NCBI GenBank assembly: GCA_902606835.1
Contig: CACLHW010000002.1
Location: forward strand, 62,001-126,000
DNA length: 64,000 bases
Source: an uncultured Pelagibacteraceae bacterium
Lineage (GTDB): Bacteria > Pseudomonadota > Alphaproteobacteria > Pelagibacterales > Pelagibacteraceae
Reading direction: 5' to 3'
Made by a program: the position numbers and the translations under genes. Below, in pieces: positions 1-64,000 of this stretch (the first letter of the stretch is position 1; each line of letters opens with the position of its first letter). The notes under the pieces were generated by a model. The model made no database searches. It was not told the DNA's origin and saw only the letters and a list, made by a program, of their open reading frames with translations.

Positions 1-63
1 ATCGAACTTCTTTATAAATTCATGAACTCTTTTTACTGATTCTTTATTTAGCAAATTTTCCAT
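1..63 (-). CDS. Partial CDS, possible YbaK/EbsC-family tRNA deacylase
   Basis: An open frame starts at an ATG (61-63, minus strand) and runs off the left edge. It gives 21 codons beginning MENLLNKESVKRVHEF. It overlaps the 3' end of the hydrate dehydratase gene by 20 bases, a typical spacing for this compact genome. The Ser-Val-Lys-Arg-Val start resembles the N-terminal helix of YbaK/EbsC-type aminoacyl-tRNA deacylases. Twenty-one residues are too few to identify a family, so the product is a guess; that a gene starts here is more likely than not. Confidence 0.5.
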   Translation of the reverse strand, partial: MENLLNKESVKRVHEFIKKFD

Positions 64-922
64 ATTTTAATCTTTTAAGTGCTCCTGGTATACCTTCAAC
101 AATATCTTCTGCTATTAATCCTTTACCATATTTTTTACCAATATCACCATGTAACCAAGTTGCAGCACAACTAGCTGAAAAAGGCTTCATTTTATTTTTT
201 CCTATCAAACTAACAATAATGCCACTTAAAACATCTCCGGATCCTATTACCGCTAATTCAGCTGAGGAATGTTTATTTACAACAATTTTTTTATTAGGAG
301 AAAGAATAGTTGTATTTGGACCTTTGAGAACAATATTTGATTTAATTAATTTTCTTGCCGCTATAACTTTTTCAATATTACTAATATTTTTCTTTATCTT
401 TGGAAAAATCTTATGAAATTCAACTATATGAGGAGTAATAATTTTATTTTTATCTAACAAGGAATATAATGATTTTAGATCATTTTTGAAACAAGTTAAT
501 GCATCAGCATCTAAAACAACATATTTAATTTTTTTAAGAATTAATTTCGTAATTTCTTTTATTTTTCTATTAGAGCCTGCGCCTGGTCCTATAAGAATTG
601 CTGTAATCTTTTCTTTTTTAAGGAATTTTTTTAATTCGTGAATACTATTAATTTCTCCCTTCAAAACAGACGGAAATTTTACAGAATAAGTATGTATACT
701 TTGCTTTGAACATATAATCTTAACTGAACCTGTCCCTGTTCTTAAAGCAGCTAAAGAAGATAAAATTGTAGCTCCAATAAACTCTCTTTTCCCTCCATAT
801 ACAACCACTCTACCTCTACTATATTTGTGACCTAAATGGCTTTTCCATGGAAAGTTTCTTATCCATAAATCTGGGGAATTTTTTAATACTTTGTACCTAT
901 GTGTGTTTTGCATAACTGACAT
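44..922 (-). CDS. nnrD: ADP-dependent NAD(P)H-hydrate dehydratase (NnrD/YjeF C-terminal type)
   Basis: Predicted cytosolic repair enzyme that converts damaged NAD(P)H hydrate (S-form) back to NAD(P)H using ADP or ATP. The 292-residue protein has the ribokinase-like fold signatures of the family: VVVYGGK near residue 40, GPGAG at 112-116, LDADAL at 137-142, ITPH at 162-165 and GSGD at 227-230, with Asp230 as expected catalytic base. The N-terminal epimerase domain (NnrE), often fused in bacteria, is absent, so this is the stand-alone dehydratase. The start is an ATG at 922; a second ATG three codons later is also possible. It is divergent from glnA across 100 bases. Family assignment is firm, the symbol fairly so. 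Confidence 0.88.
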   Translation of the reverse strand: MSVMQNTHRYKVLKNSPDLWIRNFPWKSHLGHKYSRGRVVVYGGKREFIGATILSSLAALRTGTGSVKIICSKQSIHTYSVKFPSVLKGEINSIHELKKFLKKEKITAILIGPGAGSNRKIKEITKLILKKIKYVVLDADALTCFKNDLKSLYSLLDKNKIITPHIVEFHKIFPKIKKNISNIEKVIAARKLIKSNIVLKGPNTTILSPNKKIVVNKHSSAELAVIGSGDVLSGIIVSLIGKNKMKPFSASCAATWLHGDIGKKYGKGLIAEDIVEGIPGALKRLKYGKFAK

Positions 923-1022
923 ATAATAAAATCAATTCATTAAAACATCTAGATCAGTATAGATACAACCTTAAAGTTTATTAAATGGTTACACGTGAAA
1001 TTTTAAAAAAAAGTGAATAAAA
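923..1022. promoter_or_regulatory. Divergent intergenic region between nnrD and glnA
   Basis: The 100-base gap must hold both promoters and the glnA leader. I see an imperfect 18-base dyad at 947-964 (ATCTA, 8-base spacer, TAGAT), with TATAGA inside it at 958-963 as a possible -10. I found no convincing sigma-54 -24/-12 element and no recognisable glnA-type riboswitch fold. The ribosome binding site of glnA is weak (AAGTGA about 8 bases before the ATG). Confidence 0.35.
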
Positions 1023-2429
1023 ATGAGTGCTAGTAAAGTTTTAAAGTTAATGAAAGAAAAAGAGGTAGAGTACGTCGATCTTCGATTTACTGACCCTAGA
1101 GGAAAACTTCAACATTTAACTATGGATGGAAGCATGGTTGATGAAGAAATGTTAAACGATGGAGTTTTCTTTGATGGTTCTTCAATAGCTGGTTGGAAAG
1201 CTATTAATGAATCCGACATGATTTTAAAACCTGATCTTGATAGACAGGTTATTGATCCTTTTACTTCCCATAACACACTTATCTTGTTTTGCGATGTATT
1301 AGATGCTGTAAAGAAAGATCCTTACGAAAGAGATCCTAGAAGTATAGCAAAAAAAGCTGAGGCTTATCTTAAAAAAACAGGCATTGGAGATAAAGCATAT
1401 TTTGGCCCAGAGGCAGAATTTTTTGTATTTGATGATGTAAAATTTAAAAATGATATGAACGAAACCGGATTTAAAATTGATAGCTCAGAAGGACCTTACA
1501 ATACGGGAAAGGACTACGAAAATGGAAATATGGGACATAGACCGGGTATCAAAGGTGGTTACTTTCCCGTTCCCCCTGTTGATAGCGCTCAAGATATGAG
1601 AGGAGAATTTTTAAAAGCTTTAAAAGATATGGGAATTAAAGTTGAAAAGCATCACCATGAAGTAGCTCCAAGCCAACATGAGCTTGGTATGTATTTTGGA
1701 ACCTTGACTGATCAAGCTGACAACATGCAGCTTTATAAATACGGCGTTCAAATGGTAGCTCATTCATTTGGAAAGACAGCAACATTTATGCCTAAACCAG
1801 TTAAAGGAGACAATGGTTCAGGTATGCACACACATCAATCATTATGGAAAGGAAGCACAGCATTATTTTCTGGTAATAAATATGCCGGTTTATCTGATAC
1901 AGCTTTATATTATATAGGTGGAATTTTAAAACATGCAAAAGCGATAAATGCTTTTTCTAATTCAACTACTAATAGTTACAAAAGATTAATACCTGGTTTT
2001 GAAGCTCCTGTATTACTTTGTTATTCAGCTAGAAATAGATCAGCATCATGTAGAATTCCTATAACCTTAAGTAAAAAGGCAGCACGTTGCGAAATAAGAT
2101 TTCCTGATGCTGCAGGTAATCCATATTTAACTTTTGCTGCTATGTTAATGGCAGGAATAGATGGGATAAAAAATAAAATTAACCCAGGCAAACCTGTAGA
2201 TGAAGATTTATATGCAATGCCTGAAGATAAAGTAAAAAATATTCCCACTGTTTGTGGATCTCTAAGAGAAGCAATGGAAAATCTTGATAGAGATAGAAAA
2301 TTCCTTACTCAAGGCGGAGTTTTTACCGATGACCAGATTGACGCTTATATAGCCTTAAAATTTGAAGAAATTTACAAACTCGAACACACTCCACATCCAA
2401 TAGAGTTCGATATGTATTATAGTTGTTAA
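1023..2429 (+). CDS. glnA: Glutamine synthetase type I
   Basis: Catalyses ATP-dependent condensation of glutamate and ammonium to glutamine, the main ammonium-assimilation step, in the cytosol as a dodecamer. The 468-residue protein has the normal length for bacterial GSI-beta. The N-terminal beta-grasp domain carries the latch-loop segment [11 protein letters not shown]. The catalytic domain has [10 protein letters not shown] (metal and glutamate binding), the ammonium/substrate segment GSGMHTHQS, and the ATP-side NRSASCRIP. Tyr397 within EDLYAMPED matches the adenylylation site of enterobacterial enzymes, so covalent regulation by a GlnE-type enzyme is possible. It is monocistronic, with the next gene convergent only 2 bases away. 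Confidence 0.98.
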
Positions 2430-2431
2430 TA

Positions 2432-2620
2432 TTATTTTTTGCTTTTAAGTATTTTTTCGTCAGCTATCTTATTTTTATTTACACCTTCTTTTATAGTGTA
2501 ATCTAAAGTTCCGTGAGCTCCAGCTTCAACGGCTTTACGCTGAGTTCTAAACAACGCTTTTTCTTTAGCTTGTTCAGCTAATTTATTTGCATGTTTTCCT
2601 AAATGCTTTGTGTCTCTCAT
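2432..2620 (-). CDS. Small basic protein of unknown function
   Basis: A 62-codon gene beginning MRDTKHLGKHANKLAEQ (ATG at 2618-2620). The frame can be extended six codons to a TTG, but the ATG fits better. The product is lysine-rich, hydrophilic, predicted mostly helical, without cysteine, signal peptide or membrane segment. A central AGAHGTLDYTIKEG segment looks conserved in character rather than random. It lies 43 bases downstream of sufA on the same strand and converges with glnA at 2 bases, so it may be the last gene of the suf transcript. I do not recognise the family. Coding status rests on composition, tight spacing and lack of a better gene here. Confidence 0.6.
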   Translation of the reverse strand: MRDTKHLGKHANKLAEQAKEKALFRTQRKAVEAGAHGTLDYTIKEGVNKNKIADEKILKSKK

Positions 2621-2663
2621 ATCTATTACTATATACAATTCTTAATTGTGCAGCAATATAGAA

Positions 2664-2999
2664 TTAAACCTTGAAAGACTCGCCGCATCCACATCGTTCG
2701 GTCTCGTTTGGATTTTTAAACACAAATGAAGATGAAAGTTCCTCTTTTTTATAATCCATTTCAGTTCCTAATAAATACATTATAGCTTTCGGATCAATTA
2801 AAACTTTGACACCTTTATCTTCAATTATTTCATCATTTGGATTAGTTTTTTTTGCATACTCCATTACATATGACATGCCGGCACAGCCACCTGTTGCAAC
2901 ACCTACTCTTACACCGACTATTGGTTCCTTAGCTTGTGATATAATTTCTTTAACTCTATTTGCAGCTCTATCACTTAAGGTTATTACTTGTTTACTCAT
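2664..2999 (-). CDS. sufA: A-type Fe-S carrier (HesB/IscA family)
   Basis: A-type carrier that accepts a cluster from the SufBCD scaffold and passes it to apo-proteins. The 111 residues are full length for the family and carry the three conserved ligands: Cys39 in GGCAGMSY, and Cys103 and Cys105 in ERCGCGESF. It is the last clear suf gene. Its ATG overlaps the TGA of the preceding sufT-like gene (ATGA), implying coupled translation. ErpA or IscA are alternative names for the same fold; the suf context favours SufA. Confidence 0.93.
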   Translation of the reverse strand: MSKQVITLSDRAANRVKEIISQAKEPIVGVRVGVATGGCAGMSYVMEYAKKTNPNDEIIEDKGVKVLIDPKAIMYLLGTEMDYKKEELSSSFVFKNPNETERCGCGESFKV

Positions 3000-3298
3000 A
3001 AATCTAATTCCAATTTTGCTGCTTCTGACATTTTATCTTTATCCCACGGTGGTTCCCACACTAAATTAAGATTTACATCAGAAACACCTTCTACTTTCAT
3101 TATATTCTCCTTAACTTCATTTGGCAAACTCTCAGCTACAGGGCAATTTGGTGAAGTTAAAGTCATATCAATATTAACCTTATTCTTTTCACCCACTTCC
3201 ACTTTATAAATTAAGCCCAATTCGTATATATTTACAGGAATTTCTGGATCAAAAATTTTTTTAAGCTCTTCAATAACCTTATTTTTTATATCATTCAT
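2996..3298 (-). CDS. sufT: SUF-associated DUF59/MIP18 protein (SufT-like)
   Basis: A 100-residue DUF59 (MIP18/PaaD-like) protein. Such proteins assist Fe-S cluster maturation or delivery and are common last members of suf operons. Visible signatures are FDPEIPVNIYELGLIY near the N-terminus and the conserved LTSPNCPVAESLP loop with its single cysteine, the likely cluster or metal contact. It sits one base after sufU and overlaps sufA by 4 bases. The C-terminal part includes VNLVWEPPWDKDKM, usual for this family. The symbol follows common use for suf-linked DUF59 proteins. Confidence 0.88.
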   Translation of the reverse strand: MNDIKNKVIEELKKIFDPEIPVNIYELGLIYKVEVGEKNKVNIDMTLTSPNCPVAESLPNEVKENIMKVEGVSDVNLNLVWEPPWDKDKMSEAAKLELDL

Positions 3299-3299
3299 A

Positions 3300-3770
3300 T
3301 TATTCGACTTTTTCAGTGTTTACTTCCTCTTTATTTTTTTCAATTGCTGATGTCAATGTATGCCATGCTAAAGTTGCACATTTAACTCTCATTGGATATT
3401 GCTTAACACCAGATAGAGACATTATAATAGTTTTTTGATCATCATTAAGTTCTTTTGTTTTTATTTCTTTAGTATTTTTAATCATGTTTAGAAAATCAAG
3501 AATTATTTTTTTTGCAATTTCTAAAGATTTACCTTTAACTAATTCAGTCATTATTGAAGTAGATGCCATAGATATGGCGCAGCCACTACCTTCAAAAGTT
3601 AAATCTTCAACTTTTTCTTTATTGTTTAGCTTTAAATAAATTTGAACTTTGTCACCACATAGCGGATTATAACCTTTGGCTTGATGAGTATACTTATCAC
3701 ATTTTCCAAAATTTCTTGGACTTTTTCCGTGTTCTAAAATTATATCTTGATACAACTGTTTTAAATCCAT
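3300..3770 (-). CDS. sufU: SufU-type Fe-S assembly protein
   Basis: IscU/SufU-fold protein of 156 residues. SufU proteins act as zinc-dependent sulfur acceptors from SufS, or as scaffolds. The ligands are present: Cys38 and Asp40 in NPLCGDK, Cys64 in GSGCAISMAS and Cys131 in VKCATLAWHT. An extra segment between Cys64 and Cys131 is longer than in IscU, which is the mark of SufU rather than IscU. It follows sufS with no gap (ATG at 3770, sufS stop at 3771). The C-terminal tail of about 15 charged residues (KNKEEVNTEKVE) is not part of the conserved fold. Confidence 0.93.
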   Translation of the reverse strand: MDLKQLYQDIILEHGKSPRNFGKCDKYTHQAKGYNPLCGDKVQIYLKLNNKEKVEDLTFEGSGCAISMASTSIMTELVKGKSLEIAKKIILDFLNMIKNTKEIKTKELNDDQKTIIMSLSGVKQYPMRVKCATLAWHTLTSAIEKNKEEVNTEKVE

Positions 3771-4991
3771 TTATTTTAACTCAAAAACTTTCCTACAATT
3801 TTCTACAGCCTTACAAAGTATATCAATATCTTCTTTGGTGTTGTAGACACCAATTGAAGCTCTGGCTGTTGCACTTAAATTTAATCTATCATGTAAAATT
3901 TGGCAACAGTGGTGACCTGCTCTAATAGCAACTCCTTCTTCATCAACTATAGTAGAGATATCATGTGGATGAACTCCCTCTATTATAAATGAAATTACTC
4001 CAGCTTTATTTTTTGGATTTCCTATTATTTTCACAGAATTAATTTTTTTAAGCTTTTCTAAAGCATAATTAGTAAGTTGTTGTTCATGTTTTACTATATT
4101 TTCAATTCCAATTGAATTCATAAACTTTATTGATTCATTAAAAGCAACTACCTCAGCGGTTGGCATTGTTCCTGCTTCATATTTTTCAGGTAAAGGCGCA
4201 TAAGTAATTCTATCTTTTTTAACTTCGCTAATCATACCACCTCCACCAATATAAGGTGGTAGACTTTCAAGCCATTTTTTTTTTGCATATAAAATACCAA
4301 CTCCTGTAGGTCCATAGACCTTATGACATGAAATAGCATAAAAATCACAATCTAAATCTTTAACATCAATTTTTATGTGAGGAGCACTTTGGCATCCGTC
4401 TATTAAAACTGGTATATTTTTTTTTTTCGCTATCTCCACAATTTCTTTAACTGGAACTATAGTCCCGGTAACATTTGACAAATGTGTAACTGCTATTATT
4501 TTTGTTTTTGGTGTTATAAGTTTTTTTAATTCATCAATAATTATATCTCCATCTTCATTAATGGGCGCAAATTTTATAATAGCTCCCTTAGTTTCTCTTA
4601 AATAATGCCAAGGTACATAATTTGAATGGTGTTCTAATTCCGATATTAAAATCTCATCTCCTTTTTTTATATTTTGTTGTCCAAAAGTTGTAGCCACCAA
4701 ATTAATTGATTCAGTAGCATTTTTTGTAAAAATAATTTCATCTTTAGAATTTGCGTTTATAAATTTTTTTACACTTTCTCGCGTTTCTTCAAATTTATTT
4801 GTAGCGTTTACAGCAAGAGAATGAATACTTCTTCCAATGTTAGAAAATTCATTCTTATAAAAAGAATCAAGACTGTTTAAGACGCTAATAGGCTTTTGTG
4901 CTGAATTTGAGCTGTCTAAATAGACTAAAGATTTACCGTTTATTTTCTTAGTCAAAATTGGAAATTGAGATTTAACTTTATTAATATCCAT
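3771..4991 (-). CDS. sufS: Cysteine desulfurase SufS
   Basis: PLP-dependent class V aminotransferase-fold enzyme that removes sulfur from L-cysteine as an enzyme-bound persulfide, for Fe-S assembly. The 406 residues are full length. Lys224 in SCHKVYGPTG is the Schiff-base lysine, DGCQSAPH near 198-205 contains the PLP-contacting Asp, and Cys362 in RAGHHCCQ is the persulfide-carrying cysteine (group II desulfurase). A second cysteine, Cys363, stands directly after it where many homologues have alanine. The start overlaps the end of sufD by 11 bases. The product should work with SufU just downstream. Confidence 0.97.
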   Translation of the reverse strand: MDINKVKSQFPILTKKINGKSLVYLDSSNSAQKPISVLNSLDSFYKNEFSNIGRSIHSLAVNATNKFEETRESVKKFINANSKDEIIFTKNATESINLVATTFGQQNIKKGDEILISELEHHSNYVPWHYLRETKGAIIKFAPINEDGDIIIDELKKLITPKTKIIAVTHLSNVTGTIVPVKEIVEIAKKKNIPVLIDGCQSAPHIKIDVKDLDCDFYAISCHKVYGPTGVGILYAKKKWLESLPPYIGGGGMISEVKKDRITYAPLPEKYEAGTMPTAEVVAFNESIKFMNSIGIENIVKHEQQLTNYALEKLKKINSVKIIGNPKNKAGVISFIIEGVHPHDISTIVDEEGVAIRAGHHCCQILHDRLNLSATARASIGVYNTKEDIDILCKAVENCRKVFELK

Positions 4992-6231
4992 GAATCTGTC
5001 TCTCTAATTTATTTTCAATAAATTTTTTAATTTTTGGGTTTTTTATATATTCTACGACATCATTTAAAAAACCTTTGATTAAAAGCTTAGTTGAATCTTT
5101 TCGACTTAAACCTCTTGACATTAGATAGTAAAGCGAATCTTCATCTATATTTCCAGATGTTGATCCATGAGAACATTTAACATCATCAGCATATATTTCT
5201 AGTTCAGGTTTGGAATTAAATTCAGCATCGTCATTTAAAAGTAATGCTTTACTTAGCTGATAAGCATCAGTTTTTTGAGAAATATCTTTAACATAAATTT
5301 TACCTTGATAAATACCTTTGCTATCTGAGTTTAGAACCTTTTTAATTCTTTGATAACTTTTGCAGTTAGGGGCCAAATGTTTAATATTTGTTTTTATTTC
5401 TTGATGTTCGTTTTTGTTTAAAAATAAAGCTGATAATATATTACATTCACATTTATCTTCGATTAAGTCACATTCTATATCTAGTTTATTAAATTTTAAA
5501 CCTGAAGAAAAAATTAGACTTGAATAACTAGAATTATAAAATAATTCAGTTTTTAGAAATTTATGAAAGAATCCATCACTTTTATTATTTTGCATATACA
5601 AATTTTTAAATTTAGCATTTTTTGCTAAAATTATATTTTCATATACATTATTAATAAACTTAAACTTAGACTCGTTGATAGTATATTCCATAACATGTAG
5701 CTCTGAGTTTTCTCCTAATTTAATAATATTTTTGTTATTTAAAATTTTATTTTTTATGTCTTTAGAAAATAAATTATAGATGACAAGAATTTTTTTAAAT
5801 TTGTAGTTTTTTTCTACCTCTAAAAAATAACCATTTTCGGCTAAAGCATTATTTAAACATATAAGAGGATTTTTACTTACTTTATTATCAATGTTTTTAT
5901 TACACGATTTAATTTTAATTTTATTTTTTTCCTCAAAACTGAAATTACTTGAGTGAAAATTTCCATTTACAAGAAATATATAGTTATGTTCAAAATCTTT
6001 AAGTAAATCTTTTTTATTAAGTTTGGAAGATACTTTTTCAAAATCAAGTTCTTTGAAATTGCTTTCAATAATTTGTTTAAAATCTGAAAACTTCCAATCT
6101 TCTAATTTTTTATTGGGAAAACCTGAAGCTTTAAAAACTTCTAAATTCTTAATTCTAAAATCTTTTTCTTCACTTGTAATTTCTTTTATTTTATCAATTT
6201 GTTTAGAATTGACTTGAAAATTTTGAATCAT
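4981..6231 (-). CDS. sufD: SufD scaffold subunit
   Basis: Subunit of the SufBC2D Fe-S scaffold complex. The 416-residue protein is divergent and very Lys/Asn-rich in its N-terminal half, but the C-terminal beta-helix region is clear: CKSYQRIKKVLNSDSKG, then NSKPELEIYADDVKCSHGSTSG and EDSLYYLMSRGLSRKDSTKLLIKGF. The conserved His in KCSHGST is the residue used with SufB to hold the nascent cluster. It begins one base after the end of sufC and overlaps sufS by 11 bases. N-terminal divergence is typical of SufD relative to SufB. Confidence 0.95.
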   Translation of the reverse strand: MIQNFQVNSKQIDKIKEITSEEKDFRIKNLEVFKASGFPNKKLEDWKFSDFKQIIESNFKELDFEKVSSKLNKKDLLKDFEHNYIFLVNGNFHSSNFSFEEKNKIKIKSCNKNIDNKVSKNPLICLNNALAENGYFLEVEKNYKFKKILVIYNLFSKDIKNKILNNKNIIKLGENSELHVMEYTINESKFKFINNVYENIILAKNAKFKNLYMQNNKSDGFFHKFLKTELFYNSSYSSLIFSSGLKFNKLDIECDLIEDKCECNILSALFLNKNEHQEIKTNIKHLAPNCKSYQRIKKVLNSDSKGIYQGKIYVKDISQKTDAYQLSKALLLNDDAEFNSKPELEIYADDVKCSHGSTSGNIDEDSLYYLMSRGLSRKDSTKLLIKGFLNDVVEYIKNPKIKKFIENKLERQIHGY

Positions 6232-6232
6232 T

Positions 6233-6967
6233 TTAGCTTATTTTTTGATAACCTTTTTTTTCTAATTCCTGAGCTAACTCACTACATCCAGTTTTAATTA
6301 TTTTACCATCAGATAAAACGTGAACGAAATCAGGTTTTATGTAATCAAGCAAACGTTGGTAATGTGTTATAACTAGAAAAGACTTTTTACTTGTTCTTGA
6401 CGAATTTACTCCATTGGCAACAATTTTTAATGCGTCTATATCCAAACCAGAATCAGTTTCATCTAAAATTGAAAAACTAGGATCTAAAATTTTCATTTGT
6501 AAAATTTCATTTTTTTTCTTTTCTCCTCCAGAAAAACCAACATTTAATTGCCTTGATAAAATTTTTTCATCAATTCCAAGCTCGGAGGATTTTTCTTTTA
6601 CTAATTTTAAAAAAGATATCGAGTCTAATTCTTTTTCTCCCTTAGCTTTTCGAACAGAATTTAATGATGTTTTTAAAAAGTTATTGGTATTAACTCCTGG
6701 TATTTCTAAAGGATATTGAAAAGCTAAAAAAATACCCTTTTGTGCTCTTTCTTCTATTGGAAGTTTAATTAAATTTTCTCCCATAAAATTCATTTTTCCT
6801 GAAATTTCATAACCATTTTTTCCTGACAAAACATTGGCTAATGTGCTTTTTCCTGAACCATTTGGTCCCATAATCGCATGCAATTCTCCTGGATTAATGG
6901 TCAAATTTAATCCTTTTAATATTGATTTATTATTAATTGAAGCTTGTAAATTTTTTATTTCTAACAT
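6233..6967 (-). CDS. sufC: SufC ABC-type ATPase
   Basis: Soluble ABC ATPase that drives conformational change in the SufBCD scaffold. The 244 residues include Walker A GPNGSGKST at 34-42, a Q-loop in AFQYPLEIPG, the signature FSGGEKKKNEI, Walker B with FSILDETDSGLD (the SufC-typical extra acidic residues) and the switch His in VITHYQRLL. No membrane domain is associated with it, as expected. It overlaps the sufB stop codon by one base and is followed by sufD after one base, consistent with a single translation-coupled transcript. Confidence 0.98.
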   Translation of the reverse strand: MLEIKNLQASINNKSILKGLNLTINPGELHAIMGPNGSGKSTLANVLSGKNGYEISGKMNFMGENLIKLPIEERAQKGIFLAFQYPLEIPGVNTNNFLKTSLNSVRKAKGEKELDSISFLKLVKEKSSELGIDEKILSRQLNVGFSGGEKKKNEILQMKILDPSFSILDETDSGLDIDALKIVANGVNSSRTSKKSFLVITHYQRLLDYIKPDFVHVLSDGKIIKTGCSELAQELEKKGYQKIS

Positions 6968-8406
6968 TAGCCTACGCTACCTTCTAGACTAATACCTACT
7001 AATTTTTGAGCTTCTACAGCGAATTCCATAGGAAGTTGTTGCAATACTTCTTTGCAAAAACCATTAACTATTAAGCCAACTGCTTCCTCTTGATTTAATC
7101 CTCTTTGATTACAATAATACAATTGCTCTTCGTTTATTTTAGATGTAGTCGCTTCGTGTTCAACTATTGAAGAATGATTTTTGTTTTTTATGTATGGTAC
7201 TGTGTGAGCTCCACACTTATTTCCCATTAATAGTGAATCGCACTGTGTATAATTTCTAGCATTAGATGCTTTTTTATTAATATCAACTAATCCTCTATAA
7301 GTATTATCTGCATGTCCAGCTGAAATTCCTTTGGATATAATTTTGCTTTTTGTATTTTTTCCAATATGAATCATTTTAGTACCTGTATCAGCTTTTTGAT
7401 AATTATTTGTGATTGCTATTGAATAAAACTCCCCTACCGAATTATCACCTTGCAAAATACAGCTTGGATATTTCCAAGTTATTGCTGACCCTGTTTCAAC
7501 TTGAGTCCATGAAATTTTAGAATTTTTTCCTCTGCAGGCTCCTCTTTTAGTTACAAAATTATAAATACCTCCTTTGCCATCCTTATCTCCTGGATACCAA
7601 TTTTGAACTGTTGAATATTTTATTTCTGCGTCGTCTAAAGCAACCAGTTCAACATTGGCAGCATGTAATTGATTTTCATCACGCATCGGAGCAGTACAAC
7701 CTTCTAAATAACTTACATAACTTCCTTTATCAGCAATGATTAATGTTCTTTCAAACTGTCCCGTTTCTGAAGCATTAATTCTAAAATAAGTAGACAACTC
7801 CATAGGACATCTGACTCCTTCGGGAATGTAAACAAATGATCCATCGGTAAAAACTGCAGAATTAAGAGTTGCAAAAAAGTGGTCAGTGATAGGAATAACA
7901 GAACCAAGATACTTTTTTACCAGATCAGGATGTTTCTGTATAGCTTCTGATATAGAACAAAAAATAATTCCTTTTTCTGTTAATTTATCTTTAAAAGTCG
8001 TAGCTACTGAAACAGAATCAAAAACAGCATCGACAGCTACTCCACTAAGTTTTTCTTGTTCTTTTAAAGGAATTCCCAACTTTGCATATGTCTCTAATAA
8101 TTTTGGATCAACTTCACTAAGACTTTTTGGTTTGTCTTTGCTACTTTTTGGAGCTGAATAATAATATAAATCCTGATAATTTATTTTAGGATATTTTGGT
8201 TTTTGCCAATTTGGTTCTTTTAAATTTTTGAGTCTTTTAAAAGCATTAAGTCTCCACTCCAACATCCATTTAGGTTCTTTTTTTATTTTAGATATAAATT
8301 TAATAACTTCCTCGTTAAGACCTTTTGGAGATTTAATGCTTTCTATGTCAGTAGTAAAACCATATTTGTATTCTTTGACTTTTTCTATTTGTTCTTGCTG
8401 TTTCAT
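6967..8406 (-). CDS. sufB: SufB scaffold subunit
   Basis: Core scaffold subunit on which the Fe-S cluster is assembled from SufS-derived sulfur. The 479 residues match the family length. Visible landmarks are [59 protein letters not shown], and the C-terminal [14 protein letters not shown] and [19 protein letters not shown]. Cysteines in EGCTAP and in the later beta-helix are candidates for cluster assembly. It is the first structural gene after the regulator and starts where the iscR-like gene ends, with a one-base overlap. Confidence 0.98.
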
Positions 8407-8843
8407 TAATGTAACTCTTTCTGTTGGTTTTTATTTACCCTATAAACAATATCTTTTAACGTATTCTTTTCAAAAAAATTATTTATATGTTTTTCAAGAT
8501 CATCCCATAAATTATGTGTAATACACTTTACAGATTTTCCTGTGCATCCTTTTTTTAATTCTTTTTTACAACCCACTGTCTTAATTTTTTCATCAACAGC
8601 TTGAATTATTGTTGACAATTTTATCTCTGCAGGAGCTTTACTTAGAAAATACCCTCCTGATGGTCCTCTTGCGCTTTGAACTAAATTATTTTTTTTTAAA
8701 TTTAAAAAAATTTGTTCTAAAAATGATATAGAAATACCTTGTCTTAAAGAAATTTCTGTTAAATTTATTGGATGATTAGCTCCACTGTTAGCTAAATCAG
8801 CCATTGCCATTACCGCGTATCTTCCTTTATTGCTTAACTTCAT
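8406..8843 (-). CDS. iscR: Rrf2-family Fe-S regulator, IscR type
   Basis: Predicted [2Fe-2S]-sensing repressor/activator of the suf operon. The 145-residue protein has an N-terminal winged helix ([18 protein letters not shown], wing at [11 protein letters not shown]) and three cysteines at 92, 100 and 107 followed by His110. This matches the three-Cys/one-His cluster ligation of IscR (Cys92, Cys98, Cys104, His107 in E. coli) with slightly longer spacing. It is the first gene of iscR-sufBCDSU-sufT-sufA. A 25-base IscR-type box lies across its own promoter, so autoregulation is likely. RirA or another Rrf2 subtype is the alternative. Confidence 0.92.
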
Positions 8844-8870
8844 ATTAAAATCACTTGATTTTGTTTAGCT

Positions 8871-8903
8871 TATTTACGTATTCCTACTAAAACAGTCAAG
8901 TAT
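8871..8903 (-). promoter_or_regulatory. suf operon promoter with overlapping IscR-type box
   Basis: On the minus strand a -35 TTGACT (8894-8899) and a -10-like TAAATA (8871-8876) are separated by exactly 17 bases. The same DNA (8879-8903, 25 bases) is an IscR-like dyad. Read on the minus strand it begins ATACTTGACTGTTTTAGT and ends AGGAATA, so its first 18 positions fit the enterobacterial type 1 consensus ATASYYGACTRWWWYAGT; only the outer right half deviates. Read on the plus strand, its right half AGTCAAGTAT also fits perfectly. A protein bound here would cover the -35 and spacer, so repression is the simplest prediction. Confidence 0.72.
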
Positions 8904-8985
8904 ATAAATAAATAAAATTGTAGCAGTATAAACGTGCTATAAAACTACTCTTTTTTTGACAATAGTTATCATTAGTAATTTAAAT

Positions 8986-9642
8986 ATGAGATCTGAGAAT
9001 AAAGAAATATTCATACCTGGTCCAAGTGGAAGATTACAAGCAAAATATATAAAAAGTAAAAAACAAGGTTCTCCTGTAGCATTAGTCCTTCAACCTCACC
9101 CACAATACGGCGGTACCATGAACAATAGAATAGTTTATGAAACTTATAATTGTTTTTATAAAAATAATTTTTCTGTAATTAGAATAAATTTTAGAGGTGT
9201 TGGTAAAAGTGACGGAATATTTGACAACGGTCAAGGTGAACTTTCTGATGCTGCTGCTGCACTTGATTGGATAGAAAAAGAAAACCCAGGATACAGTCAA
9301 TGTTGGGTATCAGGATTTTCTTTTGGTGCTTTAATTTGCATGCAACTAATCATGAGGAGACCAGAAGTTAATAAATTTGTCACGATTTCACCACAACCAA
9401 ATTTATATGACTTTACTTTTTTATCACCGTGCCCAATTTCTGGAACAATTATTTATGGAAAGAATGATGAATTAGTACAAATAGATAGTATTTTAAACTT
9501 AAAAAAAAGATTGAGCTTACAAAAAAATATTGATGTTAAGTTTGAATCTATCTCTAATGCAAATCATTTTTTTAAAAACAAGGAAAAAGAATTGTACAAT
9601 TCAATTGACCGATACGTAAAAGAAAAGGTTACTATAATTTAA
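8986..9642 (+). CDS. Alpha/beta hydrolase (COG2945-like)
   Basis: A 218-residue single-domain alpha/beta hydrolase. The nucleophile elbow GFSFG (Ser as nucleophile) sits in WVSGFSFGALIC; an early LVLQPHPQYGGTMNN supplies the HPxxGG-type oxyanion region of this subfamily; a late acidic residue (YGKNDELV) and His in NANHFFK complete the triad. The ATG at 8986 (MRSENKEIFIPGPSGR) is chosen over a TTG ten codons earlier, because family members begin just before the IPGPxGRL segment. It is divergent from iscR and converges with anmK, overlapping by 4 bases. Substrate unknown; an esterase- or peptidase-like role cannot be decided from sequence. Confidence 0.88.
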   Translation: MRSENKEIFIPGPSGRLQAKYIKSKKQGSPVALVLQPHPQYGGTMNNRIVYETYNCFYKNNFSVIRINFRGVGKSDGIFDNGQGELSDAAAALDWIEKENPGYSQCWVSGFSFGALICMQLIMRRPEVNKFVTISPQPNLYDFTFLSPCPISGTIIYGKNDELVQIDSILNLKKRLSLQKNIDVKFESISNANHFFKNKEKELYNSIDRYVKEKVTII

Positions 9643-10745
9643 TTATTAATAACTATACCGCCAGTGCAAGGCTTATTAACACCAGTAGTTTTTGGAAAAG
9701 AAATTGGAAGCTTAAGATAAGATCTTATAGCAAGATATGCGAAAGCCTGTGACTCAATAAAATCTCCGTCAATACCATACTCATCTATTAATTTTATATT
9801 ACTAATTTTATTTTTTAATTTTTCCACTAATAGTTTGTTTTTTCTTCCTCCACCGCATAAAATTATTTTTTTCTTATTACTATCAGCTTTACTAAGAGCA
9901 GATATTATTATTCTAGCTGTAAATTCTGTTAATGTTGCAGCTCCATCTTGTAATGATAAATCTTTAACAAAAGAAAAATTAAAATATTTTGTATCAAATG
10001 ATTGAACAGAATTATTGTTCGTAATTTTTTCCTTTTCTTTAAAATTTTCTAAAAATTGATTTAATATTATTTTATCAACTTTCCCAGATTTAGCTATGGC
10101 ACCATCTTTGTCATAATTTTTTTTTGCTTTTTGTCTTAACCACTTATCAATTAAACACATGCCTGGTCCGATGTCAGTTCCTGACATATTGTGATCATCC
10201 CAAAGAGTAGTTATATTCGTTATTCCGCCAATATTTATAAAAATTACTTCTTTAATTTTGAATTTTTCTTTTAACAATTGGTGAAATATTGGTGTTAATG
10301 GAGCTCCATGCCCCCCATTTTTTAAATCATTTTGTCTAAAATTATAAATTACAGTTTTTTTTATAAGTTGCGATAGTAAATTTCCATCACCTAATTGCTT
10401 TGAAATTTTTTCCTTTGCATTATGAAAAATGGTTTGCCCATGAAATCCTATGAGATCAATATTTGCTTTAAAATCTCTAGCTATGTTATTAACTACATTT
10501 GCATGGAACAATGTTATCTCTTTTTCAAGGATTAAAATCTGTTTTGATAAATTCTTTAAATCTCTTGAATCATGAATTTTATCTTTAAGATTATGAATAT
10601 TTTCATAAATACTCTGACTATATTTAAAATATCTATCCAAAATTACTTTATATTCATTATCGCCATTTGATTGAATAATTGATGCATCAACTCCATCAGC
10701 TGATGTGCCACTCATTAGGCCTAAACTACAATAGGATTTGCTCAT
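9639..10745 (-). CDS. anmK: Anhydro-N-acetylmuramic acid kinase
   Basis: Phosphorylates and hydrolyses 1,6-anhydroMurNAc to MurNAc-6-phosphate during peptidoglycan recycling, in the cytosol. The 368-residue protein shows the full motif set: GLMSGTSADGVDASI at the N-terminus (phosphate binding), GFHGQTIFHN, INIGGITNIT, GTDIGPGMCLIDKW with the catalytic Asp, and ILCGGGRKNK near the end. It is convergent with the upstream hydrolase and divergent from tyrS over 61 bases. In many alphaproteobacteria anmK and tyrS are divergent neighbours, which matches. Confidence 0.96.
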   Translation of the reverse strand: MSKSYCSLGLMSGTSADGVDASIIQSNGDNEYKVILDRYFKYSQSIYENIHNLKDKIHDSRDLKNLSKQILILEKEITLFHANVVNNIARDFKANIDLIGFHGQTIFHNAKEKISKQLGDGNLLSQLIKKTVIYNFRQNDLKNGGHGAPLTPIFHQLLKEKFKIKEVIFINIGGITNITTLWDDHNMSGTDIGPGMCLIDKWLRQKAKKNYDKDGAIAKSGKVDKIILNQFLENFKEKEKITNNNSVQSFDTKYFNFSFVKDLSLQDGAATLTEFTARIIISALSKADSNKKKIILCGGGRKNKLLVEKLKNKISNIKLIDEYGIDGDFIESQAFAYLAIRSYLKLPISFPKTTGVNKPCTGGIVINN

Positions 10746-10806
10746 AAATTATATTTAATTTAAAAAGAATCTTGTATATTACAGTTTTAAAGAAGCTTAA
10801 AAATTC

Positions 10807-12045
10807 ATGCAAGAAACATTTCTATCAGAGTTTGAGAAAAGAGGTTACTTTAATCAATGTACTGACCAATCCGCATTGAGTGAATTAATGTCTAAAAGTA
10901 AAATTAAAGCTTATATTGGCTTTGATTGCACAGCACCGAGTTTACACGTAGGTAGCTTAATGCAAATCATGTGTCTTCGTCTATTACAAAAATATGGTCA
11001 CCAGCCCATAGTTTTATTAGGTGGAGGAACAACGCTTATTGGAGACCCTTCAGGTAAGGAAGAAACTAGAAAAATTCTTGATAAAAAGGAAATTGATAAA
11101 AATATTAAAAGTATTGAAAATGTTTTCAAGATTTTTTTAAAATCCAAAAATTCAAATACTAAACCTATTTTTGTTAATAATTATTCTTGGTTAAGTAAAT
11201 TAAATTATATTAATTTTTTAAGAGAGATTGGTAAATATTTTACAATAAATAAAATGTTAACTTTTGATAGTGTTAAGTTAAGGTTGGAAAGAGAGCAGTC
11301 TTTAAGCTACATGGAATTTAATTACATGATGCTTCAAGCTTATGACTTTTACGAACTTAATAAAAGACACAAATGTATATTACAAATTGGAGGATCGGAT
11401 CAGTGGGGCAATATAGTTAATGGGGCTGATTTGATTAAAAGAAAAGACAAAAAAATTGCGTACGGATTAACTACCCCTTTAATTACTCTCTCTTCTGGAA
11501 CAAAAATGGGAAAAACAGAAAAAGGTGCTGTTTGGCTAAATAAAAAAATGCTTTCGCCTTATGATTATTGGCAATTCTGGAGAAACACTGATGACAAAGA
11601 TGTTTTGAATTTTTTAAAATTTTTTACTGATTTAGAAATTGAAAAAATAGATAATCTAAAAAATAATAAAGATATAAATGAACTTAAAATTTTGCTTGCT
11701 AATGAAGCTACAACAATGCTTCATGGATCTAAATCTGCAAAAGATTCTGAAGCTACAGCAAAAAAAACTTTTAGGGACAAATCTATTGGTAAAGATCTGC
11801 CTACAATAAAAATAAAAAAAAACCAACTAAGTAATGGAATAAATATATTAGATTTAGTTCTTTTAACAAAATTGGGTAATTCAAAAGGAGAAGTGCGAAG
11901 AATGATTAAAAATAATGGTTTAAAAATTAACAATGAAACTATATCTGACGAAAATAAAATATTTTATGAAAATAGTTTTAATCAAAATAATGGTATGAAA
12001 GTTTCACATGGGAAAAAACAGCATGTGATCTTGAAGATTATTTAG
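10807..12045 (+). CDS. tyrS: Tyrosyl-tRNA synthetase
   Basis: Class I aminoacyl-tRNA synthetase that charges tRNA-Tyr. The 412 residues include the HIGH-type motif as HVGS at 47-50 in APSLHVGSLMQ, the tyrosine-binding QIGGSDQWGNI, and the KMSKS-type motif as KMGKT near residue 233. The C-terminal S4-like RNA-binding domain follows, with GEVRRMIKNNGLKIN. Its 3' end overlaps the convergent AsmA-like gene by 8 bases. Nothing unusual apart from strong Lys/Asn bias from base composition. Confidence 0.97.
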   Translation: MQETFLSEFEKRGYFNQCTDQSALSELMSKSKIKAYIGFDCTAPSLHVGSLMQIMCLRLLQKYGHQPIVLLGGGTTLIGDPSGKEETRKILDKKEIDKNIKSIENVFKIFLKSKNSNTKPIFVNNYSWLSKLNYINFLREIGKYFTINKMLTFDSVKLRLEREQSLSYMEFNYMMLQAYDFYELNKRHKCILQIGGSDQWGNIVNGADLIKRKDKKIAYGLTTPLITLSSGTKMGKTEKGAVWLNKKMLSPYDYWQFWRNTDDKDVLNFLKFFTDLEIEKIDNLKNNKDINELKILLANEATTMLHGSKSAKDSEATAKKTFRDKSIGKDLPTIKIKKNQLSNGINILDLVLLTKLGNSKGEVRRMIKNNGLKINNETISDENKIFYENSFNQNNGMKVSHGKKQHVILKII

Positions 12046-14275
12046 ACTCTTCCTGATTCTTTTTCTTCATTTTTTCAACAGCCCTAACAATAAATCTTGG
12101 TGTCAATGTCTTAATTGGATTGACCGTTGTTTTTATATCTTTGGGAGGCCCTTTCATCTTAAAACTTACACCAACGACTCCCTCTCCAGTTTTTTTACCA
12201 ACTAAAATATCTCCAACAATTGGGATAGAGGCTATAATTTCATTTAATTTTGTTGCTGGAACTAAAGTTCCGCGCAAACTTACAGTTTTTCCTTTATCTA
12301 CATATCCTTCTAACAATATTGAAACAGCTGGTCCTATTGCTAAAGCATCTTCAATATTCATGATGTTTCCTTTTGCATTTGATTTCATTTCAAAAGATTC
12401 AAATCTTATTCCTTCACCACTAAGCGTATCTGCTATTCCTTGTAAAGAAGCTAATGTTAATAGTTGCGCTAATGCAGGCACTTTTGAAACTTTAAAATCT
12501 GTTATTAGTAAATTGGAACTGCTTCCTTCTTTAGATATAGTTGATTCATATTCTAATTTTCCATCTTCAAATCCTTTTACAAAATCAAAATTTTTTATGA
12601 AAGGTCTTGCTCGATCTGAAATTACTTGAAGTGTTTTTTTATTATTATCAATTTGATAAATAGACATTTCTATTATTTCATTTTCAGTAAAATTTCCTTT
12701 TAAACTAAGCTTATCGAAGGAACCTTTATTAATAGAAGCAATCATGCCAAAATTCGTAACATCATCGTTTGTTCCAGTAATGGTCTTGTCAAAATTAATT
12801 TTTATTTCACTGCTAAATTTTTTGCTAAAAGTTTTTTTATCATCTTTTTTGAAAAGTGATTTAAGTAAAGGTTCGGCATCAAATATATTTCCGTAAATTT
12901 CAACTTTGTTTGATTTTTTTACTATAAAATCATTATTCTTACTTGCTTTATTAAAAGTCTTAATTTTTAATTCATCAAAATCTTCTGTTTCAAAATTTTT
13001 GTTTAATTTTAAATTTTTTATATTAATTATTGTTTCACCTGACTGAAAAATAAATTCTGCAATATTTATGTATTTTTTAGGTATAAAGATAAAATTAAAA
13101 TTTATTTTAGATTGTTCTGCCTCATCTTTAATATAATTTAATCTAGAAATATTGAGTTGAGAGTTTGTTAAATCAGCATTTCCAAGAATATTAAAACTTT
13201 TTTTATTAAAATCGTAAATCTGTTTTATGCTAAAACTATCAAATTCATTATTCGTTTTCATAAAACCGTTAAATTCAATAGTGTTAGAAGAGTTAGTTTT
13301 TACTAGATTAATTTTAGAATCTTTAAGTGTTATCGTATCTTTGTAATTAGGTAAATATTTTTTTATAATTTTTTTTTCTTCAAAGATAATTTCGCTTTTA
13401 GGAATTTCACCTTCAATGAAATAGTCTAAATTTTGGATTCTATATTTTTTATCTAATGTAAAATTAATATTTGTTTTCAGATTTGTCTTTCCTGAAATAT
13501 CTTGAATATTATTAATTTTTAAGTTTAGCAAAGTTGCTATAGTTTTAACCTTAGAAAAATCAAATTCGCCATCAGTCTTTAATAAACTTTTTACATCTAT
13601 TTTTTTATTCTCGCGTTTTAATGTAATTTTGCTACCGTCTAACTTAAAATCTAAAAAAGAGCCGTTTTTAACATTTATATCAAATAAGTTAGCTGTTTTA
13701 TCTCTAGTGTGATTAATTTCAGTAGTCAAATTTTTTATATAAAATTCTTTTGAAATATTTATTGAAGCATTTATCACTCTACCAGAAAAACCATAATCAT
13801 TACCTATATTTCCCTCAACATCAAATGGTATAATAAATTCTCCTTCTATTTCTCCTTTGGCAAATATCTTTTTTATTTTTTTATTAATTATTCTTGGAAC
13901 AAAAATATTGGTGATTTTGGTTAAGTCTTTTATATCATTTTTAATAAAGGCAACTTCTGCTCTTTTTAGTAAAAAATCTGAACTAAAAAATGATTTTATT
14001 GATAAAAACAAATTCAGTTTTGATAGATTAATTATATTGTTTCTAATTATAATTTGTGGATTTTTAAGCTTTATCTTTAAATTTAACTCAGTTGGGCTAA
14101 GATGAATTTTTGTTTCTTTAAATTCTAATTTTATATCTTTGTTTACTTCGTTAGCTTTTGTTTTAATTAAATCATCAAATTTATCAGTTTCAATACCAAA
14201 ATAGCTTAAATAACCCCCGAATGAAAAAATAATAATAAAAATGAAAATAAAAAATTTATAGAAAAATTTGGCCAT
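12038..14275 (-). CDS. AsmA/YhdP-like envelope protein
   Basis: A 745-residue protein with one N-terminal membrane segment (about residues 5-27) and a long beta-rich periplasmic region, ending in an AsmA-like C-terminal domain. The best preserved part is residues about 600-740: LAQLLTLASLQGIADTL, GEGIRFESFEMK, then LLEGYVDKGKTVSLRGTLVPA and IPIVGDILVGK. This layout belongs to the YhdP/TamB/AsmA group of bridge-like proteins linked to lipid or outer-membrane homeostasis. The middle is too diverged to align by eye. It follows prfB-mrcA on the same strand, 3 bases after prfB, and may be in that operon. Family call firm, function inferred. Confidence 0.82.
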   Translation of the reverse strand: MAKFFYKFFIFIFIIIFSFGGYLSYFGIETDKFDDLIKTKANEVNKDIKLEFKETKIHLSPTELNLKIKLKNPQIIIRNNIINLSKLNLFLSIKSFFSSDFLLKRAEVAFIKNDIKDLTKITNIFVPRIINKKIKKIFAKGEIEGEFIIPFDVEGNIGNDYGFSGRVINASINISKEFYIKNLTTEINHTRDKTANLFDINVKNGSFLDFKLDGSKITLKRENKKIDVKSLLKTDGEFDFSKVKTIATLLNLKINNIQDISGKTNLKTNINFTLDKKYRIQNLDYFIEGEIPKSEIIFEEKKIIKKYLPNYKDTITLKDSKINLVKTNSSNTIEFNGFMKTNNEFDSFSIKQIYDFNKKSFNILGNADLTNSQLNISRLNYIKDEAEQSKINFNFIFIPKKYINIAEFIFQSGETIINIKNLKLNKNFETEDFDELKIKTFNKASKNNDFIVKKSNKVEIYGNIFDAEPLLKSLFKKDDKKTFSKKFSSEIKINFDKTITGTNDDVTNFGMIASINKGSFDKLSLKGNFTENEIIEMSIYQIDNNKKTLQVISDRARPFIKNFDFVKGFEDGKLEYESTISKEGSSSNLLITDFKVSKVPALAQLLTLASLQGIADTLSGEGIRFESFEMKSNAKGNIMNIEDALAIGPAVSILLEGYVDKGKTVSLRGTLVPATKLNEIIASIPIVGDILVGKKTGEGVVGVSFKMKGPPKDIKTTVNPIKTLTPRFIVRAVEKMKKKNQEESK

Positions 14276-14278
14276 TTT

Positions 14279-15380
14279 TTATTTTTTTCCTTTTTTTTCA
14301 TAAAGTGCTGCTTCTAAAAAATCATCAATATCGCCGTTTAAAACACTTTCTGGATCTGTATTTTCTAAACTATTTCTTAAATCTTTTACCAGTTGATATG
14401 GTTGCAAAACATAAGATCTTATTTGATGCCCCCAACCAATATCTGTTTTTGATTTTGCCAAATTTTCAGATGCCTCTTCTTTCTTTTGCATCTCATATCT
14501 GTACAAGCGTGCTTTTAACATATTAAAACATGTTTCTTTATTTTTATGTTGAGATCTTTCATTTTGACACTGAACTACTATACTTGTTGGTATGTGTGTA
14601 ATTCTTACAGCACTATCTGTTGTGTTTACATGTTGTCCACCTGCCCCGCTCGATCTGTAAGTATCAATCCTTATATCTTTTTCCTGAATATCTATTTTAA
14701 TACTATCATCCAAGACTGGATAAACCCAAACACTGGCAAAACTAGTATGACGTCTTGCTCCAGAGTCAAAAGGGGAAATTCTGACTAACCTATGAACACC
14801 TGATTCTGATTTTAACCAACCATACATATAAGATCCTGAAATTTTAAGGGTGCACGATTTTACACCTGCTTCCTCTCCTTTATGCTCACTAATAATTTGA
14901 AATTTACCCCCTTTTTTTTCTGTCCACTTTGAATACATTCGTCTTAGCATTTGTGCCCAATCTTGACTCTCTGTACCACCTGCGCCCGCATGTATTTCCA
15001 AATATGTATCTAGATGATCATTTTCCTGTGATAAAAAACATGAAACTTCAACTTTTTTTATTTGGTTAAGTATTAAAGATATTTTTTTCTCACAATCTTT
15101 AATCACTTGAAGTTCATTTTCTCTTGTAGCAAGCTCAAAGAGTTGTTCAACATTTTCCAATTCATTCACTGAACTATCGAAATTACTAATAATATCGCTA
15201 AAGAACTTTTTTTCTTTTAGTATTTTTTGAGCAGATTGTTTATCTTTCCAAAAATTTTCTTTGGTTATCTTTTTATCAAATGCTTGGATTTTATCTTTGA
15301 CTTTATTTTTATCAAAGATACCCCCTAATATTATCTATAACTTTTTTTATTAACAAAATTTTATTTTTAATATCTTCCAT
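14279..15380 (-). CDS. prfB: Peptide chain release factor 2, with programmed +1 frameshift
   Basis: RF2 releases peptides at UGA and UAA. The gene is in two frames: ATG at 15378-15380 begins MEDIKNKILLIKKVIDN, and after codon 22 (CTT, 15315-15317) an in-frame TGA (15312-15314) stops the zero frame. A +1 shift continues as DKNKVKDKIQAFDKK through to the stop at 14279, giving 366 residues, the normal RF2 length. The downstream frame has the GGQ loop (SSGAGGQHVNTTDS) and the anticodon-mimic segment. Annotating only the downstream frame from an internal GTG at 15169 would lose about 70 residues. It starts 2 bases after mrcA. Confidence 0.96.
15312..15326 (-). other. RF2 programmed frameshift signal
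   Basis: Minus-strand reading AGGGGGTATCTTTGA: an internal Shine-Dalgarno-like AGGGGG (15321-15326), a 3-base spacer TAT, slippery CTT and the UGA stop. This is the classical arrangement of bacterial prfB, in which low RF2 levels let the ribosome pause at UGA and slip forward by one. It gives autogenous control of RF2 synthesis. Confidence 0.96.
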
Positions 15381-15382
15381 AA

Positions 15383-17740
15383 TTAATAAAACTTAAAAAT
15401 TTTCCTTTGATTTTCTGTATTATAAAATCCTAATGTATCTGTACTTAATGATTTTTCAATTTCAACTATAAAATTATCGTTTGGCTTAAAAGATTCATAT
15501 ATGGTTTTTTTTGTATTAATATTTGGTAATAATCCAGTTTCTTCATCAACCATTACTAGATTAATATTTTTGGGAACCTTAAAGGGTAAGGCTTCCTTTT
15601 TTTTAACCACATTTTTCACAAATTTTTTAAATATAGGTAGTGCTGCCTTTGCACCAGTTTCATATCTTCCTAAACTTTTAGGTTCATCAAATCCAACATA
15701 AACACCTATTGCTACTTTTGAAGTAAAACCTAAAAACCAAGCATCCATATTTTTATTAGTAGTCCCTGTTTTACCAGCTAGTGGTAATTTTAAATCTCTT
15801 AATTTTCTTCCAGTGCCTCTTTTAACAACACCTTCCATCATTGAGGTAATTTGATAAGCAGTTTCTGCAGAAATAATTTGCTTTCTATCATCCTTTATCG
15901 TTGGTATTTCATCTTTTAGGTATGAAATTTCTTTACAACCAATACATTTTCTCTTGTCTGCATTAAAAATTGTTTTTCCTCTTCTATCTTGAATTCTATC
16001 AATAAAAATAGGCGTAACTTTTTTCCCACCATTGACAAATGAACAATAAGCATTAGTAAGCTGAATTAAAGTTGTTTCGGCAGCTCCAAGTGAAACTGAT
16101 AACAATTCTGGAACGTCATTATAAATACCAAAATTATTTGTAATATTAGAAATTTTTTTAAATCCAACTTTTTGAGCTACTCGAACTGTCATTAAGTTTC
16201 TAGATTTTTCTATACCAGTTCTTAAAGTTGAGGGACCGTAAAACTTTTTTCCATAGTTTTCTGGTTTCCAAGTTTTTAAACCTTCTCCTTGATCAATAAC
16301 AAATGGCGCATCTAAAACTAAAGTTGATGGAGTAAAACCACTTTCTAAGGCTGCCGCATAAACAAATGGTTTAAAAGCAGATCCGGGTTGTCTTTTTGCT
16401 TGCGTAGCTCTGTTAAATTCGCTTAATTTAAAACTAAAACCTCCAACCATCGCTAACACTCTTCCTGTATATGGATCCATAACAACAATAGCGCCATTAA
16501 TTTTTGGCATTTGTTTTAAATCCCATTTATCTTTTTTTATTTTTTTTACATAAATTATATCGTTAGAAGTTAAAAAATCTTCAAAACTCTTTTTTCTTGT
16601 CCACCCTATATTTTTAAAATCTATAAATCCTATCTCTTTATTTTCTATTTCAATTTTTGCAACCAATTTTGTTACTTCAATTACTTTTGCCAATTTCCAT
16701 CCTAAACTTTTGTCAGGAATAAATTCTTCAACTTTTTTTTCCCAATTACTTGTTATTAGATTTGTAATAGGACCGCGCCAACCATGTCTTCTGTCGTATT
16801 CTTCCAGCCCTTCTCGTAATGCATTTAAAGCTTCAATCTGGTAATTAGACTTTAAAGGTGTTCTGATAGAGAGTCCCCCTTTGTAAAGTTCGTCGTAACC
16901 ATAATTATTATTAATTATTCTTCTTACTTCCTCAGAGTAAAAATTAGCTTCTTCTAGTAATTTAATTTTCCTCTTTTTTGTTATAATTTTTTTTTCTTTC
17001 AAATTTTCGTACTCTTCTTTATTTATATAAGAATTTTCGTATAAATTTTTTAAAACAAAATTTCTTCTTATTTTAGCTCTTTCAATTGATTTATAGGGAT
17101 TATATTTACTAGGAGCTTTTGGAAGTGCCGCTAAAAGCGCTGCTTCTTCATAATTTAACTCGTTAACAGCTTTATCAAAATACTCAAGGCTTGCAGCTGC
17201 TATTCCATATGTCCCTTCGCCTAAATATATTTGATTTAAATACAATTCCATAATTCTCTCTTTTGAATAAGCTCTCTCGATTCTAAAAGCTAAAATTGCC
17301 TCTTTAATTTTTCTTTTTAAAGAAACTTCATTAGTCAGTAAAAAATTTTTTGCCACTTGTTGTGTAATAGTTGAAGCCCCCTCTAATCTTTTTTCTGAAA
17401 AAATATTTTTTAAATTTTTAATAATCGCTCTAGTTATACTTTTTGCATCAATACCTGGATGAGAAAAAAAATTTTTATCTTCAGCTGATAAAAATGAATA
17501 AATTATTTTTTTTTGTACAGAATCATACGGAATAAATAACCTCTTTTGTAGTGCATATTCTGCAATAAGCTGACCTTCTCCAGAATGTACTCTACTTGAT
17601 ATAGGATGTTTATAATTGGTTAGTTTTTTATGATCTGGTAAATCTGATGAAAAATACCAGAATGTGGATAGCATAAAAAGTAAACCCATTAAAAAAATGG
17701 CAACTACTAGTTTTAAACTTTTTTTAAAATAACCAATCAT
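15383..17740 (-). CDS. mrcA: Bifunctional class A penicillin-binding protein 1A
   Basis: Polymerises and cross-links peptidoglycan at the cytoplasmic membrane. The 785 residues comprise a short cytosolic start, one membrane segment (about 10-30), a GT51 glycosyltransferase domain (AEDKNFFSHPGID with catalytic Glu, then GASTITQQVAKN), an OB-like insert, and a transpeptidase domain with SAFK near residue 450, SRN in EKSRNLMTV and KTG near 653 in LAGKTGTTN. It is upstream of prfB with a 2-base gap, the usual alphaproteobacterial pairing. The amidase gene that normally precedes it is absent; rne lies directly divergent. Confidence 0.97.
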   Translation of the reverse strand: MIGYFKKSLKLVVAIFLMGLLFMLSTFWYFSSDLPDHKKLTNYKHPISSRVHSGEGQLIAEYALQKRLFIPYDSVQKKIIYSFLSAEDKNFFSHPGIDAKSITRAIIKNLKNIFSEKRLEGASTITQQVAKNFLLTNEVSLKRKIKEAILAFRIERAYSKERIMELYLNQIYLGEGTYGIAAASLEYFDKAVNELNYEEAALLAALPKAPSKYNPYKSIERAKIRRNFVLKNLYENSYINKEEYENLKEKKIITKKRKIKLLEEANFYSEEVRRIINNNYGYDELYKGGLSIRTPLKSNYQIEALNALREGLEEYDRRHGWRGPITNLITSNWEKKVEEFIPDKSLGWKLAKVIEVTKLVAKIEIENKEIGFIDFKNIGWTRKKSFEDFLTSNDIIYVKKIKKDKWDLKQMPKINGAIVVMDPYTGRVLAMVGGFSFKLSEFNRATQAKRQPGSAFKPFVYAAALESGFTPSTLVLDAPFVIDQGEGLKTWKPENYGKKFYGPSTLRTGIEKSRNLMTVRVAQKVGFKKISNITNNFGIYNDVPELLSVSLGAAETTLIQLTNAYCSFVNGGKKVTPIFIDRIQDRRGKTIFNADKRKCIGCKEISYLKDEIPTIKDDRKQIISAETAYQITSMMEGVVKRGTGRKLRDLKLPLAGKTGTTNKNMDAWFLGFTSKVAIGVYVGFDEPKSLGRYETGAKAALPIFKKFVKNVVKKKEALPFKVPKNINLVMVDEETGLLPNINTKKTIYESFKPNDNFIVEIEKSLSTDTLGFYNTENQRKIFKFY

Positions 17741-17812
17741 TAATTTAAGAAATGAATTAATTCTGGCTTTCTTAAGGCATTAGTCAATTTAACTACAAAT
17801 AAAGGTAAAAAA

Positions 17813-17863
17813 ATGCATATATTTGTTGATAATTTTAATGTATATCTAATTGTTAACAATTAA
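17813..17863 (+). CDS. Possible 16-codon upstream ORF in the RNase E leader
   Basis: An ATG at 17813 preceded by AAAGG (17801-17805, 7-8 base spacing) opens a short frame encoding MHIFVDNFNVYLIVNN and a TAA at 17861-17863. It ends 52 bases before the rne start. A perfect 14-base palindrome (17848-17861, AATTGTTAACAATT) overlaps its 3' end. In so A+T-rich a leader, short ORFs and palindromes arise by chance, so this is only a candidate leader peptide. Confidence 0.2.
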   Translation: MHIFVDNFNVYLIVNN

Positions 17864-17915
17864 CAAAATTCAAGTTTATGAAGAAAATTTATTTTATCAA
17901 TTGGACAAAAAATTT

Positions 17916-19769
17916 ATGGAAAAGAATTTATACATCGATGCTTCGCATCCAGATGAAACTAGAGTCGTACTCAAGTCAGAAAATCATATTGAAGAATATG
18001 AGTATGAAAACAAAAATAAACTTTATTTAAAAAGTAACATCTATTTAGGAAAAGTTACAAGAATTGAACCTTCTTTACAGGCGGCTTTTATAAATTATGG
18101 TAAAGAAAGGCACGGCTTCTTAGCTTTCAATGATATACAGTCTGATTATTATCAAATACCACATGATGACAAGGAGAAACTAAAGAAAGAAGAAGAAAAT
18201 TTAAGATTACAACTTAAAGAAAAAAGTAAAAATGTAGAAGAAATTGAAAAAAATCAAAATCCTGAAGAAACATTATCAACAAATACCTCTCCTTCTGGCC
18301 AAGAAGAAAATGGTGCTACTAATGAAAAAAATAAATCAGAAAATTTAAGATCTGATAAAAGTGATCAATTCAATGAATTAAAAAAAAAACACGGTATTAG
18401 AAGATACAAAATACAAGAAGTGATTAAACCTGATCAAATAATTTTGGTACAAATTTTAAAAGATGAGAGAGGTCAAAAAGGTGCCGCTTTAACTACTTTT
18501 ATATCTCTTGCAGGAAGATATAGTGTTTTAATGCCTAACACTCCCAAAGGTGGAGGTATTTCTCGTAAAATAGTCAATTCTGATGATAGAAAAAAAATTA
18601 GAAAAATTTTACAGGAAATTGATATACCGCCAACTATGGGTTTAATTGTGAGAACCGCAGGTTTAAACAAAACAAAAAATGAACTTAACAAAGATATAGT
18701 TAATACAATAAAAACTTGGGAAGAAATTAAAGAAAAAACTGTAATGTCAATTGCGCCAAGTTTGGTTTACGAAGAAGGAGATGTAATAAAAAGAGCAATA
18801 AGAGATATTTATGATAATGAAACTAATAATATCATTGTTGATGGAAACGAAGGTTATCAAAAAGCTAAAAATTTTATGAAATTTTTAATGCCGGAAAATG
18901 TTAAAAAAGTAAAGAAATATAGAGGTAAAATTCCACTTTTTCATGATGCTGCAATTGAAAAAAGTTTAAATAGAATATTTGATGCTACAATAAAATTAAA
19001 ATCAGGGGGCTATATTGTAATTAATCCTACTGAGGCTCTGGTTTCTATTGATGTAAATTCTGGACAATCAATAAGAGAATCTAATATAGAAAAAACAGCT
19101 TTAATGACAAACCTTGAGGCAGCTGAAGAAATTTCAAGGCAAATAAAAATAAGAGATCTTTCAGGTCTAATTGTAATTGATTTTATAGATATGTTTAGTT
19201 TTCACAACAGAAAAACAGTTGAAAGAAAACTAAAAGAAAAATTGAAAGACGATAGAGCCAGAATGCAATTTGGTAAAATTAGTAACTTTGGCCTACTTGA
19301 AATGACAAGACAAAGACTGAGAGAAAGTTCTGTAAAATGGAATATGGTTCTTTCGCTTGATTCTTTTTCATTAAAAGTTGTTAAAAAAGGTGAAGAATTA
19401 GCTTTTTCTAATAAAGCTAAAATTATAAATATAAATATTCCATCAAAAGTAAAAACATATATTGACCAAAATTTATCTAAAGAAATAAATCATTTTAAAA
19501 AAAGATATAAATTAGATTTTAACATAATTTCAGACGAGAAATTAGCTATTCCGGAATATAAAATAGATTTATTAAATAAAAATAAAAAAATTATTAAAAA
19601 AATAGAAAATATTGAAAAATTGGAAAATACACACTCAAAAAAATATTTTATCAGACAAAATTTTAGATACAAAAAGAAAAATAAAAATTTTAAATCAAAA
19701 GGAAAATTTAAATACTATTCAAAATCAAAAAGAAATAATTATTCAAACAAAAAAGTACTAAATTATTAA
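17916..19769 (+). CDS. rne: Ribonuclease E/G
   Basis: Endoribonuclease for rRNA/tRNA processing and mRNA decay. The start is set at the ATG giving MEKNLYIDASHPDETRV, the normal family N-terminus; an in-frame TTG 22 codons earlier is unlikely. Layout of 617 residues: RNase H-like start, S1 domain interrupted by a charged Glu/Lys/Asn-rich insert (about 85-150), 5'-sensor, and DNase I-like domain with catalytic Asp379 (SIDVNSG) and Asp422 (VIDFIDM), whose 43-residue spacing equals that of E. coli Asp303/Asp346. The Zn-link CPxCxGxG motif expected after MTRQRLRES is missing and the protein has no cysteine. The C-terminus is a short Lys/Arg/Tyr/Asn-rich tail, not a long degradosome scaffold. Confidence 0.93.
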   Translation: MEKNLYIDASHPDETRVVLKSENHIEEYEYENKNKLYLKSNIYLGKVTRIEPSLQAAFINYGKERHGFLAFNDIQSDYYQIPHDDKEKLKKEEENLRLQLKEKSKNVEEIEKNQNPEETLSTNTSPSGQEENGATNEKNKSENLRSDKSDQFNELKKKHGIRRYKIQEVIKPDQIILVQILKDERGQKGAALTTFISLAGRYSVLMPNTPKGGGISRKIVNSDDRKKIRKILQEIDIPPTMGLIVRTAGLNKTKNELNKDIVNTIKTWEEIKEKTVMSIAPSLVYEEGDVIKRAIRDIYDNETNNIIVDGNEGYQKAKNFMKFLMPENVKKVKKYRGKIPLFHDAAIEKSLNRIFDATIKLKSGGYIVINPTEALVSIDVNSGQSIRESNIEKTALMTNLEAAEEISRQIKIRDLSGLIVIDFIDMFSFHNRKTVERKLKEKLKDDRARMQFGKISNFGLLEMTRQRLRESSVKWNMVLSLDSFSLKVVKKGEELAFSNKAKIININIPSKVKTYIDQNLSKEINHFKKRYKLDFNIISDEKLAIPEYKIDLLNKNKKIIKKIENIEKLENTHSKKYFIRQNFRYKKKNKNFKSKGKFKYYSKSKRNNYSNKKVLNY

Positions 19770-19780
19770 ACTTTATAAAA

Positions 19781-20551
19781 TTAAATTAAATTATTTTGAG
19801 GTGATGAAGGGCTTCCATAGTTTCTTTTTTTCATTCTTCCTGCTTTAAAAGCTTTTCTGCCCGCAATTACAGCATGCTTCATTGACTCGGCCATTAATAT
19901 TGGATTCTTGGCTTCTGCAATAGCTGTATTAATTAAAACTCCATCACACCCAAGTTCCATTGCAATAGTAGCATCAGAAGCAGTGCCAACTCCTGCATCT
20001 ACTATAACTGGCACTGAAGACTGTTCTTTTATTAATTTTATATTAATTTCATTTTGCAAACCAAGCCCAGAGCCAATAGGAGATCCTAATGGCATAATAG
20101 CACATGCTCCGGCATCTTCTAGTTTTTTAGACAAAATTGGATCGTCAGTACAGTATGCCATAACTTCAAAACCTTCTTTTACCAAAATCTTTGTTGATTT
20201 AATTGTTTCAATCATATTTGGATACAAAGTTTTTTTATCTCCTAAAACTTCTAGTTTAACTAATCTCCAACCTCCAATTTCTCTTGCCAATCTAAGTGTT
20301 CTTAACGCCTCCTCAGAGGAGTAACATCCTGCGGTATTAGGTAAATAGGTAATTGATTTTGGATTTAAATAATCCATTAAAGTAGGTTTATTTTTATCCA
20401 ATATATTTACTCTTCTAAGTGCAACTGTAACAATATCAGCACTAGAAGCTTTAACAGCTTTTGCAGTTTCTTCAAAATCTTTGTACTTCCCGGTGCCAAC
20501 AATTAATCGAGATTTAAAGTTTTTATTTGCTATTGTAAAAATATCTTCCAC
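19781..20551 (-). CDS. thiG: Thiazole synthase
   Basis: Forms the thiazole phosphate ring of thiamine from deoxyxylulose phosphate, ThiS-thiocarboxylate and a glycine-derived imine. The 256-residue TIM-barrel protein shows [16 protein letters not shown] at the start, [36 protein letters not shown] with the Schiff-base lysine, and the phosphate-binding [14 protein letters not shown] and [13 protein letters not shown]. The start is a GTG at 20549-20551. Its ribosome binding site GGAGG lies inside the last codons of thiS. It ends 11 bases from the convergent rne. Confidence 0.96.
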
Positions 20552-20556
20552 AATAC

Positions 20557-20775
20557 TTAACCTCCACCTATAAAGTGAACAATTTCTACTTTGTCATTTT
20601 TGTTTAAAATTAATTCTGGATATCTATTTCTTTCAACAATTGTACCGTTTACTTCTATAGCTACTTTATTCTTTTGTATTTTAAGTAAATTCAACAGTTC
20701 AATTAAATTAGTACCATTATCTATTTCATAAGGGTCCCCATTTAATTGTATTTTTGCCACATTTAAGTTATTCAT
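20557..20775 (-). CDS. thiS: Thiamine biosynthesis sulfur carrier protein
   Basis: Small ubiquitin-like carrier (72 residues from the ATG at 20775) whose C-terminal glycine is adenylylated and thiocarboxylated to give sulfur to thiazole. The final residues are HFIGGG, so the required Gly-Gly end is present, with one more Gly than the minimum. Typical internal segments [17 protein letters not shown] and [10 protein letters not shown] are seen. The codons for the terminal glycines (GGT GGA GGT) also form the ribosome binding site of thiG five bases downstream. No thiF, thiO or thiC is next to it. Confidence 0.92.
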
Positions 20776-20798
20776 TTAAACTATTTTAACTTATTTAA

Positions 20799-21245
20799 AT
20801 GACAAAAAAAATACTTATAATAAATGGTCCAAATCTAAATCTTCTTGGAGAAAGAGAAGAATCTAAATACGGCAAAGTTACGCTTGAACAGCTTAAAAAA
20901 AATTGTGAAGATCATGCCAAATCACTTAACTTTGAAATAAAATTTGACCAGTCTAATATTGAAGGGGAAATTGTAACTATAATACAAAAAGCAAAAGGGT
21001 TATTTGACGGGATAATAATCAATGCTGCGGGTTATACTCATACTTCTGTAGCTATTCTTGATGCATTATTAGCAGTAAAAATACCCACAATAGAAGTCCA
21101 CATAACAAATATTTATAATAGAGAAGAATTTAGAAAAAAATCTTTGATAAGCAAGGCTGCTAAAGGAATTATTTGTGGATTTGGTGTAAAAGGATATATT
21201 ATGGCATTAGACTCAATAAAAGAAATACTTGATAAAAAAATATGA
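20799..21245 (+). CDS. aroQ: 3-dehydroquinate dehydratase, type II
   Basis: Third step of the shikimate pathway, dehydrating 3-dehydroquinate. The 148-residue protein is the small dodecameric type II form: INGPNLNLLGEREESKYG at the N-terminus with the catalytic Tyr, the loop Arg in GERE, NAAGYTHTSVAI with substrate-binding Asn, and VEVHITN-type IPTIEVHITNIYNREEFR with the catalytic His. It leads aroQ-accB-accC; the TGA overlaps the accB ATG (ATGA). Starts are separated from the divergent thiS by 23 bases. Confidence 0.97.
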   Translation: MTKKILIINGPNLNLLGEREESKYGKVTLEQLKKNCEDHAKSLNFEIKFDQSNIEGEIVTIIQKAKGLFDGIIINAAGYTHTSVAILDALLAVKIPTIEVHITNIYNREEFRKKSLISKAAKGIICGFGVKGYIMALDSIKEILDKKI

Positions 21246-21655
21246 AAATAAACAAAAAAATTATTGAAGAATTAACTAAATATTTAAAAGAATTTGACCT
21301 TAGTGAAATTCTATATGCTGAAGGAACAACACAGGTAAAAGTTTCTAGACAAATAAATGTGAATACTTCAAATATTGTTCCTTCTGAAGTTAAAGCAAAA
21401 AAAACTGTCGTTGAGGAAAATGGAACGCATGTAACATCACCTATAGTTGGCACCGCATATCTAGCACCAGAGCCTGGAGGAAAAAAATTTGTAGAAGTAG
21501 GACAAAAGGTAAAAAAAGGTCAAACTATAATGATTGTAGAAGCAATGAAAACTATGAACCACGTACCATCTACTCAAGAAGGTATTATCAGTAAAATTTT
21601 AGTAAAAGATGGACAGGCAGTAGAATTTGGACAACCACTTATATCAATTAAATAA
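21242..21655 (+). CDS. accB: Biotin carboxyl carrier protein of acetyl-CoA carboxylase
   Basis: Carries biotin between the biotin carboxylase and carboxyltransferase of acetyl-CoA carboxylase, the first committed step of fatty acid synthesis. Of 137 residues, the N-terminal 60 form the variable linker; the C-terminal biotinyl domain runs from HVTSPIVGTAYLAPEPG to the end with biotinylation motif EAMKTMN, the usual alphaproteobacterial form, and GQAVEFGQPLISI at the C-terminus. It overlaps aroQ by 4 bases and accC by 1 base. Confidence 0.97.
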   Translation: MKINKKIIEELTKYLKEFDLSEILYAEGTTQVKVSRQINVNTSNIVPSEVKAKKTVVEENGTHVTSPIVGTAYLAPEPGGKKFVEVGQKVKKGQTIMIVEAMKTMNHVPSTQEGIISKILVKDGQAVEFGQPLISIK

Positions 21656-22992
21656 TGTTTAAAAAAATTTTAGTTGCAAACCGTGGAGAAATTGCGGTTC
21701 GAATAATTAGAGCGTGCAAAGAGTTAAATATACCTACAGTGGCTGTTCACTCAGACGTAGATGTAGATTCAATGCACGTAAGACTAGCGGATGAAAGTAT
21801 CTGTATAGGTTCTCACAAACCACAAAATAGCTATTTAAATATATCTTCCATAATGTCAGCAGCTGAAGTAACTGGAGCAGACGCTATTCATCCGGGATAT
21901 GGATTTTTATCAGAAAATTATCGTTTTGCAGAAATTGTTACAAAAAATAATATAAAATTTATTGGGCCTAGTTCAGAAATAATGAAAAAAATGGGTGACA
22001 AAATAGAAGCTAAGAAAACTGCAAAAAAACTTGGTCTTCCTATTATTGAAGGATCTGAAGAAAATATAAAATCATTAGAAGAAGCCAAAAGTATATCAAA
22101 AAAAATTGGTTATCCAATTTTAATTAAAGCTTCAGCCGGTGGTGGAGGAAAAGGAATGAAGCTAGTAAATAATGAAGAAGAGTTAGAAGTATCTCTAACT
22201 TTAGCAAAACAGGAAGCTAAAAAATATTTTTCTGATGATCGAGTTTATATAGAAAAATATTTTGAGAAACCTAGACATATCGAAGTTCAAATTTTATCAG
22301 ATAAAAAAACTACAATACATATGGGGGAAAGAGATTGTAGTGTACAGAGAAAGCATCAAAAACTTATTGAAGAATCTCCAAGTCCAGTATTAGAAGAAAA
22401 AGTAAGAGAAGACCTTCTAAACAGAACTGTAAAAATGGTAAGCAAACTTAATTACGAAGGTGCTGGAACAGTTGAATTTATATATGATAAAGGAAAATTT
22501 TTTTTCTTAGAAATGAATACAAGAATACAGGTGGAACACCCGGTATCAGAAATTAGAGGTGGTATTGATATAGTTAAAGAACAGATTAAAATTGCTTCTA
22601 AGGGTAAAACTGCATTAAAACAGTCAGATATTACTTTTAGAGGTCATGTTATTGAATGTAGAATAAATGCTGAAGATCCAAGCAAAAATTTTCAACCCAG
22701 CCCAGGTACAATAAATGTTTGTCATCAGCCATCGGGTTTTAGAACAAGAGTAGATGGAGCTATATTTCAAGGATGTAAAATAACTCCTTATTACGATAGC
22801 TTAATTTGCAAACTAATATGTCAAGGAAGAGACAGAGAAGAAGCAATACAACGATTACAAAGATCTTTAAATGAATTTGTAATCGAAGGCATTACAACAA
22901 CTATAGATTTACATAAAAAAATATTAAATCACAAAAAATTTATTGATTCTGATTTTGATGTAAATTGGTTAGTAAAAGAACAATTTTATTAA
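21655..22992 (+). CDS. accC: Biotin carboxylase of acetyl-CoA carboxylase
   Basis: ATP-grasp enzyme that carboxylates the biotin of AccB. The 445 residues begin with KKILVANRGEIAVRIIRACKEL, followed by HPGYGFLSEN, the glycine-rich ATP lid SAGGGGKGMK, the metal-binding FFLEMNTRIQVEHPVSE and the C-terminal ECRINAEDPSKNFQPSPG. All are hallmark residues. It converges with the DUF2155 gene, overlapping 4 bases. In relatives outside this lineage an aat gene often follows; here it does not. Confidence 0.98.
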   Translation: MFKKILVANRGEIAVRIIRACKELNIPTVAVHSDVDVDSMHVRLADESICIGSHKPQNSYLNISSIMSAAEVTGADAIHPGYGFLSENYRFAEIVTKNNIKFIGPSSEIMKKMGDKIEAKKTAKKLGLPIIEGSEENIKSLEEAKSISKKIGYPILIKASAGGGGKGMKLVNNEEELEVSLTLAKQEAKKYFSDDRVYIEKYFEKPRHIEVQILSDKKTTIHMGERDCSVQRKHQKLIEESPSPVLEEKVREDLLNRTVKMVSKLNYEGAGTVEFIYDKGKFFFLEMNTRIQVEHPVSEIRGGIDIVKEQIKIASKGKTALKQSDITFRGHVIECRINAEDPSKNFQPSPGTINVCHQPSGFRTRVDGAIFQGCKITPYYDSLICKLICQGRDREEAIQRLQRSLNEFVIEGITTTIDLHKKILNHKKFIDSDFDVNWLVKEQFY

Positions 22993-23519
22993 ATATTTTC
23001 ACAACTCGTAATCCAAAGATCATAAATTGGATGATCAATTGACTGCAAAGTGGGACTTGAAACAAAAGTCCATCCATTAAATAAAAAAACTTGATTATTA
23101 TTCTTTGAAGCTAAATCTTTTACTTGTAAATAGGCAACTGTATCTGTTATTTCATTACGTTCTGAAAGCTGACATTTTAAACCTTTAATTTCCAATGATC
23201 CAAAAAATTTTTTTTCTCCAATGGCAAGTTTAATTGTTGATGTTTTGGCTGTTATTTTATCTAGAGCTTTAATATTAATATAAACTATACTATTTTTCTT
23301 TGTAATATTTTCTTCCTCGGCACTTGTAACTTCATTAACGTTTATATTTTGCTCCTCTGCTTTTTCTAATACGTCTTTATCTTCCTCAAAAGTAGGAGAT
23401 AATTCTTCCAAGTTTACTAAAGGCACTGTTTCAATTTTATCTGCAGAAATAGAAATTGGAATTTTCACAAAAAATAAAACTGTTAATAAAATAAAAATTT
23501 TAAGGTGTCCAACTTTCAT
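22989..23519 (-). CDS. DUF2155 domain protein, exported
   Basis: A 176-residue protein with an N-terminal hydrophobic export segment (about 6-25) and a C-terminal DUF2155 domain (about 85-176). The domain shows LDKITAKTSTIKLAIGEKKFFGSLEIKGLKC, followed by AYLQV and FLFNGWTFVSSPTLQSIDHPIYDLWI. The family occurs in alphaproteobacteria beside NDUFA12-type genes and has no established biochemical function. The region between signal and domain is acidic and variable. Its start lies 20 bases inside the upstream NDUFA12-like gene, so the two are translationally linked. Confidence 0.9.
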   Translation of the reverse strand: MKVGHLKIFILLTVLFFVKIPISISADKIETVPLVNLEELSPTFEEDKDVLEKAEEQNINVNEVTSAEEENITKKNSIVYINIKALDKITAKTSTIKLAIGEKKFFGSLEIKGLKCQLSERNEITDTVAYLQVKDLASKNNNQVFLFNGWTFVSSPTLQSIDHPIYDLWITSCENI

Positions 23520-23865
23520 ATTTTTTCATATCTTTTTTCGAATCTTTAATTAAAGAACCGTCGGGTTTATGCGCATCTTTTGTTCCTGTTAAATTTTCTC
23601 TATGTTTTTTTTGCCAAGAAAATTTTTTTGTCTCTTTAGATGGTTTATTTGTTTTCATAAAATGAATCCAAGCATGCCATTCAGGCGGAATTTTGGTTGA
23701 TTCGGTAATATTTTTATAAATTACCCATCTTTTACCTTTAGAACTGGAATAGTACTTGTTGCCAAACTCATCAGAGTCAACAAATTTTCCATTTAATGCT
23801 GTATAGATAAAAGTCCCCACTGTTTGTCTGTGCCACCAGGTAAATATTTGTTTTAAGAAGCTCAT
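23500..23865 (-). CDS. NADH:ubiquinone oxidoreductase NDUFA12-family subunit
   Basis: Alphaproteobacterial homologue of the complex I accessory subunit NDUFA12 (B17.2). The 121 residues start at MSFLKQIFTWWHRQTVG (ATG at 23863-23865; an extra TTG five codons earlier is disfavoured). Family marks are GTFIYTALNGKFVDSDEFGNKYY, GKRWVIYKN and IPPEWHAWIHFM. It should sit peripherally on complex I at the inner membrane or act in its assembly. It is paired with DUF2155 with a 20-base overlap, the standard alphaproteobacterial arrangement. Confidence 0.94.
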   Translation of the reverse strand: MSFLKQIFTWWHRQTVGTFIYTALNGKFVDSDEFGNKYYSSSKGKRWVIYKNITESTKIPPEWHAWIHFMKTNKPSKETKKFSWQKKHRENLTGTKDAHKPDGSLIKDSKKDMKKYESWTP

Positions 23866-24019
23866 TTGTAATTTTTTCAATTATACTTTTTTTATTATAA
23901 ATTTAAAATCCACACAATTAAAAATTGTAAAAAATTCATTAGACTTCAAATATATTTCATATATATCATATTAATGCGTTCTAGATATAAAAATAATCTA
24001 ATCCTTGGGAAGTGATATA

Positions 24020-24874
24020 ATGTCAAAGTATTTAGTTGAAACTTTTTATACATGTACATTTAAAATTGTCCATAAACTTGATGAACTTAATGAAAAGAAG
24101 TTAGCTGAGTTAAAAGATCGTGATGATGGTAAATTTGAGATAATAGATGTTAGATTGAATAATAGAAAAACAAAAACTATTGGCAAAAATGACAATGTCA
24201 AAGACTCTAAAAATAATATTGAATTAAAAAACACCCCTGATTTCTCTTCTCTGATAAACGAAAAAATTACATCGAAAGATTATACAACTGGCTTAAATGA
24301 TAATGAAAATAAAAACAAAAAGAAATTTATTGATAAAAATAATGAAAGATCAAAAATGCCAGATAGAAGAAAAGGCTATATACAGAAAGTCAGTATTGGT
24401 GATCACAAAATTTACTTACACACTGGAGAATATGACGATGGAAAAGTAGGTGAAATTTTTATTGATATGAATAAAGAAGGTGAATTAGTAAAAGCTTTAA
24501 TGAATAATTTTGCAATAGCTATTTCTTTAGGTCTTCAATACGGTGTTCCTCTGGATGAATTTGTTGATGCTTTTATTGAAACTAAATTTGAACCCTCTGG
24601 AGAAATTAAAGGAAATGACAGAATATTAAATGCCTCTTCAATTCTTGATTATATTTTTAGGGAATTAGCAATATCGTACTTGGGAAGAGAAGATTTGGCG
24701 CACACACCTTCAATAAGTAAGCCTGCCCATGATGTAATTACAAGTGAAAATGCAGAAGGCACATTTTTAAAACTAGTAAAAGACATTACCAGCAAAGGAT
24801 TCGTAAGAAGTAATTATAAAGATAAGTTAGTTGATCTTAGTAATGTAAGAATAAATTTAAAAAGTAATAAATAA
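24020..24874 (+). CDS. Orphan NrdJ C-terminal-domain (TSCPD-like) protein
   Basis: The C-terminal part (about residues 113-275) strongly resembles the end of alphaproteobacterial B12-dependent ribonucleotide reductase: [65 protein letters not shown] and [18 protein letters not shown]. The catalytic barrel, its cysteines and the C-terminal zinc-type cysteines are all absent; the only cysteine is in FYTCTFK. The N-terminal 50 residues ([19 protein letters not shown] onward) form a separate small region I do not recognise, joined by a Lys/Asn-rich linker. Start ATG at 24020 has a good RBS (GGGAAGTG). It may be regulatory or RNA/nucleotide binding, but not a reductase by itself. Confidence 0.78.
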
Positions 24875-24877
24875 GTT

Positions 24878-26671
24878 TTACTTATCTTTTTCTAATACTT
24901 TAATACCCAATTCCTTTAATTGAGATTTATTTGGCTTTGCGGGTGCTCCCATTAGTAAATCTTGTGCATTTTGATTCATGGGAAACAGAGTAACTTCACG
25001 TATATTGCTTTTTCCAGCCAATAACATAACTATACGATCAATTCCTGGTGCCATTCCTCCGTGAGGTGGTGCACCATAAGAAAGTGCTTTTATCATTCCT
25101 TCAAATTTATTGTTTACATCATCTTTTGAATAACCAACTTTTGAAAAAACTTTATACATAAACTCTGGTAAATGGTTTCTTATTGCTCCTGATGATAATT
25201 CGTATCCATTGCAAACCAAATCATACTGATAGGCTAATATTGATAAAGGATCAGCTTTATCAAAATCATTTAGACTTACTTGAGGCATTGAAAAAGGATT
25301 ATGACTAAAATCTATTTTTTTTTCTTTTTCATCATATTGATACATTGGATAATCTGTTATCCAACAAAATTCAAATTTTTCATCCTTTATTAAATTAAGT
25401 GCTTGACCTAGCTTTTGCCTAGCTAAGCCAGCAATTCTTGCTGCCTCTTTTTCTTTATCTGATGAAAAAAATACCGCATCATTTTCTTTTAATTTACAAA
25501 CTTTTGCTAATTCAATTATTGCTTCATCGGAAAAAAATTTACTGATAGGTCCTTTGCCAACCAATTTTTTATTGTTTTTCTCTAATAAAATATATCCCAA
25601 TCCTTTTGCTCCTTCTTCTTTTGCCCAATTATTAAATCCATCAAAAAAACTTCTTGGTTTAGAAGCTGAATTTTGAGCTGGTATAGCTCTAACAACACCA
25701 CCTTTTTCCACTTGTTTTTTAAAAATATCTAATTTTACATCTTCTCTTTTTATAATTTCTGTAACGTCAAATATTTCTATTGGATTTCTTAAATCAGGTT
25801 TATCAGTTCCATATTTAAGCATCGAAGTCTTATATGTAATTCTTTTGAAGGGAGTTTTTGAAACATTTTTTCCTTTTCCAAATTCCTTAAACAATTCAAA
25901 AAAAATTGGTTCCAAAGCTTTAAAAATATCTTCTTGTTCAACAAATGACATTTCTATATCCAGCTGGTAATGTTCTCCAGGACTTCTGTCGGCTCTTCCA
26001 TCTTCATCTCTGAAGCATGGTGCAATTTGAAAATATTTATCAAAACCTGAAATCATTACCATTTGCTTAAATTGTTGTGGTGCCTGGGGTAATGCATAAA
26101 ATTTACCCGGGTGCATTCTACTTGGAACTAAAAAATCTCTAGCCCCTTCCGGACTAGATGCTGTCAATATTGGTGTTTGGAATTCTAAAAATCCGTTTGA
26201 AATCATTTTATTCCTTATGAAAGAAATTACTTTAGATCTTAAAACAATATTTTCATGCATTTCATTTCTTCGAAGATCTAAAAATCTGTATTTTAATCTT
26301 GTTTCTTCAGGATAATCTTGCTCGCCAAAAACTGGCATAGGCAAGTCTTTAGACTCAGATAAAACTTCCAGCGAAGAAACTTTGATTTCTATTTCTCCTG
26401 TAAATAATTCTTTATTTATAGTTTCTGAAGATCTTTTTACAACTTCTCCTAAAACGCAAACCACAGATTCTGGTTTTGTTTTTTCTATTTCTTTAAAAAA
26501 TTTGTTATTATTTTCAATTACACATTGCGTTAAACCAAAATGATCTCTTAAATCAAAAAAGAGAAGATTCCCGTGATCTCTCTTTCTATGTATCCACCCA
26601 GAAAGCTTAACTGTTTTCCCAGAATGACTCTTGGTTATTTCTGAACAAGTATGAGTTCTATATTTATGCAA
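24878..26671 (-). CDS. aspS: Aspartyl-tRNA synthetase
   Basis: Class IIb synthetase that charges tRNA-Asp (possibly also tRNA-Asn; discriminating ability cannot be read from sequence). The 597 residues include an N-terminal OB-fold (VKLSGWIHRKRDHGNLLFFDLRDH), class II motifs with FRDEDGRADRSPGEHYQLDIE, the bacterial GAD insert domain (about 300-400) and motif 3 GIDRIVMLLAGKSNIREV. The start is a TTG at 26671: residues MHKYRTHTCSEI match the family N-terminus exactly, and AAGGA stands 7 bases upstream. It follows hda by 20 bases on the same strand. Confidence 0.97.
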   Translation of the reverse strand: MHKYRTHTCSEITKSHSGKTVKLSGWIHRKRDHGNLLFFDLRDHFGLTQCVIENNNKFFKEIEKTKPESVVCVLGEVVKRSSETINKELFTGEIEIKVSSLEVLSESKDLPMPVFGEQDYPEETRLKYRFLDLRRNEMHENIVLRSKVISFIRNKMISNGFLEFQTPILTASSPEGARDFLVPSRMHPGKFYALPQAPQQFKQMVMISGFDKYFQIAPCFRDEDGRADRSPGEHYQLDIEMSFVEQEDIFKALEPIFFELFKEFGKGKNVSKTPFKRITYKTSMLKYGTDKPDLRNPIEIFDVTEIIKREDVKLDIFKKQVEKGGVVRAIPAQNSASKPRSFFDGFNNWAKEEGAKGLGYILLEKNNKKLVGKGPISKFFSDEAIIELAKVCKLKENDAVFFSSDKEKEAARIAGLARQKLGQALNLIKDEKFEFCWITDYPMYQYDEKEKKIDFSHNPFSMPQVSLNDFDKADPLSILAYQYDLVCNGYELSSGAIRNHLPEFMYKVFSKVGYSKDDVNNKFEGMIKALSYGAPPHGGMAPGIDRIVMLLAGKSNIREVTLFPMNQNAQDLLMGAPAKPNKSQLKELGIKVLEKDK

Positions 26672-26691
26672 AGTGATTCCTTTTCAAAGAT

Positions 26692-27351
26692 TTATATCAT
26701 TTTTAACACTTCTTTAATCAATTTTAAGCTAAAAGGGCTTCCTTTTTTTAAAGAATATTTGTCCAAAGTTAAAATAAATTGAGATATTTTTTCATATGAC
26801 CTATCGATTCTTTTTATAATGTAATCAATATGCTTTTTTTCAACCTTAATTTGTTTATCAGAAAAATTTTTTGCGATTATTACACTGATTAAATCATCAC
26901 TAGGAAGTTTTATTCCAATAGTTAAACTGCTTTTAACTCTAGAAGATAAATCTTTTAATTTAAACTTATAAGACGTTATAGGTTTTCTAGAAGTAATAAC
27001 TAAATATTTGTTATCTTTACGAGCCATATCCCATAAAGAAAATAATATTTTTTCAGAAATTTTTTCACTTAAATTATCAATTATTAAAGCTTCTTTTGTC
27101 TTGTATTTAATAAAAATTTTATCACTTAATTCATTTGAATTAACTTGTAAACACGATGTTTTATTTTTAAAAATTGAAATTAGATGTGATTTACCCGAAC
27201 CAGAAGGCCCAAAAATATTTACTATTCTTTTAATCCATTTTGGCCAGCTATTTATAAATTCATATGCTTCCTGATTACTTTCAGAAACATAAAAATCTTC
27301 GCTCTTATAAACTTTGCTAGAGGGAAATTTTAAAATTAATTGATCATTCAT
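26692..27351 (-). CDS. hda: Hda-like DnaA-homologous replication regulator
   Basis: A 219-residue AAA+ protein resembling DnaA domain III without the DNA-binding domain. The N-terminus DQLILKFPSSKVYKSEDFYVSESN is typical of the Hda/HdaA group; Walker A is GPSGSGKSH, a Walker B-like ALIIDN follows, and sensor/arginine-finger segments appear in SRKPI and LSSRVKSS. Such proteins stimulate ATP hydrolysis by DnaA after initiation, together with the sliding clamp; a QLxLxF-type clamp motif is visible as QLILKF at residues 4-9. It starts 8 bases inside the upstream DUF2066 gene. Confidence 0.9.
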   Translation of the reverse strand: MNDQLILKFPSSKVYKSEDFYVSESNQEAYEFINSWPKWIKRIVNIFGPSGSGKSHLISIFKNKTSCLQVNSNELSDKIFIKYKTKEALIIDNLSEKISEKILFSLWDMARKDNKYLVITSRKPITSYKFKLKDLSSRVKSSLTIGIKLPSDDLISVIIAKNFSDKQIKVEKKHIDYIIKRIDRSYEKISQFILTLDKYSLKKGSPFSLKLIKEVLKMI

Positions 27352-28441
27352 TTAAAATTAGGTGCCAAACCCCTTGATTATTCATTAACATATATCCAAA
27401 TTTAGATAATTCTGTTCTTAAATTTTTTGGATTTCCATAATAATATATTTTAAATACTGAATTATTAATATTAAATTCTTCTAAAGTGTATTTTTCTATT
27501 ATGCCAATTTTATAAAAAATACTCCTAAGTTTATCCAAATCTTCTAATCTTGAATATTGAAAATTTAAATTTATAGATAATGGCATCAGTAGATTAATAA
27601 TGTTTTGTTCTTTCCAAAGATCAGTTATTTCCAATTTTAAATTTTTTAAAATAGCGCTTAGTGTTTCTTTGTCCTTAATATTTTCAAGTTTATGAGAAAT
27701 GTTCTTGCTAGTTTTATTTTCATTAAAATTCGTCTTAAGATATATATTTAGTTTTTTATTTTCATAATTCATTAATGCAAAAGCATAATTTTTTACATCA
27801 TATTTATTAACTAAAGAATCTACGTTTAAATCTTCAATATTATTTTTCATTTTATTTATTTTTGAAATATCTTCTAAATCTTCTAAAGGTAATATAAAAT
27901 TAATTAGTTCAGTGTTTATTTCAGTTTGTTTCCATTCCATATAAAAAAAGTTTTCATCAAAACTTTGAATCTCGTTGTTAATATAAAAAACTGGGAAAAA
28001 AACTGCGGAAATATTTTCGGGCAGCGAAAATGAAATATTTTTTTTTCTTAAAAAATTTTTTATCTTTTCTTCATTATATAATATCTTAATATTTGCTCTA
28101 TATATATCCTCACGGTAACTTTCCTCTAAAATTTGAAAACTGCTTATCAAATTTTTTACTTGGTTTAGTTTAATATTGTTTATTTTTTTTAAATCCCTTG
28201 TAAGTAGAATCTTGTTCATAAGTATTTCAAAAGAGTTTAAAAAAGCTTTATTGAGATATTTTTCCCTAGAAAAATTTACTGTAATTGCTCCTTTGACTTT
28301 AATATTATTTATTGTAAATACATTTTCCTCTCCAAAACTTTTTGTAAATGAGATACATAGAAATATGATTGCTGAAAAAAAAATTAAAATATATACCTTT
28401 AGTATAGGCAAAAGAGATTTTAGCTGTAAATAGTTTCTCAT
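27344..28441 (-). CDS. DUF2066 family exported protein
   Basis: A 365-residue protein with an N-terminal hydrophobic segment (about 13-34) and a DUF2066-like region: VFTINNIKVKGAITVNFSREKYLNKAF near the start and FQILEESYREDIYRANIKILYNEEKIKNFLRKKNI around 105-140. DUF2066 proteins are commonly adjacent to hda and purM in proteobacteria, which matches here. Function is unknown; an envelope location is inferred. Its ATG (28439-28441) shares bases with the ATG of the divergent purM, so there is no intergenic DNA at all between these genes. Confidence 0.82.
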   Translation of the reverse strand: MRNYLQLKSLLPILKVYILIFFSAIIFLCISFTKSFGEENVFTINNIKVKGAITVNFSREKYLNKAFLNSFEILMNKILLTRDLKKINNIKLNQVKNLISSFQILEESYREDIYRANIKILYNEEKIKNFLRKKNISFSLPENISAVFFPVFYINNEIQSFDENFFYMEWKQTEINTELINFILPLEDLEDISKINKMKNNIEDLNVDSLVNKYDVKNYAFALMNYENKKLNIYLKTNFNENKTSKNISHKLENIKDKETLSAILKNLKLEITDLWKEQNIINLLMPLSINLNFQYSRLEDLDKLRSIFYKIGIIEKYTLEEFNINNSVFKIYYYGNPKNLRTELSKFGYMLMNNQGVWHLILNE

Positions 28442-29477
28442 GAAAAATATCTATAATACTTATAAAAAAAGCGGTGTTAATATGGCATCTGCTAATAAGT
28501 TAGTAAATTACATATCGAAAATATCAAGAAAAACTTATAAAAAAAATACAGAATTAAAATCATTCCAAAATATCGGTAGTTTTGGATCAATTTTCGATCC
28601 TGCCAAATTAAAAATGAAAAATCCCCTAATTGTATCATCAACTGATGGGGTTGGAACAAAAGTTGAAATAGCAAACAAATTTAAAATGTACAATACTATT
28701 GGGATAGATCTGGTTGCAATGTGTGTAAATGATCTTTTAGTTCAGGGAGCCAAACCAGTTTTTTTTCTAGACTATATAGCTGTAAATAAAATTAATACTA
28801 ATAAATTAAAAAAAATTTTAAAGGGTATAGTTGATGGATGTAAATTAGCTGACTGCGCATTAGTAGGTGGTGAAACTGCAGAAATGCCCGGCACGTATGG
28901 AAAAAATAAATTTGATTTAGCTGGTTTTGCTGTTGGATTGGTGGAAAAAAATAAATTATTAATAAAAAGTAAAATAAAATTAAATAATGTTATTTTAGCT
29001 GTTCCTTCATCTGGATTACATTCAAATGGATTCTCACTAGTTAGAAATGTAATAAAAAGAAAAAAAAATTTACGGATAAATAAATTTTTAAAAAGTGAAT
29101 TAATTAAACCAACTAAAATTTATGTAAAAGAATTAAATAAAATTAATAGTAAAAAATTAATTAATGGCTGTTCACATATTACTGGTGGTGGTCTTTTAGA
29201 TAATTTAAAAAGAATAGTACCAAACAATTTATGTTTAAATATTAATTTATCAAAAATCAAAATAAAATCTATTTTTAAATGGATTAAAAAAAATAATATA
29301 AAAGATTTAGAAATGCTTAAAACTTTTAATTGTGGTGTGGGATTCTGTTTAGTTGCAGACAAAAAAAATGTTAATAAAATTAAGAAGGTATTTTCAAAAG
29401 AATACCAACCATATGAAATTGGCTATATTTCTGGTGGTAAATCAAAAATAAAAATATCTGGAAATTTGCAATGGTAG
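28440..29477 (+). CDS. purM: Phosphoribosylformylglycinamidine cyclo-ligase (AIR synthetase)
   Basis: Fifth step of purine synthesis: ATP-dependent closure of FGAM to AIR. The 345 residues have the PurM fold: NTYKKSGVNMASANKLV at the start, the substrate region SSTDGVGTKVEIANKF, NDLLVQGAKPVFFLDY, VGGETAEMPG and the glycine-rich CSHITGGGLLDNLKR. The start ATG at 28440 overlaps that of the divergent DUF2066 gene as CATG, and family comparison (YxxSGV near residue 10) supports it. It overlaps purN by 7 bases. Confidence 0.97.
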   Translation: MKNIYNTYKKSGVNMASANKLVNYISKISRKTYKKNTELKSFQNIGSFGSIFDPAKLKMKNPLIVSSTDGVGTKVEIANKFKMYNTIGIDLVAMCVNDLLVQGAKPVFFLDYIAVNKINTNKLKKILKGIVDGCKLADCALVGGETAEMPGTYGKNKFDLAGFAVGLVEKNKLLIKSKIKLNNVILAVPSSGLHSNGFSLVRNVIKRKKNLRINKFLKSELIKPTKIYVKELNKINSKKLINGCSHITGGGLLDNLKRIVPNNLCLNINLSKIKIKSIFKWIKKNNIKDLEMLKTFNCGVGFCLVADKKNVNKIKKVFSKEYQPYEIGYISGGKSKIKISGNLQW

Positions 29478-30034
29478 AAAAAACAAAAGCGTGTGTTTTA
29501 ATTTCTGGCAATGGAACAAACCTTGGATCTTTAATAAAAAATTCTCGTAATTACAATTTTCCTATTAAAATCGAGTTAGTGATATCAAATAATGAAAATG
29601 CACGTGGAATTAAATTAGCAAAAAAATACTCTATTCCTTATAAATTTATTTCCTCTAGTAGTATAAAAAGCTTTGAAAGAAATACTTTATTTGAAATAAA
29701 AAAAAGAAAAATTAAATTCCTTTGTTTAGCTGGATTTATGAAAGTATTATCAAAAAATTTTATAAACTCTTTTGGTTATAAAATTATTAATATACATCCA
29801 TCCTTACTCCCAAAATATAAAGGATTAAACACACACAAAAGAGTATTAAAAAATAACGAAAAATATTCTGGCTGCACAGTGCACTATGTTACATCTAGAT
29901 TAGATAGTGGTAAAATTATATCTCAAAAGAAAATTAAAATTAAAAAAAACGAAACTGAAAAATCACTTGAAAAAAGAATATTAACTCAAGAACATAAGCT
30001 TTATTCTAAGTCTATAATATCTTTATTTAAATAA
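29471..30034 (+). CDS. purN: Phosphoribosylglycinamide formyltransferase
   Basis: Folate-dependent third step of purine synthesis, formylating GAR with 10-formyltetrahydrofolate. The 187 residues contain VLISGNGTNLGSLI (phosphate loop), CLAGFMKVL, the catalytic INIHPSLLPKYKGLNTH with Asn and His, GCTVHYV, and the DSGKIISQ segment with the catalytic Asp. It forms a two-gene operon with purM (7-base overlap) and converges with ndk at one base. Nothing unusual. Confidence 0.97.
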   Translation: MVEKTKACVLISGNGTNLGSLIKNSRNYNFPIKIELVISNNENARGIKLAKKYSIPYKFISSSSIKSFERNTLFEIKKRKIKFLCLAGFMKVLSKNFINSFGYKIINIHPSLLPKYKGLNTHKRVLKNNEKYSGCTVHYVTSRLDSGKIISQKKIKIKKNETEKSLEKRILTQEHKLYSKSIISLFK

Positions 30035-30035
30035 T

Positions 30036-30437
30036 TTATTTAAAAAAGAAATCTATTTCTATTTTGCTATTTTCCATGCTATCGGAACCATGAACTGAAT
30101 TTTTATCTATTGAAATTCCATACATTTTTCTTAAAGTTCCATCTTCAGCTTTTAATGGATCTGTAGCTCCCATTAACTGTCTGTTTTTTGCAATAGCGTT
30201 TTCGCCCTCTAATATCATCACAATTATTGGTCCGGACGATAAATAATTACACAATTCATTATAAAATGGCTTTGTTTGATGAACTTTATAAAACTCACTG
30301 GCTTCCTCTCTAGATATTTTTACCTTTTTGCTTTTTAAAATTTTTAAGCCATTTTTTTTAAAAAAAGATTTTATGTCTATATCTAGGTTTCTTTCTACTG
30401 CATCAGGTTTAATGATTGATAATGTTCTTTCGACCAT
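30036..30437 (-). CDS. ndk: Nucleoside diphosphate kinase
   Basis: Transfers the gamma phosphate between nucleoside triphosphates and diphosphates via a phosphohistidine. The 133-residue protein has the N-terminal ERTLSIIKPDAVERN, RQLMGATDPLKAEDGTLRKMYG and the active-site His in NSVHGSDSMENS. It is slightly shorter than the typical 140 residues and ends IEIDFFFK, so the C-terminal segment is trimmed. It lies 4 bases after pepA on the same strand. Identity is secure. Confidence 0.97.
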   Translation of the reverse strand: MVERTLSIIKPDAVERNLDIDIKSFFKKNGLKILKSKKVKISREEASEFYKVHQTKPFYNELCNYLSSGPIIVMILEGENAIAKNRQLMGATDPLKAEDGTLRKMYGISIDKNSVHGSDSMENSKIEIDFFFK

Positions 30438-30441
30438 AAGC

Positions 30442-31920
30442 TTATTCGTAGTATTCTTTTACTAAATTATTTAATAGTCTAACTCCAAATCCTGTTGCAC
30501 CTCCGGGATTTAAATTTGCAGCTTTTTTTGAAAAGGCCATACCAGCAATATCTAAATGTGCCCATGGTGTTTTATTAATTATAAATCTTTGCAAGAATTG
30601 AGCAGCAGTAATCGATCCTGCTCCACCTGCATAATTTATATTTTGAACATCAGCTATAGTAGAATTCATTAATTTATCATAATTTTTATGTAATGGTAGT
30701 CTCCAAACCTTTTCATTTACATTTTCACTCGCATTAAAAATATTTTTAGATAATTCATCATTGTTTGAAAATAAACCAGCATACTCTTCTCCTAAACTTA
30801 CAATTATTGCTCCAGTTAATGTAGCTAGATCTATAATAAATTTTGGTTTATATTTTTTTTCAGTAAAGGTTAACGCATCTGCTAAGACAAGTCTTCCTTC
30901 GGCATCAGTATTTAACACTTCGATAGTTTTCCCAGAATATGATTTAACAATATCTCCCGGCCTTTGAGCGTTGCTTCCTGGCATATTCTCAACAAGTCCT
31001 ACTACACCAACGGCATTTACTTTTGCTTTTCTTATTGCAAGTGACTTTAAAAGACCTACAACTACTGCTGATCCAGCCATGTCATATTTCATTTCTTCCA
31101 TAAATCTAGCTGGTTTTAAAGAAATTCCCCCGGTGTCAAAACATACTCCTTTACCAACAAACGCTAGAGGATTTTTTAGTGAATTTTTTTTCCCATTCCA
31201 TTCAATTGTAACTAAATAAGATTCATTAGCACTTCCTTGACCCACTCCTAATAATGAATTCATGCCTAATCTCTTTAATTCTTTTTCATTATATGCTTTT
31301 ATTTTAAGACCAAACTTCGATAGTTTTTGAATTTCTTCTACATAAGCTTTTGGATTTAAAACATTTGGTGGTTCTGAAACAAAATCTCTACATAAAAAAA
31401 CACCTTCTTTTATAGAATCGTAATATTTATATTTTTCTTTTATTTTTTCTTTATCGTTAGCAATTATTTTAAAATCAATTTTTTTATTAAATTTTTCTTT
31501 ATTTTGAGTTCTATATTTATTAAAAGTATAGCTTTTAAGTTTAAATCCAAAAATAAATTGTGAAAAAAAATTAACTAATTTATCTTTATCAAAATCTAAA
31601 CTTTCTATATAAAAATCGATTTTTTTTATATCTTTAAAATTTTTTAAGTAAGAGAAAAAGCTTCCCCCGCTTTCTTGTGGCCAATAGCTTTCATATTTAT
31701 TTTTAACTTTAATGATAAAACACTTTTGTTTTTCTGATATGTCTAAAGAACTTATATCTTCATCTGTTTTTTTGACTTTTAAACTGCTCAAAAAGGAGTT
31801 TATTTTTTGAACAACATTTTTTGGTAAAACGCCCTTCTTATCCCTAAAACCATATTTTTCATTAACAAATATAGCAAACCCTTCAACACCTGGACTTAAA
31901 CTGCTTGTAAAACTTAACAT
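30442..31920 (-). CDS. pepA: Leucyl aminopeptidase (M17, cytosol aminopeptidase)
   Basis: Two-metal aminopeptidase of the cytosol, with possible DNA-binding roles in relatives. The 492 residues have a weakly conserved N-terminal domain and a catalytic C-terminal domain: VGKGVCFDTGGISLKPA (metal-binding Lys and Asp), YDMAGSAVVVGLL, the signature NTDAEGRLVLADAL, then GSITAAQFLQRFI and WAHLDIAGMAF. Family position before lptF is the standard alphaproteobacterial context (divergent). The promoters of pepA and lptF share the 73 bases between them. Confidence 0.96.
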   Translation of the reverse strand: MLSFTSSLSPGVEGFAIFVNEKYGFRDKKGVLPKNVVQKINSFLSSLKVKKTDEDISSLDISEKQKCFIIKVKNKYESYWPQESGGSFFSYLKNFKDIKKIDFYIESLDFDKDKLVNFFSQFIFGFKLKSYTFNKYRTQNKEKFNKKIDFKIIANDKEKIKEKYKYYDSIKEGVFLCRDFVSEPPNVLNPKAYVEEIQKLSKFGLKIKAYNEKELKRLGMNSLLGVGQGSANESYLVTIEWNGKKNSLKNPLAFVGKGVCFDTGGISLKPARFMEEMKYDMAGSAVVVGLLKSLAIRKAKVNAVGVVGLVENMPGSNAQRPGDIVKSYSGKTIEVLNTDAEGRLVLADALTFTEKKYKPKFIIDLATLTGAIIVSLGEEYAGLFSNNDELSKNIFNASENVNEKVWRLPLHKNYDKLMNSTIADVQNINYAGGAGSITAAQFLQRFIINKTPWAHLDIAGMAFSKKAANLNPGGATGFGVRLLNNLVKEYYE

Positions 31921-31993
31921 TTTTCCTTTCTTTAACGTATAAATTGAATTCTAATCAAAGTTGATTTATTAACTATATATTACAACTTTTACA

Positions 31994-33118
31994 ATGAAAA
32001 ATACAATTTACAAATATATTTTTAACGAATTTTTAAGATATTTTCTTATATCCTTGTTTGCTTTAGCGATAATTGTTTGGACAATTCAATCTGTAAATTT
32101 CCTCGATCTCGTGACTGAGGATGGTCATGCTTTTGCGACTTACTTTAACTACTCCTTTTTAACCTTGTCTAAGGTTTTGACTAAACTAATGCCTTTTTGT
32201 TTTATGCTGGCTTTAGTAATTACTATTTCAAAATTGGAAAAAGATAATGAAATAATAGTTCTTTGGACTTCTGGATTAAATAAGATTTATATAGTAAATT
32301 TACTGTTTAAAATATCTTTGATAATAATGTTTGTGCAACTTATTTTAACAAGTATTATTAATCCAACTTTTCTAAATATATCGAGAGACGTAATCAAAAA
32401 CTCTCAACTTCAATTTATTCCGTCATTACTTAAAGTAAAGCAGTTCAATGATACAGTAGAAGGTTTAACAATATTTGTTGATAAAAAAAATCAAAATCAA
32501 ATATATAATAATATTTTCATAAGAGATGAAGGAAAAATTTTATCTAAAGTTGGAACTGAATCTTCTACAATTTTTGCAAGATCGGGTCATATGAGTTCTG
32601 ATGAAACTCAGCTAGTGTTATACAATGGTAATATACAAAAATTAAATGAAGACGGAGATGTCAATATTATAAAATTTGAAAAAACTATACTAAACCTCTC
32701 AGGAATTAGTACAAAAAGTATTTCTGAACCAAAAATTCAAGAAACTTCAACATTAGAAATTTTAAACTGTATAACTAATAAGCCAACAAATATGCACAAC
32801 TGTGATCAAAATAAAAAATCTTTAATGGATATTAAAATAGAATTTAATAAAAGATTTGGAACACCTATTTATATTCCTTTAATTGCTTTAATTTGTTCAT
32901 TCTTGCTGTCGTCAAGGAGAGACCAAAAAATTTATACATATAATAAATATATTTTCTTTACAGTTGGTTTTATAGTATTAGCAATGTCTGAAGTAATAGT
33001 AAGATATTCTGGCACATCATGGATGCATTCTGCTACTTACTATCTTATACCATTATTGCTTCTGCCTTTATTTTATCTTTTGCTGCTTAGAAAATTTAAA
33101 TATGAAAATTTATTTTAA
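31994..33118 (+). CDS. lptF: LPS export ABC transporter permease LptF
   Basis: Inner-membrane permease of the LptB2FG extractor that moves lipopolysaccharide from the inner membrane to the Lpt bridge. The 374 residues have six predicted membrane segments, three at the N-terminus (ending near residue 120), a periplasmic beta-jellyroll region (about 125-280) and three at the C-terminus. FNEFLRYFLISLFALAIIVW and the coupling-helix region KLEKDNEIIVLWTSG are diagnostic of the LptF/G family. It starts lptF-lptG-lptD-surA-pdxA-rsmA; lptG begins 5 bases later. Confidence 0.95.
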   Translation: MKNTIYKYIFNEFLRYFLISLFALAIIVWTIQSVNFLDLVTEDGHAFATYFNYSFLTLSKVLTKLMPFCFMLALVITISKLEKDNEIIVLWTSGLNKIYIVNLLFKISLIIMFVQLILTSIINPTFLNISRDVIKNSQLQFIPSLLKVKQFNDTVEGLTIFVDKKNQNQIYNNIFIRDEGKILSKVGTESSTIFARSGHMSSDETQLVLYNGNIQKLNEDGDVNIIKFEKTILNLSGISTKSISEPKIQETSTLEILNCITNKPTNMHNCDQNKKSLMDIKIEFNKRFGTPIYIPLIALICSFLLSSRRDQKIYTYNKYIFFTVGFIVLAMSEVIVRYSGTSWMHSATYYLIPLLLLPLFYLLLLRKFKYENLF

Positions 33119-33123
33119 AAATT

Positions 33124-34215
33124 ATGATTAGATCTTTACTATTAAACAAATATCTTGCTACAGAATTTTTTAAAGTAGTGCTTGTAACTATTTTAATATT
33201 TTTTTGTTTAGGTTTTATAATGAACTTATTCGAAGAAATGAATTACTTTAAAGATATTGATGAAGGATTTTATCTTCCCATATTGTTGACTATATTCATA
33301 GTGCCAAGTTTTTTATATAACATGCTTCCATTTATAATTTTAATCTCGGGATTATGGTTTTTTTTAAAAATAAGAAAAACAGATGAAATTACAGCTATGA
33401 AAATTTCTGGTATGTCTAATCTTTCTGTTATTTTAATCCCGAGTATTGTTTCGATATTAATAGGAATTTTTTTCGTTACTTCTATAAATCCAATAACATC
33501 ACTTTTGGTGAAAAAATATGAAATTGTTAAAGGTAGCTTTGATCGTGATAAAGATTATTTGGCCGCGATTACGAAAAATGGAATATGGATTAAAGAAAAA
33601 AAATATGGAGGCCATAACATTATAAGATCATCGTTTCTCAAAGGTAATAATTTAATGAATGTAACTATCTATGAATTTGATACTAATAATAATTTTAAAA
33701 AGAGAATTGAAGCTAAATCAGCAAATATATCATTTCCTGAATGGAAGCTAAAAAAGGTTAATATCATTGACAAAAATGGTAAAACTATTTCTGAAGATCT
33801 AGAAAATATTTCTTATAGCAGCATTTATAATATAGATAAAATTAAAAGTCTTTATTCTAATTTAGAAACGATTTCTTTTTGGGATATTGGAAATGAAATA
33901 GAACTTCTAGAAGAAAGAGGTTATTCAACAAGGCAAATTGAAACAAAACTTCAAAGATCTTTAGCTTTTCCTTTTTTTCTACTCGCAATGATTTTATTAA
34001 GTGGTGTATTTACTTTGGGAACAAATCTAAAAGAAAATAATTTTATATACGTATTCTTTGGAATAATTTCTTGTGTTTTAATTTATTTTTTTAATGATTT
34101 CTCCGCGGCGTTAGGGAGAACTGAAAAATTGGCCGTAGAAATTGCAGTTTGGATGCCAATATTAATTATATTTATTTTTAGTGCTGTAGGAATAATATAT
34201 GCAAATCAAAAATGA
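33124..34215 (+). CDS. lptG: LPS export ABC transporter permease LptG
   Basis: Partner permease of LptF. The 363 residues show the same architecture: three membrane segments, a periplasmic jellyroll domain and three more membrane segments. LNKYLATEFFKVVLVTILIFF and the coupling region KIRKTDEITAMKISGMSN are family marks, and the order lptF-lptG is fixed in alphaproteobacteria. It overlaps the start of lptD by 17 bases. The C-terminus ends in a membrane helix directly before the overlap. Confidence 0.95.
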   Translation: MIRSLLLNKYLATEFFKVVLVTILIFFCLGFIMNLFEEMNYFKDIDEGFYLPILLTIFIVPSFLYNMLPFIILISGLWFFLKIRKTDEITAMKISGMSNLSVILIPSIVSILIGIFFVTSINPITSLLVKKYEIVKGSFDRDKDYLAAITKNGIWIKEKKYGGHNIIRSSFLKGNNLMNVTIYEFDTNNNFKKRIEAKSANISFPEWKLKKVNIIDKNGKTISEDLENISYSSIYNIDKIKSLYSNLETISFWDIGNEIELLEERGYSTRQIETKLQRSLAFPFFLLAMILLSGVFTLGTNLKENNFIYVFFGIISCVLIYFFNDFSAALGRTEKLAVEIAVWMPILIIFIFSAVGIIYANQK

Positions 34216-36631
34216 CAAAAAGTTAATATTTATAATAGTTTTTAGTCTTTTTATATTTCATTTTAATGTTAATGCTGAAGAATTTAATATTAATGCGAAA
34301 GAAGTGGTTGTAGATAAAGAAAATGAAGTTCTTGTTGGAACAGGATCTGTGGAAGCTATAGATTCTGGAGGTAGACGTATAAATGCAGATAAAATTACTT
34401 ACAAAAAATCTAAAGAATTTCTATTGGCTGAAGGGAATGTAAAAATTACTGATATCGATGGAAATATTGTGCTTTCAAACAAAGCTTCCTACGACAAATT
34501 AAATGAAATTATAACCACATATGAGTCTTCCGAAATATTAATCAAAGAAGGTTATAAACTTTTATCAAAAAATGTCACTTATAATGTAAAAAATAAAATA
34601 TTGAGTTCTGTCGATGACTCTATTTTTTATGATAGTGATGGAAATGTTATAGAAACAAACATGTTCCAGTATGAAATTTCCAACAATTTATTTTCTTCTG
34701 TAGGTAAAATAAAAATTATTGATGTAAAAAAAAATAAATATTTTTTTAAAGAAGTGCATATAGACACATTGAAAAAAGAAATGATTGGTTCAGATGTAAG
34801 TGTAATTTTGGATCAAGAAAGCTTTGGTGTAAATAAAGAAAATGATCCTAGATTTGTTGCAAATGATATTTTTATAACAAAAAACAAAACAAATTTATCA
34901 AAAGGAGTTTTCACAATTTGCAAAATAAGGGATGGAAAATGTCCTCCATGGTCTCTGAAAGCAAAAAAAATAAGTCATGATAGATTAAAAAAAACTATAT
35001 ATTACAATAGCGCAACCTTAAAAGTTTACGACATTCCAATATTTTATTTTCCAAGATTTTTTCATCCAGATCCAACAGTAAAAAGACAATCTGGATTCCT
35101 CGCGCCATTTTTTACTAACAGTTCAACATTGGGCACTGGATCTGCTGTTCCTTATTACTGGGCTATATCAAATAATAAAGATCTCACATTTACTCCAAAA
35201 TTTTATACAAAAGAGAATGTATTAGTTTTAAATGAATATAGACAAGCTTTCAGAAATGGTTTTTTGACTCTAGATACAAGCTACACAGAAGGTTACAACA
35301 ATACTTCATCAACAAAAACAGGTGGTTCAAGAAATCATATTTTTGCAAATATTGATTTGAATTTTAATGAAGACGAGTCCACGACAAGCAATTTACTTTT
35401 AAAAGTTCAGAGGACCTCCAACGATACTTACTTTAGAATACATGATATTAATACGTCGCTTGTAAATGCAGAAAATACAAATTTAGAAAGTGAATTAAAA
35501 TACAGTTTTAGTAAACCTGATATGTATGTAGATATTAATGCTAGTGTTTTTGAAGATTTAAGAGGTGGAAAAAATTCAGATAGGTATGAGTATATTTTAC
35601 CTAATATTATGTATGGTAAAACTTTTTTTACAGAAAAATTTGGTACTTTAGATTTTAAATCTAATGCTCTCTACAGCAATTATGACACAAATAAACATAA
35701 GACTTTTTTAACTAATGATATAATTTGGAAACCTTTAGGTCGAATTACAAAAACTGGTTTTGTAAATACATTCGAAGGAATGCTTAGAAATACAAATTAT
35801 GAAACCAAAAAAACTGAAGAATATAAAGATGAAAAAACAGTACATGAGTTAAGCGGAGTATTGAGCCATAAAACTTCATTACCTATGAAAAAAGATGGAA
35901 TTAACTACTCAAATCTTTTTTCTCCAAACTTTATGATTAGGTATGCTCCCGGTCATATGAGAAATTTAAGTGGTAAAGACGTTACACTAAATTATACAAA
36001 TTTATATTCGTTAAATAGAACTTCAGAAATAGAAGATGGTTTAAGTGCAGTATTAGGTTTTGACTTTAAAATTAATGAAAAAAAAGGAAATGGAATTGAT
36101 AAAGAAAAATTGTCTTTGTCAGTAGGACAAGTTTTTAATAATGATCGAAATAATGATATGCCTTCAAAAAGTTCTTTGGATCAAAAAATGTCTGATGTGG
36201 TTGGGCAAATTAATTATAATTTTTCAGAAATAGGCAAAATTGATTATAAATTTTCTTTAGATCACAATTTAAATGATCTTAATTATAATGAAGTATCGAC
36301 AGAATTAAATTTTGGTAAAGTTCAATTTAATTTAGATTATTTAGAGCAACAAAATCATATAGGAAACGAACATTATGCAAGTTCTGGTGTAACATTAAAC
36401 TTTAATGATAATAATAAATTAAGTTTTAGTACAAAAAAGAACTTTAAAACTGAAAGTACTGAGCTTTACGACTTAAGTTATCAGTATGGAATTGATTGCT
36501 TAACAGCTGGTTTAGTTTATAGAAGAGAATTTTATCAAGATGTTGATGATTTAGAACCAAAAAATACTTTGATGTTCACTATTACTTTTGTTCCATTTGC
36601 CAGTGTAAATACACCATCTTTTAAACAGTGA
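34199..36631 (+). CDS. lptD: LPS assembly outer-membrane protein LptD
   Basis: Beta-barrel that inserts LPS into the outer leaflet with LptE. The 810 residues start with a signal peptide (about 1-26, ending FNVNAEE), then an OstA-like beta-taco domain (about 28-215), and a C-terminal barrel from about residue 265, opened by FYFPRFFHPDPTVKRQSGFLAPFF, the most conserved LptD segment. Only three cysteines are visible: two in CKIRDGKC near 240 and one in GIDCLTAGL near 765. The four-cysteine pattern of E. coli is thus not reproduced, though a link between the two regions remains possible. Overlaps lptG and surA. Confidence 0.95.
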   Translation: MQIKNDKKLIFIIVFSLFIFHFNVNAEEFNINAKEVVVDKENEVLVGTGSVEAIDSGGRRINADKITYKKSKEFLLAEGNVKITDIDGNIVLSNKASYDKLNEIITTYESSEILIKEGYKLLSKNVTYNVKNKILSSVDDSIFYDSDGNVIETNMFQYEISNNLFSSVGKIKIIDVKKNKYFFKEVHIDTLKKEMIGSDVSVILDQESFGVNKENDPRFVANDIFITKNKTNLSKGVFTICKIRDGKCPPWSLKAKKISHDRLKKTIYYNSATLKVYDIPIFYFPRFFHPDPTVKRQSGFLAPFFTNSSTLGTGSAVPYYWAISNNKDLTFTPKFYTKENVLVLNEYRQAFRNGFLTLDTSYTEGYNNTSSTKTGGSRNHIFANIDLNFNEDESTTSNLLLKVQRTSNDTYFRIHDINTSLVNAENTNLESELKYSFSKPDMYVDINASVFEDLRGGKNSDRYEYILPNIMYGKTFFTEKFGTLDFKSNALYSNYDTNKHKTFLTNDIIWKPLGRITKTGFVNTFEGMLRNTNYETKKTEEYKDEKTVHELSGVLSHKTSLPMKKDGINYSNLFSPNFMIRYAPGHMRNLSGKDVTLNYTNLYSLNRTSEIEDGLSAVLGFDFKINEKKGNGIDKEKLSLSVGQVFNNDRNNDMPSKSSLDQKMSDVVGQINYNFSEIGKIDYKFSLDHNLNDLNYNEVSTELNFGKVQFNLDYLEQQNHIGNEHYASSGVTLNFNDNNKLSFSTKKNFKTESTELYDLSYQYGIDCLTAGLVYRREFYQDVDDLEPKNTLMFTITFVPFASVNTPSFKQ

Positions 36632-37563
36632 AAAAAATAATAAAAATAATTTTTTTGGTATTGGTGCCATTAATGTTTGTATTAAAATCAAATGCAGAAA
36701 TAAATGATTCTCTATTTATGACTGTGGGAAATAAGCCTGTAACAAAATCTGACATTGTAAATGAAATTAAGTTAATATTAATTTTAACTAATCAAAGTTA
36801 TTCTGATGATAAAAAGGATCAGCTACATGAATTAGCAGTTAAATCAACGATCAAGAGATATATTAAAGAAATTGAACTTGAAAGAAACAATTTTTATAGA
36901 TTTAGCGAAGAAGATTTTCAAAAAGAATTAAATAGAATAGCGAAAAATATATATGTTGATGTGGAAACATTAAAAAATATATGCGCTTCAAACGAATTAG
37001 ACTTTTCTATTATCGAAGATCAAATAAAAGTTGAACTTCATTGGAATAGTTTAATTTTTGAAATGTATAAAAATACACTTACAATTGATCCTAAAATTAT
37101 AGAAGAAAGAATCAAAATGGTACAAAACCAAAAACAAATTCAAGAATACTTAATTTCAGAAATTGTAATTCAAAATGTACAGGAAGATAATTTAGAACCT
37201 ACAATATTGGAATTAAAAGAAAAAATTAAAACTGAAGGATTTGAAAATGTAGCAAAAACTTTAAGTATTTCTGAATCATCTATGAAAGGTGGCGATTTAG
37301 GATGGATAAATGAAAATATACTTTCTGATAAAATTAAATCAGCATTAATAAATACCCCTATTGGACAAATTTCTAAACCAATTACATTGGCAGAAGGTAT
37401 ATTGATCTTTAAAGTAAGGGATAGAAGAGAGCTTAGTAATAACCTAAGCTTGGAGGAAATAAAAAATCAATTAGTAAATTCTGAAAAGAATAAAATACTT
37501 AATATGAACTCATTATCACACTACGATAAGGTAAGAAGATCAATCTCTATAAAGTTTTATTAA
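36628..37563 (+). CDS. surA: SurA-like periplasmic chaperone/peptidyl-prolyl isomerase
   Basis: Periplasmic folding factor for outer-membrane proteins, probably LptD itself. The 311 residues have a signal peptide (about 1-23), a SurA N-terminal helical domain (about 25-160, MTVGNKPVTKSDIVNEIKL) and one parvulin domain (about 165-285, with SESSMKGGDLGWINE and TLAEGILIFKVRDRRE). E. coli SurA has two parvulin domains; one is usual in alphaproteobacteria. The start is a GTG whose last bases are the lptD stop (GTGA). It overlaps pdxA by one base. Confidence 0.9.
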   Translation: MKKIIKIIFLVLVPLMFVLKSNAEINDSLFMTVGNKPVTKSDIVNEIKLILILTNQSYSDDKKDQLHELAVKSTIKRYIKEIELERNNFYRFSEEDFQKELNRIAKNIYVDVETLKNICASNELDFSIIEDQIKVELHWNSLIFEMYKNTLTIDPKIIEERIKMVQNQKQIQEYLISEIVIQNVQEDNLEPTILELKEKIKTEGFENVAKTLSISESSMKGGDLGWINENILSDKIKSALINTPIGQISKPITLAEGILIFKVRDRRELSNNLSLEEIKNQLVNSEKNKILNMNSLSHYDKVRRSISIKFY

Positions 37564-38534
37564 TGAATAAACCAATAGCAATAATTGCCGGCGAACCTAA
37601 TAGTATTTCTTCAGAAATTATTTTCAAAGCCTGGAAATTAAAAAAAAAATATTTTCATAAACCGTTTTTTATTATTGGAAGTATAGATTTATTAAATTTG
37701 CAGATGAAGAAACTAAAATATAAAATTAAAATTAAAAAAATTTACTCTAACTTTACAAATAAAGATTTAACTGGAAATAAATTGCCAGTGTATGAAGTAA
37801 AATATATGCAAAAAAAACCTTTTGAAGAAATATCTGTTAAATCAAATAATTATATATTTAAATGTTTTGATACAGCATTGGAATTTGTTAAAGAAAAAAA
37901 AATTAAAGGATTCATAAATTGTCCAGTATCCAAAGAAACTTTGTTTAAAAATAAATATCAAGGTGTAACAGAATATCTATCTAAAAAAATTAGTAAAAAT
38001 AACGAAGAAGTAATGTTAATTTATAATAAAAAATTATCTGTATCCCCGATAACCACTCATATACCACTTGTCAAAGTTCCTAAAAAAATAAATAAAAAAA
38101 AAATAATAAGTAAAGTTAAGATTATTAATAATTTTTATAAAAAATTTTTAAATAAAAAGCCTTGTTTTGCAATTTTGGGATTGAATCCTCATAATTTTTC
38201 TACATTAAAAAAATCAAATGAAATTAAATTAATTAAAAATGCTATAATAAATTTAAAAAAATTAAAAATAAAAGTTCTTGGTCCTATAGTTGCTGATTCA
38301 AGCTTCATGATTTATAATAAATACAAGTTTGATGTTATAGTTGGAATGTACCACGATCAGGTTTTAACTCCTTTTAAAGCTTTATATAATTTTAATGCAA
38401 TTAATATAACTTTAGGATTACCATATATTAGGATTTCTCCTGATCACGGTGTAGCTAAGAATATATTAGGAAAAAAAATTGCTAATCCTTATAGTTTAAT
38501 TGAATCTATAAAATTCTTTAATTCTATTAAATAA
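37563..38534 (+). CDS. pdxA: 4-hydroxythreonine-4-phosphate dehydrogenase
   Basis: NAD-dependent oxidation of 4-phosphohydroxythreonine in pyridoxal phosphate synthesis. The 323-residue protein contains IAGEPNSISSEIIFKAW, FINCPVSKE, the metal ligand His in PITTHIPL, LGLNPHNF with another His, VGMYHDQVLTPFK with the third metal His, and ISPDHGVAKN. The EPxxIGPE-type start is present in modified form. The position between surA and rsmA is the conserved alphaproteobacterial arrangement. It is exceptionally lysine-rich. Confidence 0.95.
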   Translation: MNKPIAIIAGEPNSISSEIIFKAWKLKKKYFHKPFFIIGSIDLLNLQMKKLKYKIKIKKIYSNFTNKDLTGNKLPVYEVKYMQKKPFEEISVKSNNYIFKCFDTALEFVKEKKIKGFINCPVSKETLFKNKYQGVTEYLSKKISKNNEEVMLIYNKKLSVSPITTHIPLVKVPKKINKKKIISKVKIINNFYKKFLNKKPCFAILGLNPHNFSTLKKSNEIKLIKNAIINLKKLKIKVLGPIVADSSFMIYNKYKFDVIVGMYHDQVLTPFKALYNFNAINITLGLPYIRISPDHGVAKNILGKKIANPYSLIESIKFFNSIK

Positions 38535-38537
38535 TAA

Positions 38538-39344
38538 ATGAAAAATTCAACTAAAGCTAAAAAAAGTTTAGGCCAAAATTTTTTAATTGATCAAAATATA
38601 ATAAAAAAAATAATTAAAATAGGAAATGTGAATAAAAATAAAACTGTGCTAGAAATAGGATCTGGTAACGGAAGTCTTACTAAAAATATTTTATCTCATA
38701 ATCCAAAAAAAATTTATGCTATAGAAAAAGATAGAGAATTGTCATTATCTTTGCAAAAGAAGTTTAAAGATTTTAAGAACTTGCAAATAATTAACAAAGA
38801 TGTTCTGGACATAATAGGGCAAAATTTCTCCGAAAGTAATGTAATCGTTTTTGGAAATCTGCCTTACAATATTTCAACAAAAATATTATCTACTCTATTA
38901 TTACTTAATAAATGGCCACCCTGGTATGATGTTTTGGTTTTAATGTTTCAAAAAGAAGTTGCGGACAGAATTATTGCTAAAAATAGAACCAAGGAATTTG
39001 GTAGATTAACAATTTTATCAAACTGGAGAATGGAGGTAAAAAAACACTTTGATGTATCAAAAAATTGTTTTTTTCCCAAACCAAAAATAAATTCAACGGT
39101 CCTTTCTTTTGTTCCTAAAAAAAATAATTTTTTATATTTAAAAAACCCAAAGAATCTTGAAAAAGTAACTAGAATTTTATTTTCAAATAGAAGAAAAATG
39201 ATAAATAAAAACTTTTTTAAATTATTTAATAGAGAATCTTCGGTAGCTAAAAAACTTAATTTAGATTTATCTAAACGTGCAGAAGAATTAAGCGATGAGA
39301 TGTTTTATAAATTAGCTAGTGAATACGAAAAATTATTTAGTTAA
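38538..39344 (+). CDS. rsmA: 16S rRNA dimethyladenosine transferase (RsmA/KsgA)
   Basis: Dimethylates two adjacent adenosines in helix 45 of 16S rRNA late in small-subunit assembly. The 268 residues contain KKSLGQNFLIDQNIIKKI at the start, the SAM site VLEIGSGNGSLTKNI, the acidic end of strand 2 in YAIEKDREL, and the catalytic NLPY in FGNLPYNISTKI. The helical C-terminal domain with FFPKPKINSTVLSF and FSNRRKMINKN is complete. It lies 3 bases after pdxA and converges with gmk, overlapping 12 bases, so no terminator fits between them. Confidence 0.97.
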   Translation: MKNSTKAKKSLGQNFLIDQNIIKKIIKIGNVNKNKTVLEIGSGNGSLTKNILSHNPKKIYAIEKDRELSLSLQKKFKDFKNLQIINKDVLDIIGQNFSESNVIVFGNLPYNISTKILSTLLLLNKWPPWYDVLVLMFQKEVADRIIAKNRTKEFGRLTILSNWRMEVKKHFDVSKNCFFPKPKINSTVLSFVPKKNNFLYLKNPKNLEKVTRILFSNRRKMINKNFFKLFNRESSVAKKLNLDLSKRAEELSDEMFYKLASEYEKLFS

Positions 39345-39965
39345 CTCTTTAATTTTGTTTTTAATTTCGCTAGAATCTTGGTTAATTTTAATTCCTTTTT
39401 TTTCTGATACTATAATTTTTAATATTTTATCATAGCATTTATTTAAATCATCATTAATTACTACGTAATTGTATTCATTCCAATGTGAAACTTCTTCGTT
39501 AAATTTATTCATTCTTTCTTCAATTAATTGTTCGTGTCCTTTGTGTCTATTTAACAATCTATTTCTTAAAACTTTGATATCGGGTGGTAAAATAAAAATA
39601 GTTACTATTGATAAATTATCGATTTTCTTCAGCTGTTGTGTTCCTTGCCAGTCAATATCGAACAAGACATCTTTACCTTCTGATAGTAAATCATTTACTG
39701 TTTTTTTTAAAGTTCCATAATAATTATCAAAAATCTTTGCGTACTCATAAAAATCATTTCCTCTAATAAGATCATTAAACTTTTCCAAACTTACAAAATT
39801 GTAATCCTGACCATTAACTTCATTTGGCCTTGGTTTGCGTGTTGTGTGTGAAATAGAAATTGCCAAATCTTTATTATTTTCAGCAATTTTTTTTGTTAAG
39901 GTTGTTTTTCCTGCACCTGAGGGTGAAGACAAAATAAACATCATGCCTTTTGTTTCTGTTAACAT
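39333..39965 (-). CDS. gmk: Guanylate kinase
   Basis: Phosphorylates GMP to GDP. The 210-residue protein has the P-loop in SSPSGAGKTTL, GMP-binding SHTTRKPRPNEVNGQDY, the LID/NMP regions with DVLFDIDWQGTQQLKK, and FILPP. It lies 39 bases after acpP on the same strand. In many alphaproteobacteria fabF, mltG and yicC lie between acpP and gmk; here none do. It carries a short C-terminal charged extension. Confidence 0.97.
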   Translation of the reverse strand: MLTETKGMMFILSSPSGAGKTTLTKKIAENNKDLAISISHTTRKPRPNEVNGQDYNFVSLEKFNDLIRGNDFYEYAKIFDNYYGTLKKTVNDLLSEGKDVLFDIDWQGTQQLKKIDNLSIVTIFILPPDIKVLRNRLLNRHKGHEQLIEERMNKFNEEVSHWNEYNYVVINDDLNKCYDKILKIIVSEKKGIKINQDSSEIKNKIKELTK

Positions 39966-40004
39966 TTTAATTAATACTATGTGGCCTAATGTTTTTTAAA
40001 TTTA

Positions 40005-40244
40005 TTAAGCTGCTTTATTCTCAATAAATTTTATAGCGTCTCCGACTGTAAGAATTTTTTCTGCTTCGCTATCAGAAATTTCAGATCCAAACTCTTCTTC
40101 AAAGGCCATAACGAGTTCTACGGTATCTAGACTATCTGCTCCTAAATCATCAATAAAATTTGCTTCATCAGTGACTTTAGATTCTTCAACACCTAAGTGA
40201 TCAACTACCATTTTCTTAACTTTTGCTGCTACATCTTTTGTCAT
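40005..40244 (-). CDS. acpP: Acyl carrier protein
   Basis: Carries growing fatty acyl chains on a phosphopantetheine arm. The 79-residue acidic protein has the attachment serine in [19 protein letters not shown], the universal ACP motif, and a four-helix layout. It follows fabG by 57 bases, a gap that often holds a separate strong acpP promoter. Downstream is gmk rather than fabF. Acidic composition contrasts with the basic proteins around it, as expected for ACP. Confidence 0.98.
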
Positions 40245-40301
40245 TTTATAAATTCCTTAATTTTGAGTTATTTGTTCTTAATAAATTATTAATGAATTTT
40301 G

Positions 40302-41036
40302 TCAAGACATATACATACCACCATTTACATGGATAGTTTCCCCAGTTACATATGAAGCTTGATCTGAAGACAAAAATGCAACGCAATTTGACACGTCGTC
40401 TCCGGTACCTAATTTTCCCATTGGGATTCTTGATGTTAAATATAGCTTCACTTTCTCAGCTATATTCATTGTCATATCTGAAACTATAAATCCAGGTGAA
40501 ACACAATTTACAGTTATATTTTTTTTTGCATATTCAATGGCCAAGCTTTTTGACATACCGATAATACCAGCCTTTGCAGCAGAGTAATTAGATTGACCTA
40601 AATTTCCTGTGTGACCAACAACTGACGTAATATTAACGATTCTTCCAAATTTATTTTTTAACATTTTTTTAATAGCATGTTTTGATAATAAAAAAGTCGA
40701 TGTTAAATTAATATCAATTACTTTTTTCCATTCTTCATCTTTCATTCTTAGCGAGAGATTATCCATATTTGTGCCGGCGTTATTAATTAAAATATCTAAA
40801 CCCCCAAGTTCCAAAGAAACATTTTCAATAAATTCTTCTATTCTTGAATGGTCTGCTATATCAAACTTTTTAACCTTAATATTAGGATGTTTTTTTTTAA
40901 TAGAATCTAATTTTTCTGCTTTGGTTCCTGTGCCAAGGACATCTGCCCCGAGTGAAACAAACTTTTTAACTAGTTCCCCTCCTATTCCTCCGCTAGCTCC
41001 GGTAATTAATACTTTTTTGTTTTTAAAATTTATCAT
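40302..41036 (-). CDS. fabG: 3-oxoacyl-ACP reductase
   Basis: NADPH-dependent reduction of 3-oxoacyl-ACP in fatty acid elongation. The 244-residue SDR protein has the cofactor loop ITGASGGIGGELVKKF, NNAGTNMDNLS, the catalytic Ser in NITSVVGHTG, YSAAKAG with catalytic Tyr and Lys, and the C-terminal ASYVTGETIHVNGGMYM. Its start overlaps the stop of fabD (ATGA). The fabD-fabG-acpP order is standard. Confidence 0.97.
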   Translation of the reverse strand: MINFKNKKVLITGASGGIGGELVKKFVSLGADVLGTGTKAEKLDSIKKKHPNIKVKKFDIADHSRIEEFIENVSLELGGLDILINNAGTNMDNLSLRMKDEEWKKVIDINLTSTFLLSKHAIKKMLKNKFGRIVNITSVVGHTGNLGQSNYSAAKAGIIGMSKSLAIEYAKKNITVNCVSPGFIVSDMTMNIAEKVKLYLTSRIPMGKLGTGDDVSNCVAFLSSDQASYVTGETIHVNGGMYMS

Positions 41037-41950
41037 TTTTTTATATCCTCAATAACGTTTATATTAGAAATTTTAACATTACTGTTTAATTTTTTTACTA
41101 AACCAGACAGTATTTTACTAGGCCCTATTTCTAAAAACTCAGAAACTCCCTGATTTATCATATAGTTTACACTTTCTCTCCATCTAACTCTTGAGGTAAT
41201 TTGATCAACTAAAAGTGGCTTAATTTTGTTAATATCTGACTCTTCTTTAGCTGTAACATTACTAATTATATTTGGTTTTAAATTTAAAAAATTTGTACTT
41301 TCTATTTTTTCTTTCATTTTTTCTGCAGCTTTTTTCATTAGTGAACAATGAAAAGGTGCACTTACTGGTAAAATTATACCTTTTTTTTTAATTTTTTTTA
41401 AATTTGAATTTAAAATATCTATATTTATTTTCTTACCGCTTACTACTACCTGTCCAGTTGTGTTATCATTTGCTATTTCACAAACATCGTCTTTTGGAAG
41501 TAAATTAATTTCTTTTTCAACTTCTTCAATAGACATGCCAAGTATGGCTATCATGCCTCCTTGTCCAACTGGCACTGCTTCTTGCATAGATTTTCCTCTT
41601 TCATTTAATAAATAAGCAGCTTTTTCTAAACTTAACGAACCGCTACAAACAAGCGCTGTATATTCGCCTAAAGAATGTCCTGCAAAAAATTTAGAATTAT
41701 TTAAATTTAAACCAAATTCTTTATTTAGAACATTAAAAATACTAACACCGACTGTCATAATTGCTGGCTGCGTATTTTCGGTAAGTTTTAATTTTTCTTC
41801 TGGACCTTCTAATATAAGTTTTGAAAGTGGAAATCCTAAAGACTCATCTACAGTAGAAAAAATTTTTTTCACTAAATCAAATTTTTTATAAAAATCTGAT
41901 CCCATTCCTACATACTGAGATCCTTGACCTGGAAATAAAATTGCACGCAT
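41033..41950 (-). CDS. fabD: Malonyl-CoA:ACP transacylase
   Basis: Loads malonyl groups onto ACP. From the ATG at 41948-41950 the protein is 305 residues and begins MRAILFPGQGSQYVGMG, the family start; a TTG seven codons upstream adds only untypical residues. The active-site serine is in FAGHSLGEYTALVCSG, the substrate Arg in the following NERGKSMQEAVPVG, and the His in VSAPFHCSLMKKA. It is the first gene of fabD-fabG-acpP and is divergent from rpsF over about 137 bases. Confidence 0.97.
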   Translation of the reverse strand: MRAILFPGQGSQYVGMGSDFYKKFDLVKKIFSTVDESLGFPLSKLILEGPEEKLKLTENTQPAIMTVGVSIFNVLNKEFGLNLNNSKFFAGHSLGEYTALVCSGSLSLEKAAYLLNERGKSMQEAVPVGQGGMIAILGMSIEEVEKEINLLPKDDVCEIANDNTTGQVVVSGKKINIDILNSNLKKIKKKGIILPVSAPFHCSLMKKAAEKMKEKIESTNFLNLKPNIISNVTAKEESDINKIKPLLVDQITSRVRWRESVNYMINQGVSEFLEIGPSKILSGLVKKLNSNVKISNINVIEDIKK

Positions 41951-41990
41951 AAGATAATAAAATACTTCCAATATAATTGAATTTTAATAG

Positions 41991-42048
41991 TTGTATATTG
42001 AAAATTTTAATAGTATAAATCCCCCACCTCTGCCAATAAAAAGGCGGA
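41991..42048 (+). promoter_or_regulatory. Putative promoter and leader hairpin of the rpsF operon
   Basis: TTGTAT (41991-41996) and TATAAA (42014-42019) are 17 bases apart and would start transcription near 42026. The leader then holds a GC-rich hairpin unusual for this genome: TCTGCC (42029-42034), loop AATAAAAA, GGCGGA (42043-42048), six pairs with one G-T. Because S6:S18-binding leaders occur before rpsF in many bacteria, autoregulation is plausible. I could not match a specific consensus. Confidence 0.45.
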
Positions 42049-42087
42049 TTGTTCAAAGATTATTTTGGACTAACCAAGGATAGATAT

Positions 42088-42414
42088 ATGACCTGTTATG
42101 AACATACGTTAATAGCAAAACAAGCTTTGCAAGAAAATGAAGCTAAAAATCTAATAAACAAGTACGAAGAAATAATTAATAAAAATTCAGGAAAAGTTGT
42201 AAAAACAGAGGATTGGGGATTAAGAAATTTTTCTCATAAAATAAAAAATAATAAAAAAGGTTTTTATTTCCATATAAAATTTGAAGGCAATGGAAAAACA
42301 ATTGATGAATTAGAAAAAGCAGAAAATATTGATCAAATGTTAATAAGATTTTTAACAGTTAAAGTTAAAAAACATGATTTAAAAAAAGAGTATTTTGAAA
42401 AGAAAGAAATTTAA
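42088..42414 (+). CDS. rpsF: 30S ribosomal protein S6
   Basis: Small-subunit protein that binds 16S rRNA together with S18. From the ATG at 42088 the protein is 108 residues and begins MTCYEHTLIAKQAL; AAGGA 7 bases upstream supports it over the longer frame starting at 42049. The RNA-binding beta-alpha-beta fold is seen with VVKTEDWGLRNFSHKIKNNKKGFYFHI and QMLIRFLTVKV. First gene of rpsF-rpsR-rplI, followed by dnaB: the classic S6-S18-L9-DnaB run. Confidence 0.96.
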   Translation: MTCYEHTLIAKQALQENEAKNLINKYEEIINKNSGKVVKTEDWGLRNFSHKIKNNKKGFYFHIKFEGNGKTIDELEKAENIDQMLIRFLTVKVKKHDLKKEYFEKKEI

Positions 42415-42432
42415 AATAAATCAGCAATTAAT

Positions 42433-42705
42433 ATGAAAAGAAAAAAAAACTTTAAAAAAAATAAAAAGAATTTTAAAAATTCTAAATTAAGCTTATTTCA
42501 AAAAACTGATGTTAAATTCTCAAGAGCATGTCCATTATCAGGTAAAGATGCGCCAGAAATAGATTATAAAAATATTAAACTCTTAAAAAAATATATTTCA
42601 GAAAGCGGTAGAATTTTACCATCAAGAGTTACCTCGGTTTCACTTAAAAAACAAAAAGAATTAGCAAGATCAATAAAAAGAGCTAGGCTCTTAGCATTAA
42701 TTTAG
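42433..42705 (+). CDS. rpsR: 30S ribosomal protein S18
   Basis: Binds S6 on the small-subunit platform. The 90 residues have a very basic N-terminal extension rich in Lys/Asn/Phe and a conserved core: [33 protein letters not shown] split over two strands, then [25 protein letters not shown]-like ending (here [18 protein letters not shown]). It is 18 bases after rpsF and 8 bases before rplI. A single zinc-type cysteine remains in RACPLSG. Confidence 0.96.
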
Positions 42706-42713
42706 AAATTCCT

Positions 42714-43172
42714 ATGGAAGTTGTTCTACTTGAAAATATTAAAAATCTTGGAAATGTTGGAGATGTTGTAAAAATAAAGAGAGGTCATGGTCGAAATTTT
42801 CTTATAAAGTATGGAAAAGCACTTAAAGCATCAAAAGAAAATATAGATTTAGTAAACAAAAAAAAAGCTGAACTTAATCAAAAAAATATTACATTAAAGA
42901 AAAACGCTAAGAAATTTTATGACATTATTAATAAAAAAAATTACAAATTTTTAAAAAGAGCAAAAGATAATGAAGAATTATATGGATCAATAAAACCTAA
43001 GGAAATAGCAAAAAATATTGAAGATCTAGATAAAATTGAAATAAAACCTTCACAAATAGATTTGGGGAAAGAGATAGTAAAAATAGGATTTTACGAGGTT
43101 AAAATAAATTTACACGCAGAAGTAATAGCTACAATTCATATTGAAGTTGTAAAGCAGGAAGAAAAAAAATAA
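42714..43172 (+). CDS. rplI: 50S ribosomal protein L9
   Basis: Large-subunit protein near the base of the L1 stalk. The 152 residues show the N-terminal domain EVVLLENIKNLGNVGDVVKIKRG followed by GRNFLIKYGKA, the long connecting helix and the C-terminal domain with DNEELYGSIKPKEIAKNIE. It is the third gene of the rpsF operon. The 95 bases after it hold the dnaB leader, with no clear hairpin terminator. Confidence 0.97.
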   Translation: MEVVLLENIKNLGNVGDVVKIKRGHGRNFLIKYGKALKASKENIDLVNKKKAELNQKNITLKKNAKKFYDIINKKNYKFLKRAKDNEELYGSIKPKEIAKNIEDLDKIEIKPSQIDLGKEIVKIGFYEVKINLHAEVIATIHIEVVKQEEKK

Positions 43173-43267
43173 TTTTTATCTCATTTTTCCACAGGAAATT
43201 AATTTCGTGTATAACTTTCGAGTTTTTTTTATTATTTATATAGTATTTAATTATAAAGAAAATAATA

Positions 43268-44698
43268 ATGGCTCAGCAACCTTTTAAAATTATTGAAAAT
43301 TCCCAAAAGCAATTGCCTTGTAATATTGAGGCTGAACAAGCTGTTATAGCCTCTATTTTGGTTTCAAATGATATTTATGATGAAGTTTCTCCTATACTTG
43401 ATGCACAGAAATTTTTTGATCCAATCCACCTAAAACTTTATGAAACTATTGAAAAATTAATATCAAAAGGCCTTTTAGCTAATCCAATAACTCTTAAAAA
43501 TTATTTTGAAAATAATAAAGGTCTTGATGAACTTGGTGGCCAAGAATATTTAATTAAAATTACAAAATTTTCCACTTCAGCAAAACAAGCAATTGATTAT
43601 GCAAATATAGTTCAAGAAATGCATGTACGAAGAGAATTAATAAAAATTTCCCAATCTATTTTAGATGATGCACACACTAATTCTGATGTTAGTACAACGG
43701 GAGAAGAAATTATACAAAGTGCGGAAAAATCTTTATTCGATCTAGCTGAAAGAGGACATTTTAATCAATCTTTTATGAAATTTGAAAGTGCACTAAAACA
43801 AACTATTGAAATGGCTAAAAGTGCATATCAAAATGAAGAGGGTTTAGTCGGTGTTCCAACTGGACTTACAGATTTAGATTCCAAACTTGGAGGTTTACAT
43901 AAGCAAGATTTGGTTATTATTGCTGGAAGACCTTCAATGGGTAAAACAGCTCTTGCAACAAATATTGCTTTTCACGCTGCAAAAAATATTGCGAAAAAAG
44001 GTTCTAAATCAACAGTTGCTTTTTTTTCTTTAGAAATGTCTTCAGAACAACTTTCAACAAGAATATTATCTGAGCAGTCAAGAATAAGATCAAATGATAT
44101 TAGAAGGGGAAAAGTTTCAGAAAAAGAGTTTGAACAATTTATTGAAACTTCTAAAAACATTTTTGAGTTACCTTTATATATAGATGAAACTCCAGCAATA
44201 ACCATTGCGGCTATAAGTAATAGATCAAGAAGAATCAAAAGACTTTATGGACTAGATTTAATTATTGTAGATTATATACAATTAATGAGGTCTGATAAAA
44301 AAACTGAATTTAATAGAGTTCAAGAAATTTCTGATATCACTCAAGGACTGAAAGCTCTTGCTAAAGAACTTGATGTTCCAGTTCTTGCTTTATCTCAACT
44401 CTCTCGGCAAGTAGAGCAAAGAGATGACAAAAAACCTCAATTAGCTGATCTTAGAGAATCTGGTTCAATTGAGCAGGATGCAGATGTGGTTATGTTTGTA
44501 TTTAGAGAAGCATATTATCTTGAAAGAAAAGAGCCTACTTTAGGATCAATTGAACATGCAGAATGGCAGCAAAAAATGGATGAAATTTCCAGTTTAGCTG
44601 AAATAATGATTAGCAAACAAAGACATGGACCTACAGGAAATGTTAAAGTTGAGTTTGAAGCAATGTATACTAAGTTTAAAGACTTAGAAAATAAATAA
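43268..44698 (+). CDS. dnaB: Replicative DNA helicase
   Basis: Hexameric 5'-3' helicase of the replication fork. The 476 residues comprise the N-terminal helical domain (LPCNIEAEQAVIASILVSN) and the RecA-like C-terminal domain with Walker A GRPSMGKTAL, FSLEMSSEQL, Walker B LIIVDYIQLM, QLSRQVEQRDDKKPQLADLRESGSIEQ (split motif with the arginine finger region) and KQRHGPTGNVKVEF. No intein is inserted at these motifs. Downstream RND exporter begins 12 bases later. Confidence 0.97.
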   Translation: MAQQPFKIIENSQKQLPCNIEAEQAVIASILVSNDIYDEVSPILDAQKFFDPIHLKLYETIEKLISKGLLANPITLKNYFENNKGLDELGGQEYLIKITKFSTSAKQAIDYANIVQEMHVRRELIKISQSILDDAHTNSDVSTTGEEIIQSAEKSLFDLAERGHFNQSFMKFESALKQTIEMAKSAYQNEEGLVGVPTGLTDLDSKLGGLHKQDLVIIAGRPSMGKTALATNIAFHAAKNIAKKGSKSTVAFFSLEMSSEQLSTRILSEQSRIRSNDIRRGKVSEKEFEQFIETSKNIFELPLYIDETPAITIAAISNRSRRIKRLYGLDLIIVDYIQLMRSDKKTEFNRVQEISDITQGLKALAKELDVPVLALSQLSRQVEQRDDKKPQLADLRESGSIEQDADVVMFVFREAYYLERKEPTLGSIEHAEWQQKMDEISSLAEIMISKQRHGPTGNVKVEFEAMYTKFKDLENK

Positions 44699-44710
44699 CT
44701 TTAACAGACA

Positions 44711-47164
44711 ATGTTTGCAAAGATATACAAAAATTCAATAATTGAAAAACCAAAATTTACACTTTCAATTCTATTTATCTTATTATTGTGTTTTGGATAT
44801 TTTGCAAAAAATTTTCAACTAGATGCATCCTCAGATACTCTGCTTTTAGAGAATGATCCTGATTTAAAATACTTAAGAGAAGTTAACACTAAATACGGAT
44901 CTAAAGATTTTTTAGTTTTAACTTACACTCCTGAAAAAAGTCTGTTGTCTCCCAAAACTATCGAAAACCTTACAAATCTCAAGAATGATTTATCAAAACT
45001 TAGTTGGGCAAGTAATGTAATAACGATTTTGGATGTTCCTTTATTAAAAAATAACGATGATCCTTTATCTGAAAGGATAAAAAATTTTAAAACTTTATCT
45101 GATAAAGATTCTGATAAAGATAGAGGTTTTAAAGAAATTATAAATAGCCCAATTTACAAAGAGTTTGTAATAAGCAACGATGGTAAAACTAGTGGTATAT
45201 TAGTTTATATAAAGGGTGATAGTAAATTAGCTAAACTCATTAAAACAAAAAATGATTTTTTAGATAAAATATCAAAAAATCAGCTAACATCTGAAGAAAA
45301 AAAAGCCTATAAAAAATTTATTATAGAATATGATAATTATAAAAAATCATACAATCAAAAAAATCATCAAAATATAATTGAAATTAGAAAAATAATTGAA
45401 AAACATCAAACTGAAGCAAAAATTCATTTGGGTGGTATTCCTATGATTGCCGATGATATGATGACGTATATTAAAAATGATATAATTGTATTTGGTGCAG
45501 GGGTATTTCTTTTTATTGTTTTTACACTCTGGTTTGTTTTTAGAAGTTTAGTTTGGGTTTTTATCCCTTTGCTAAGTTGTTTTTTTTCAGTTTCTATAAT
45601 GGTTGGTTTATTAGGACTAGTAGGATGGAAAGTAACTGTAATATCGTCAAATTTTATTGCCTTAATGCTTATTTTAACAATGGCTATGAATATTCACATG
45701 AGTGTCAGGTATCTGCAATTTAAAAAAGACAATCCAAATATTTCAAATAGAGAAGCTATACTATGGACGTCTGGAAAAATGTTTTGGCCAATACTTTATA
45801 CTGTGTTAACTACAATTTGTGCTTTTTTATCTCTTATATTTAGTGAAATAAAACCTATTATTGATTTTGGCTGGATGATGACTGTTGGTCTTCTAGTATC
45901 TTTAACAATAACTTTTACTTTGCTTCCATCTACTTTAAATATTATTGCTAAAAAAACTGTAAAGTATAAAACTGAACAAAAATCAAAAATCACTTCCTTT
46001 TTAAGTAAAGTTGCTCAAAGAAATACTAAAACTATTTTTATATCATCCTTATTTGTTATTCTTGTAAGTATTATTGGAATATCAAAGCTTGAGGTAGAAA
46101 ATAGTTTTATAAATTATTTTGATAAAAAAACTGAAATTTATAAAGGTATGAAATTAATTGATGATAAACTTGGAGGAACTACTCCTCTCGATGTAATTGT
46201 AAAGTTTCCAGATAAAGGCGAAGCAGAAAAAAATGATGATGATTTTGATAGTTGGGATGATGAAGATAAAGATGATGCTAAATATTGGTTTACAAGAAAT
46301 AAGATAGATAAAATTACTGAAATTCATGATTATTTGGATAATTTGCCAGCGGTTGGCAAAGTTATATCTTTTGCATCAATGGTTAGAGTTGCTGAAGATT
46401 TAAATGATGGAAAAAAATTACAAGGTTTAGAAATGGGTGTTTTATATACAAAAATACCAGACTCAATTAAAAAAGAAATAATCGATCCTTATATATCTAT
46501 AAAAAATAATGAAGCAAGAATCAGTTTAAGAGTGTTAGATTCAAAAGAAGACTTAAGAAGGAATGAATTAATAAAAAAGATTAATTATGATTTAGAAAAC
46601 CAATTAGGTTTAAAAAATGAAGAATTTAAATTGGCTGGAGTACTTATTTTATTTAATAATTTATTGCAAAGTTTATTTAAGTCTCAAATATTAACTTTAG
46701 GTGTTGTGATGGCAGGAATTACATTAATGTTTTTAATTTTATTTAGAAATATTACTTTATCTTTAATAGGTGTGGTGCCAAATTTTATGGCTGCTTTTCT
46801 AATTTTAGGTATTATTGGATTACTTGGAATACCATTAGATATGATGACAATTACCATCGCTGCTATAACCATAGGTATAGCTGTAGATAACAGCATTCAT
46901 TATATTTATAGATTTAAAGAAGAGTTTAAGAAAATAAATAATTATAATAAAACCTTGGAAAAATGCCATGATACTGTTGGTGTAGCAATATTAAACACTT
47001 CTATAACAATAGTTTTTGGTTTTTCTATTCTAGTTCTTTCTAATTTTATACCTACTATTTACTTTGGTGTATTTACAGGAATCGCTATGCTTTTAGCTAT
47101 GATTTCAGTTTTAACACTATTGCCAAAATTAATTTTAGTAGTAAAACCATTTGGTAATGTCTGA
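44711..47164 (+). CDS. RND/MMPL-family predicted exporter
   Basis: An 817-residue membrane protein with two repeats, each one membrane helix, a periplasmic loop and five more helices, as in COG1033 exporters related to HpnN. The first repeat has ASSDTLLLENDPDLKYLREV after helix 1, and SRTLAMTxxxxxH-like ALMLILTMAMNIHMSVRYL; the second repeat has the equivalent ITIGIAVDNSIHYIYRFKEE. The second periplasmic loop contains a very acidic run at about 506-525 (EKNDDDFDSWDDEDKDD) not usual in relatives. Substrate is unknown; a lipid cargo is suggested only by family. It overlaps cvpA by 8 bases. Confidence 0.86.
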   Translation: MFAKIYKNSIIEKPKFTLSILFILLLCFGYFAKNFQLDASSDTLLLENDPDLKYLREVNTKYGSKDFLVLTYTPEKSLLSPKTIENLTNLKNDLSKLSWASNVITILDVPLLKNNDDPLSERIKNFKTLSDKDSDKDRGFKEIINSPIYKEFVISNDGKTSGILVYIKGDSKLAKLIKTKNDFLDKISKNQLTSEEKKAYKKFIIEYDNYKKSYNQKNHQNIIEIRKIIEKHQTEAKIHLGGIPMIADDMMTYIKNDIIVFGAGVFLFIVFTLWFVFRSLVWVFIPLLSCFFSVSIMVGLLGLVGWKVTVISSNFIALMLILTMAMNIHMSVRYLQFKKDNPNISNREAILWTSGKMFWPILYTVLTTICAFLSLIFSEIKPIIDFGWMMTVGLLVSLTITFTLLPSTLNIIAKKTVKYKTEQKSKITSFLSKVAQRNTKTIFISSLFVILVSIIGISKLEVENSFINYFDKKTEIYKGMKLIDDKLGGTTPLDVIVKFPDKGEAEKNDDDFDSWDDEDKDDAKYWFTRNKIDKITEIHDYLDNLPAVGKVISFASMVRVAEDLNDGKKLQGLEMGVLYTKIPDSIKKEIIDPYISIKNNEARISLRVLDSKEDLRRNELIKKINYDLENQLGLKNEEFKLAGVLILFNNLLQSLFKSQILTLGVVMAGITLMFLILFRNITLSLIGVVPNFMAAFLILGIIGLLGIPLDMMTITIAAITIGIAVDNSIHYIYRFKEEFKKINNYNKTLEKCHDTVGVAILNTSITIVFGFSILVLSNFIPTIYFGVFTGIAMLLAMISVLTLLPKLILVVKPFGNV

Positions 47165-47705
47165 CACGATAGATTTTATACAAAATAGCATTTCTGCATT
47201 CGATCTTATTGTTTTCCTTGTTATTGTTTATTCAATGGCTACATGTGCTGCAAAAGGTTTTATGATGAGTCTTTTATCATTTTCAAAATGGTTGCTTGCT
47301 TTGGTAATAACAATAATTTTGGTTCCAAAATTAAATCCTTGGATACAAGATTATGTAGAATCAAAGTTTGTTACAGATATTGGCCTTGGTATTTTTATAT
47401 ATATAATTTCACTATTTATAATAATTAATATTGGTAAAGCGATCAGTAGTGCAGTTACATATTCAGGACTGGGCGCAGTTGATAAAAGTTTTGGATTAGT
47501 CTTTGGAATTTTTAAAAGTTATGTAATTTGCGTATGCTTATTTTCATTGCTCAATTGGTTTTATCCACATACAAACTGGCCTATTGAAACCGACGGTACC
47601 TATTCTTTTGAAATAATATATAAAGGTAGTGAGTTTTTAGTTGATGAATTTCCAAACAGCAAAGACTACTACGACCAAACTGAAGAAAAATTAGAAAAAA
47701 TTTAA
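47157..47705 (+). CDS. cvpA: CvpA family membrane protein
   Basis: Inner-membrane protein of the CvpA family (182 residues from the ATG at 47157, MSDTIDFIQNSISAFDL). Four predicted membrane helices, with the conserved DLIVFLVIVYSMATCAAKGFMM-like first segment (here split by the family KGF motif) and GLGAVDKSFGLVFGIFKSY. A TTG two codons upstream is less likely. The family is linked to purF in many bacteria and to envelope stress or biofilm traits in some; the exact role is open. It is directly upstream of purF with no gap, as in E. coli. Confidence 0.92.
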   Translation: MSDTIDFIQNSISAFDLIVFLVIVYSMATCAAKGFMMSLLSFSKWLLALVITIILVPKLNPWIQDYVESKFVTDIGLGIFIYIISLFIIINIGKAISSAVTYSGLGAVDKSFGLVFGIFKSYVICVCLFSLLNWFYPHTNWPIETDGTYSFEIIYKGSEFLVDEFPNSKDYYDQTEEKLEKI

Positions 47706-49139
47706 ATGAGGCAATTAAAAGAAGAATGTGGTGTTTTTGGAATTTTTAACAACAAAGATGCTGCTGCTCTTACAGCTTTAGGTTTACATGCTTTACAACA
47801 TAGAGGACAAGAAGGTTGTGGCATAGTTACATTTGATAATAAAAATTTTTATGCTGAAAGAAGACTAGGTTTAGTTGGAGATAACTTTACTAAAGGAAAA
47901 ATTTTAGAAAAATTACCAGGCGGATATGCTATAGGACATAATCGATACTCTACTTCAGGAAATAATTTAATTAAAAATGTTCAACCTTTCTTTGCAAACT
48001 TGCACACAGGTGGTATTGCTATTGCTCATAATGGAAATTTAAGTAATGCAATACATTTGAGAAAAGAATTGGTTAAAGAGGGATCAATTTTTCAAACTAC
48101 CTCAGATACTGAAACTATAGTTCAGCTTATAGCAAAATCAAAAAGATCAAAAATAATTGATAAGATAATTGAAGCAATTTTCAAAATACAAGGTGGGTAT
48201 GCTTTAACTATTTTTACAAATAAAAAACTTATAGGTGTAAGAGATCCCTTTGGCATTCGTCCCTTAGTAATAGGGAAAATAAACAATTCATATGTTCTGG
48301 CTTCAGAAACTTGTGCGTTTGATATAATTGGAGCAAAATTTGTTAGAGAAGTTGATAATGGAGAAGTAGTTGTTATAAGCGAAAATGGTATAGATAGTTT
48401 CAAACCTTTTCCAAAAATAAAAGAAAGACCATGTATTTTTGAATATATCTATTTTGCAAGACCAGACAGTATTATAAAAAATGTCAGTGTTTACGAATAT
48501 AGAAAAAAATTAGGAGCATCATTAGCAAAGGAATCCCATATTGAGTCAGATTTTATAGTTCCAGTCCCTGACTCTGGGGTTCCAGCTGCAATAGGTTATT
48601 CTGAAGAAGTAAAAAAAAATATTGAGTTAGGAATAATAAGAAATCATTATGTTGGTAGAACTTTTATTGAACCCACTCAACAAATTAGGAGTTTGGGCGT
48701 AAAGTTAAAACATAGCATTAACAAAAGTCTTATTAAAAATAAATCTTTAATTTTAATCGACGACTCTTTAGTAAGAGGAACTACTTCCGTGAAAATTATT
48801 AAAATGCTTTATGAGTTTGGAGCTAAAGAAGTTCATATGCGAATTGCATCTCCTCCTATTAAACACCCCGATTATTATGGTGTAGATACACCAGACAAAA
48901 AAGAATTGCTTGCTTCTAAGCTTGATTTAGAAGGTATGAGAAAATTTATTAATGCAACGACGTTGCGGTTTCTTTCAATTGAAGGGTTATATAAATCCAT
49001 GGGTTATGAGAAAAGAAATTCATCTTATCCTCAATTTACAGATCATTGTTTTACTGGTGAATATCCTGTGGAGCCTGTAGATGCTAATAAAAAAAGTTTT
49101 GAAAAAGAAGGATTATCGTTTTTATCATCAAAATTATAA
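47706..49139 (+). CDS. purF: Amidophosphoribosyltransferase
   Basis: First committed step of purine synthesis, making phosphoribosylamine from PRPP and glutamine. The 477 residues have an N-terminal glutaminase domain whose nucleophile Cys follows a short propeptide (MRQLKEE|CGVFGIF), LHALQHRGQEGCGI and GHNRYSTSG, and a C-terminal phosphoribosyltransferase domain with VPVPDSGVPAAIGYS and the PRPP loop LILIDDSLVRGTTS. The propeptide implies autocatalytic processing. It follows cvpA directly. Confidence 0.97.
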   Translation: MRQLKEECGVFGIFNNKDAAALTALGLHALQHRGQEGCGIVTFDNKNFYAERRLGLVGDNFTKGKILEKLPGGYAIGHNRYSTSGNNLIKNVQPFFANLHTGGIAIAHNGNLSNAIHLRKELVKEGSIFQTTSDTETIVQLIAKSKRSKIIDKIIEAIFKIQGGYALTIFTNKKLIGVRDPFGIRPLVIGKINNSYVLASETCAFDIIGAKFVREVDNGEVVVISENGIDSFKPFPKIKERPCIFEYIYFARPDSIIKNVSVYEYRKKLGASLAKESHIESDFIVPVPDSGVPAAIGYSEEVKKNIELGIIRNHYVGRTFIEPTQQIRSLGVKLKHSINKSLIKNKSLILIDDSLVRGTTSVKIIKMLYEFGAKEVHMRIASPPIKHPDYYGVDTPDKKELLASKLDLEGMRKFINATTLRFLSIEGLYKSMGYEKRNSSYPQFTDHCFTGEYPVEPVDANKKSFEKEGLSFLSSKL

Positions 49140-49142
49140 TTT

Positions 49143-50177
49143 ATGAAAAAACAAAAGAATATAAATGAAAGGAGCTTGTTTAAAAAAATTTTTATTAAAT
49201 TGTGTAGAATTTTTGGATATGAAATAATTGATCAAAGTACTTTTTTTGTTCCCACGCAAAATAAATCCCTAGGCGAAAATTTAAATATACAAGGAAAAAA
49301 GTCAATTAATCTTCCCTTGGGTGAAACTAAAATTTCACGTAAAATAAATTCTTTATCAATAATTTTTAGATCTTGCACAAGTGTTAACATGTTGACACAA
49401 ACCAAAAAACGTTTGTTTGATAAAAATAAATCAGAATATACTTTTAGATCTTTAAACTCTATTATTACTTCATTAAACCAAGCTAAAAAATCATTCCCTA
49501 ATATTAATTTTGATATGTTTGTTATTGATCACAATTCAAAAAAAGAAGATATAGAGCAAATTAAAAAGCAACTTAATACAGCAGATTTAAAATACACTAT
49601 AACATCTCTTAACGTTAATGAATTTTCAAATAAAATAAAAAAAGTTAATGCTAAAAATGAAAACGTAACAATGAATCAAATATCTAATATGTCAAATATT
49701 CATAAATCTTTATTAACTGCAAAAAATCAATGCAATGACTTAATTTATTTTGTTGAAGATGACTATCTTCATTCTCAAGACTCTATTACTGAAATGATAC
49801 TTACATATGAACGTATAGCTTCTCAACTTGGAAGAGAGTTAATTCTTTGTCCTGCGGATTATCCCTATCTTTATACAAAAATAGATTCTACTGAAATATT
49901 TTTAGGTTCAAATAAACATTGGAGAAAAGTTGAAGAAACTTTATGTACTTTTTTTACAAGCAAAATTATTGTTGAAAAATATTGGAATAAACTAATTTCT
50001 ATGTGCCAATTTGAGCATTATCCATTTGAACAACCTCTTCATGAAATTTATAAATCTGAATATTGTTTATCACCAATTCCCTCGTTAGTGCTTCATTGCA
50101 CCAATATAAACTCAATTTTTGGCCTTTCGCCTAATATAGATTGGGAGAAAATTTGGGAAGATAATAAAAATTTTTAA
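49143..50177 (+). CDS. Glycosyltransferase-like protein of unknown substrate
   Basis: A 344-residue protein that I cannot place in a named family. The first 90 residues are basic and variable. From about residue 95 it looks like a GT-A fold: a LNSIITSLNQAKKSFPNINFDMFVIDHNS segment in two halves (nucleotide-sugar beta strand ending in Asp) and YFVEDDYLHSQDS around 197-209, where EDD could serve as the metal-binding DxD-type motif. No membrane helix or signal peptide is evident. It follows purF after 3 bases and ends at a strong bidirectional terminator. A surface-sugar transferase is a reasonable but unproven reading. Confidence 0.6.
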   Translation: MKKQKNINERSLFKKIFIKLCRIFGYEIIDQSTFFVPTQNKSLGENLNIQGKKSINLPLGETKISRKINSLSIIFRSCTSVNMLTQTKKRLFDKNKSEYTFRSLNSIITSLNQAKKSFPNINFDMFVIDHNSKKEDIEQIKKQLNTADLKYTITSLNVNEFSNKIKKVNAKNENVTMNQISNMSNIHKSLLTAKNQCNDLIYFVEDDYLHSQDSITEMILTYERIASQLGRELILCPADYPYLYTKIDSTEIFLGSNKHWRKVEETLCTFFTSKIIVEKYWNKLISMCQFEHYPFEQPLHEIYKSEYCLSPIPSLVLHCTNINSIFGLSPNIDWEKIWEDNKNF

Positions 50178-50190
50178 ACAAGTTAAATAC

Positions 50191-50230
50191 AAAACAGCCT
50201 TTATTACTATTAATGTATAAAGGCTGTTTT
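50191..50230. terminator. Bidirectional intrinsic terminator
   Basis: A perfect 14-base-pair inverted repeat: AAAACAGCCTTTAT (50191-50204), 12-base loop, ATAAAGGCTGTTTT (50217-50230). Each arm ends in TTTT when read outward, so it can stop transcription from the plus-strand purF group and from minus-strand hupB. It is the only strong hairpin I found between convergent genes in the window. Confidence 0.85.
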
Positions 50231-50236
50231 ATACTG

Positions 50237-50512
50237 TTATTTATTAAACATTTCTTTCAATGCTTTAGCTGGCAAGAACTTCACTTTTTGAGATGCAGCA
50301 ATCTGTATCTGCTCCCCAGTTCTAGGATTTCTCCCTACTCGAGCCTTTCTTTTTGCCACTTTATAAGTGCCAAAACCTGCAATTTTAACCTGCTCGTCAC
50401 CTTTTAAGCAGTTTAAAATAATCTCAGTAATTCCATCAAATTGACGTTCAGCGTCAGCTTTGCTGAGATTCATTGAAGATGATATTTTAGCTACTAGTTG
50501 TTTTTTGTTCAT
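50237..50512 (-). CDS. hupB: HU-family DNA-binding protein
   Basis: Small nucleoid protein that bends DNA. The 91 residues start MNKKQLVAKISSSMNLSKADAERQ and contain the signature GFGTYKVAKRKARVGRNPRTGEQI on the DNA-binding arms (IAGFGTYKV, RVGRNPRTGEQI), ending in VKFLPAKALKEM. It is a stand-alone gene between a bidirectional terminator and its own 166-base upstream region. HU versus IHF subunit: the helical start and arm sequence fit HU. Confidence 0.96.
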   Translation of the reverse strand: MNKKQLVAKISSSMNLSKADAERQFDGITEIILNCLKGDEQVKIAGFGTYKVAKRKARVGRNPRTGEQIQIAASQKVKFLPAKALKEMFNK

Positions 50513-50622
50513 TTTAGACCCTTTTATGTGGTTTTTTTAACTTTTCCCATAAATACTAGGAAAATCAATGTTTTTTTTGGTATATTTTAAAGATATCAAC
50601 ACAATATATAGTACATACTTTT

Positions 50623-50648
50623 AAAAAGCTTGATTTTATTGGCTTTTT
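50623..50648 (-). terminator. Possible weak terminator after rseP
   Basis: Reading the minus strand after rseP (stop at 50679), AAAAAGC (50642-50648) pairs with GCTTTTT (50623-50629) around a 12-base loop, the 3' arm ending in a T tract. The stem is 7 pairs with only two G-C pairs, so strength is doubtful. The rest of 50513-50678 must hold the hupB promoter; I see no clear -35/-10 pair there. Confidence 0.35.
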
Positions 50649-50678
50649 TGACATTTAAGGACTTTGGATAAGATATAA

Positions 50679-51788
50679 CTAAAATAATCCTAAATCCTTT
50701 AAATCATTAAAAGTTACGAAAAACATTAAAGAAAATAGAAGAAATAAACCGATTCGAAAAAACCCTTCTTGGGTTTTTTGACCTAACGGCCTACCTAAAA
50801 TTTTTTCAATTAAATAAAACATTAAATGTCCTCCGTCTAACATTGGTATTGGAAATAAATTGATTAGACCTAGACTTATTGAAATATAGGCCATTATACT
50901 AAAAAAGGGTATTACACCATATTCTGCTACCTGCCCTGTTATTTTTGCTATTCTTATTGGTCCACCCAATTGAGACGTGTCAGCAGATCCAACGATCATT
51001 TTACCCAAATAATTAAGTGATGTAACGCTTACAAACCAAACTTCTTTAAATGAGTAATATAGGGCTTTGCTTGGTCCAAGGGGTTGTTTCTGAAACTCCT
51101 TATTAAGAGGAGGCGATAATTTTATTCCTATTACTCTTTTTTTTGCAGAATTTCCAAGAGAATCTTTGCCATCAATTAATTTAGGTTTAACTATCAATGA
51201 TATTTCTTTGTCGTTTCTTATTAGCAAAAATTTGATAGTTTCAGAAGTAGATACATTTATGAGAGTTGGAACTTCTAAAAGACTTTCAACTTTTTTATTA
51301 TTTATTGATATAATTTTGTCATTTTTTTGCATGCCAGCTATAAAGGCTGGGCTATCCTTTTGCACTTCTTCAATAATTGCAGGCGTCATATCTTTACCAG
51401 AAATCATATTAATAATAGTAAAAATTAAGATGGCTAAAACAAAATTTGCTAATGGACCAGCAGCAACGATAATGCTTCTTTGATAAATCGGTTTTAATAT
51501 AAATAATTTATTTCTTTCTTCATCTTTATATTTTTGAATTATTTCTTGCTGTTCAGATTGGCTAAAAACATTTCTGTCCCCAAAAAATTTTACATATCCT
51601 CCTAAAGGAATCCAACAAATTTTCCAACGAGTGCCAGATTTATCGTTCCAACCAAAAATTTCTTTTCCAAATCCAATGGAAAAATCTGTAATTCCTACAC
51701 CAAACTTTTTTGCAAAATAATAGTGACCATACTCATGGATAAATACAACTATGGTAATTAAAATAAGAAATGGAATTATATAGTTCAT
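50679..51788 (-). CDS. rseP: Site-2 intramembrane metalloprotease RseP
   Basis: Zinc protease that cleaves transmembrane anchors, typically anti-sigma factors or remnant signal peptides. The start is the ATG at 51786-51788 (MNYIIPFLILITIVVFIHEYGHY), which forms an ATGA overlap with the preceding stop; a TTG two codons earlier is disfavoured. Of 369 residues, HEYGH carries the zinc His/Glu, one PDZ domain spans about 125-205, and the third zinc ligand is in LFPIPMLDGGH. Most gamma-proteobacterial homologues have two PDZ domains. Usual neighbours dxr and bamA are absent here; instead it follows a rhomboid protease and thiV. Confidence 0.93.
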   Translation of the reverse strand: MNYIIPFLILITIVVFIHEYGHYYFAKKFGVGITDFSIGFGKEIFGWNDKSGTRWKICWIPLGGYVKFFGDRNVFSQSEQQEIIQKYKDEERNKLFILKPIYQRSIIVAAGPLANFVLAILIFTIINMISGKDMTPAIIEEVQKDSPAFIAGMQKNDKIISINNKKVESLLEVPTLINVSTSETIKFLLIRNDKEISLIVKPKLIDGKDSLGNSAKKRVIGIKLSPPLNKEFQKQPLGPSKALYYSFKEVWFVSVTSLNYLGKMIVGSADTSQLGGPIRIAKITGQVAEYGVIPFFSIMAYISISLGLINLFPIPMLDGGHLMFYLIEKILGRPLGQKTQEGFFRIGLFLLFSLMFFVTFNDLKDLGLF

Positions 51789-52471
51789 CCCCAAGGGCCC
51801 TTTACAATTTTACTTTTTTTATTATTTTTTTTATTAAAAAACAATATTAAAATCATCCCTGAAACAAAGCCTCCTATGTGGGCAGCATACGCTACTCCTC
51901 CACCGGTTGAAATAAATTGAAGTATAAACCAAAATCCTAAAACATATAAAGCTCTTATTTTTATTAACTGGCTAAAAAAGCCAAAAGGAATTAATACTAA
52001 AACTTTCGCATTGGGATGATTAATTAAGTAAGCACCGAGGACTCCTCCAATTGCACCGCTAGCACCCACCATTGGAATTTGTGATTGAGTATCAACAAAG
52101 ACTTGTGTCATTGCTGCTCCTACACCTGACAAAATATAAAAAATAATAAATTTTTTCGGTCCAAGATTGTCTTCAATATTATCAGCAAAAATCCACATAT
52201 AAAGCATATTCCCAATTAAATGCATAAAACCACCATGCATAAACATAGATGTAAAAATAGTTATGAAAGCGGGCACGACATAAAGATCCATTGGTAGTTG
52301 ATTATGTCCCATTAAAACTGATGGAATTAATCCATAAGAATAAAAAAGCTGTCCAGTTTTGTATGATTGAGAACTTAACTGAATTAGAAAAATTAATACA
52401 CAGGCTCCAATTAAAAAATAAGTAACTACTGGTTTGCCTGAAGTAGGATTATCATCTTTTAAAGGAATCAT
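51785..52471 (-). CDS. Rhomboid-family intramembrane serine protease
   Basis: Polytopic protein of 228 residues with about six to seven membrane helices. The catalytic serine is in VGASGAIGGVLGAYLI (GxSG motif) and the catalytic His in YAAHIGGFVSGMIL; the family loop MHGGFMHLIGNMLYMWIF contains the conserved HxxxN. The ATG lies 20 bases inside thiV and the stop overlaps rseP, so all three are translationally linked. Substrates are unknown. The C-terminus is a Lys/Asn-rich cytosolic tail. Confidence 0.93.
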   Translation of the reverse strand: MIPLKDDNPTSGKPVVTYFLIGACVLIFLIQLSSQSYKTGQLFYSYGLIPSVLMGHNQLPMDLYVVPAFITIFTSMFMHGGFMHLIGNMLYMWIFADNIEDNLGPKKFIIFYILSGVGAAMTQVFVDTQSQIPMVGASGAIGGVLGAYLINHPNAKVLVLIPFGFFSQLIKIRALYVLGFWFILQFISTGGGVAYAAHIGGFVSGMILILFFNKKNNKKSKIVKGPWG

Positions 52472-53879
52472 AACTCATTATAACAATTACTGGACTAAGT
52501 GTTGCTAATAAAAAAGACCAGAATAGCAATGAACTAGATATAATTTGAGGAAATAAATCAAATGGCAATATTGTCCCCACTAAAATACTCTTAGAAAAAT
52601 CAAAGCTTGGAAAAAGTAAAATACCCACAAATAAACCTGTTATAATGGATATTATTAAATCTTTTTCTTTTAAATTTTTTTTATAAAAACCATAAAAAAC
52701 TGGAAAAACTGCCGCACAACATAAAAGATCAGCTAGTAAAAATAAATATAAAATACTAAATCCTTTTGATGCTACAAATAAAGCGATAATTGATAGGAAA
52801 ATAACTAAAGTATTTGGAGATTTTAAATTTTTATTTATTTTTTTTCCGTCAACCACAATTAAACTTGAAATGGCATTTAACAATGTATCAATTGTACTAA
52901 TCGTTAAAGATATTACCAAAATAATTATTGCTATATACAGAAATTCTGATTTGTCTATTAATAATATAGAAAAAAAAGCCAAGTCAGGATTTACTTTATT
53001 ATCAATAGAAATTGCAATTATACCTGTAATTCCCATAAAAAAGACAATAGGAATAATTATTAAAAAAGATAGCTTAAGACTTTTATTCAATACTTCGTAA
53101 TTTTTTGCTGCAAAAACTCTCTGCCAATTACCTTGGTGAAAAAGGTTTGTAGCGGCTACCGCTATGAAAAAAGTTATTCCTGCTGTGTAGTTAGGAATAT
53201 ATTTACTGCTTAATAAATTGCCAGAATTATTCGTGATATCTTGATAAGATATAAAATCAAAATTAAATATTTTGTTCATGCAATATAATAATAAAATTAT
53301 AACAATTAAAAATTGAAAGTTATCAGTAAGTATTGAAGCTCTTAGTCCTCCATACAAAGTATAAACTAAAGTGGTTGCTATTACTAAAGTTGCAGTTATC
53401 CATAATGCTGTACCAGAGATATAATTTATTAACATTGCCACTGCAGTTATCTCTGCACATAAAAAAATAAACATATAAAAAACACTTAATAAAATTATAA
53501 ATTTAAATAAATTTCTGCCTATTTTGTGAAAAATAAATTGGGTAAACGTAATTCCTGTGGGAAAATTTTTTCTTATTTTTTTTCCTAAATAAACTAGGAC
53601 TATCATTGGAAATGCAGTTCCTAGAGAATATCCAATTACTGACCCTATTCCACCCCATGTTGCTGCTGAAGAGGGACCAAATAATATCCACGATCCTAAG
53701 GCCGAAGCAACTAGACTAGTAGTTAAAGATAATGTTCCTATCTTCCTTCCGGCGGTAAGGTAATTTGAATATCCGCGATATTTTCTAGAATAAAAAATAC
53801 CTATAACAGCAAACAATAAACTTGTTAATAGAACTAATATTAAAGCTGCATTCTGATTTATAAAATATAATTGTTCCAA
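52452..53879 (-). CDS. thiV: Sodium:solute symporter, candidate thiamine-pyrimidine (HMP) transporter ThiV
   Basis: SSS-family transporter of 475 residues with about 13 membrane helices; SRKYRGYSNYLTAGRKIG precedes the core helix with TSLVASALGSWILFGPSSAA, and YGGLRASILTDNFQF is a family signature. A TPP riboswitch abuts its start, so the substrate should be thiamine-related. In SAR11, which lacks thiC, the equivalent gene is the proposed importer of 4-amino-5-hydroxymethyl-2-methylpyrimidine. Start: TTG at 53877-53879, lying just after GAGGGAG of the aptamer; no ATG is available for over 100 codons. TTG and the close RBS hint at translational control. Overlaps the rhomboid gene by 20 bases. 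Confidence 0.88.
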   Translation of the reverse strand: MEQLYFINQNAALILVLLTSLLFAVIGIFYSRKYRGYSNYLTAGRKIGTLSLTTSLVASALGSWILFGPSSAATWGGIGSVIGYSLGTAFPMIVLVYLGKKIRKNFPTGITFTQFIFHKIGRNLFKFIILLSVFYMFIFLCAEITAVAMLINYISGTALWITATLVIATTLVYTLYGGLRASILTDNFQFLIVIILLLYCMNKIFNFDFISYQDITNNSGNLLSSKYIPNYTAGITFFIAVAATNLFHQGNWQRVFAAKNYEVLNKSLKLSFLIIIPIVFFMGITGIIAISIDNKVNPDLAFFSILLIDKSEFLYIAIIILVISLTISTIDTLLNAISSLIVVDGKKINKNLKSPNTLVIFLSIIALFVASKGFSILYLFLLADLLCCAAVFPVFYGFYKKNLKEKDLIISIITGLFVGILLFPSFDFSKSILVGTILPFDLFPQIISSSLLFWSFLLATLSPVIVIMSYDSFKR

Positions 53880-53950
53880 CGCTCCCTCACTGAATTACCG
53901 GTCAGGTTCTTAGGGTATAATCTCAGTCCACACTCGGACACCCCCCTAAA
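53880..53950 (-). ncRNA. TPP riboswitch (THI element)
   Basis: Read on the minus strand it has the conserved aptamer blocks in order: GGGGGGTG (53939-53946), a short P3 hairpin GTCC/GGAC, CTGAGA (53921-53926), ACCC, then ACCTGA (53902-53907) with CCGG, and finally AGGGAG close to the start codon. These are the thiamine pyrophosphate-binding elements. The aptamer reaches to the TTG start, leaving no room for a separate expression platform, so ligand binding probably hides the ribosome binding site inside the aptamer's 3' end. Confidence 0.95.
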
Positions 53951-53955
53951 ATATC

Positions 53956-53984
53956 ATTATAGTATCAATCTCTTATTGTGTAAG
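53956..53984 (-). promoter_or_regulatory. Promoter of the thiV operon
   Basis: On the minus strand, CTTACA (53979-53984) and a perfect TATAAT (53956-53961) are separated by 17 bases. Transcription would start near 53949, right at the first G of the TPP aptamer, which strongly supports it. Confidence 0.7.
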
Positions 53985-54024
53985 CAACAAACTAACAATA
54001 AATATAACTAAAATTTTTTTCATT

Positions 54025-55083
54025 TTAAAAACATACCAGGTGATCAATATAGATAGGTCTTTTAATTCCAAATTTATCTTTTATTTTATGTTGATGTTCG
54101 TGGTGAGAATGAACAAAAACTGGAATGAGCTGATTATTCATTGTTTTAAGAGTATAAATAAAATTTGTTCCTCTGAATTTTCTATCTACCACTTCTAATT
54201 TTAAATTACTTTGATCATCGTGTTCCAAATCTTCTGGTTGAATTAAAAGTTGCACAGTTGATCCAAGAGATTGTTTTTCAACAAAATTCCCTTTTATAGT
54301 TCCTAATTCAGTATTTTCTAAACTATCTTCTCCAGTTACCTTTGCCTGAATTAAAATGCCTCTATTTAAAAAATTTACTACTTCCACAGAATTTGGATAA
54401 TGATAAATATTGTAAGGAATATCAAATTGTTTTAATGATTGATCTAAGATAATACCACATTTATTTCCCATATAAAAAGCTTCATAAGAATCATGAGTAA
54501 CTATTATCGTAGAAATATTAATTTCATTTAAAATTTTTTTTATTTTTAATTGCAGCTCTTCTTTTAAACTTTGATCTATATTTGAAAATGGTTCATCTAA
54601 TAAAAGTAAATCTGGTTTTGACATTAAAGAACGAGCTAGTGAGACTCTTTGTGCTTCTCCAGCACTAATTTGGTGAGGATATTTTTGTTGAATTTCTTCT
54701 AAATGTAATAAATTAATAATATCATAAACTGAAAAGTTGAATTTTTTATCTTTGTTTCTATCCGCGCCAAATTTAATATTATCAATCACGTTATAATGAG
54801 GAAACAAGCAATTCTCTTGAAAAGACAAAGCTATATTTCTTTCTTCTGGTTCCATATGAAAATCAGATGAGGAAATTGTTTTTCCCTTTAATATAATTTT
54901 ACCTGTTTCGATTTTTTCTAAACCTGCAATTGCGCGAAGCATTGTAGTTTTTCCTATACCCGAAGGGCCCAATAAACAAATTATCTCACCTTCTTTTTCC
55001 AAATTAAAAGTAACATTATTTACTTTATTTTTATTACTTGCAGCAAATGTAACGTCTTGAATTTCTAGAAAATTCTTACTCAT
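54025..55083 (-). CDS. fbpC: Iron(III) ABC transporter ATP-binding protein
   Basis: ATPase of a ferric iron importer. The 352 residues contain Walker A GPSGIGKTT, Q-loop FQENCLFPHYNV, an atypical signature ISAGEAQRVSLARSL (Ala-Gly in place of Gly-Gly), Walker B LLLLDEPFSNID and switch His in IVTHDSYEAF. The C-terminal 110 residues form the TOBE-like regulatory domain and end with an unusual His-rich run, HSHHEHQHK, which might bind metal. Third gene of fbpA-(small protein)-fbpB-fbpC, 8 bases after the permease. It ends 75 bases before the thiV promoter. Confidence 0.92.
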   Translation of the reverse strand: MSKNFLEIQDVTFAASNKNKVNNVTFNLEKEGEIICLLGPSGIGKTTMLRAIAGLEKIETGKIILKGKTISSSDFHMEPEERNIALSFQENCLFPHYNVIDNIKFGADRNKDKKFNFSVYDIINLLHLEEIQQKYPHQISAGEAQRVSLARSLMSKPDLLLLDEPFSNIDQSLKEELQLKIKKILNEINISTIIVTHDSYEAFYMGNKCGIILDQSLKQFDIPYNIYHYPNSVEVVNFLNRGILIQAKVTGEDSLENTELGTIKGNFVEKQSLGSTVQLLIQPEDLEHDDQSNLKLEVVDRKFRGTNFIYTLKTMNNQLIPVFVHSHHEHQHKIKDKFGIKRPIYIDHLVCF

Positions 55084-55091
55084 ATAACGTA

Positions 55092-56699
55092 TTAATTATC
55101 AGATAATATATATTTTGAAACAACTAAAATAAATAAACTAGCTATTGTTATAAGAAACAAAGATGGTGCGGCAGCGGCCTCGAGTAAATCTTGTGACGCA
55201 TAAATATAAGCAGTAGTCGCAAATGTTTCAAAATTAAATGGTCTAAGTATTAATGTAATTGGTAGCTCCTTTATTATTTCTATAGCAATTAAAATGCTTA
55301 TAAGAAATATGCTGTTTCTGAGGTATGGTATGTGAACTTTAGTAAATGTTTTAAATTTTGAATACCCTAAAAGATATGCGCTCTCATCCATTGATTTATT
55401 AATTTTTAAATATCCCGACTTAATACCGTTTGAGGATAAAGCAAAAAATCTAACAAAATATACTATGACTAAACCGAATATTGATCCGATAAAAATTGAT
55501 TTAAAATTGATAAACACAAAGTTGTCTAAATATGAAACTAAAGTTATAAAAGCGACGGCAAGTATTACGCCTGGAATGGCATACCCCGATACTGAAAAAG
55601 TTGTTAACACATCAAGAAATTTACTTTTTGTTACTCTATTTCCATAATTTGCTATGAAAGCAAAAACTATCATCAAAACACATGATAAAAATACTAACAA
55701 TAAAGTATTAAATCCTATGGTTAAAAAATTCAGATCTTGCAAATATTTAGGAAATTTAAAAGTCCAATAAAGCATCTGCAAAACTGGAAATAAAAAACTA
55801 AAAAAAAATAGTATACTGCAAAAAAATGTGGCATATAATGATTTTAAACCTGTAAGTTTAATCTTTTTTCTATTTACAAAGCCACCTTTAGATAGTGAGT
55901 GATATTTTGCACCTTTTCTTGAAAAATTCTCAACAAAAAACAGAAATAATATAAATATTAATAATATAAAAGATAATTGATTAGCAGAGGCTAAATCATC
56001 AAAAGCAATCCAGGCGTTATAAATAGCTGTTGTTAATGTTGAAATACTAAAAAAGGAAACAGTGCCAAAGTCAGACAAGGTCTCCATAGCTACTAAAGAT
56101 AAACCAACAACTATAGCTGGTCTAGCTGAAGGCAATATTATTTTTAAAAAAGTTTTTTTTGAAGATAAACCAAGATTTTTTCCTACATCAATTAAATTTT
56201 GTGATTGGTAGTAAAACGAAGCTCTTGTTAGAACGTATACGTAACCAAATAATGAAAATGAAATAGCAATTATTGAACCGAACAACCCATCAAATTTTGG
56301 TATATATGAATTATATTCGTGAGGCCCAAAAAAATAAGTAAGAATAGAAAATGCTGTGCCGTAATTTTCAAAAAAAGCAGTAAGCGAATATGCATAAATA
56401 TAAGCTGGAACAGCAAATGATAGTATTAACGCCCACTTAAAAAAATTTACTCCAGGAAAATTATAAAATGATACGCAATAAGCTGAGCCAACACCAAATA
56501 AAAAAGTTAAAAATAATACTCCAAATAAAAGTAAAATAGAATTTGAAATATATTTTAATAAAAAAGTATTTTTCAAAAGGGAAAAATAATCTGAAGTTGA
56601 TTCAAAAAATCCTAAAAAAACTGTGATTATTGGTAATGCAACTAATAGAGAAATAAAAAAGGAGCTTATATACCAAAAATTTAATTTATGTTGTGCCAT
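55092..56699 (-). CDS. fbpB: Iron(III) ABC transporter permease
   Basis: Inner-membrane permease with two fused permease halves, as in FbpB/FutB/SfuB. From the ATG at 56697-56699 (MAQHKLNFWYISSF) it has 535 residues and about 12 membrane helices. Each half carries the EAA-type cytosolic loop: GKNLGLSSKKTFLKIILPSARPAIVVG in the first (two segments) and MDESAYLLGYSKFKTFTKVHIPYLR in the second. GGAAG nine bases upstream supports the ATG over a TTG ten codons earlier. The start lies 14 bases inside the small CxxC gene. Confidence 0.93.
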   Translation of the reverse strand: MAQHKLNFWYISSFFISLLVALPIITVFLGFFESTSDYFSLLKNTFLLKYISNSILLLFGVLFLTFLFGVGSAYCVSFYNFPGVNFFKWALILSFAVPAYIYAYSLTAFFENYGTAFSILTYFFGPHEYNSYIPKFDGLFGSIIAISFSLFGYVYVLTRASFYYQSQNLIDVGKNLGLSSKKTFLKIILPSARPAIVVGLSLVAMETLSDFGTVSFFSISTLTTAIYNAWIAFDDLASANQLSFILLIFILFLFFVENFSRKGAKYHSLSKGGFVNRKKIKLTGLKSLYATFFCSILFFFSFLFPVLQMLYWTFKFPKYLQDLNFLTIGFNTLLLVFLSCVLMIVFAFIANYGNRVTKSKFLDVLTTFSVSGYAIPGVILAVAFITLVSYLDNFVFINFKSIFIGSIFGLVIVYFVRFFALSSNGIKSGYLKINKSMDESAYLLGYSKFKTFTKVHIPYLRNSIFLISILIAIEIIKELPITLILRPFNFETFATTAYIYASQDLLEAAAAPSLFLITIASLFILVVSKYILSDN

Positions 56700-56892
56700 C
56701 TTTTGAGCTTCCAAAAATTGACCTGACAATTGTTTTTATTTCATTTATTTTTATGTCAGTTAATGATCGTCCATTAATTTTTTTGTTAATTTTTAAAGCT
56801 TCATTTAAACACGGCGCGCATCCAGTAGAAGATTTATTTAAATCAAATGAGGGTTTGTCTAAATTTAATTTTCTTTTGTTTGCGCGCTTCAT
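56686..56892 (-). CDS. Small CxxC protein in the iron-uptake operon
   Basis: A 68-residue basic protein between fbpA and fbpB on the same strand: ATG at 56890-56892, 16 bases after fbpA, with its end overlapping fbpB by 14 bases. The only cysteines are in SSTGCAPCLNEALKIN (residues about 24-27), followed by a predicted helical region SLTDIKINEIKTIVRSIFG. The TGCAPC segment recalls one half of a bacterioferritin-associated-ferredoxin-type [2Fe-2S] site, but the other half is missing. There is no signal peptide, so it would be cytosolic. A metal- or redox-related accessory is inferred from context only. Confidence 0.7.
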   Translation of the reverse strand: MKRANKRKLNLDKPSFDLNKSSTGCAPCLNEALKINKKINGRSLTDIKINEIKTIVRSIFGSSKDGTT

Positions 56893-56908
56893 GTTTATTA
56901 AGGGTTTT

Positions 56909-57922
56909 TTACTCCCAGCCTGCTTCAGTCATTACTTTTAAAGCAGCAGCCTGATTCTTTCCATATTTTGAAACTTTGGTTTTTAAGTCTTGTTTAAATC
57001 CAAGACCAAACTGAGCTATCAATTTGTTAGGTTCAACACCATCAATCATAGGGTATTCGAACGTATTGTTAACAATATGTTGTTGCGCTTCTTTAGTTAA
57101 TAAAAACTCTAATAACTTAATTGCATTAGCTTTGTTAGGTGCATGTTTTAACACTCCTCCTCCACTAATGTTCATATGAGTTCCTCTTCCATCCTGGTTA
57201 GGAAAGAAAGGTTTAACTTTTTTAGCCGCAGCTTGTTGTTCTGGTCCTTTTTTACCAGATAACATCAGAGCGATATAATAAGTATTAGCAACTGCATACT
57301 CTGCTTCGCCCGCAGCAACTGCTAAGATTTGCGCTCTATCATTACCCTTTGGTTTTCTAGCCATGTTATTAACCATTCCTTTTGCCCACTCTGAGGTTTT
57401 CTTTTTGCCGTTATTAGCAATCAAAGATGCAACAAGTGATTGATTATAAACATTGCTAGATTTTCTGATCACAACTTTTCCTTTATATTTAGGATCAGCC
57501 AAATCTTCGTAACTTAAATTAGCCGGAGGGTTTGTGCTTGAAGGATTGTAATAAATCACACGTGCTCTCTTAGCTATTCCATACCAATAGGGAGATCTGA
57601 AATTAGATGGTATTGCTGATTTTAAAGCTTTAGAACTTGCTTTTTGAAACATTCCTTTTGCCTGGAAAGCACCTAACCTTCCTGCATCTGCCGTTATATA
57701 TAAATCAGCTAAACAACTATCGCCTTCTTCAATTATTCTTTTTTGAAGAGCTTTGTCTTTGCCTGAAACTATATTCACTTTTATTCCAGTTTTTTTAGTA
57801 AATTTTTCATACAACTGAACATCTGAATCATAATGTCTTGCGCTAAAAATATTGACTTCAGACGCATATGAAAATCCAACTATAGTAAAAAAAACTGATA
57901 CTATTAAAATTATTTTTTTCAT
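56909..57922 (-). CDS. fbpA: Iron(III) ABC transporter substrate-binding protein
   Basis: Periplasmic ferric-ion-binding protein of 337 residues with a signal peptide (about 1-20, ending FSYASEVNIFSARHY). Domain marks include YTKKTGIKVN-like FTKKTGIKVNIVSG, ADLYITADAGRLGAFQAKG, RVIYYNPSS, and GEAEYAVANTYYIALMLSG, whose paired tyrosines are the Fe(III) ligands of FbpA/FutA proteins. First gene of the operon, with AAGGA before its ATG and a near-perfect Fur box about 70-90 bases upstream. Composition is less A+T-rich than neighbours, as common for abundant periplasmic binding proteins. Confidence 0.95.
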   Translation of the reverse strand: MKKIILIVSVFFTIVGFSYASEVNIFSARHYDSDVQLYEKFTKKTGIKVNIVSGKDKALQKRIIEEGDSCLADLYITADAGRLGAFQAKGMFQKASSKALKSAIPSNFRSPYWYGIAKRARVIYYNPSSTNPPANLSYEDLADPKYKGKVVIRKSSNVYNQSLVASLIANNGKKKTSEWAKGMVNNMARKPKGNDRAQILAVAAGEAEYAVANTYYIALMLSGKKGPEQQAAAKKVKPFFPNQDGRGTHMNISGGGVLKHAPNKANAIKLLEFLLTKEAQQHIVNNTFEYPMIDGVEPNKLIAQFGLGFKQDLKTKVSKYGKNQAAALKVMTEAGWE

Positions 57923-57987
57923 AACTGTTTTTCCTTTATATTTTTAAAATTAAACCAATACGATTAATGCAAATGAGTATCAATATC

Positions 57988-58012
57988 AATGATAATGACT
58001 ATCATTATCATT
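57988..58012. promoter_or_regulatory. Fur box in the fbpA/bactofilin divergent region
   Basis: A perfect 25-base palindrome: AATGATAATGA (57988-57998), 3-base centre, TCATTATCATT on the other arm (58002-58012). The core 57991-58009 (GATAATGACTATCATTATC) agrees with the 19-base Fur consensus at 17 positions. Further TATCAA/GATAAT-like hexamers extend to 57977. It lies 66 bases upstream of the fbpA start, consistent with iron-dependent repression of the transporter. Confidence 0.85.
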
Positions 58013-58089
58013 ATGTCGCACCTAATACAACTAAAAAATGTGTTTGAGCCTTTAAAATCTATGTATATGCTAAGTTGTATAGGAATTAT

Positions 58090-58407
58090 ATGGCTGAAGA
58101 TAAAGTGTCAACATTGCTTTCTGATGTTTCTATAGAAGGAGACATTGTAGAGAAAGATAAAGTAATAATTGATGCAAAAATTAACGGGGATATTAAATCA
58201 GAAAATGTGGAGACACATTCTAATTCTAATATTAAAGGAAATATAAAAGCAAAAAATACGAGTTTGGGTGGAATAGTTAAGGGAAATGTAAGCTCAGACA
58301 AAATAAACATTAAAAAAACTGCTGATGTTGATGGTGTACTAAACCAAAAAACTTTATCTATTGAAGAAGGAGCGCAGCTTAAAATTAAAACAGAAACTTA
58401 TAAGTAG
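58090..58407 (+). CDS. Bactofilin family cytoskeletal protein
   Basis: A 105-residue polymer-forming bactofilin (ATG at 58090, MAEDKVSTLLSDVSIEG; AGGAA is 5 bases upstream). The protein is almost only the beta-helical bactofilin core: VSIEGDIVEKDKVIIDAKINGDIKSE repeats in short rungs through GNIKAKNTSLGGIVKGNVSSDKI to the end. It is short, without the proline-rich tails of many family members. Such filaments organise cell-wall enzymes at defined sites. Gene is alone, divergent from fbpA, converging with the LysR gene at 2 bases. Confidence 0.9.
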   Translation: MAEDKVSTLLSDVSIEGDIVEKDKVIIDAKINGDIKSENVETHSNSNIKGNIKAKNTSLGGIVKGNVSSDKINIKKTADVDGVLNQKTLSIEEGAQLKIKTETYK

Positions 58408-58409
58408 TT

Positions 58410-59300
58410 TTAGAAATCCCATTTTCTTATTTTGCTGTATAAGAAGTTTCTAAATGCAATAACTCTTGCTACATTTTTTAAAGATTCAGGATAAACAAAA
58501 TGAGCCTCTGTTTTAGGCCCTTCCACACTAGGTAACACTCTAACAATATTTGGAACCGTAACTGTAATATAGTCAGGCAAAGCAGCAATTCCTACCCCGC
58601 TCTGAACGGCTAATAAAAGACCATAAACACTATTTACTTTCATGACTGATTTCCTTTTTTTATTATCTTTCATTCCAAGCTTTAAAGCCCAATCAGGATT
58701 AAAAACGGGAGATGGAGCTCCTCTTCCATAAGAAATAAATTTATGTTTGTTCAAATCTGTTAAATTTTTGGGATGACCATATTGCTCCAAATATTTAGTA
58801 GATGCATATATGTGATAATTAATATCTATTAATTTTTTTTGTATATAATTTAATTGTTTAGGTCGTCTCATCCATATTCCTATGTCTGCTTGTCGTGTAC
58901 TTAAATCTAGTTCTTTGTCATCAAAAATTAGTTCTATTTCTATTTCCGGATTAAGTTTCATAAACTCTTGAATTCTAGGTGTCAGCCATGTTGTTCCAAA
59001 GCTTACAACTGTAGTAACTGTTAACTTTCCACTAGGTTTATCTTTTTTATCAATTATTGTTGATTCAACGTCTTTAAGTTTTGAAATTACTTCATGAGCT
59101 GTTTTAAATAAATATTCCCCATTTTCCGTCAAAGATAAACCTCTTGCATGTCTTTCAAATAATTTAGTTTTTAATTCTTGTTCTAAAGATTGAATTTGTC
59201 TACTAATTGCAGATTGACTTAAATTTAAAGTATATGTAGCCTTTGTAAAATTCCCAGCTTCAGCTACAGCATGAAATATTTTAAGTTTATCCCAATCCAT
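58410..59300 (-). CDS. LysR-family transcriptional regulator
   Basis: A 296-residue LysR-type regulator: N-terminal winged helix MDWDKLKIFHAVAEAGNFTKA with TLNLSQSAISRQIQSLEQEL (recognition helix), linker helix, and a periplasmic-binding-like effector domain (about 90-290) with KLTVTTVVSFGTTWLTPRIQ. It overlaps the stop of the acuI-like gene by one base and is downstream of it, so both are on one transcript. The N-terminal MDWDKLKIFHAVAEAGNFT is shared by an alphaproteobacterial group whose effectors are mostly unknown. It might control the reductase gene. Confidence 0.93.
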   Translation of the reverse strand: MDWDKLKIFHAVAEAGNFTKATYTLNLSQSAISRQIQSLEQELKTKLFERHARGLSLTENGEYLFKTAHEVISKLKDVESTIIDKKDKPSGKLTVTTVVSFGTTWLTPRIQEFMKLNPEIEIELIFDDKELDLSTRQADIGIWMRRPKQLNYIQKKLIDINYHIYASTKYLEQYGHPKNLTDLNKHKFISYGRGAPSPVFNPDWALKLGMKDNKKRKSVMKVNSVYGLLLAVQSGVGIAALPDYITVTVPNIVRVLPSVEGPKTEAHFVYPESLKNVARVIAFRNFLYSKIRKWDF

Positions 59301-60301
59301 TATTTATTTACATCTACTAATATTTTGTTTGCTAATTTACCTTCAAGCATACTTGGGAAGATTTCTAATAATTCATTTAAACTTACTGTCTTTACTGATT
59401 TTTCTAATATTGAAAAATCAATTAATTTAGAAGCTTCCCCCCAAATAAATTTTTTCCTTTTTTTACTTACTTCTATAGAGTCCACGCCCCATAATTTAAC
59501 GCCACGTAAAATAAATGGAATTACCGAGGTATTTAGCTCATTTCCGCTTGCATTACCGCAAGCAGCTACTATTCCTGAATGTTTTGTCTGGGATATTGCA
59601 TTTGCTAAAATATTACCACCAACTGTATCCACTACACCGTCCCAAAGTCCTTTCCCAAGTAATTTAGGATCTGATTCCAAATCCTTACGATCTATTATAT
59701 TTTTTGCTCCTAATTCTTTTAAATAATTAGTTTGACTAATTTTGCCTGTAACAGCTGTAACATTACATCCTAATTTTGAAAGAGCCATTACAGCTACACT
59801 TCCTACACCACCAGTTGCGCCGGTTACTAAAACCTCATTAACTTTTTCACCTAACAAAAGTTCTTCTCTTGCTTTAACTGCAAATGCACAAAGCAGCGCG
59901 GTAAACCCTGCTGTGCCTAACATCATTGCTTGTTTTGTATTAATTTCTTCTGGTTTTTTTATTATAAAATCTTTTTTTACAACTGCATACTGTGAGTAAC
60001 CTCCGTGATATAATTCTCCCACTCTACATCCTGTTAATATAACTTGATCACCTTTTTTAAAATCTTCTACTTTGCTTTCTAGAACAGTACCTGAAAAATC
60101 TACCCCTGGTATTCTGGGATATTCTTTTATTAACTTCCCACCATTTTTTAAAATCATGGCATCTTTGAAATTTAAATCTGAATAATCAATTTTTATTGAA
60201 ACATCTCCGGTACCAAAATAATTTTTATCTAAAGATTTTACTTCCCTTAAAAAATTATCACCTTTTTGATTTAATACTATTGCTTTAAACTTATCAGTCA
60301 T
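59300..60301 (-). CDS. acuI: Acrylyl-CoA reductase-like MDR oxidoreductase (YhdH/AcuI)
   Basis: Zinc-independent medium-chain reductase of 333 residues. The N-terminal FKAIVLNQKGDNFLREVKSL, DLNFKDAMILKNGG and YPRIPGVDFSGTV, and NADPH-site VLVTGATGGVGSVAV followed by NVTAVTGK are the YhdH/AcuI pattern. AcuI detoxifies acryloyl-CoA formed from dimethylsulfoniopropionate, a role known in marine alphaproteobacteria including SAR11, but close paralogues reduce other enones. The dddP/dddK or dmd genes are not in the window, so the symbol is provisional. It lies 31 bases after folE on the same strand. Confidence 0.85.
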   Translation of the reverse strand: MTDKFKAIVLNQKGDNFLREVKSLDKNYFGTGDVSIKIDYSDLNFKDAMILKNGGKLIKEYPRIPGVDFSGTVLESKVEDFKKGDQVILTGCRVGELYHGGYSQYAVVKKDFIIKKPEEINTKQAMMLGTAGFTALLCAFAVKAREELLLGEKVNEVLVTGATGGVGSVAVMALSKLGCNVTAVTGKISQTNYLKELGAKNIIDRKDLESDPKLLGKGLWDGVVDTVGGNILANAISQTKHSGIVAACGNASGNELNTSVIPFILRGVKLWGVDSIEVSKKRKKFIWGEASKLIDFSILEKSVKTVSLNELLEIFPSMLEGKLANKILVDVNK

Positions 60302-60332
60302 TTTAGAAATACAAGGTTATTAATATTAACTG

Positions 60333-60944
60333 CTAATCTTTGTTAATATATCTTAAGTATCTATTTTGAAAACTTAAATCGTCCTTAAATACACCAAGGA
60401 AATAATTGGTTACCGTGGTTGTGTCTTCTTTTTTCACTCCTCGATTAGTCATGCATTGATGTGCAGCATCAATAGTTACTGCGACACCTCGAGGTTGTAA
60501 AACTTCCATTATTGTTTTTGCTATTTGCATAGTTAGTCGTTCTTGCGTTTGTAATCTTTTAGAAAAAACTTCAACAACTCTGGCTAACTTACTTAATCCA
60601 ACAACTTTATTTGATGGAACATAAGCAACATGAGCTACTCCTGTTATTGGAGCCATGTGATGTTCGCAATGACTCTGAATACTAATATTTTTTTCAATAA
60701 CCATATCGTCATAACCCTCAACTTCAGTGAACGTTTTTGACAAAAATTTACTTGGATCTTGAGTGTACCCACCAAAATATTCTTTAAATGCTTTTACAAC
60801 TCTCTTCGGTGTTGACAATAAACCTTCTCTTGTAGGGTCTTCGCCAATCCATTTAATGATTGTTTTAATAGCTTCCTCAGCTTTTTCGTCTGAAACTTGA
60901 TGTGTCTTTTTGCTTAACTGTTCTGCGTCTTTTACTAATTTCAT
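60333..60944 (-). CDS. folE: GTP cyclohydrolase I
   Basis: Converts GTP to dihydroneopterin triphosphate, first step of folate synthesis. The 203-residue protein has EDPTREGLLSTPKRVVKAF, the zinc and catalytic motif SHCEHHMAPITGVAHVAY, GLSKLARVVEVFSKRLQTQERLT in two parts and the second zinc cysteine in AAHQCMTNRG. It is the type IA enzyme. It is divergent from hisI over 45 bases. Confidence 0.97.
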   Translation of the reverse strand: MKLVKDAEQLSKKTHQVSDEKAEEAIKTIIKWIGEDPTREGLLSTPKRVVKAFKEYFGGYTQDPSKFLSKTFTEVEGYDDMVIEKNISIQSHCEHHMAPITGVAHVAYVPSNKVVGLSKLARVVEVFSKRLQTQERLTMQIAKTIMEVLQPRGVAVTIDAAHQCMTNRGVKKEDTTTVTNYFLGVFKDDLSFQNRYLRYINKD

Positions 60945-60989
60945 GTTATTTACTTAATTATTATTTTAAATTTCTATATAATACAATTA

Positions 60990-61457
60990 ATGTTTAAAAA
61001 AAGAGATAATATAAAAGAAGTAGAAGAAGGCAAGTATTTAGAACCCAAATTTGACAAAAATGGCCTTATTCCAGTTATAACTACTGATTTTAAAACTGGC
61101 GACATCTTGATGCACGGGTACATGAATGACAGCGCATTAAAGAAAACAATAGAAACTAAAGAAGCTTATTATTGGAGTCGTTCAAGAAAAAAAATATGGC
61201 ACAAAGGAAAAACCAGTGGATTTATACAAAAAATTAAGGAAATCAGAATTGATGATGATCAAGATGCAGTTTGGATATCTGTTGATATAGGAAAAGGTGC
61301 AAGCTGCCATGTTGGTTACCGATCATGTTTTTATAGATTAATACCTTTGGGAAAAATAAAAAATACAAAAAATTTAAAAATGAAGTTTAAAGAAAAAAAA
61401 AAGGTTTTTAATCCAAAAAAAATATATAAGGATGAACCAAGTCCGACAAAATTATAA
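60990..61457 (+). CDS. hisI: Phosphoribosyl-AMP cyclohydrolase
   Basis: Third step of histidine synthesis. The 155-residue protein is the monofunctional form without the HisE domain: GLIPVITTDFKTGDILMHGYMND, EAYYWSRSRKKIWHKGKTSG, the metal-binding DQDAVWISVDIGKGASCHVGYRSCFYR (in two parts, with both cysteines and the Asp residues). A C-terminal Lys-rich tail of about 40 residues exceeds the family core. Its stop codon TAA overlaps the ATG of the DUF2237 gene by one base. Confidence 0.96.
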   Translation: MFKKRDNIKEVEEGKYLEPKFDKNGLIPVITTDFKTGDILMHGYMNDSALKKTIETKEAYYWSRSRKKIWHKGKTSGFIQKIKEIRIDDDQDAVWISVDIGKGASCHVGYRSCFYRLIPLGKIKNTKNLKMKFKEKKKVFNPKKIYKDEPSPTKL

Positions 61458-61837
61458 TGAGTGATGATACTTTTCAAAAAAATGTCTTGGGGCAAAAACT
61501 CGAAAGCTGCTCCAATGACCCATTAACAGGTTGGTTTAGAGACGGATGTTGTAATACTGATGAAATTGATCATGGAGTTCATACGGTCTGTGCAAAAGTT
61601 ACAAATGAATTTTTAGAATGGTCTAAAAGCGCTGGCAATGATTTAATTACACCCCATCCAGAATTTGACTTTCCAGGATTAAAAGAAGGTGACTCGTGGT
61701 GTGTATGCGCGGGTACATACGCTCAAGCTATAGAAGCTGGTACAGCATGTAAAATTTATTTAAAAAAAACAAACTATAGAACTTTAGAAATAATACCTTT
61801 AGAAAAACTTAAAAAATATGGAATTGATTTATCATAA
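61457..61837 (+). CDS. DUF2237 family protein
   Basis: A 126-residue soluble protein of the DUF2237 family: NVLGQKLESCSNDPLTGWFRDGCC, EIDHGVHTVCAKVTNEFLEWSKS, GNDLITPHPEFDFPGLKEGDSWCVC and LEIIPLEKLKKYGI. Several conserved cysteines (in ESCSNDP, DGCCNT, HTVCA, WCVCAG) and histidines suggest metal binding, but no function is established. Co-transcribed with hisI (one-base overlap). Converges with the ETF-QO gene at 13 bases. Confidence 0.93.
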   Translation: MSDDTFQKNVLGQKLESCSNDPLTGWFRDGCCNTDEIDHGVHTVCAKVTNEFLEWSKSAGNDLITPHPEFDFPGLKEGDSWCVCAGTYAQAIEAGTACKIYLKKTNYRTLEIIPLEKLKKYGIDLS

Positions 61838-61850
61838 AATTTAAATTTTA

Positions 61851-63458
61851 CTACATGTTTCCATATTTTGGTCCTCCTCCACCTTCAGGGACAACCCACG
61901 TAATATTTTGCGACGGTTCTTTAATATCGCAAGTTTTACAATGAATACAATTTTGTGAATTTATTACAAATTTTTCTTTTTGAACTTCATAAACTCCTAC
62001 AGGACAATACCTTTGTGCAGGTTCATCATATTCTTGCAGTGTATAGCTAATTGGTAAGTTAGGATCCTTCAATTTGAGATGTACTGGTTGATTTTCTGTG
62101 TGATTAGTGCCAGTTAAATAAACAGAACTTGTTTTATCAAATGTAAGTTTGCCGTCAGGTTTGGGATAATTTATTTTTTTCATTATATTTGCTGGTTTTA
62201 ATGACTCATGATCAGCATGTTTATGTTTTAAAGTAAAAGGAAATTTTCCTTTAAATAAAATTTGATCAAGTCCTGTAAAAATAATTCCTAAAATTAAGCC
62301 CCATCTAAAACTTGGCTTAACATTTCTCGCAGCGTGTAATTCTTTATATATCCAGCTTTTTTTAAATTTTTCTTCATAAATTGATAAATCTTTCTTATTT
62401 TTTATATTTTCAATAATTGTTTCTGCAGCAATAATTCCACTTTTCATAGCCGTGTGTGAACCTTTAATCTTTGGCATATTTAATGTTCCCGCATCACATC
62501 CAATTAATAATCCACCAGGCATATACATTTTTGGTAAACTTTGAATTCCACCTTCAATTAAGGCTCTGGCTCCAAATGCAATTCTTTTACCACCATCTAA
62601 CATTTTTTTAATCTCTTTATGTGTTTTAAATTTTTGAAATTCATCAAATGGTGACAAATGAGGATTTTGGTAATCAAGACCAATAACATAGCCGATATAA
62701 ATTTGTTTTTTATCTGCATGATAAACAAAGCTGCCACCATAGGTTTTGTTATCAAGTGGCCACCCGGCTGTATGCATTACTAATCCTTCATCATGCTGTT
62801 GTTCGCTTACTTCCCAAATTTCTTTAAATCCAATGCCATATTGTTGTGGGTTTTTTCCTGAATCAAGACCATATTTCTTTATTACTTGCTTTCCTAAATG
62901 GCCTCTACAGCCTTCAGCAAAAACTGTAATCTTTGCATGAAGCTCCATACCTTCTTGATAACCTTCTTTTTTGTTTCCATCTTTGTCTAGACCCATATCT
63001 AATGTAGCCACTCCTTTTATTGAACCATCTTCTTTGTAAAGTATTTCACTGGCTGGAAATCCAGGAAATATTTCTACACCTAACTTTTCTGCTTGTTCAG
63101 CTAGCCAACGGCAAAGATTAGCTAAGCTAATAATGTAATTTTTATGATTTTTTTGAACCGATGGTAAAAGCCACGTTGGCCAACTTATTGATCGATTTTT
63201 GCCTAAAAATAAGAATTTCTCCTTAGAAACTCTTGTTTTAACTGGGGCACCTTGCTCCTTCCACTTTGGTATTAATTCATCAAGCGCTCTAGTTTCAAAA
63301 ACATTTCCACTTAAAATATGCGCCCCAACTTCAGATCCCTTTTCCAAAATACAAATATTTAAATTAGAATCTGATTGTTTTAATTTTATTGCAGTAGCTA
63401 ATCCGGCTGGACCAGCACCAACAATAACTACATCATATTCCATTGCTTCTCGTGGCAT
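61851..63458 (-). CDS. etfD: Electron transfer flavoprotein-ubiquinone oxidoreductase
   Basis: Membrane-associated flavo-iron-sulfur protein passing electrons from ETF to ubiquinone. The 535 residues include the FAD site YDVVIVGAGPAGLATAI, LSGNVFETRALDELIP, the second FAD/quinone region GCDAGTLNMPKIKGSHTAM and a C-terminal ferredoxin-like [4Fe-4S] domain with RYCPVGVYE and NCIHCKTCDIKEPSQNITWVVPEG in two parts. The start ATG at 63456-63458 gives MPREAMEYD; an ATG five codons later is also possible. Directly downstream of etfA, as expected for a shared fatty- and amino-acid oxidation module. Confidence 0.96.
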   Translation of the reverse strand: MPREAMEYDVVIVGAGPAGLATAIKLKQSDSNLNICILEKGSEVGAHILSGNVFETRALDELIPKWKEQGAPVKTRVSKEKFLFLGKNRSISWPTWLLPSVQKNHKNYIISLANLCRWLAEQAEKLGVEIFPGFPASEILYKEDGSIKGVATLDMGLDKDGNKKEGYQEGMELHAKITVFAEGCRGHLGKQVIKKYGLDSGKNPQQYGIGFKEIWEVSEQQHDEGLVMHTAGWPLDNKTYGGSFVYHADKKQIYIGYVIGLDYQNPHLSPFDEFQKFKTHKEIKKMLDGGKRIAFGARALIEGGIQSLPKMYMPGGLLIGCDAGTLNMPKIKGSHTAMKSGIIAAETIIENIKNKKDLSIYEEKFKKSWIYKELHAARNVKPSFRWGLILGIIFTGLDQILFKGKFPFTLKHKHADHESLKPANIMKKINYPKPDGKLTFDKTSSVYLTGTNHTENQPVHLKLKDPNLPISYTLQEYDEPAQRYCPVGVYEVQKEKFVINSQNCIHCKTCDIKEPSQNITWVVPEGGGGPKYGNM

Positions 63459-63479
63459 GTAGCAATTATATCAAAATTT

Positions 63480-64000
63480 TTATTTTTGGATAGTATTGAG
63501 TTTATTTAACTCTTCTAAGAACTGCGGCAATGCTTCAAATAAATCCGCTTCTAAACCATAATCAGCTATGCTGAAAATTGGAGCTTCTCCATCTTTGTTT
63601 ATTGCAACTATAATTTTACTTTCCTTCATCCCGGCCAAATGTTGAATGGCTCCTGAAATACCTACAGCAATATACAAATCAGGAACAACTACTTTACCAG
63701 TTTGCCCTACTTGGTGATCATTACTTATATATCCAGCATCAACTGCTGCACGTGAAGCTCCCACTGCTGCATTTAACTTATCTGCTATAGCATTTATTAA
63801 TTTAAAATTTTCTCCACTTTGCATTCCTCTGCCTCCAGAAATAACTACTCTGGCTGTTCCAAGCTCCGGTCTTTCAGACTTAGTCTCTTCTTTTTTAATA
63901 AATTTTGAAACATTTGGAGTATCTACTGCATCTATTTTTTCTATTGTAGATGAACCACCAGAAGTTGGGGCTGGATCAAATGAAGTTGGCCTTATAGTAA
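63480..64000 (-). CDS. etfA: Electron transfer flavoprotein alpha subunit, 3' part
   Basis: The C-terminal 173 or so residues of ETF-alpha; the 5' part lies beyond the right edge. The open frame runs through from 64000 without a stop: [36 protein letters not shown] (in parts), [16 protein letters not shown] and the FAD-binding [27 protein letters not shown], with [20 protein letters not shown] at the end. All hallmarks of the FAD domain are present. It should work with an ETF-beta gene probably next outside the window, and with the ETF-QO 21 bases downstream. Confidence 0.96.

Follow-up and report, generated by a model that had tools for sequence, protein, structure and literature searches.

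The RNase E gene and its parts

The window, by which we mean the whole 64,000-nucleotide stretch of DNA analysed here, carries on its forward strand a gene for an RNase E from which the Zn-link is missing. The gene and its parts are listed below, with the basis for each assignment in brackets.

17916..19769, + strand: RNase E gene, 617 aa, without Zn-link (open reading frame from ATG; PF10150 and TIGR00757 matches)
18156..18401, + strand: charged stretch inserted into the S1 domain, about residues 81-162 (unaligned stretch between two E. coli segments)
18504..19316, + strand: RNase_E_G catalytic region, residues 197-467 (Pfam PF10150)
19050..19052, + strand: catalytic Asp379, equivalent to E. 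coli D303 (alignment; invariant in 53 aligned proteins)
19179..19181, + strand: catalytic Asp422, equivalent to E. coli D346 (alignment; invariant in 53 aligned proteins)
19326..19355, + strand: segment replacing the Zn-link, residues 471-480, SSVKWNMVLS (alignment and model comparison)
19338..19340, + strand: codon of Trp475, unvarying within the order (104/104 distinct proteins)
19356..19610, + strand: small domain, residues 481-565, predicted to be folded (PF20833; AlphaFold2 model)
19620..19766, + strand: short, basic C-terminal tail rich in Lys, Tyr and Asn, predicted to be disordered (pLDDT < 50 for residues 569-617)

An in-frame TTG at 17850, upstream of the ATG, offers an alternative start that would give a protein of 639 aa. 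The match to RNase_E_G (PF10150, residues 197-467) reaches 322.9 bits (E 2.2e-96; cut-off 25.5), and that to TIGR00757 reaches 469.8 bits, above its cut-off of 326. The small-domain model PF20833, which the window protein matches from profile position 11 on, gives 30.0 bits (cut-off 26.8), while the S1 model PF00575 gives 21.0 bits, slightly below its cut-off of 22; the fold search also brought up S1 structures from E. coli. The protein scored below the cut-offs of NF008074, the E. coli-type RNase E equivalog (388.9 bits; cut-off 908, for a model of 1068 positions), and of NF008689, the RNase G model (279.2 bits; cut-off 594). E. coli RNase E is the top PDB match both by sequence and by predicted fold (Foldseek), and the best named relatives are Pelagibacteraceae proteins. 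In line with the preliminary description, which was made from the letters of the window, the catalytic residues Asp379 and Asp422 fall opposite the E. coli Asp pair, with a spacing of 43 in both proteins. The alignment to E. coli also identifies R246/T247 as the 5'-sensor Arg-Thr, and the Asp pair and Arg-Thr are all invariant among 53 aligned proteins; extracts of PMC2631609 name the E. coli residues as catalytic D303/D346 and 5'-sensor R169/T170. There is no doubt that the window gene is an RNase E of the Rne/Rng family, a membership that stands firm despite the absent Zn-link, and it is on its other features that we class the protein as a Zn-link-less variant. The gene provides the one RNase_E_G match in the whole source assembly (965 kb in 36 contigs, 78% complete), and three genomes of the same family that are 99-100% complete (G030, G024 and G037) have one such match each.

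Compared with known enzymes, the window protein is like E. coli RNase E (PDB 2bx2, 5f6c and 2vmk) in its domain order, its Asp pair and their spacing, its 5'-sensor Arg-Thr and its small domain, and is unlike it in having no Zn-link, a linker shorter by about 11 residues with an unvarying Trp, an insert in the S1 domain and a very short C-terminal tail. The alphaproteobacterial S1 insert is shared with Caulobacter crescentus RNase E (PDB 4oxp), whose S1/5'-sensor fold matches at 46% identity; unlike the window protein, however, the Caulobacter enzyme keeps the CxxC as CEHC (extracts of PMC12510024) and has a long C-terminal domain, residues 566-898, that is disordered. E. coli RNase G resembles the window protein as a member of the RNase_E_G family that lacks a long scaffold tail, but keeps the CxxC and has 27 residues at the site of the S1 insert. 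The archaeal FAU-1 / RNase W proteins (8wo8, 8rza) are distant RNase E/G-like fold matches (E about 1e-7, 14-15% identity) and not close relatives, and extracts of PMC11602121 report a novel active site for them.

A charged insert that splits the S1 domain had also been pointed out. The insert is real, since the stretch from HGFL to YKIQEV spans 98 residues here and 27 in E. coli RNase G, but it is an ordinary alphaproteobacterial feature: the median length is 95.5 in 136 other alphaproteobacterial rows, and a charged S1 insert of about 50 to 150 residues is described for alphaproteobacterial and plant RNase E in extracts of PMC4245959. E. coli RNase E stands outside this length comparison, as its fetched rne locus misses the first 189 residues. 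The RNase E proteins of Pelagibacterales and Rickettsiales are noted as short in extracts of PMC5436854.

The Zn-link is absent throughout Pelagibacterales

According to extracts of the published E. coli work (PMC2631609), one zinc is common to two CPxCxGxG motifs, one per monomer, and lies between the large and the small domain; deletion or mutation of this Zn-link leaves no tetramer and brings a substantial loss of activity. The same extracts have the small domains joining the two dimers, so that the Zn-link is not itself the dimer-dimer contact. The preliminary description, in which the Zn-link holds the dimer of dimers together, is therefore right in that mutation of the motif blocks tetramers, but the contact itself runs through the small domains (PMC2631609, in part).

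There is no cysteine among the 617 residues of the window protein, as had been noticed at the outset, and RQRLRES is followed directly by SVKWNMVLSLDSF. In the alignment the CPRC pair of E. coli Rne falls opposite a gap, which bears out the earlier reading that the CPxCxGxG segment has been replaced. None of the 123 Pelagibacterales loci that extend into the region has the CxxC; these loci correspond to 104 distinct proteins because the two Pelagibacterales collections overlap, with several contigs in common. The CxxC was thus missing from each of the 70 whole-genome loci, that of the source genome included, and from each of the 53 named Pelagibacteraceae loci reaching the region (a 54th is truncated). 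The whole-genome loci were drawn from two sampled families (f1 and f2); 88 of the 100 Pelagibacterales genomes sampled gave a match and 12 did not. Loci were fetched from 70 of the matching genomes, and the 18 left out include many whose matches are split or partial. From the 107 named loci, 80 were kept. A sequencing error or frameshift in the source genome, which had been raised as a way to explain the missing motif, is ruled out by this alignment with SAR11 and other alphaproteobacterial RNase E sequences, since the whole order lacks the CxxC (0/123 loci). The absence of the Zn-link is an order-wide Pelagibacterales variant of RNase E.

What stands in place of the motif is a shorter but strongly constrained segment. 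Pelagibacterales have a linker some 11 residues shorter than that of proteins with the Zn-link, and it follows the cysteine-free pattern [RK]-[EQ]-[SGA]-x-[IVL]-x-W-x-x-x-L-[STA], in which Trp475 and Leu479 do not vary in any of the 104 distinct proteins and most of the surrounding positions do. The frequency of Trp at column 475 is 0.0 among Zn-link rows that have a residue there. We defined order-specific columns as those at or above 90% in 105 Pelagibacterales rows and at or below 15% in 147 Zn-link rows; eight were found, five of them conservative swaps (D/E, S/T or K/R). The three non-conservative ones are W475, L479 and K487, each of them at the former Zn-link or immediately beyond it.

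It is extremely improbable that other residues bind zinc at the same interface, a case that the preliminary description had named as one that would overturn its reading, or that a partner protein supplies the clamp. The window protein has no cysteine, a motif search across 124 Pelagibacterales loci found short Cys/His spacings in no more than 6, and no CxxC was found anywhere in the Pelagibacterales proteins.

Zn-link losses elsewhere in Alphaproteobacteria

Outside the order the motif is widely kept. It is present in 120 of the 126 distinct RNase E proteins of other alphaproteobacteria that reach the region, and in each of the 26 further named loci (from Rickettsiales and other Alphaproteobacteria, Gammaproteobacteria, Nitrospina relatives and one Deltaproteobacterium). 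The alphaproteobacterial sample was non-random, consisting of the 30 best and 90 hand-picked of 289 genomes plus two added sets, the 90 being mostly small or low-scoring genomes. It gave 138 distinct proteins, 12 of which were set aside as below 250 bits or short of the region. Among those set aside, L131, L183, L184, L187 and L188 have the CxxC and L130, L185, L186, L189, L190, L191 and L291 do not; L130 and L189 stop short of the region, and the remaining set-aside proteins look RNase G-like or partial. A 2025 paper, in the extracts available, states that RNase E homologues across the Alphaproteobacteria conserve the CxxC (PMC12510024); given its absence from Pelagibacterales, that statement needs an exception for the order. 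In two of the 289 alphaproteobacterial genomes, G195 (97% complete) and G233 (92% complete), neither the family search nor the protein search turned up an RNase E/G match.

The six alphaproteobacterial proteins without the CxxC comprise five from one small-genome family, f24 (L127 and L287-L290, from G121 and G385-G388), and one from f113 (L142, from G210). All five f24 proteins have a loop of ordinary length with Gly or Ser in place of the two cysteines; G389 (54% complete), the sixth f24 genome, had no RNase E match. In L142 the Zn-link loop is deleted, and its small domain still gives a clear match (54.0 bits); this loss is less certain because the protein has two unresolved residues. The Pelagibacterales form, a shortened linker bearing the Trp and Leu, is distinct in kind from these other losses.

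These recurrent losses in small alphaproteobacterial genomes, by cysteine replacement in f24 and by loop deletion in G210, are what would be expected had a streamlined genome simply lost the Zn-link through neutral decay, leaving a less efficient enzyme and a segment with no replacing role. We regard neutral decay as improbable for Pelagibacterales, however, where both the Trp and the Leu are the same in every one of the 104 distinct proteins. Many small genomes, moreover, keep the motif, including the three of 0.6 Mb in the sample, whose lower-scoring RNase E/G proteins retain the CxxC (L131, L184 and L187).

A profile of the shortened segment, run phylum-wide, matched 393 of 397 genomes, and the two Pelagibacteraceae in that sample scored highest (G000, 149 bits; G030, 148 bits; the next, 110 bits). 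Thirty loci were fetched from among the phylum-wide matches listed, and the CxxC was present in all 28 of those outside the order; losses beyond those found here are possible among weaker-scoring genomes of the phylum. When the columns of the Zn-link were masked for tree building, 25 Pelagibacterales proteins grouped together with a support of 0.646, f24 adjoined them at 0.224, which is no real support, and L142 lay elsewhere. A single loss in Pelagibacterales is therefore likely, but not proven because the support for the group is weak. The placements of f24 and L142 point to at least two, and probably three, losses of the Zn-link within Alphaproteobacteria.

The small domain and the structure models

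The AlphaFold2 monomer model of the window protein has a mean pLDDT of 77 and a pTM of 0.67, and predicts a small domain that begins at residue 481 and runs helix-strand-helix-helix-strands. The model of a control protein with the Zn-link (L252, cut at residue 640) has the small-domain helices and strands in the same order, as far as it was modelled. The stretch linking the final strand of the catalytic domain to the first long helix of the small domain has 16 residues in the window protein and 27 in L252. Residues 471-477, Trp475 among them, have a pLDDT below 50 in the monomer model. We considered this a possible sign of a disordered joint and dropped the idea, since confidence is also low in the control at linker residues 551-555 and 561-563; as both linkers are of low confidence, the monomer models do not inform on the packing of Trp475. 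Superposition on E. coli RNase E by Foldseek (573 columns) gave a TM-score of 0.55 and an rmsd of 16.6 Å, so the arrangement of domains in the monomer model is not to be trusted, although single domains match.

We also compared small-domain conservation with that of the Zn-link set at matched identity of the DNase I subdomain. Conservation was 0.317 in Pelagibacterales vs 0.357 in the Zn-link set in the 0.70-0.75 bin, and 0.526 vs 0.457 at 0.80-0.85; over the range 0.60-0.75 the Pelagibacterales small domain was slightly less conserved. The comparison is mixed and a clear relaxation is absent, so the notion of a relaxed small domain was set aside; its divergence appears broadly to track that of the Zn-link set. 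Within the order, the PF20833 match falls slightly below the cut-off in L043 and is unreported in L053.

A proposed metal-free joint

Because the shorter linker carries an unvarying Trp and Leu at the former Zn-link, these observations fit a joint that needs no metal. Most likely, the zinc-sharing loop was cut by about 11 residues in a Pelagibacterales ancestor and a cysteine-free linker took its place. Trp475 and Leu479 would then pack between the catalytic and small domains, where E. coli has the zinc and its thiolates, probably against the partner protomer, and the linker bearing them would hold both the active-site dimer and the small domain in place with no metal. We give an even chance to a metal-free joint of this kind, with Trp475 in the place of the zinc and ancestral loop shortening as its origin. 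The fuller proposal, that the order replaced the zinc-sharing joint of its chief endonuclease of RNA decay by a Trp-centred, metal-free one that still forms an active dimer of dimers, is made tentatively, and each of its components is an inference: the packing of Trp475 and Leu479, any contact they make with the other protomer, the lack of a metal and the persistence of the dimer of dimers.

The preliminary description had offered two outcomes, an enzyme stabilised differently or one that acts as a dimer. These were a fair pair, and the comparisons favour the first while the second keeps its standing. In a dimeric enzyme, protomers would associate through their DNase I-like subdomains, the tetramer would have been abandoned, the small domain would serve in RNA binding or stability, and Trp475 would cap the linker within its own protomer. 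Such an arrangement is consistent with the E. coli work, in extracts of which motif mutants form no tetramer and the faces of the DNase I subdomain dominate the dimer interface (PMC2631609), and with the slightly lower conservation of the small domain at larger distances. The same extracts, however, report that removal of the motif costs the E. coli enzyme substantial activity, and the window gene is the sole RNase E/G gene found in its 78%-complete assembly. The small domain, furthermore, is kept and is predicted to fold. E. coli RNase G is a dimer and keeps the CxxC, so the Zn-link is not simply a marker of the tetramer. We consider a dimer rather unlikely, and prefer different stabilisation because the small domain has been kept, seems to diverge at about the usual pace and is preceded by an unvarying Trp and Leu at the site of the motif.

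A scarcity of zinc or cysteine for SAR11 might instead have driven the removal of the motif, and 62 of the 104 distinct Pelagibacterales proteins indeed have no cysteine at all, the remainder having 1 to 5. Such an economy would be a driver and not a mechanism, and can be compatible with the metal-free joint. It is nonetheless a very improbable explanation, given that most Pelagibacterales retain two other zinc domains: that of DnaJ was found in 58 of 58 genomes and that of ClpX in 51 of 58 (42 of the 44 most complete), in a test that covered these two families by profile score rather than by a check of each cysteine. In these two families structural zinc shows no general stripping, and we set aside general zinc stripping in the order as unsupported.

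Pelagibacterales, or SAR11, are among the most abundant bacteria in the ocean, and their Zn-link-less RNase E is an order-wide new form of a known enzyme; in the open-access literature searched we found no description of a Zn-link-less RNase E in SAR11. Loss of the motif costs the E. coli enzyme its tetramer and a substantial share of its activity, according to extracts of PMC2631609, yet this order runs without it. With apparently no second RNase E/G gene, the order amounts to a natural experiment on the purpose of the zinc. If the metal-free joint is real, the zinc of RNase E would be a replaceable structural device. The Pelagibacterales enzyme is predicted not to offer copper or oxidants the thiol site of the Zn-link.

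Sequences around the gene

No structured leader was detected upstream of rne (z-score -0.56), and the window gave no Rfam matches. On the reverse strand, the prfB gene for release factor 2 (14279-15380) contains a putative programmed +1 frameshift site at 15312-15317 (AGGGGG-TAT-CTT-TGA), where the upstream frame stops at the TGA and the RF2 frame is open just beyond. In the list of open reading frames prfB begins too late, at a GTG. The site presumably follows the known +1 frameshift arrangement of RF2 genes.
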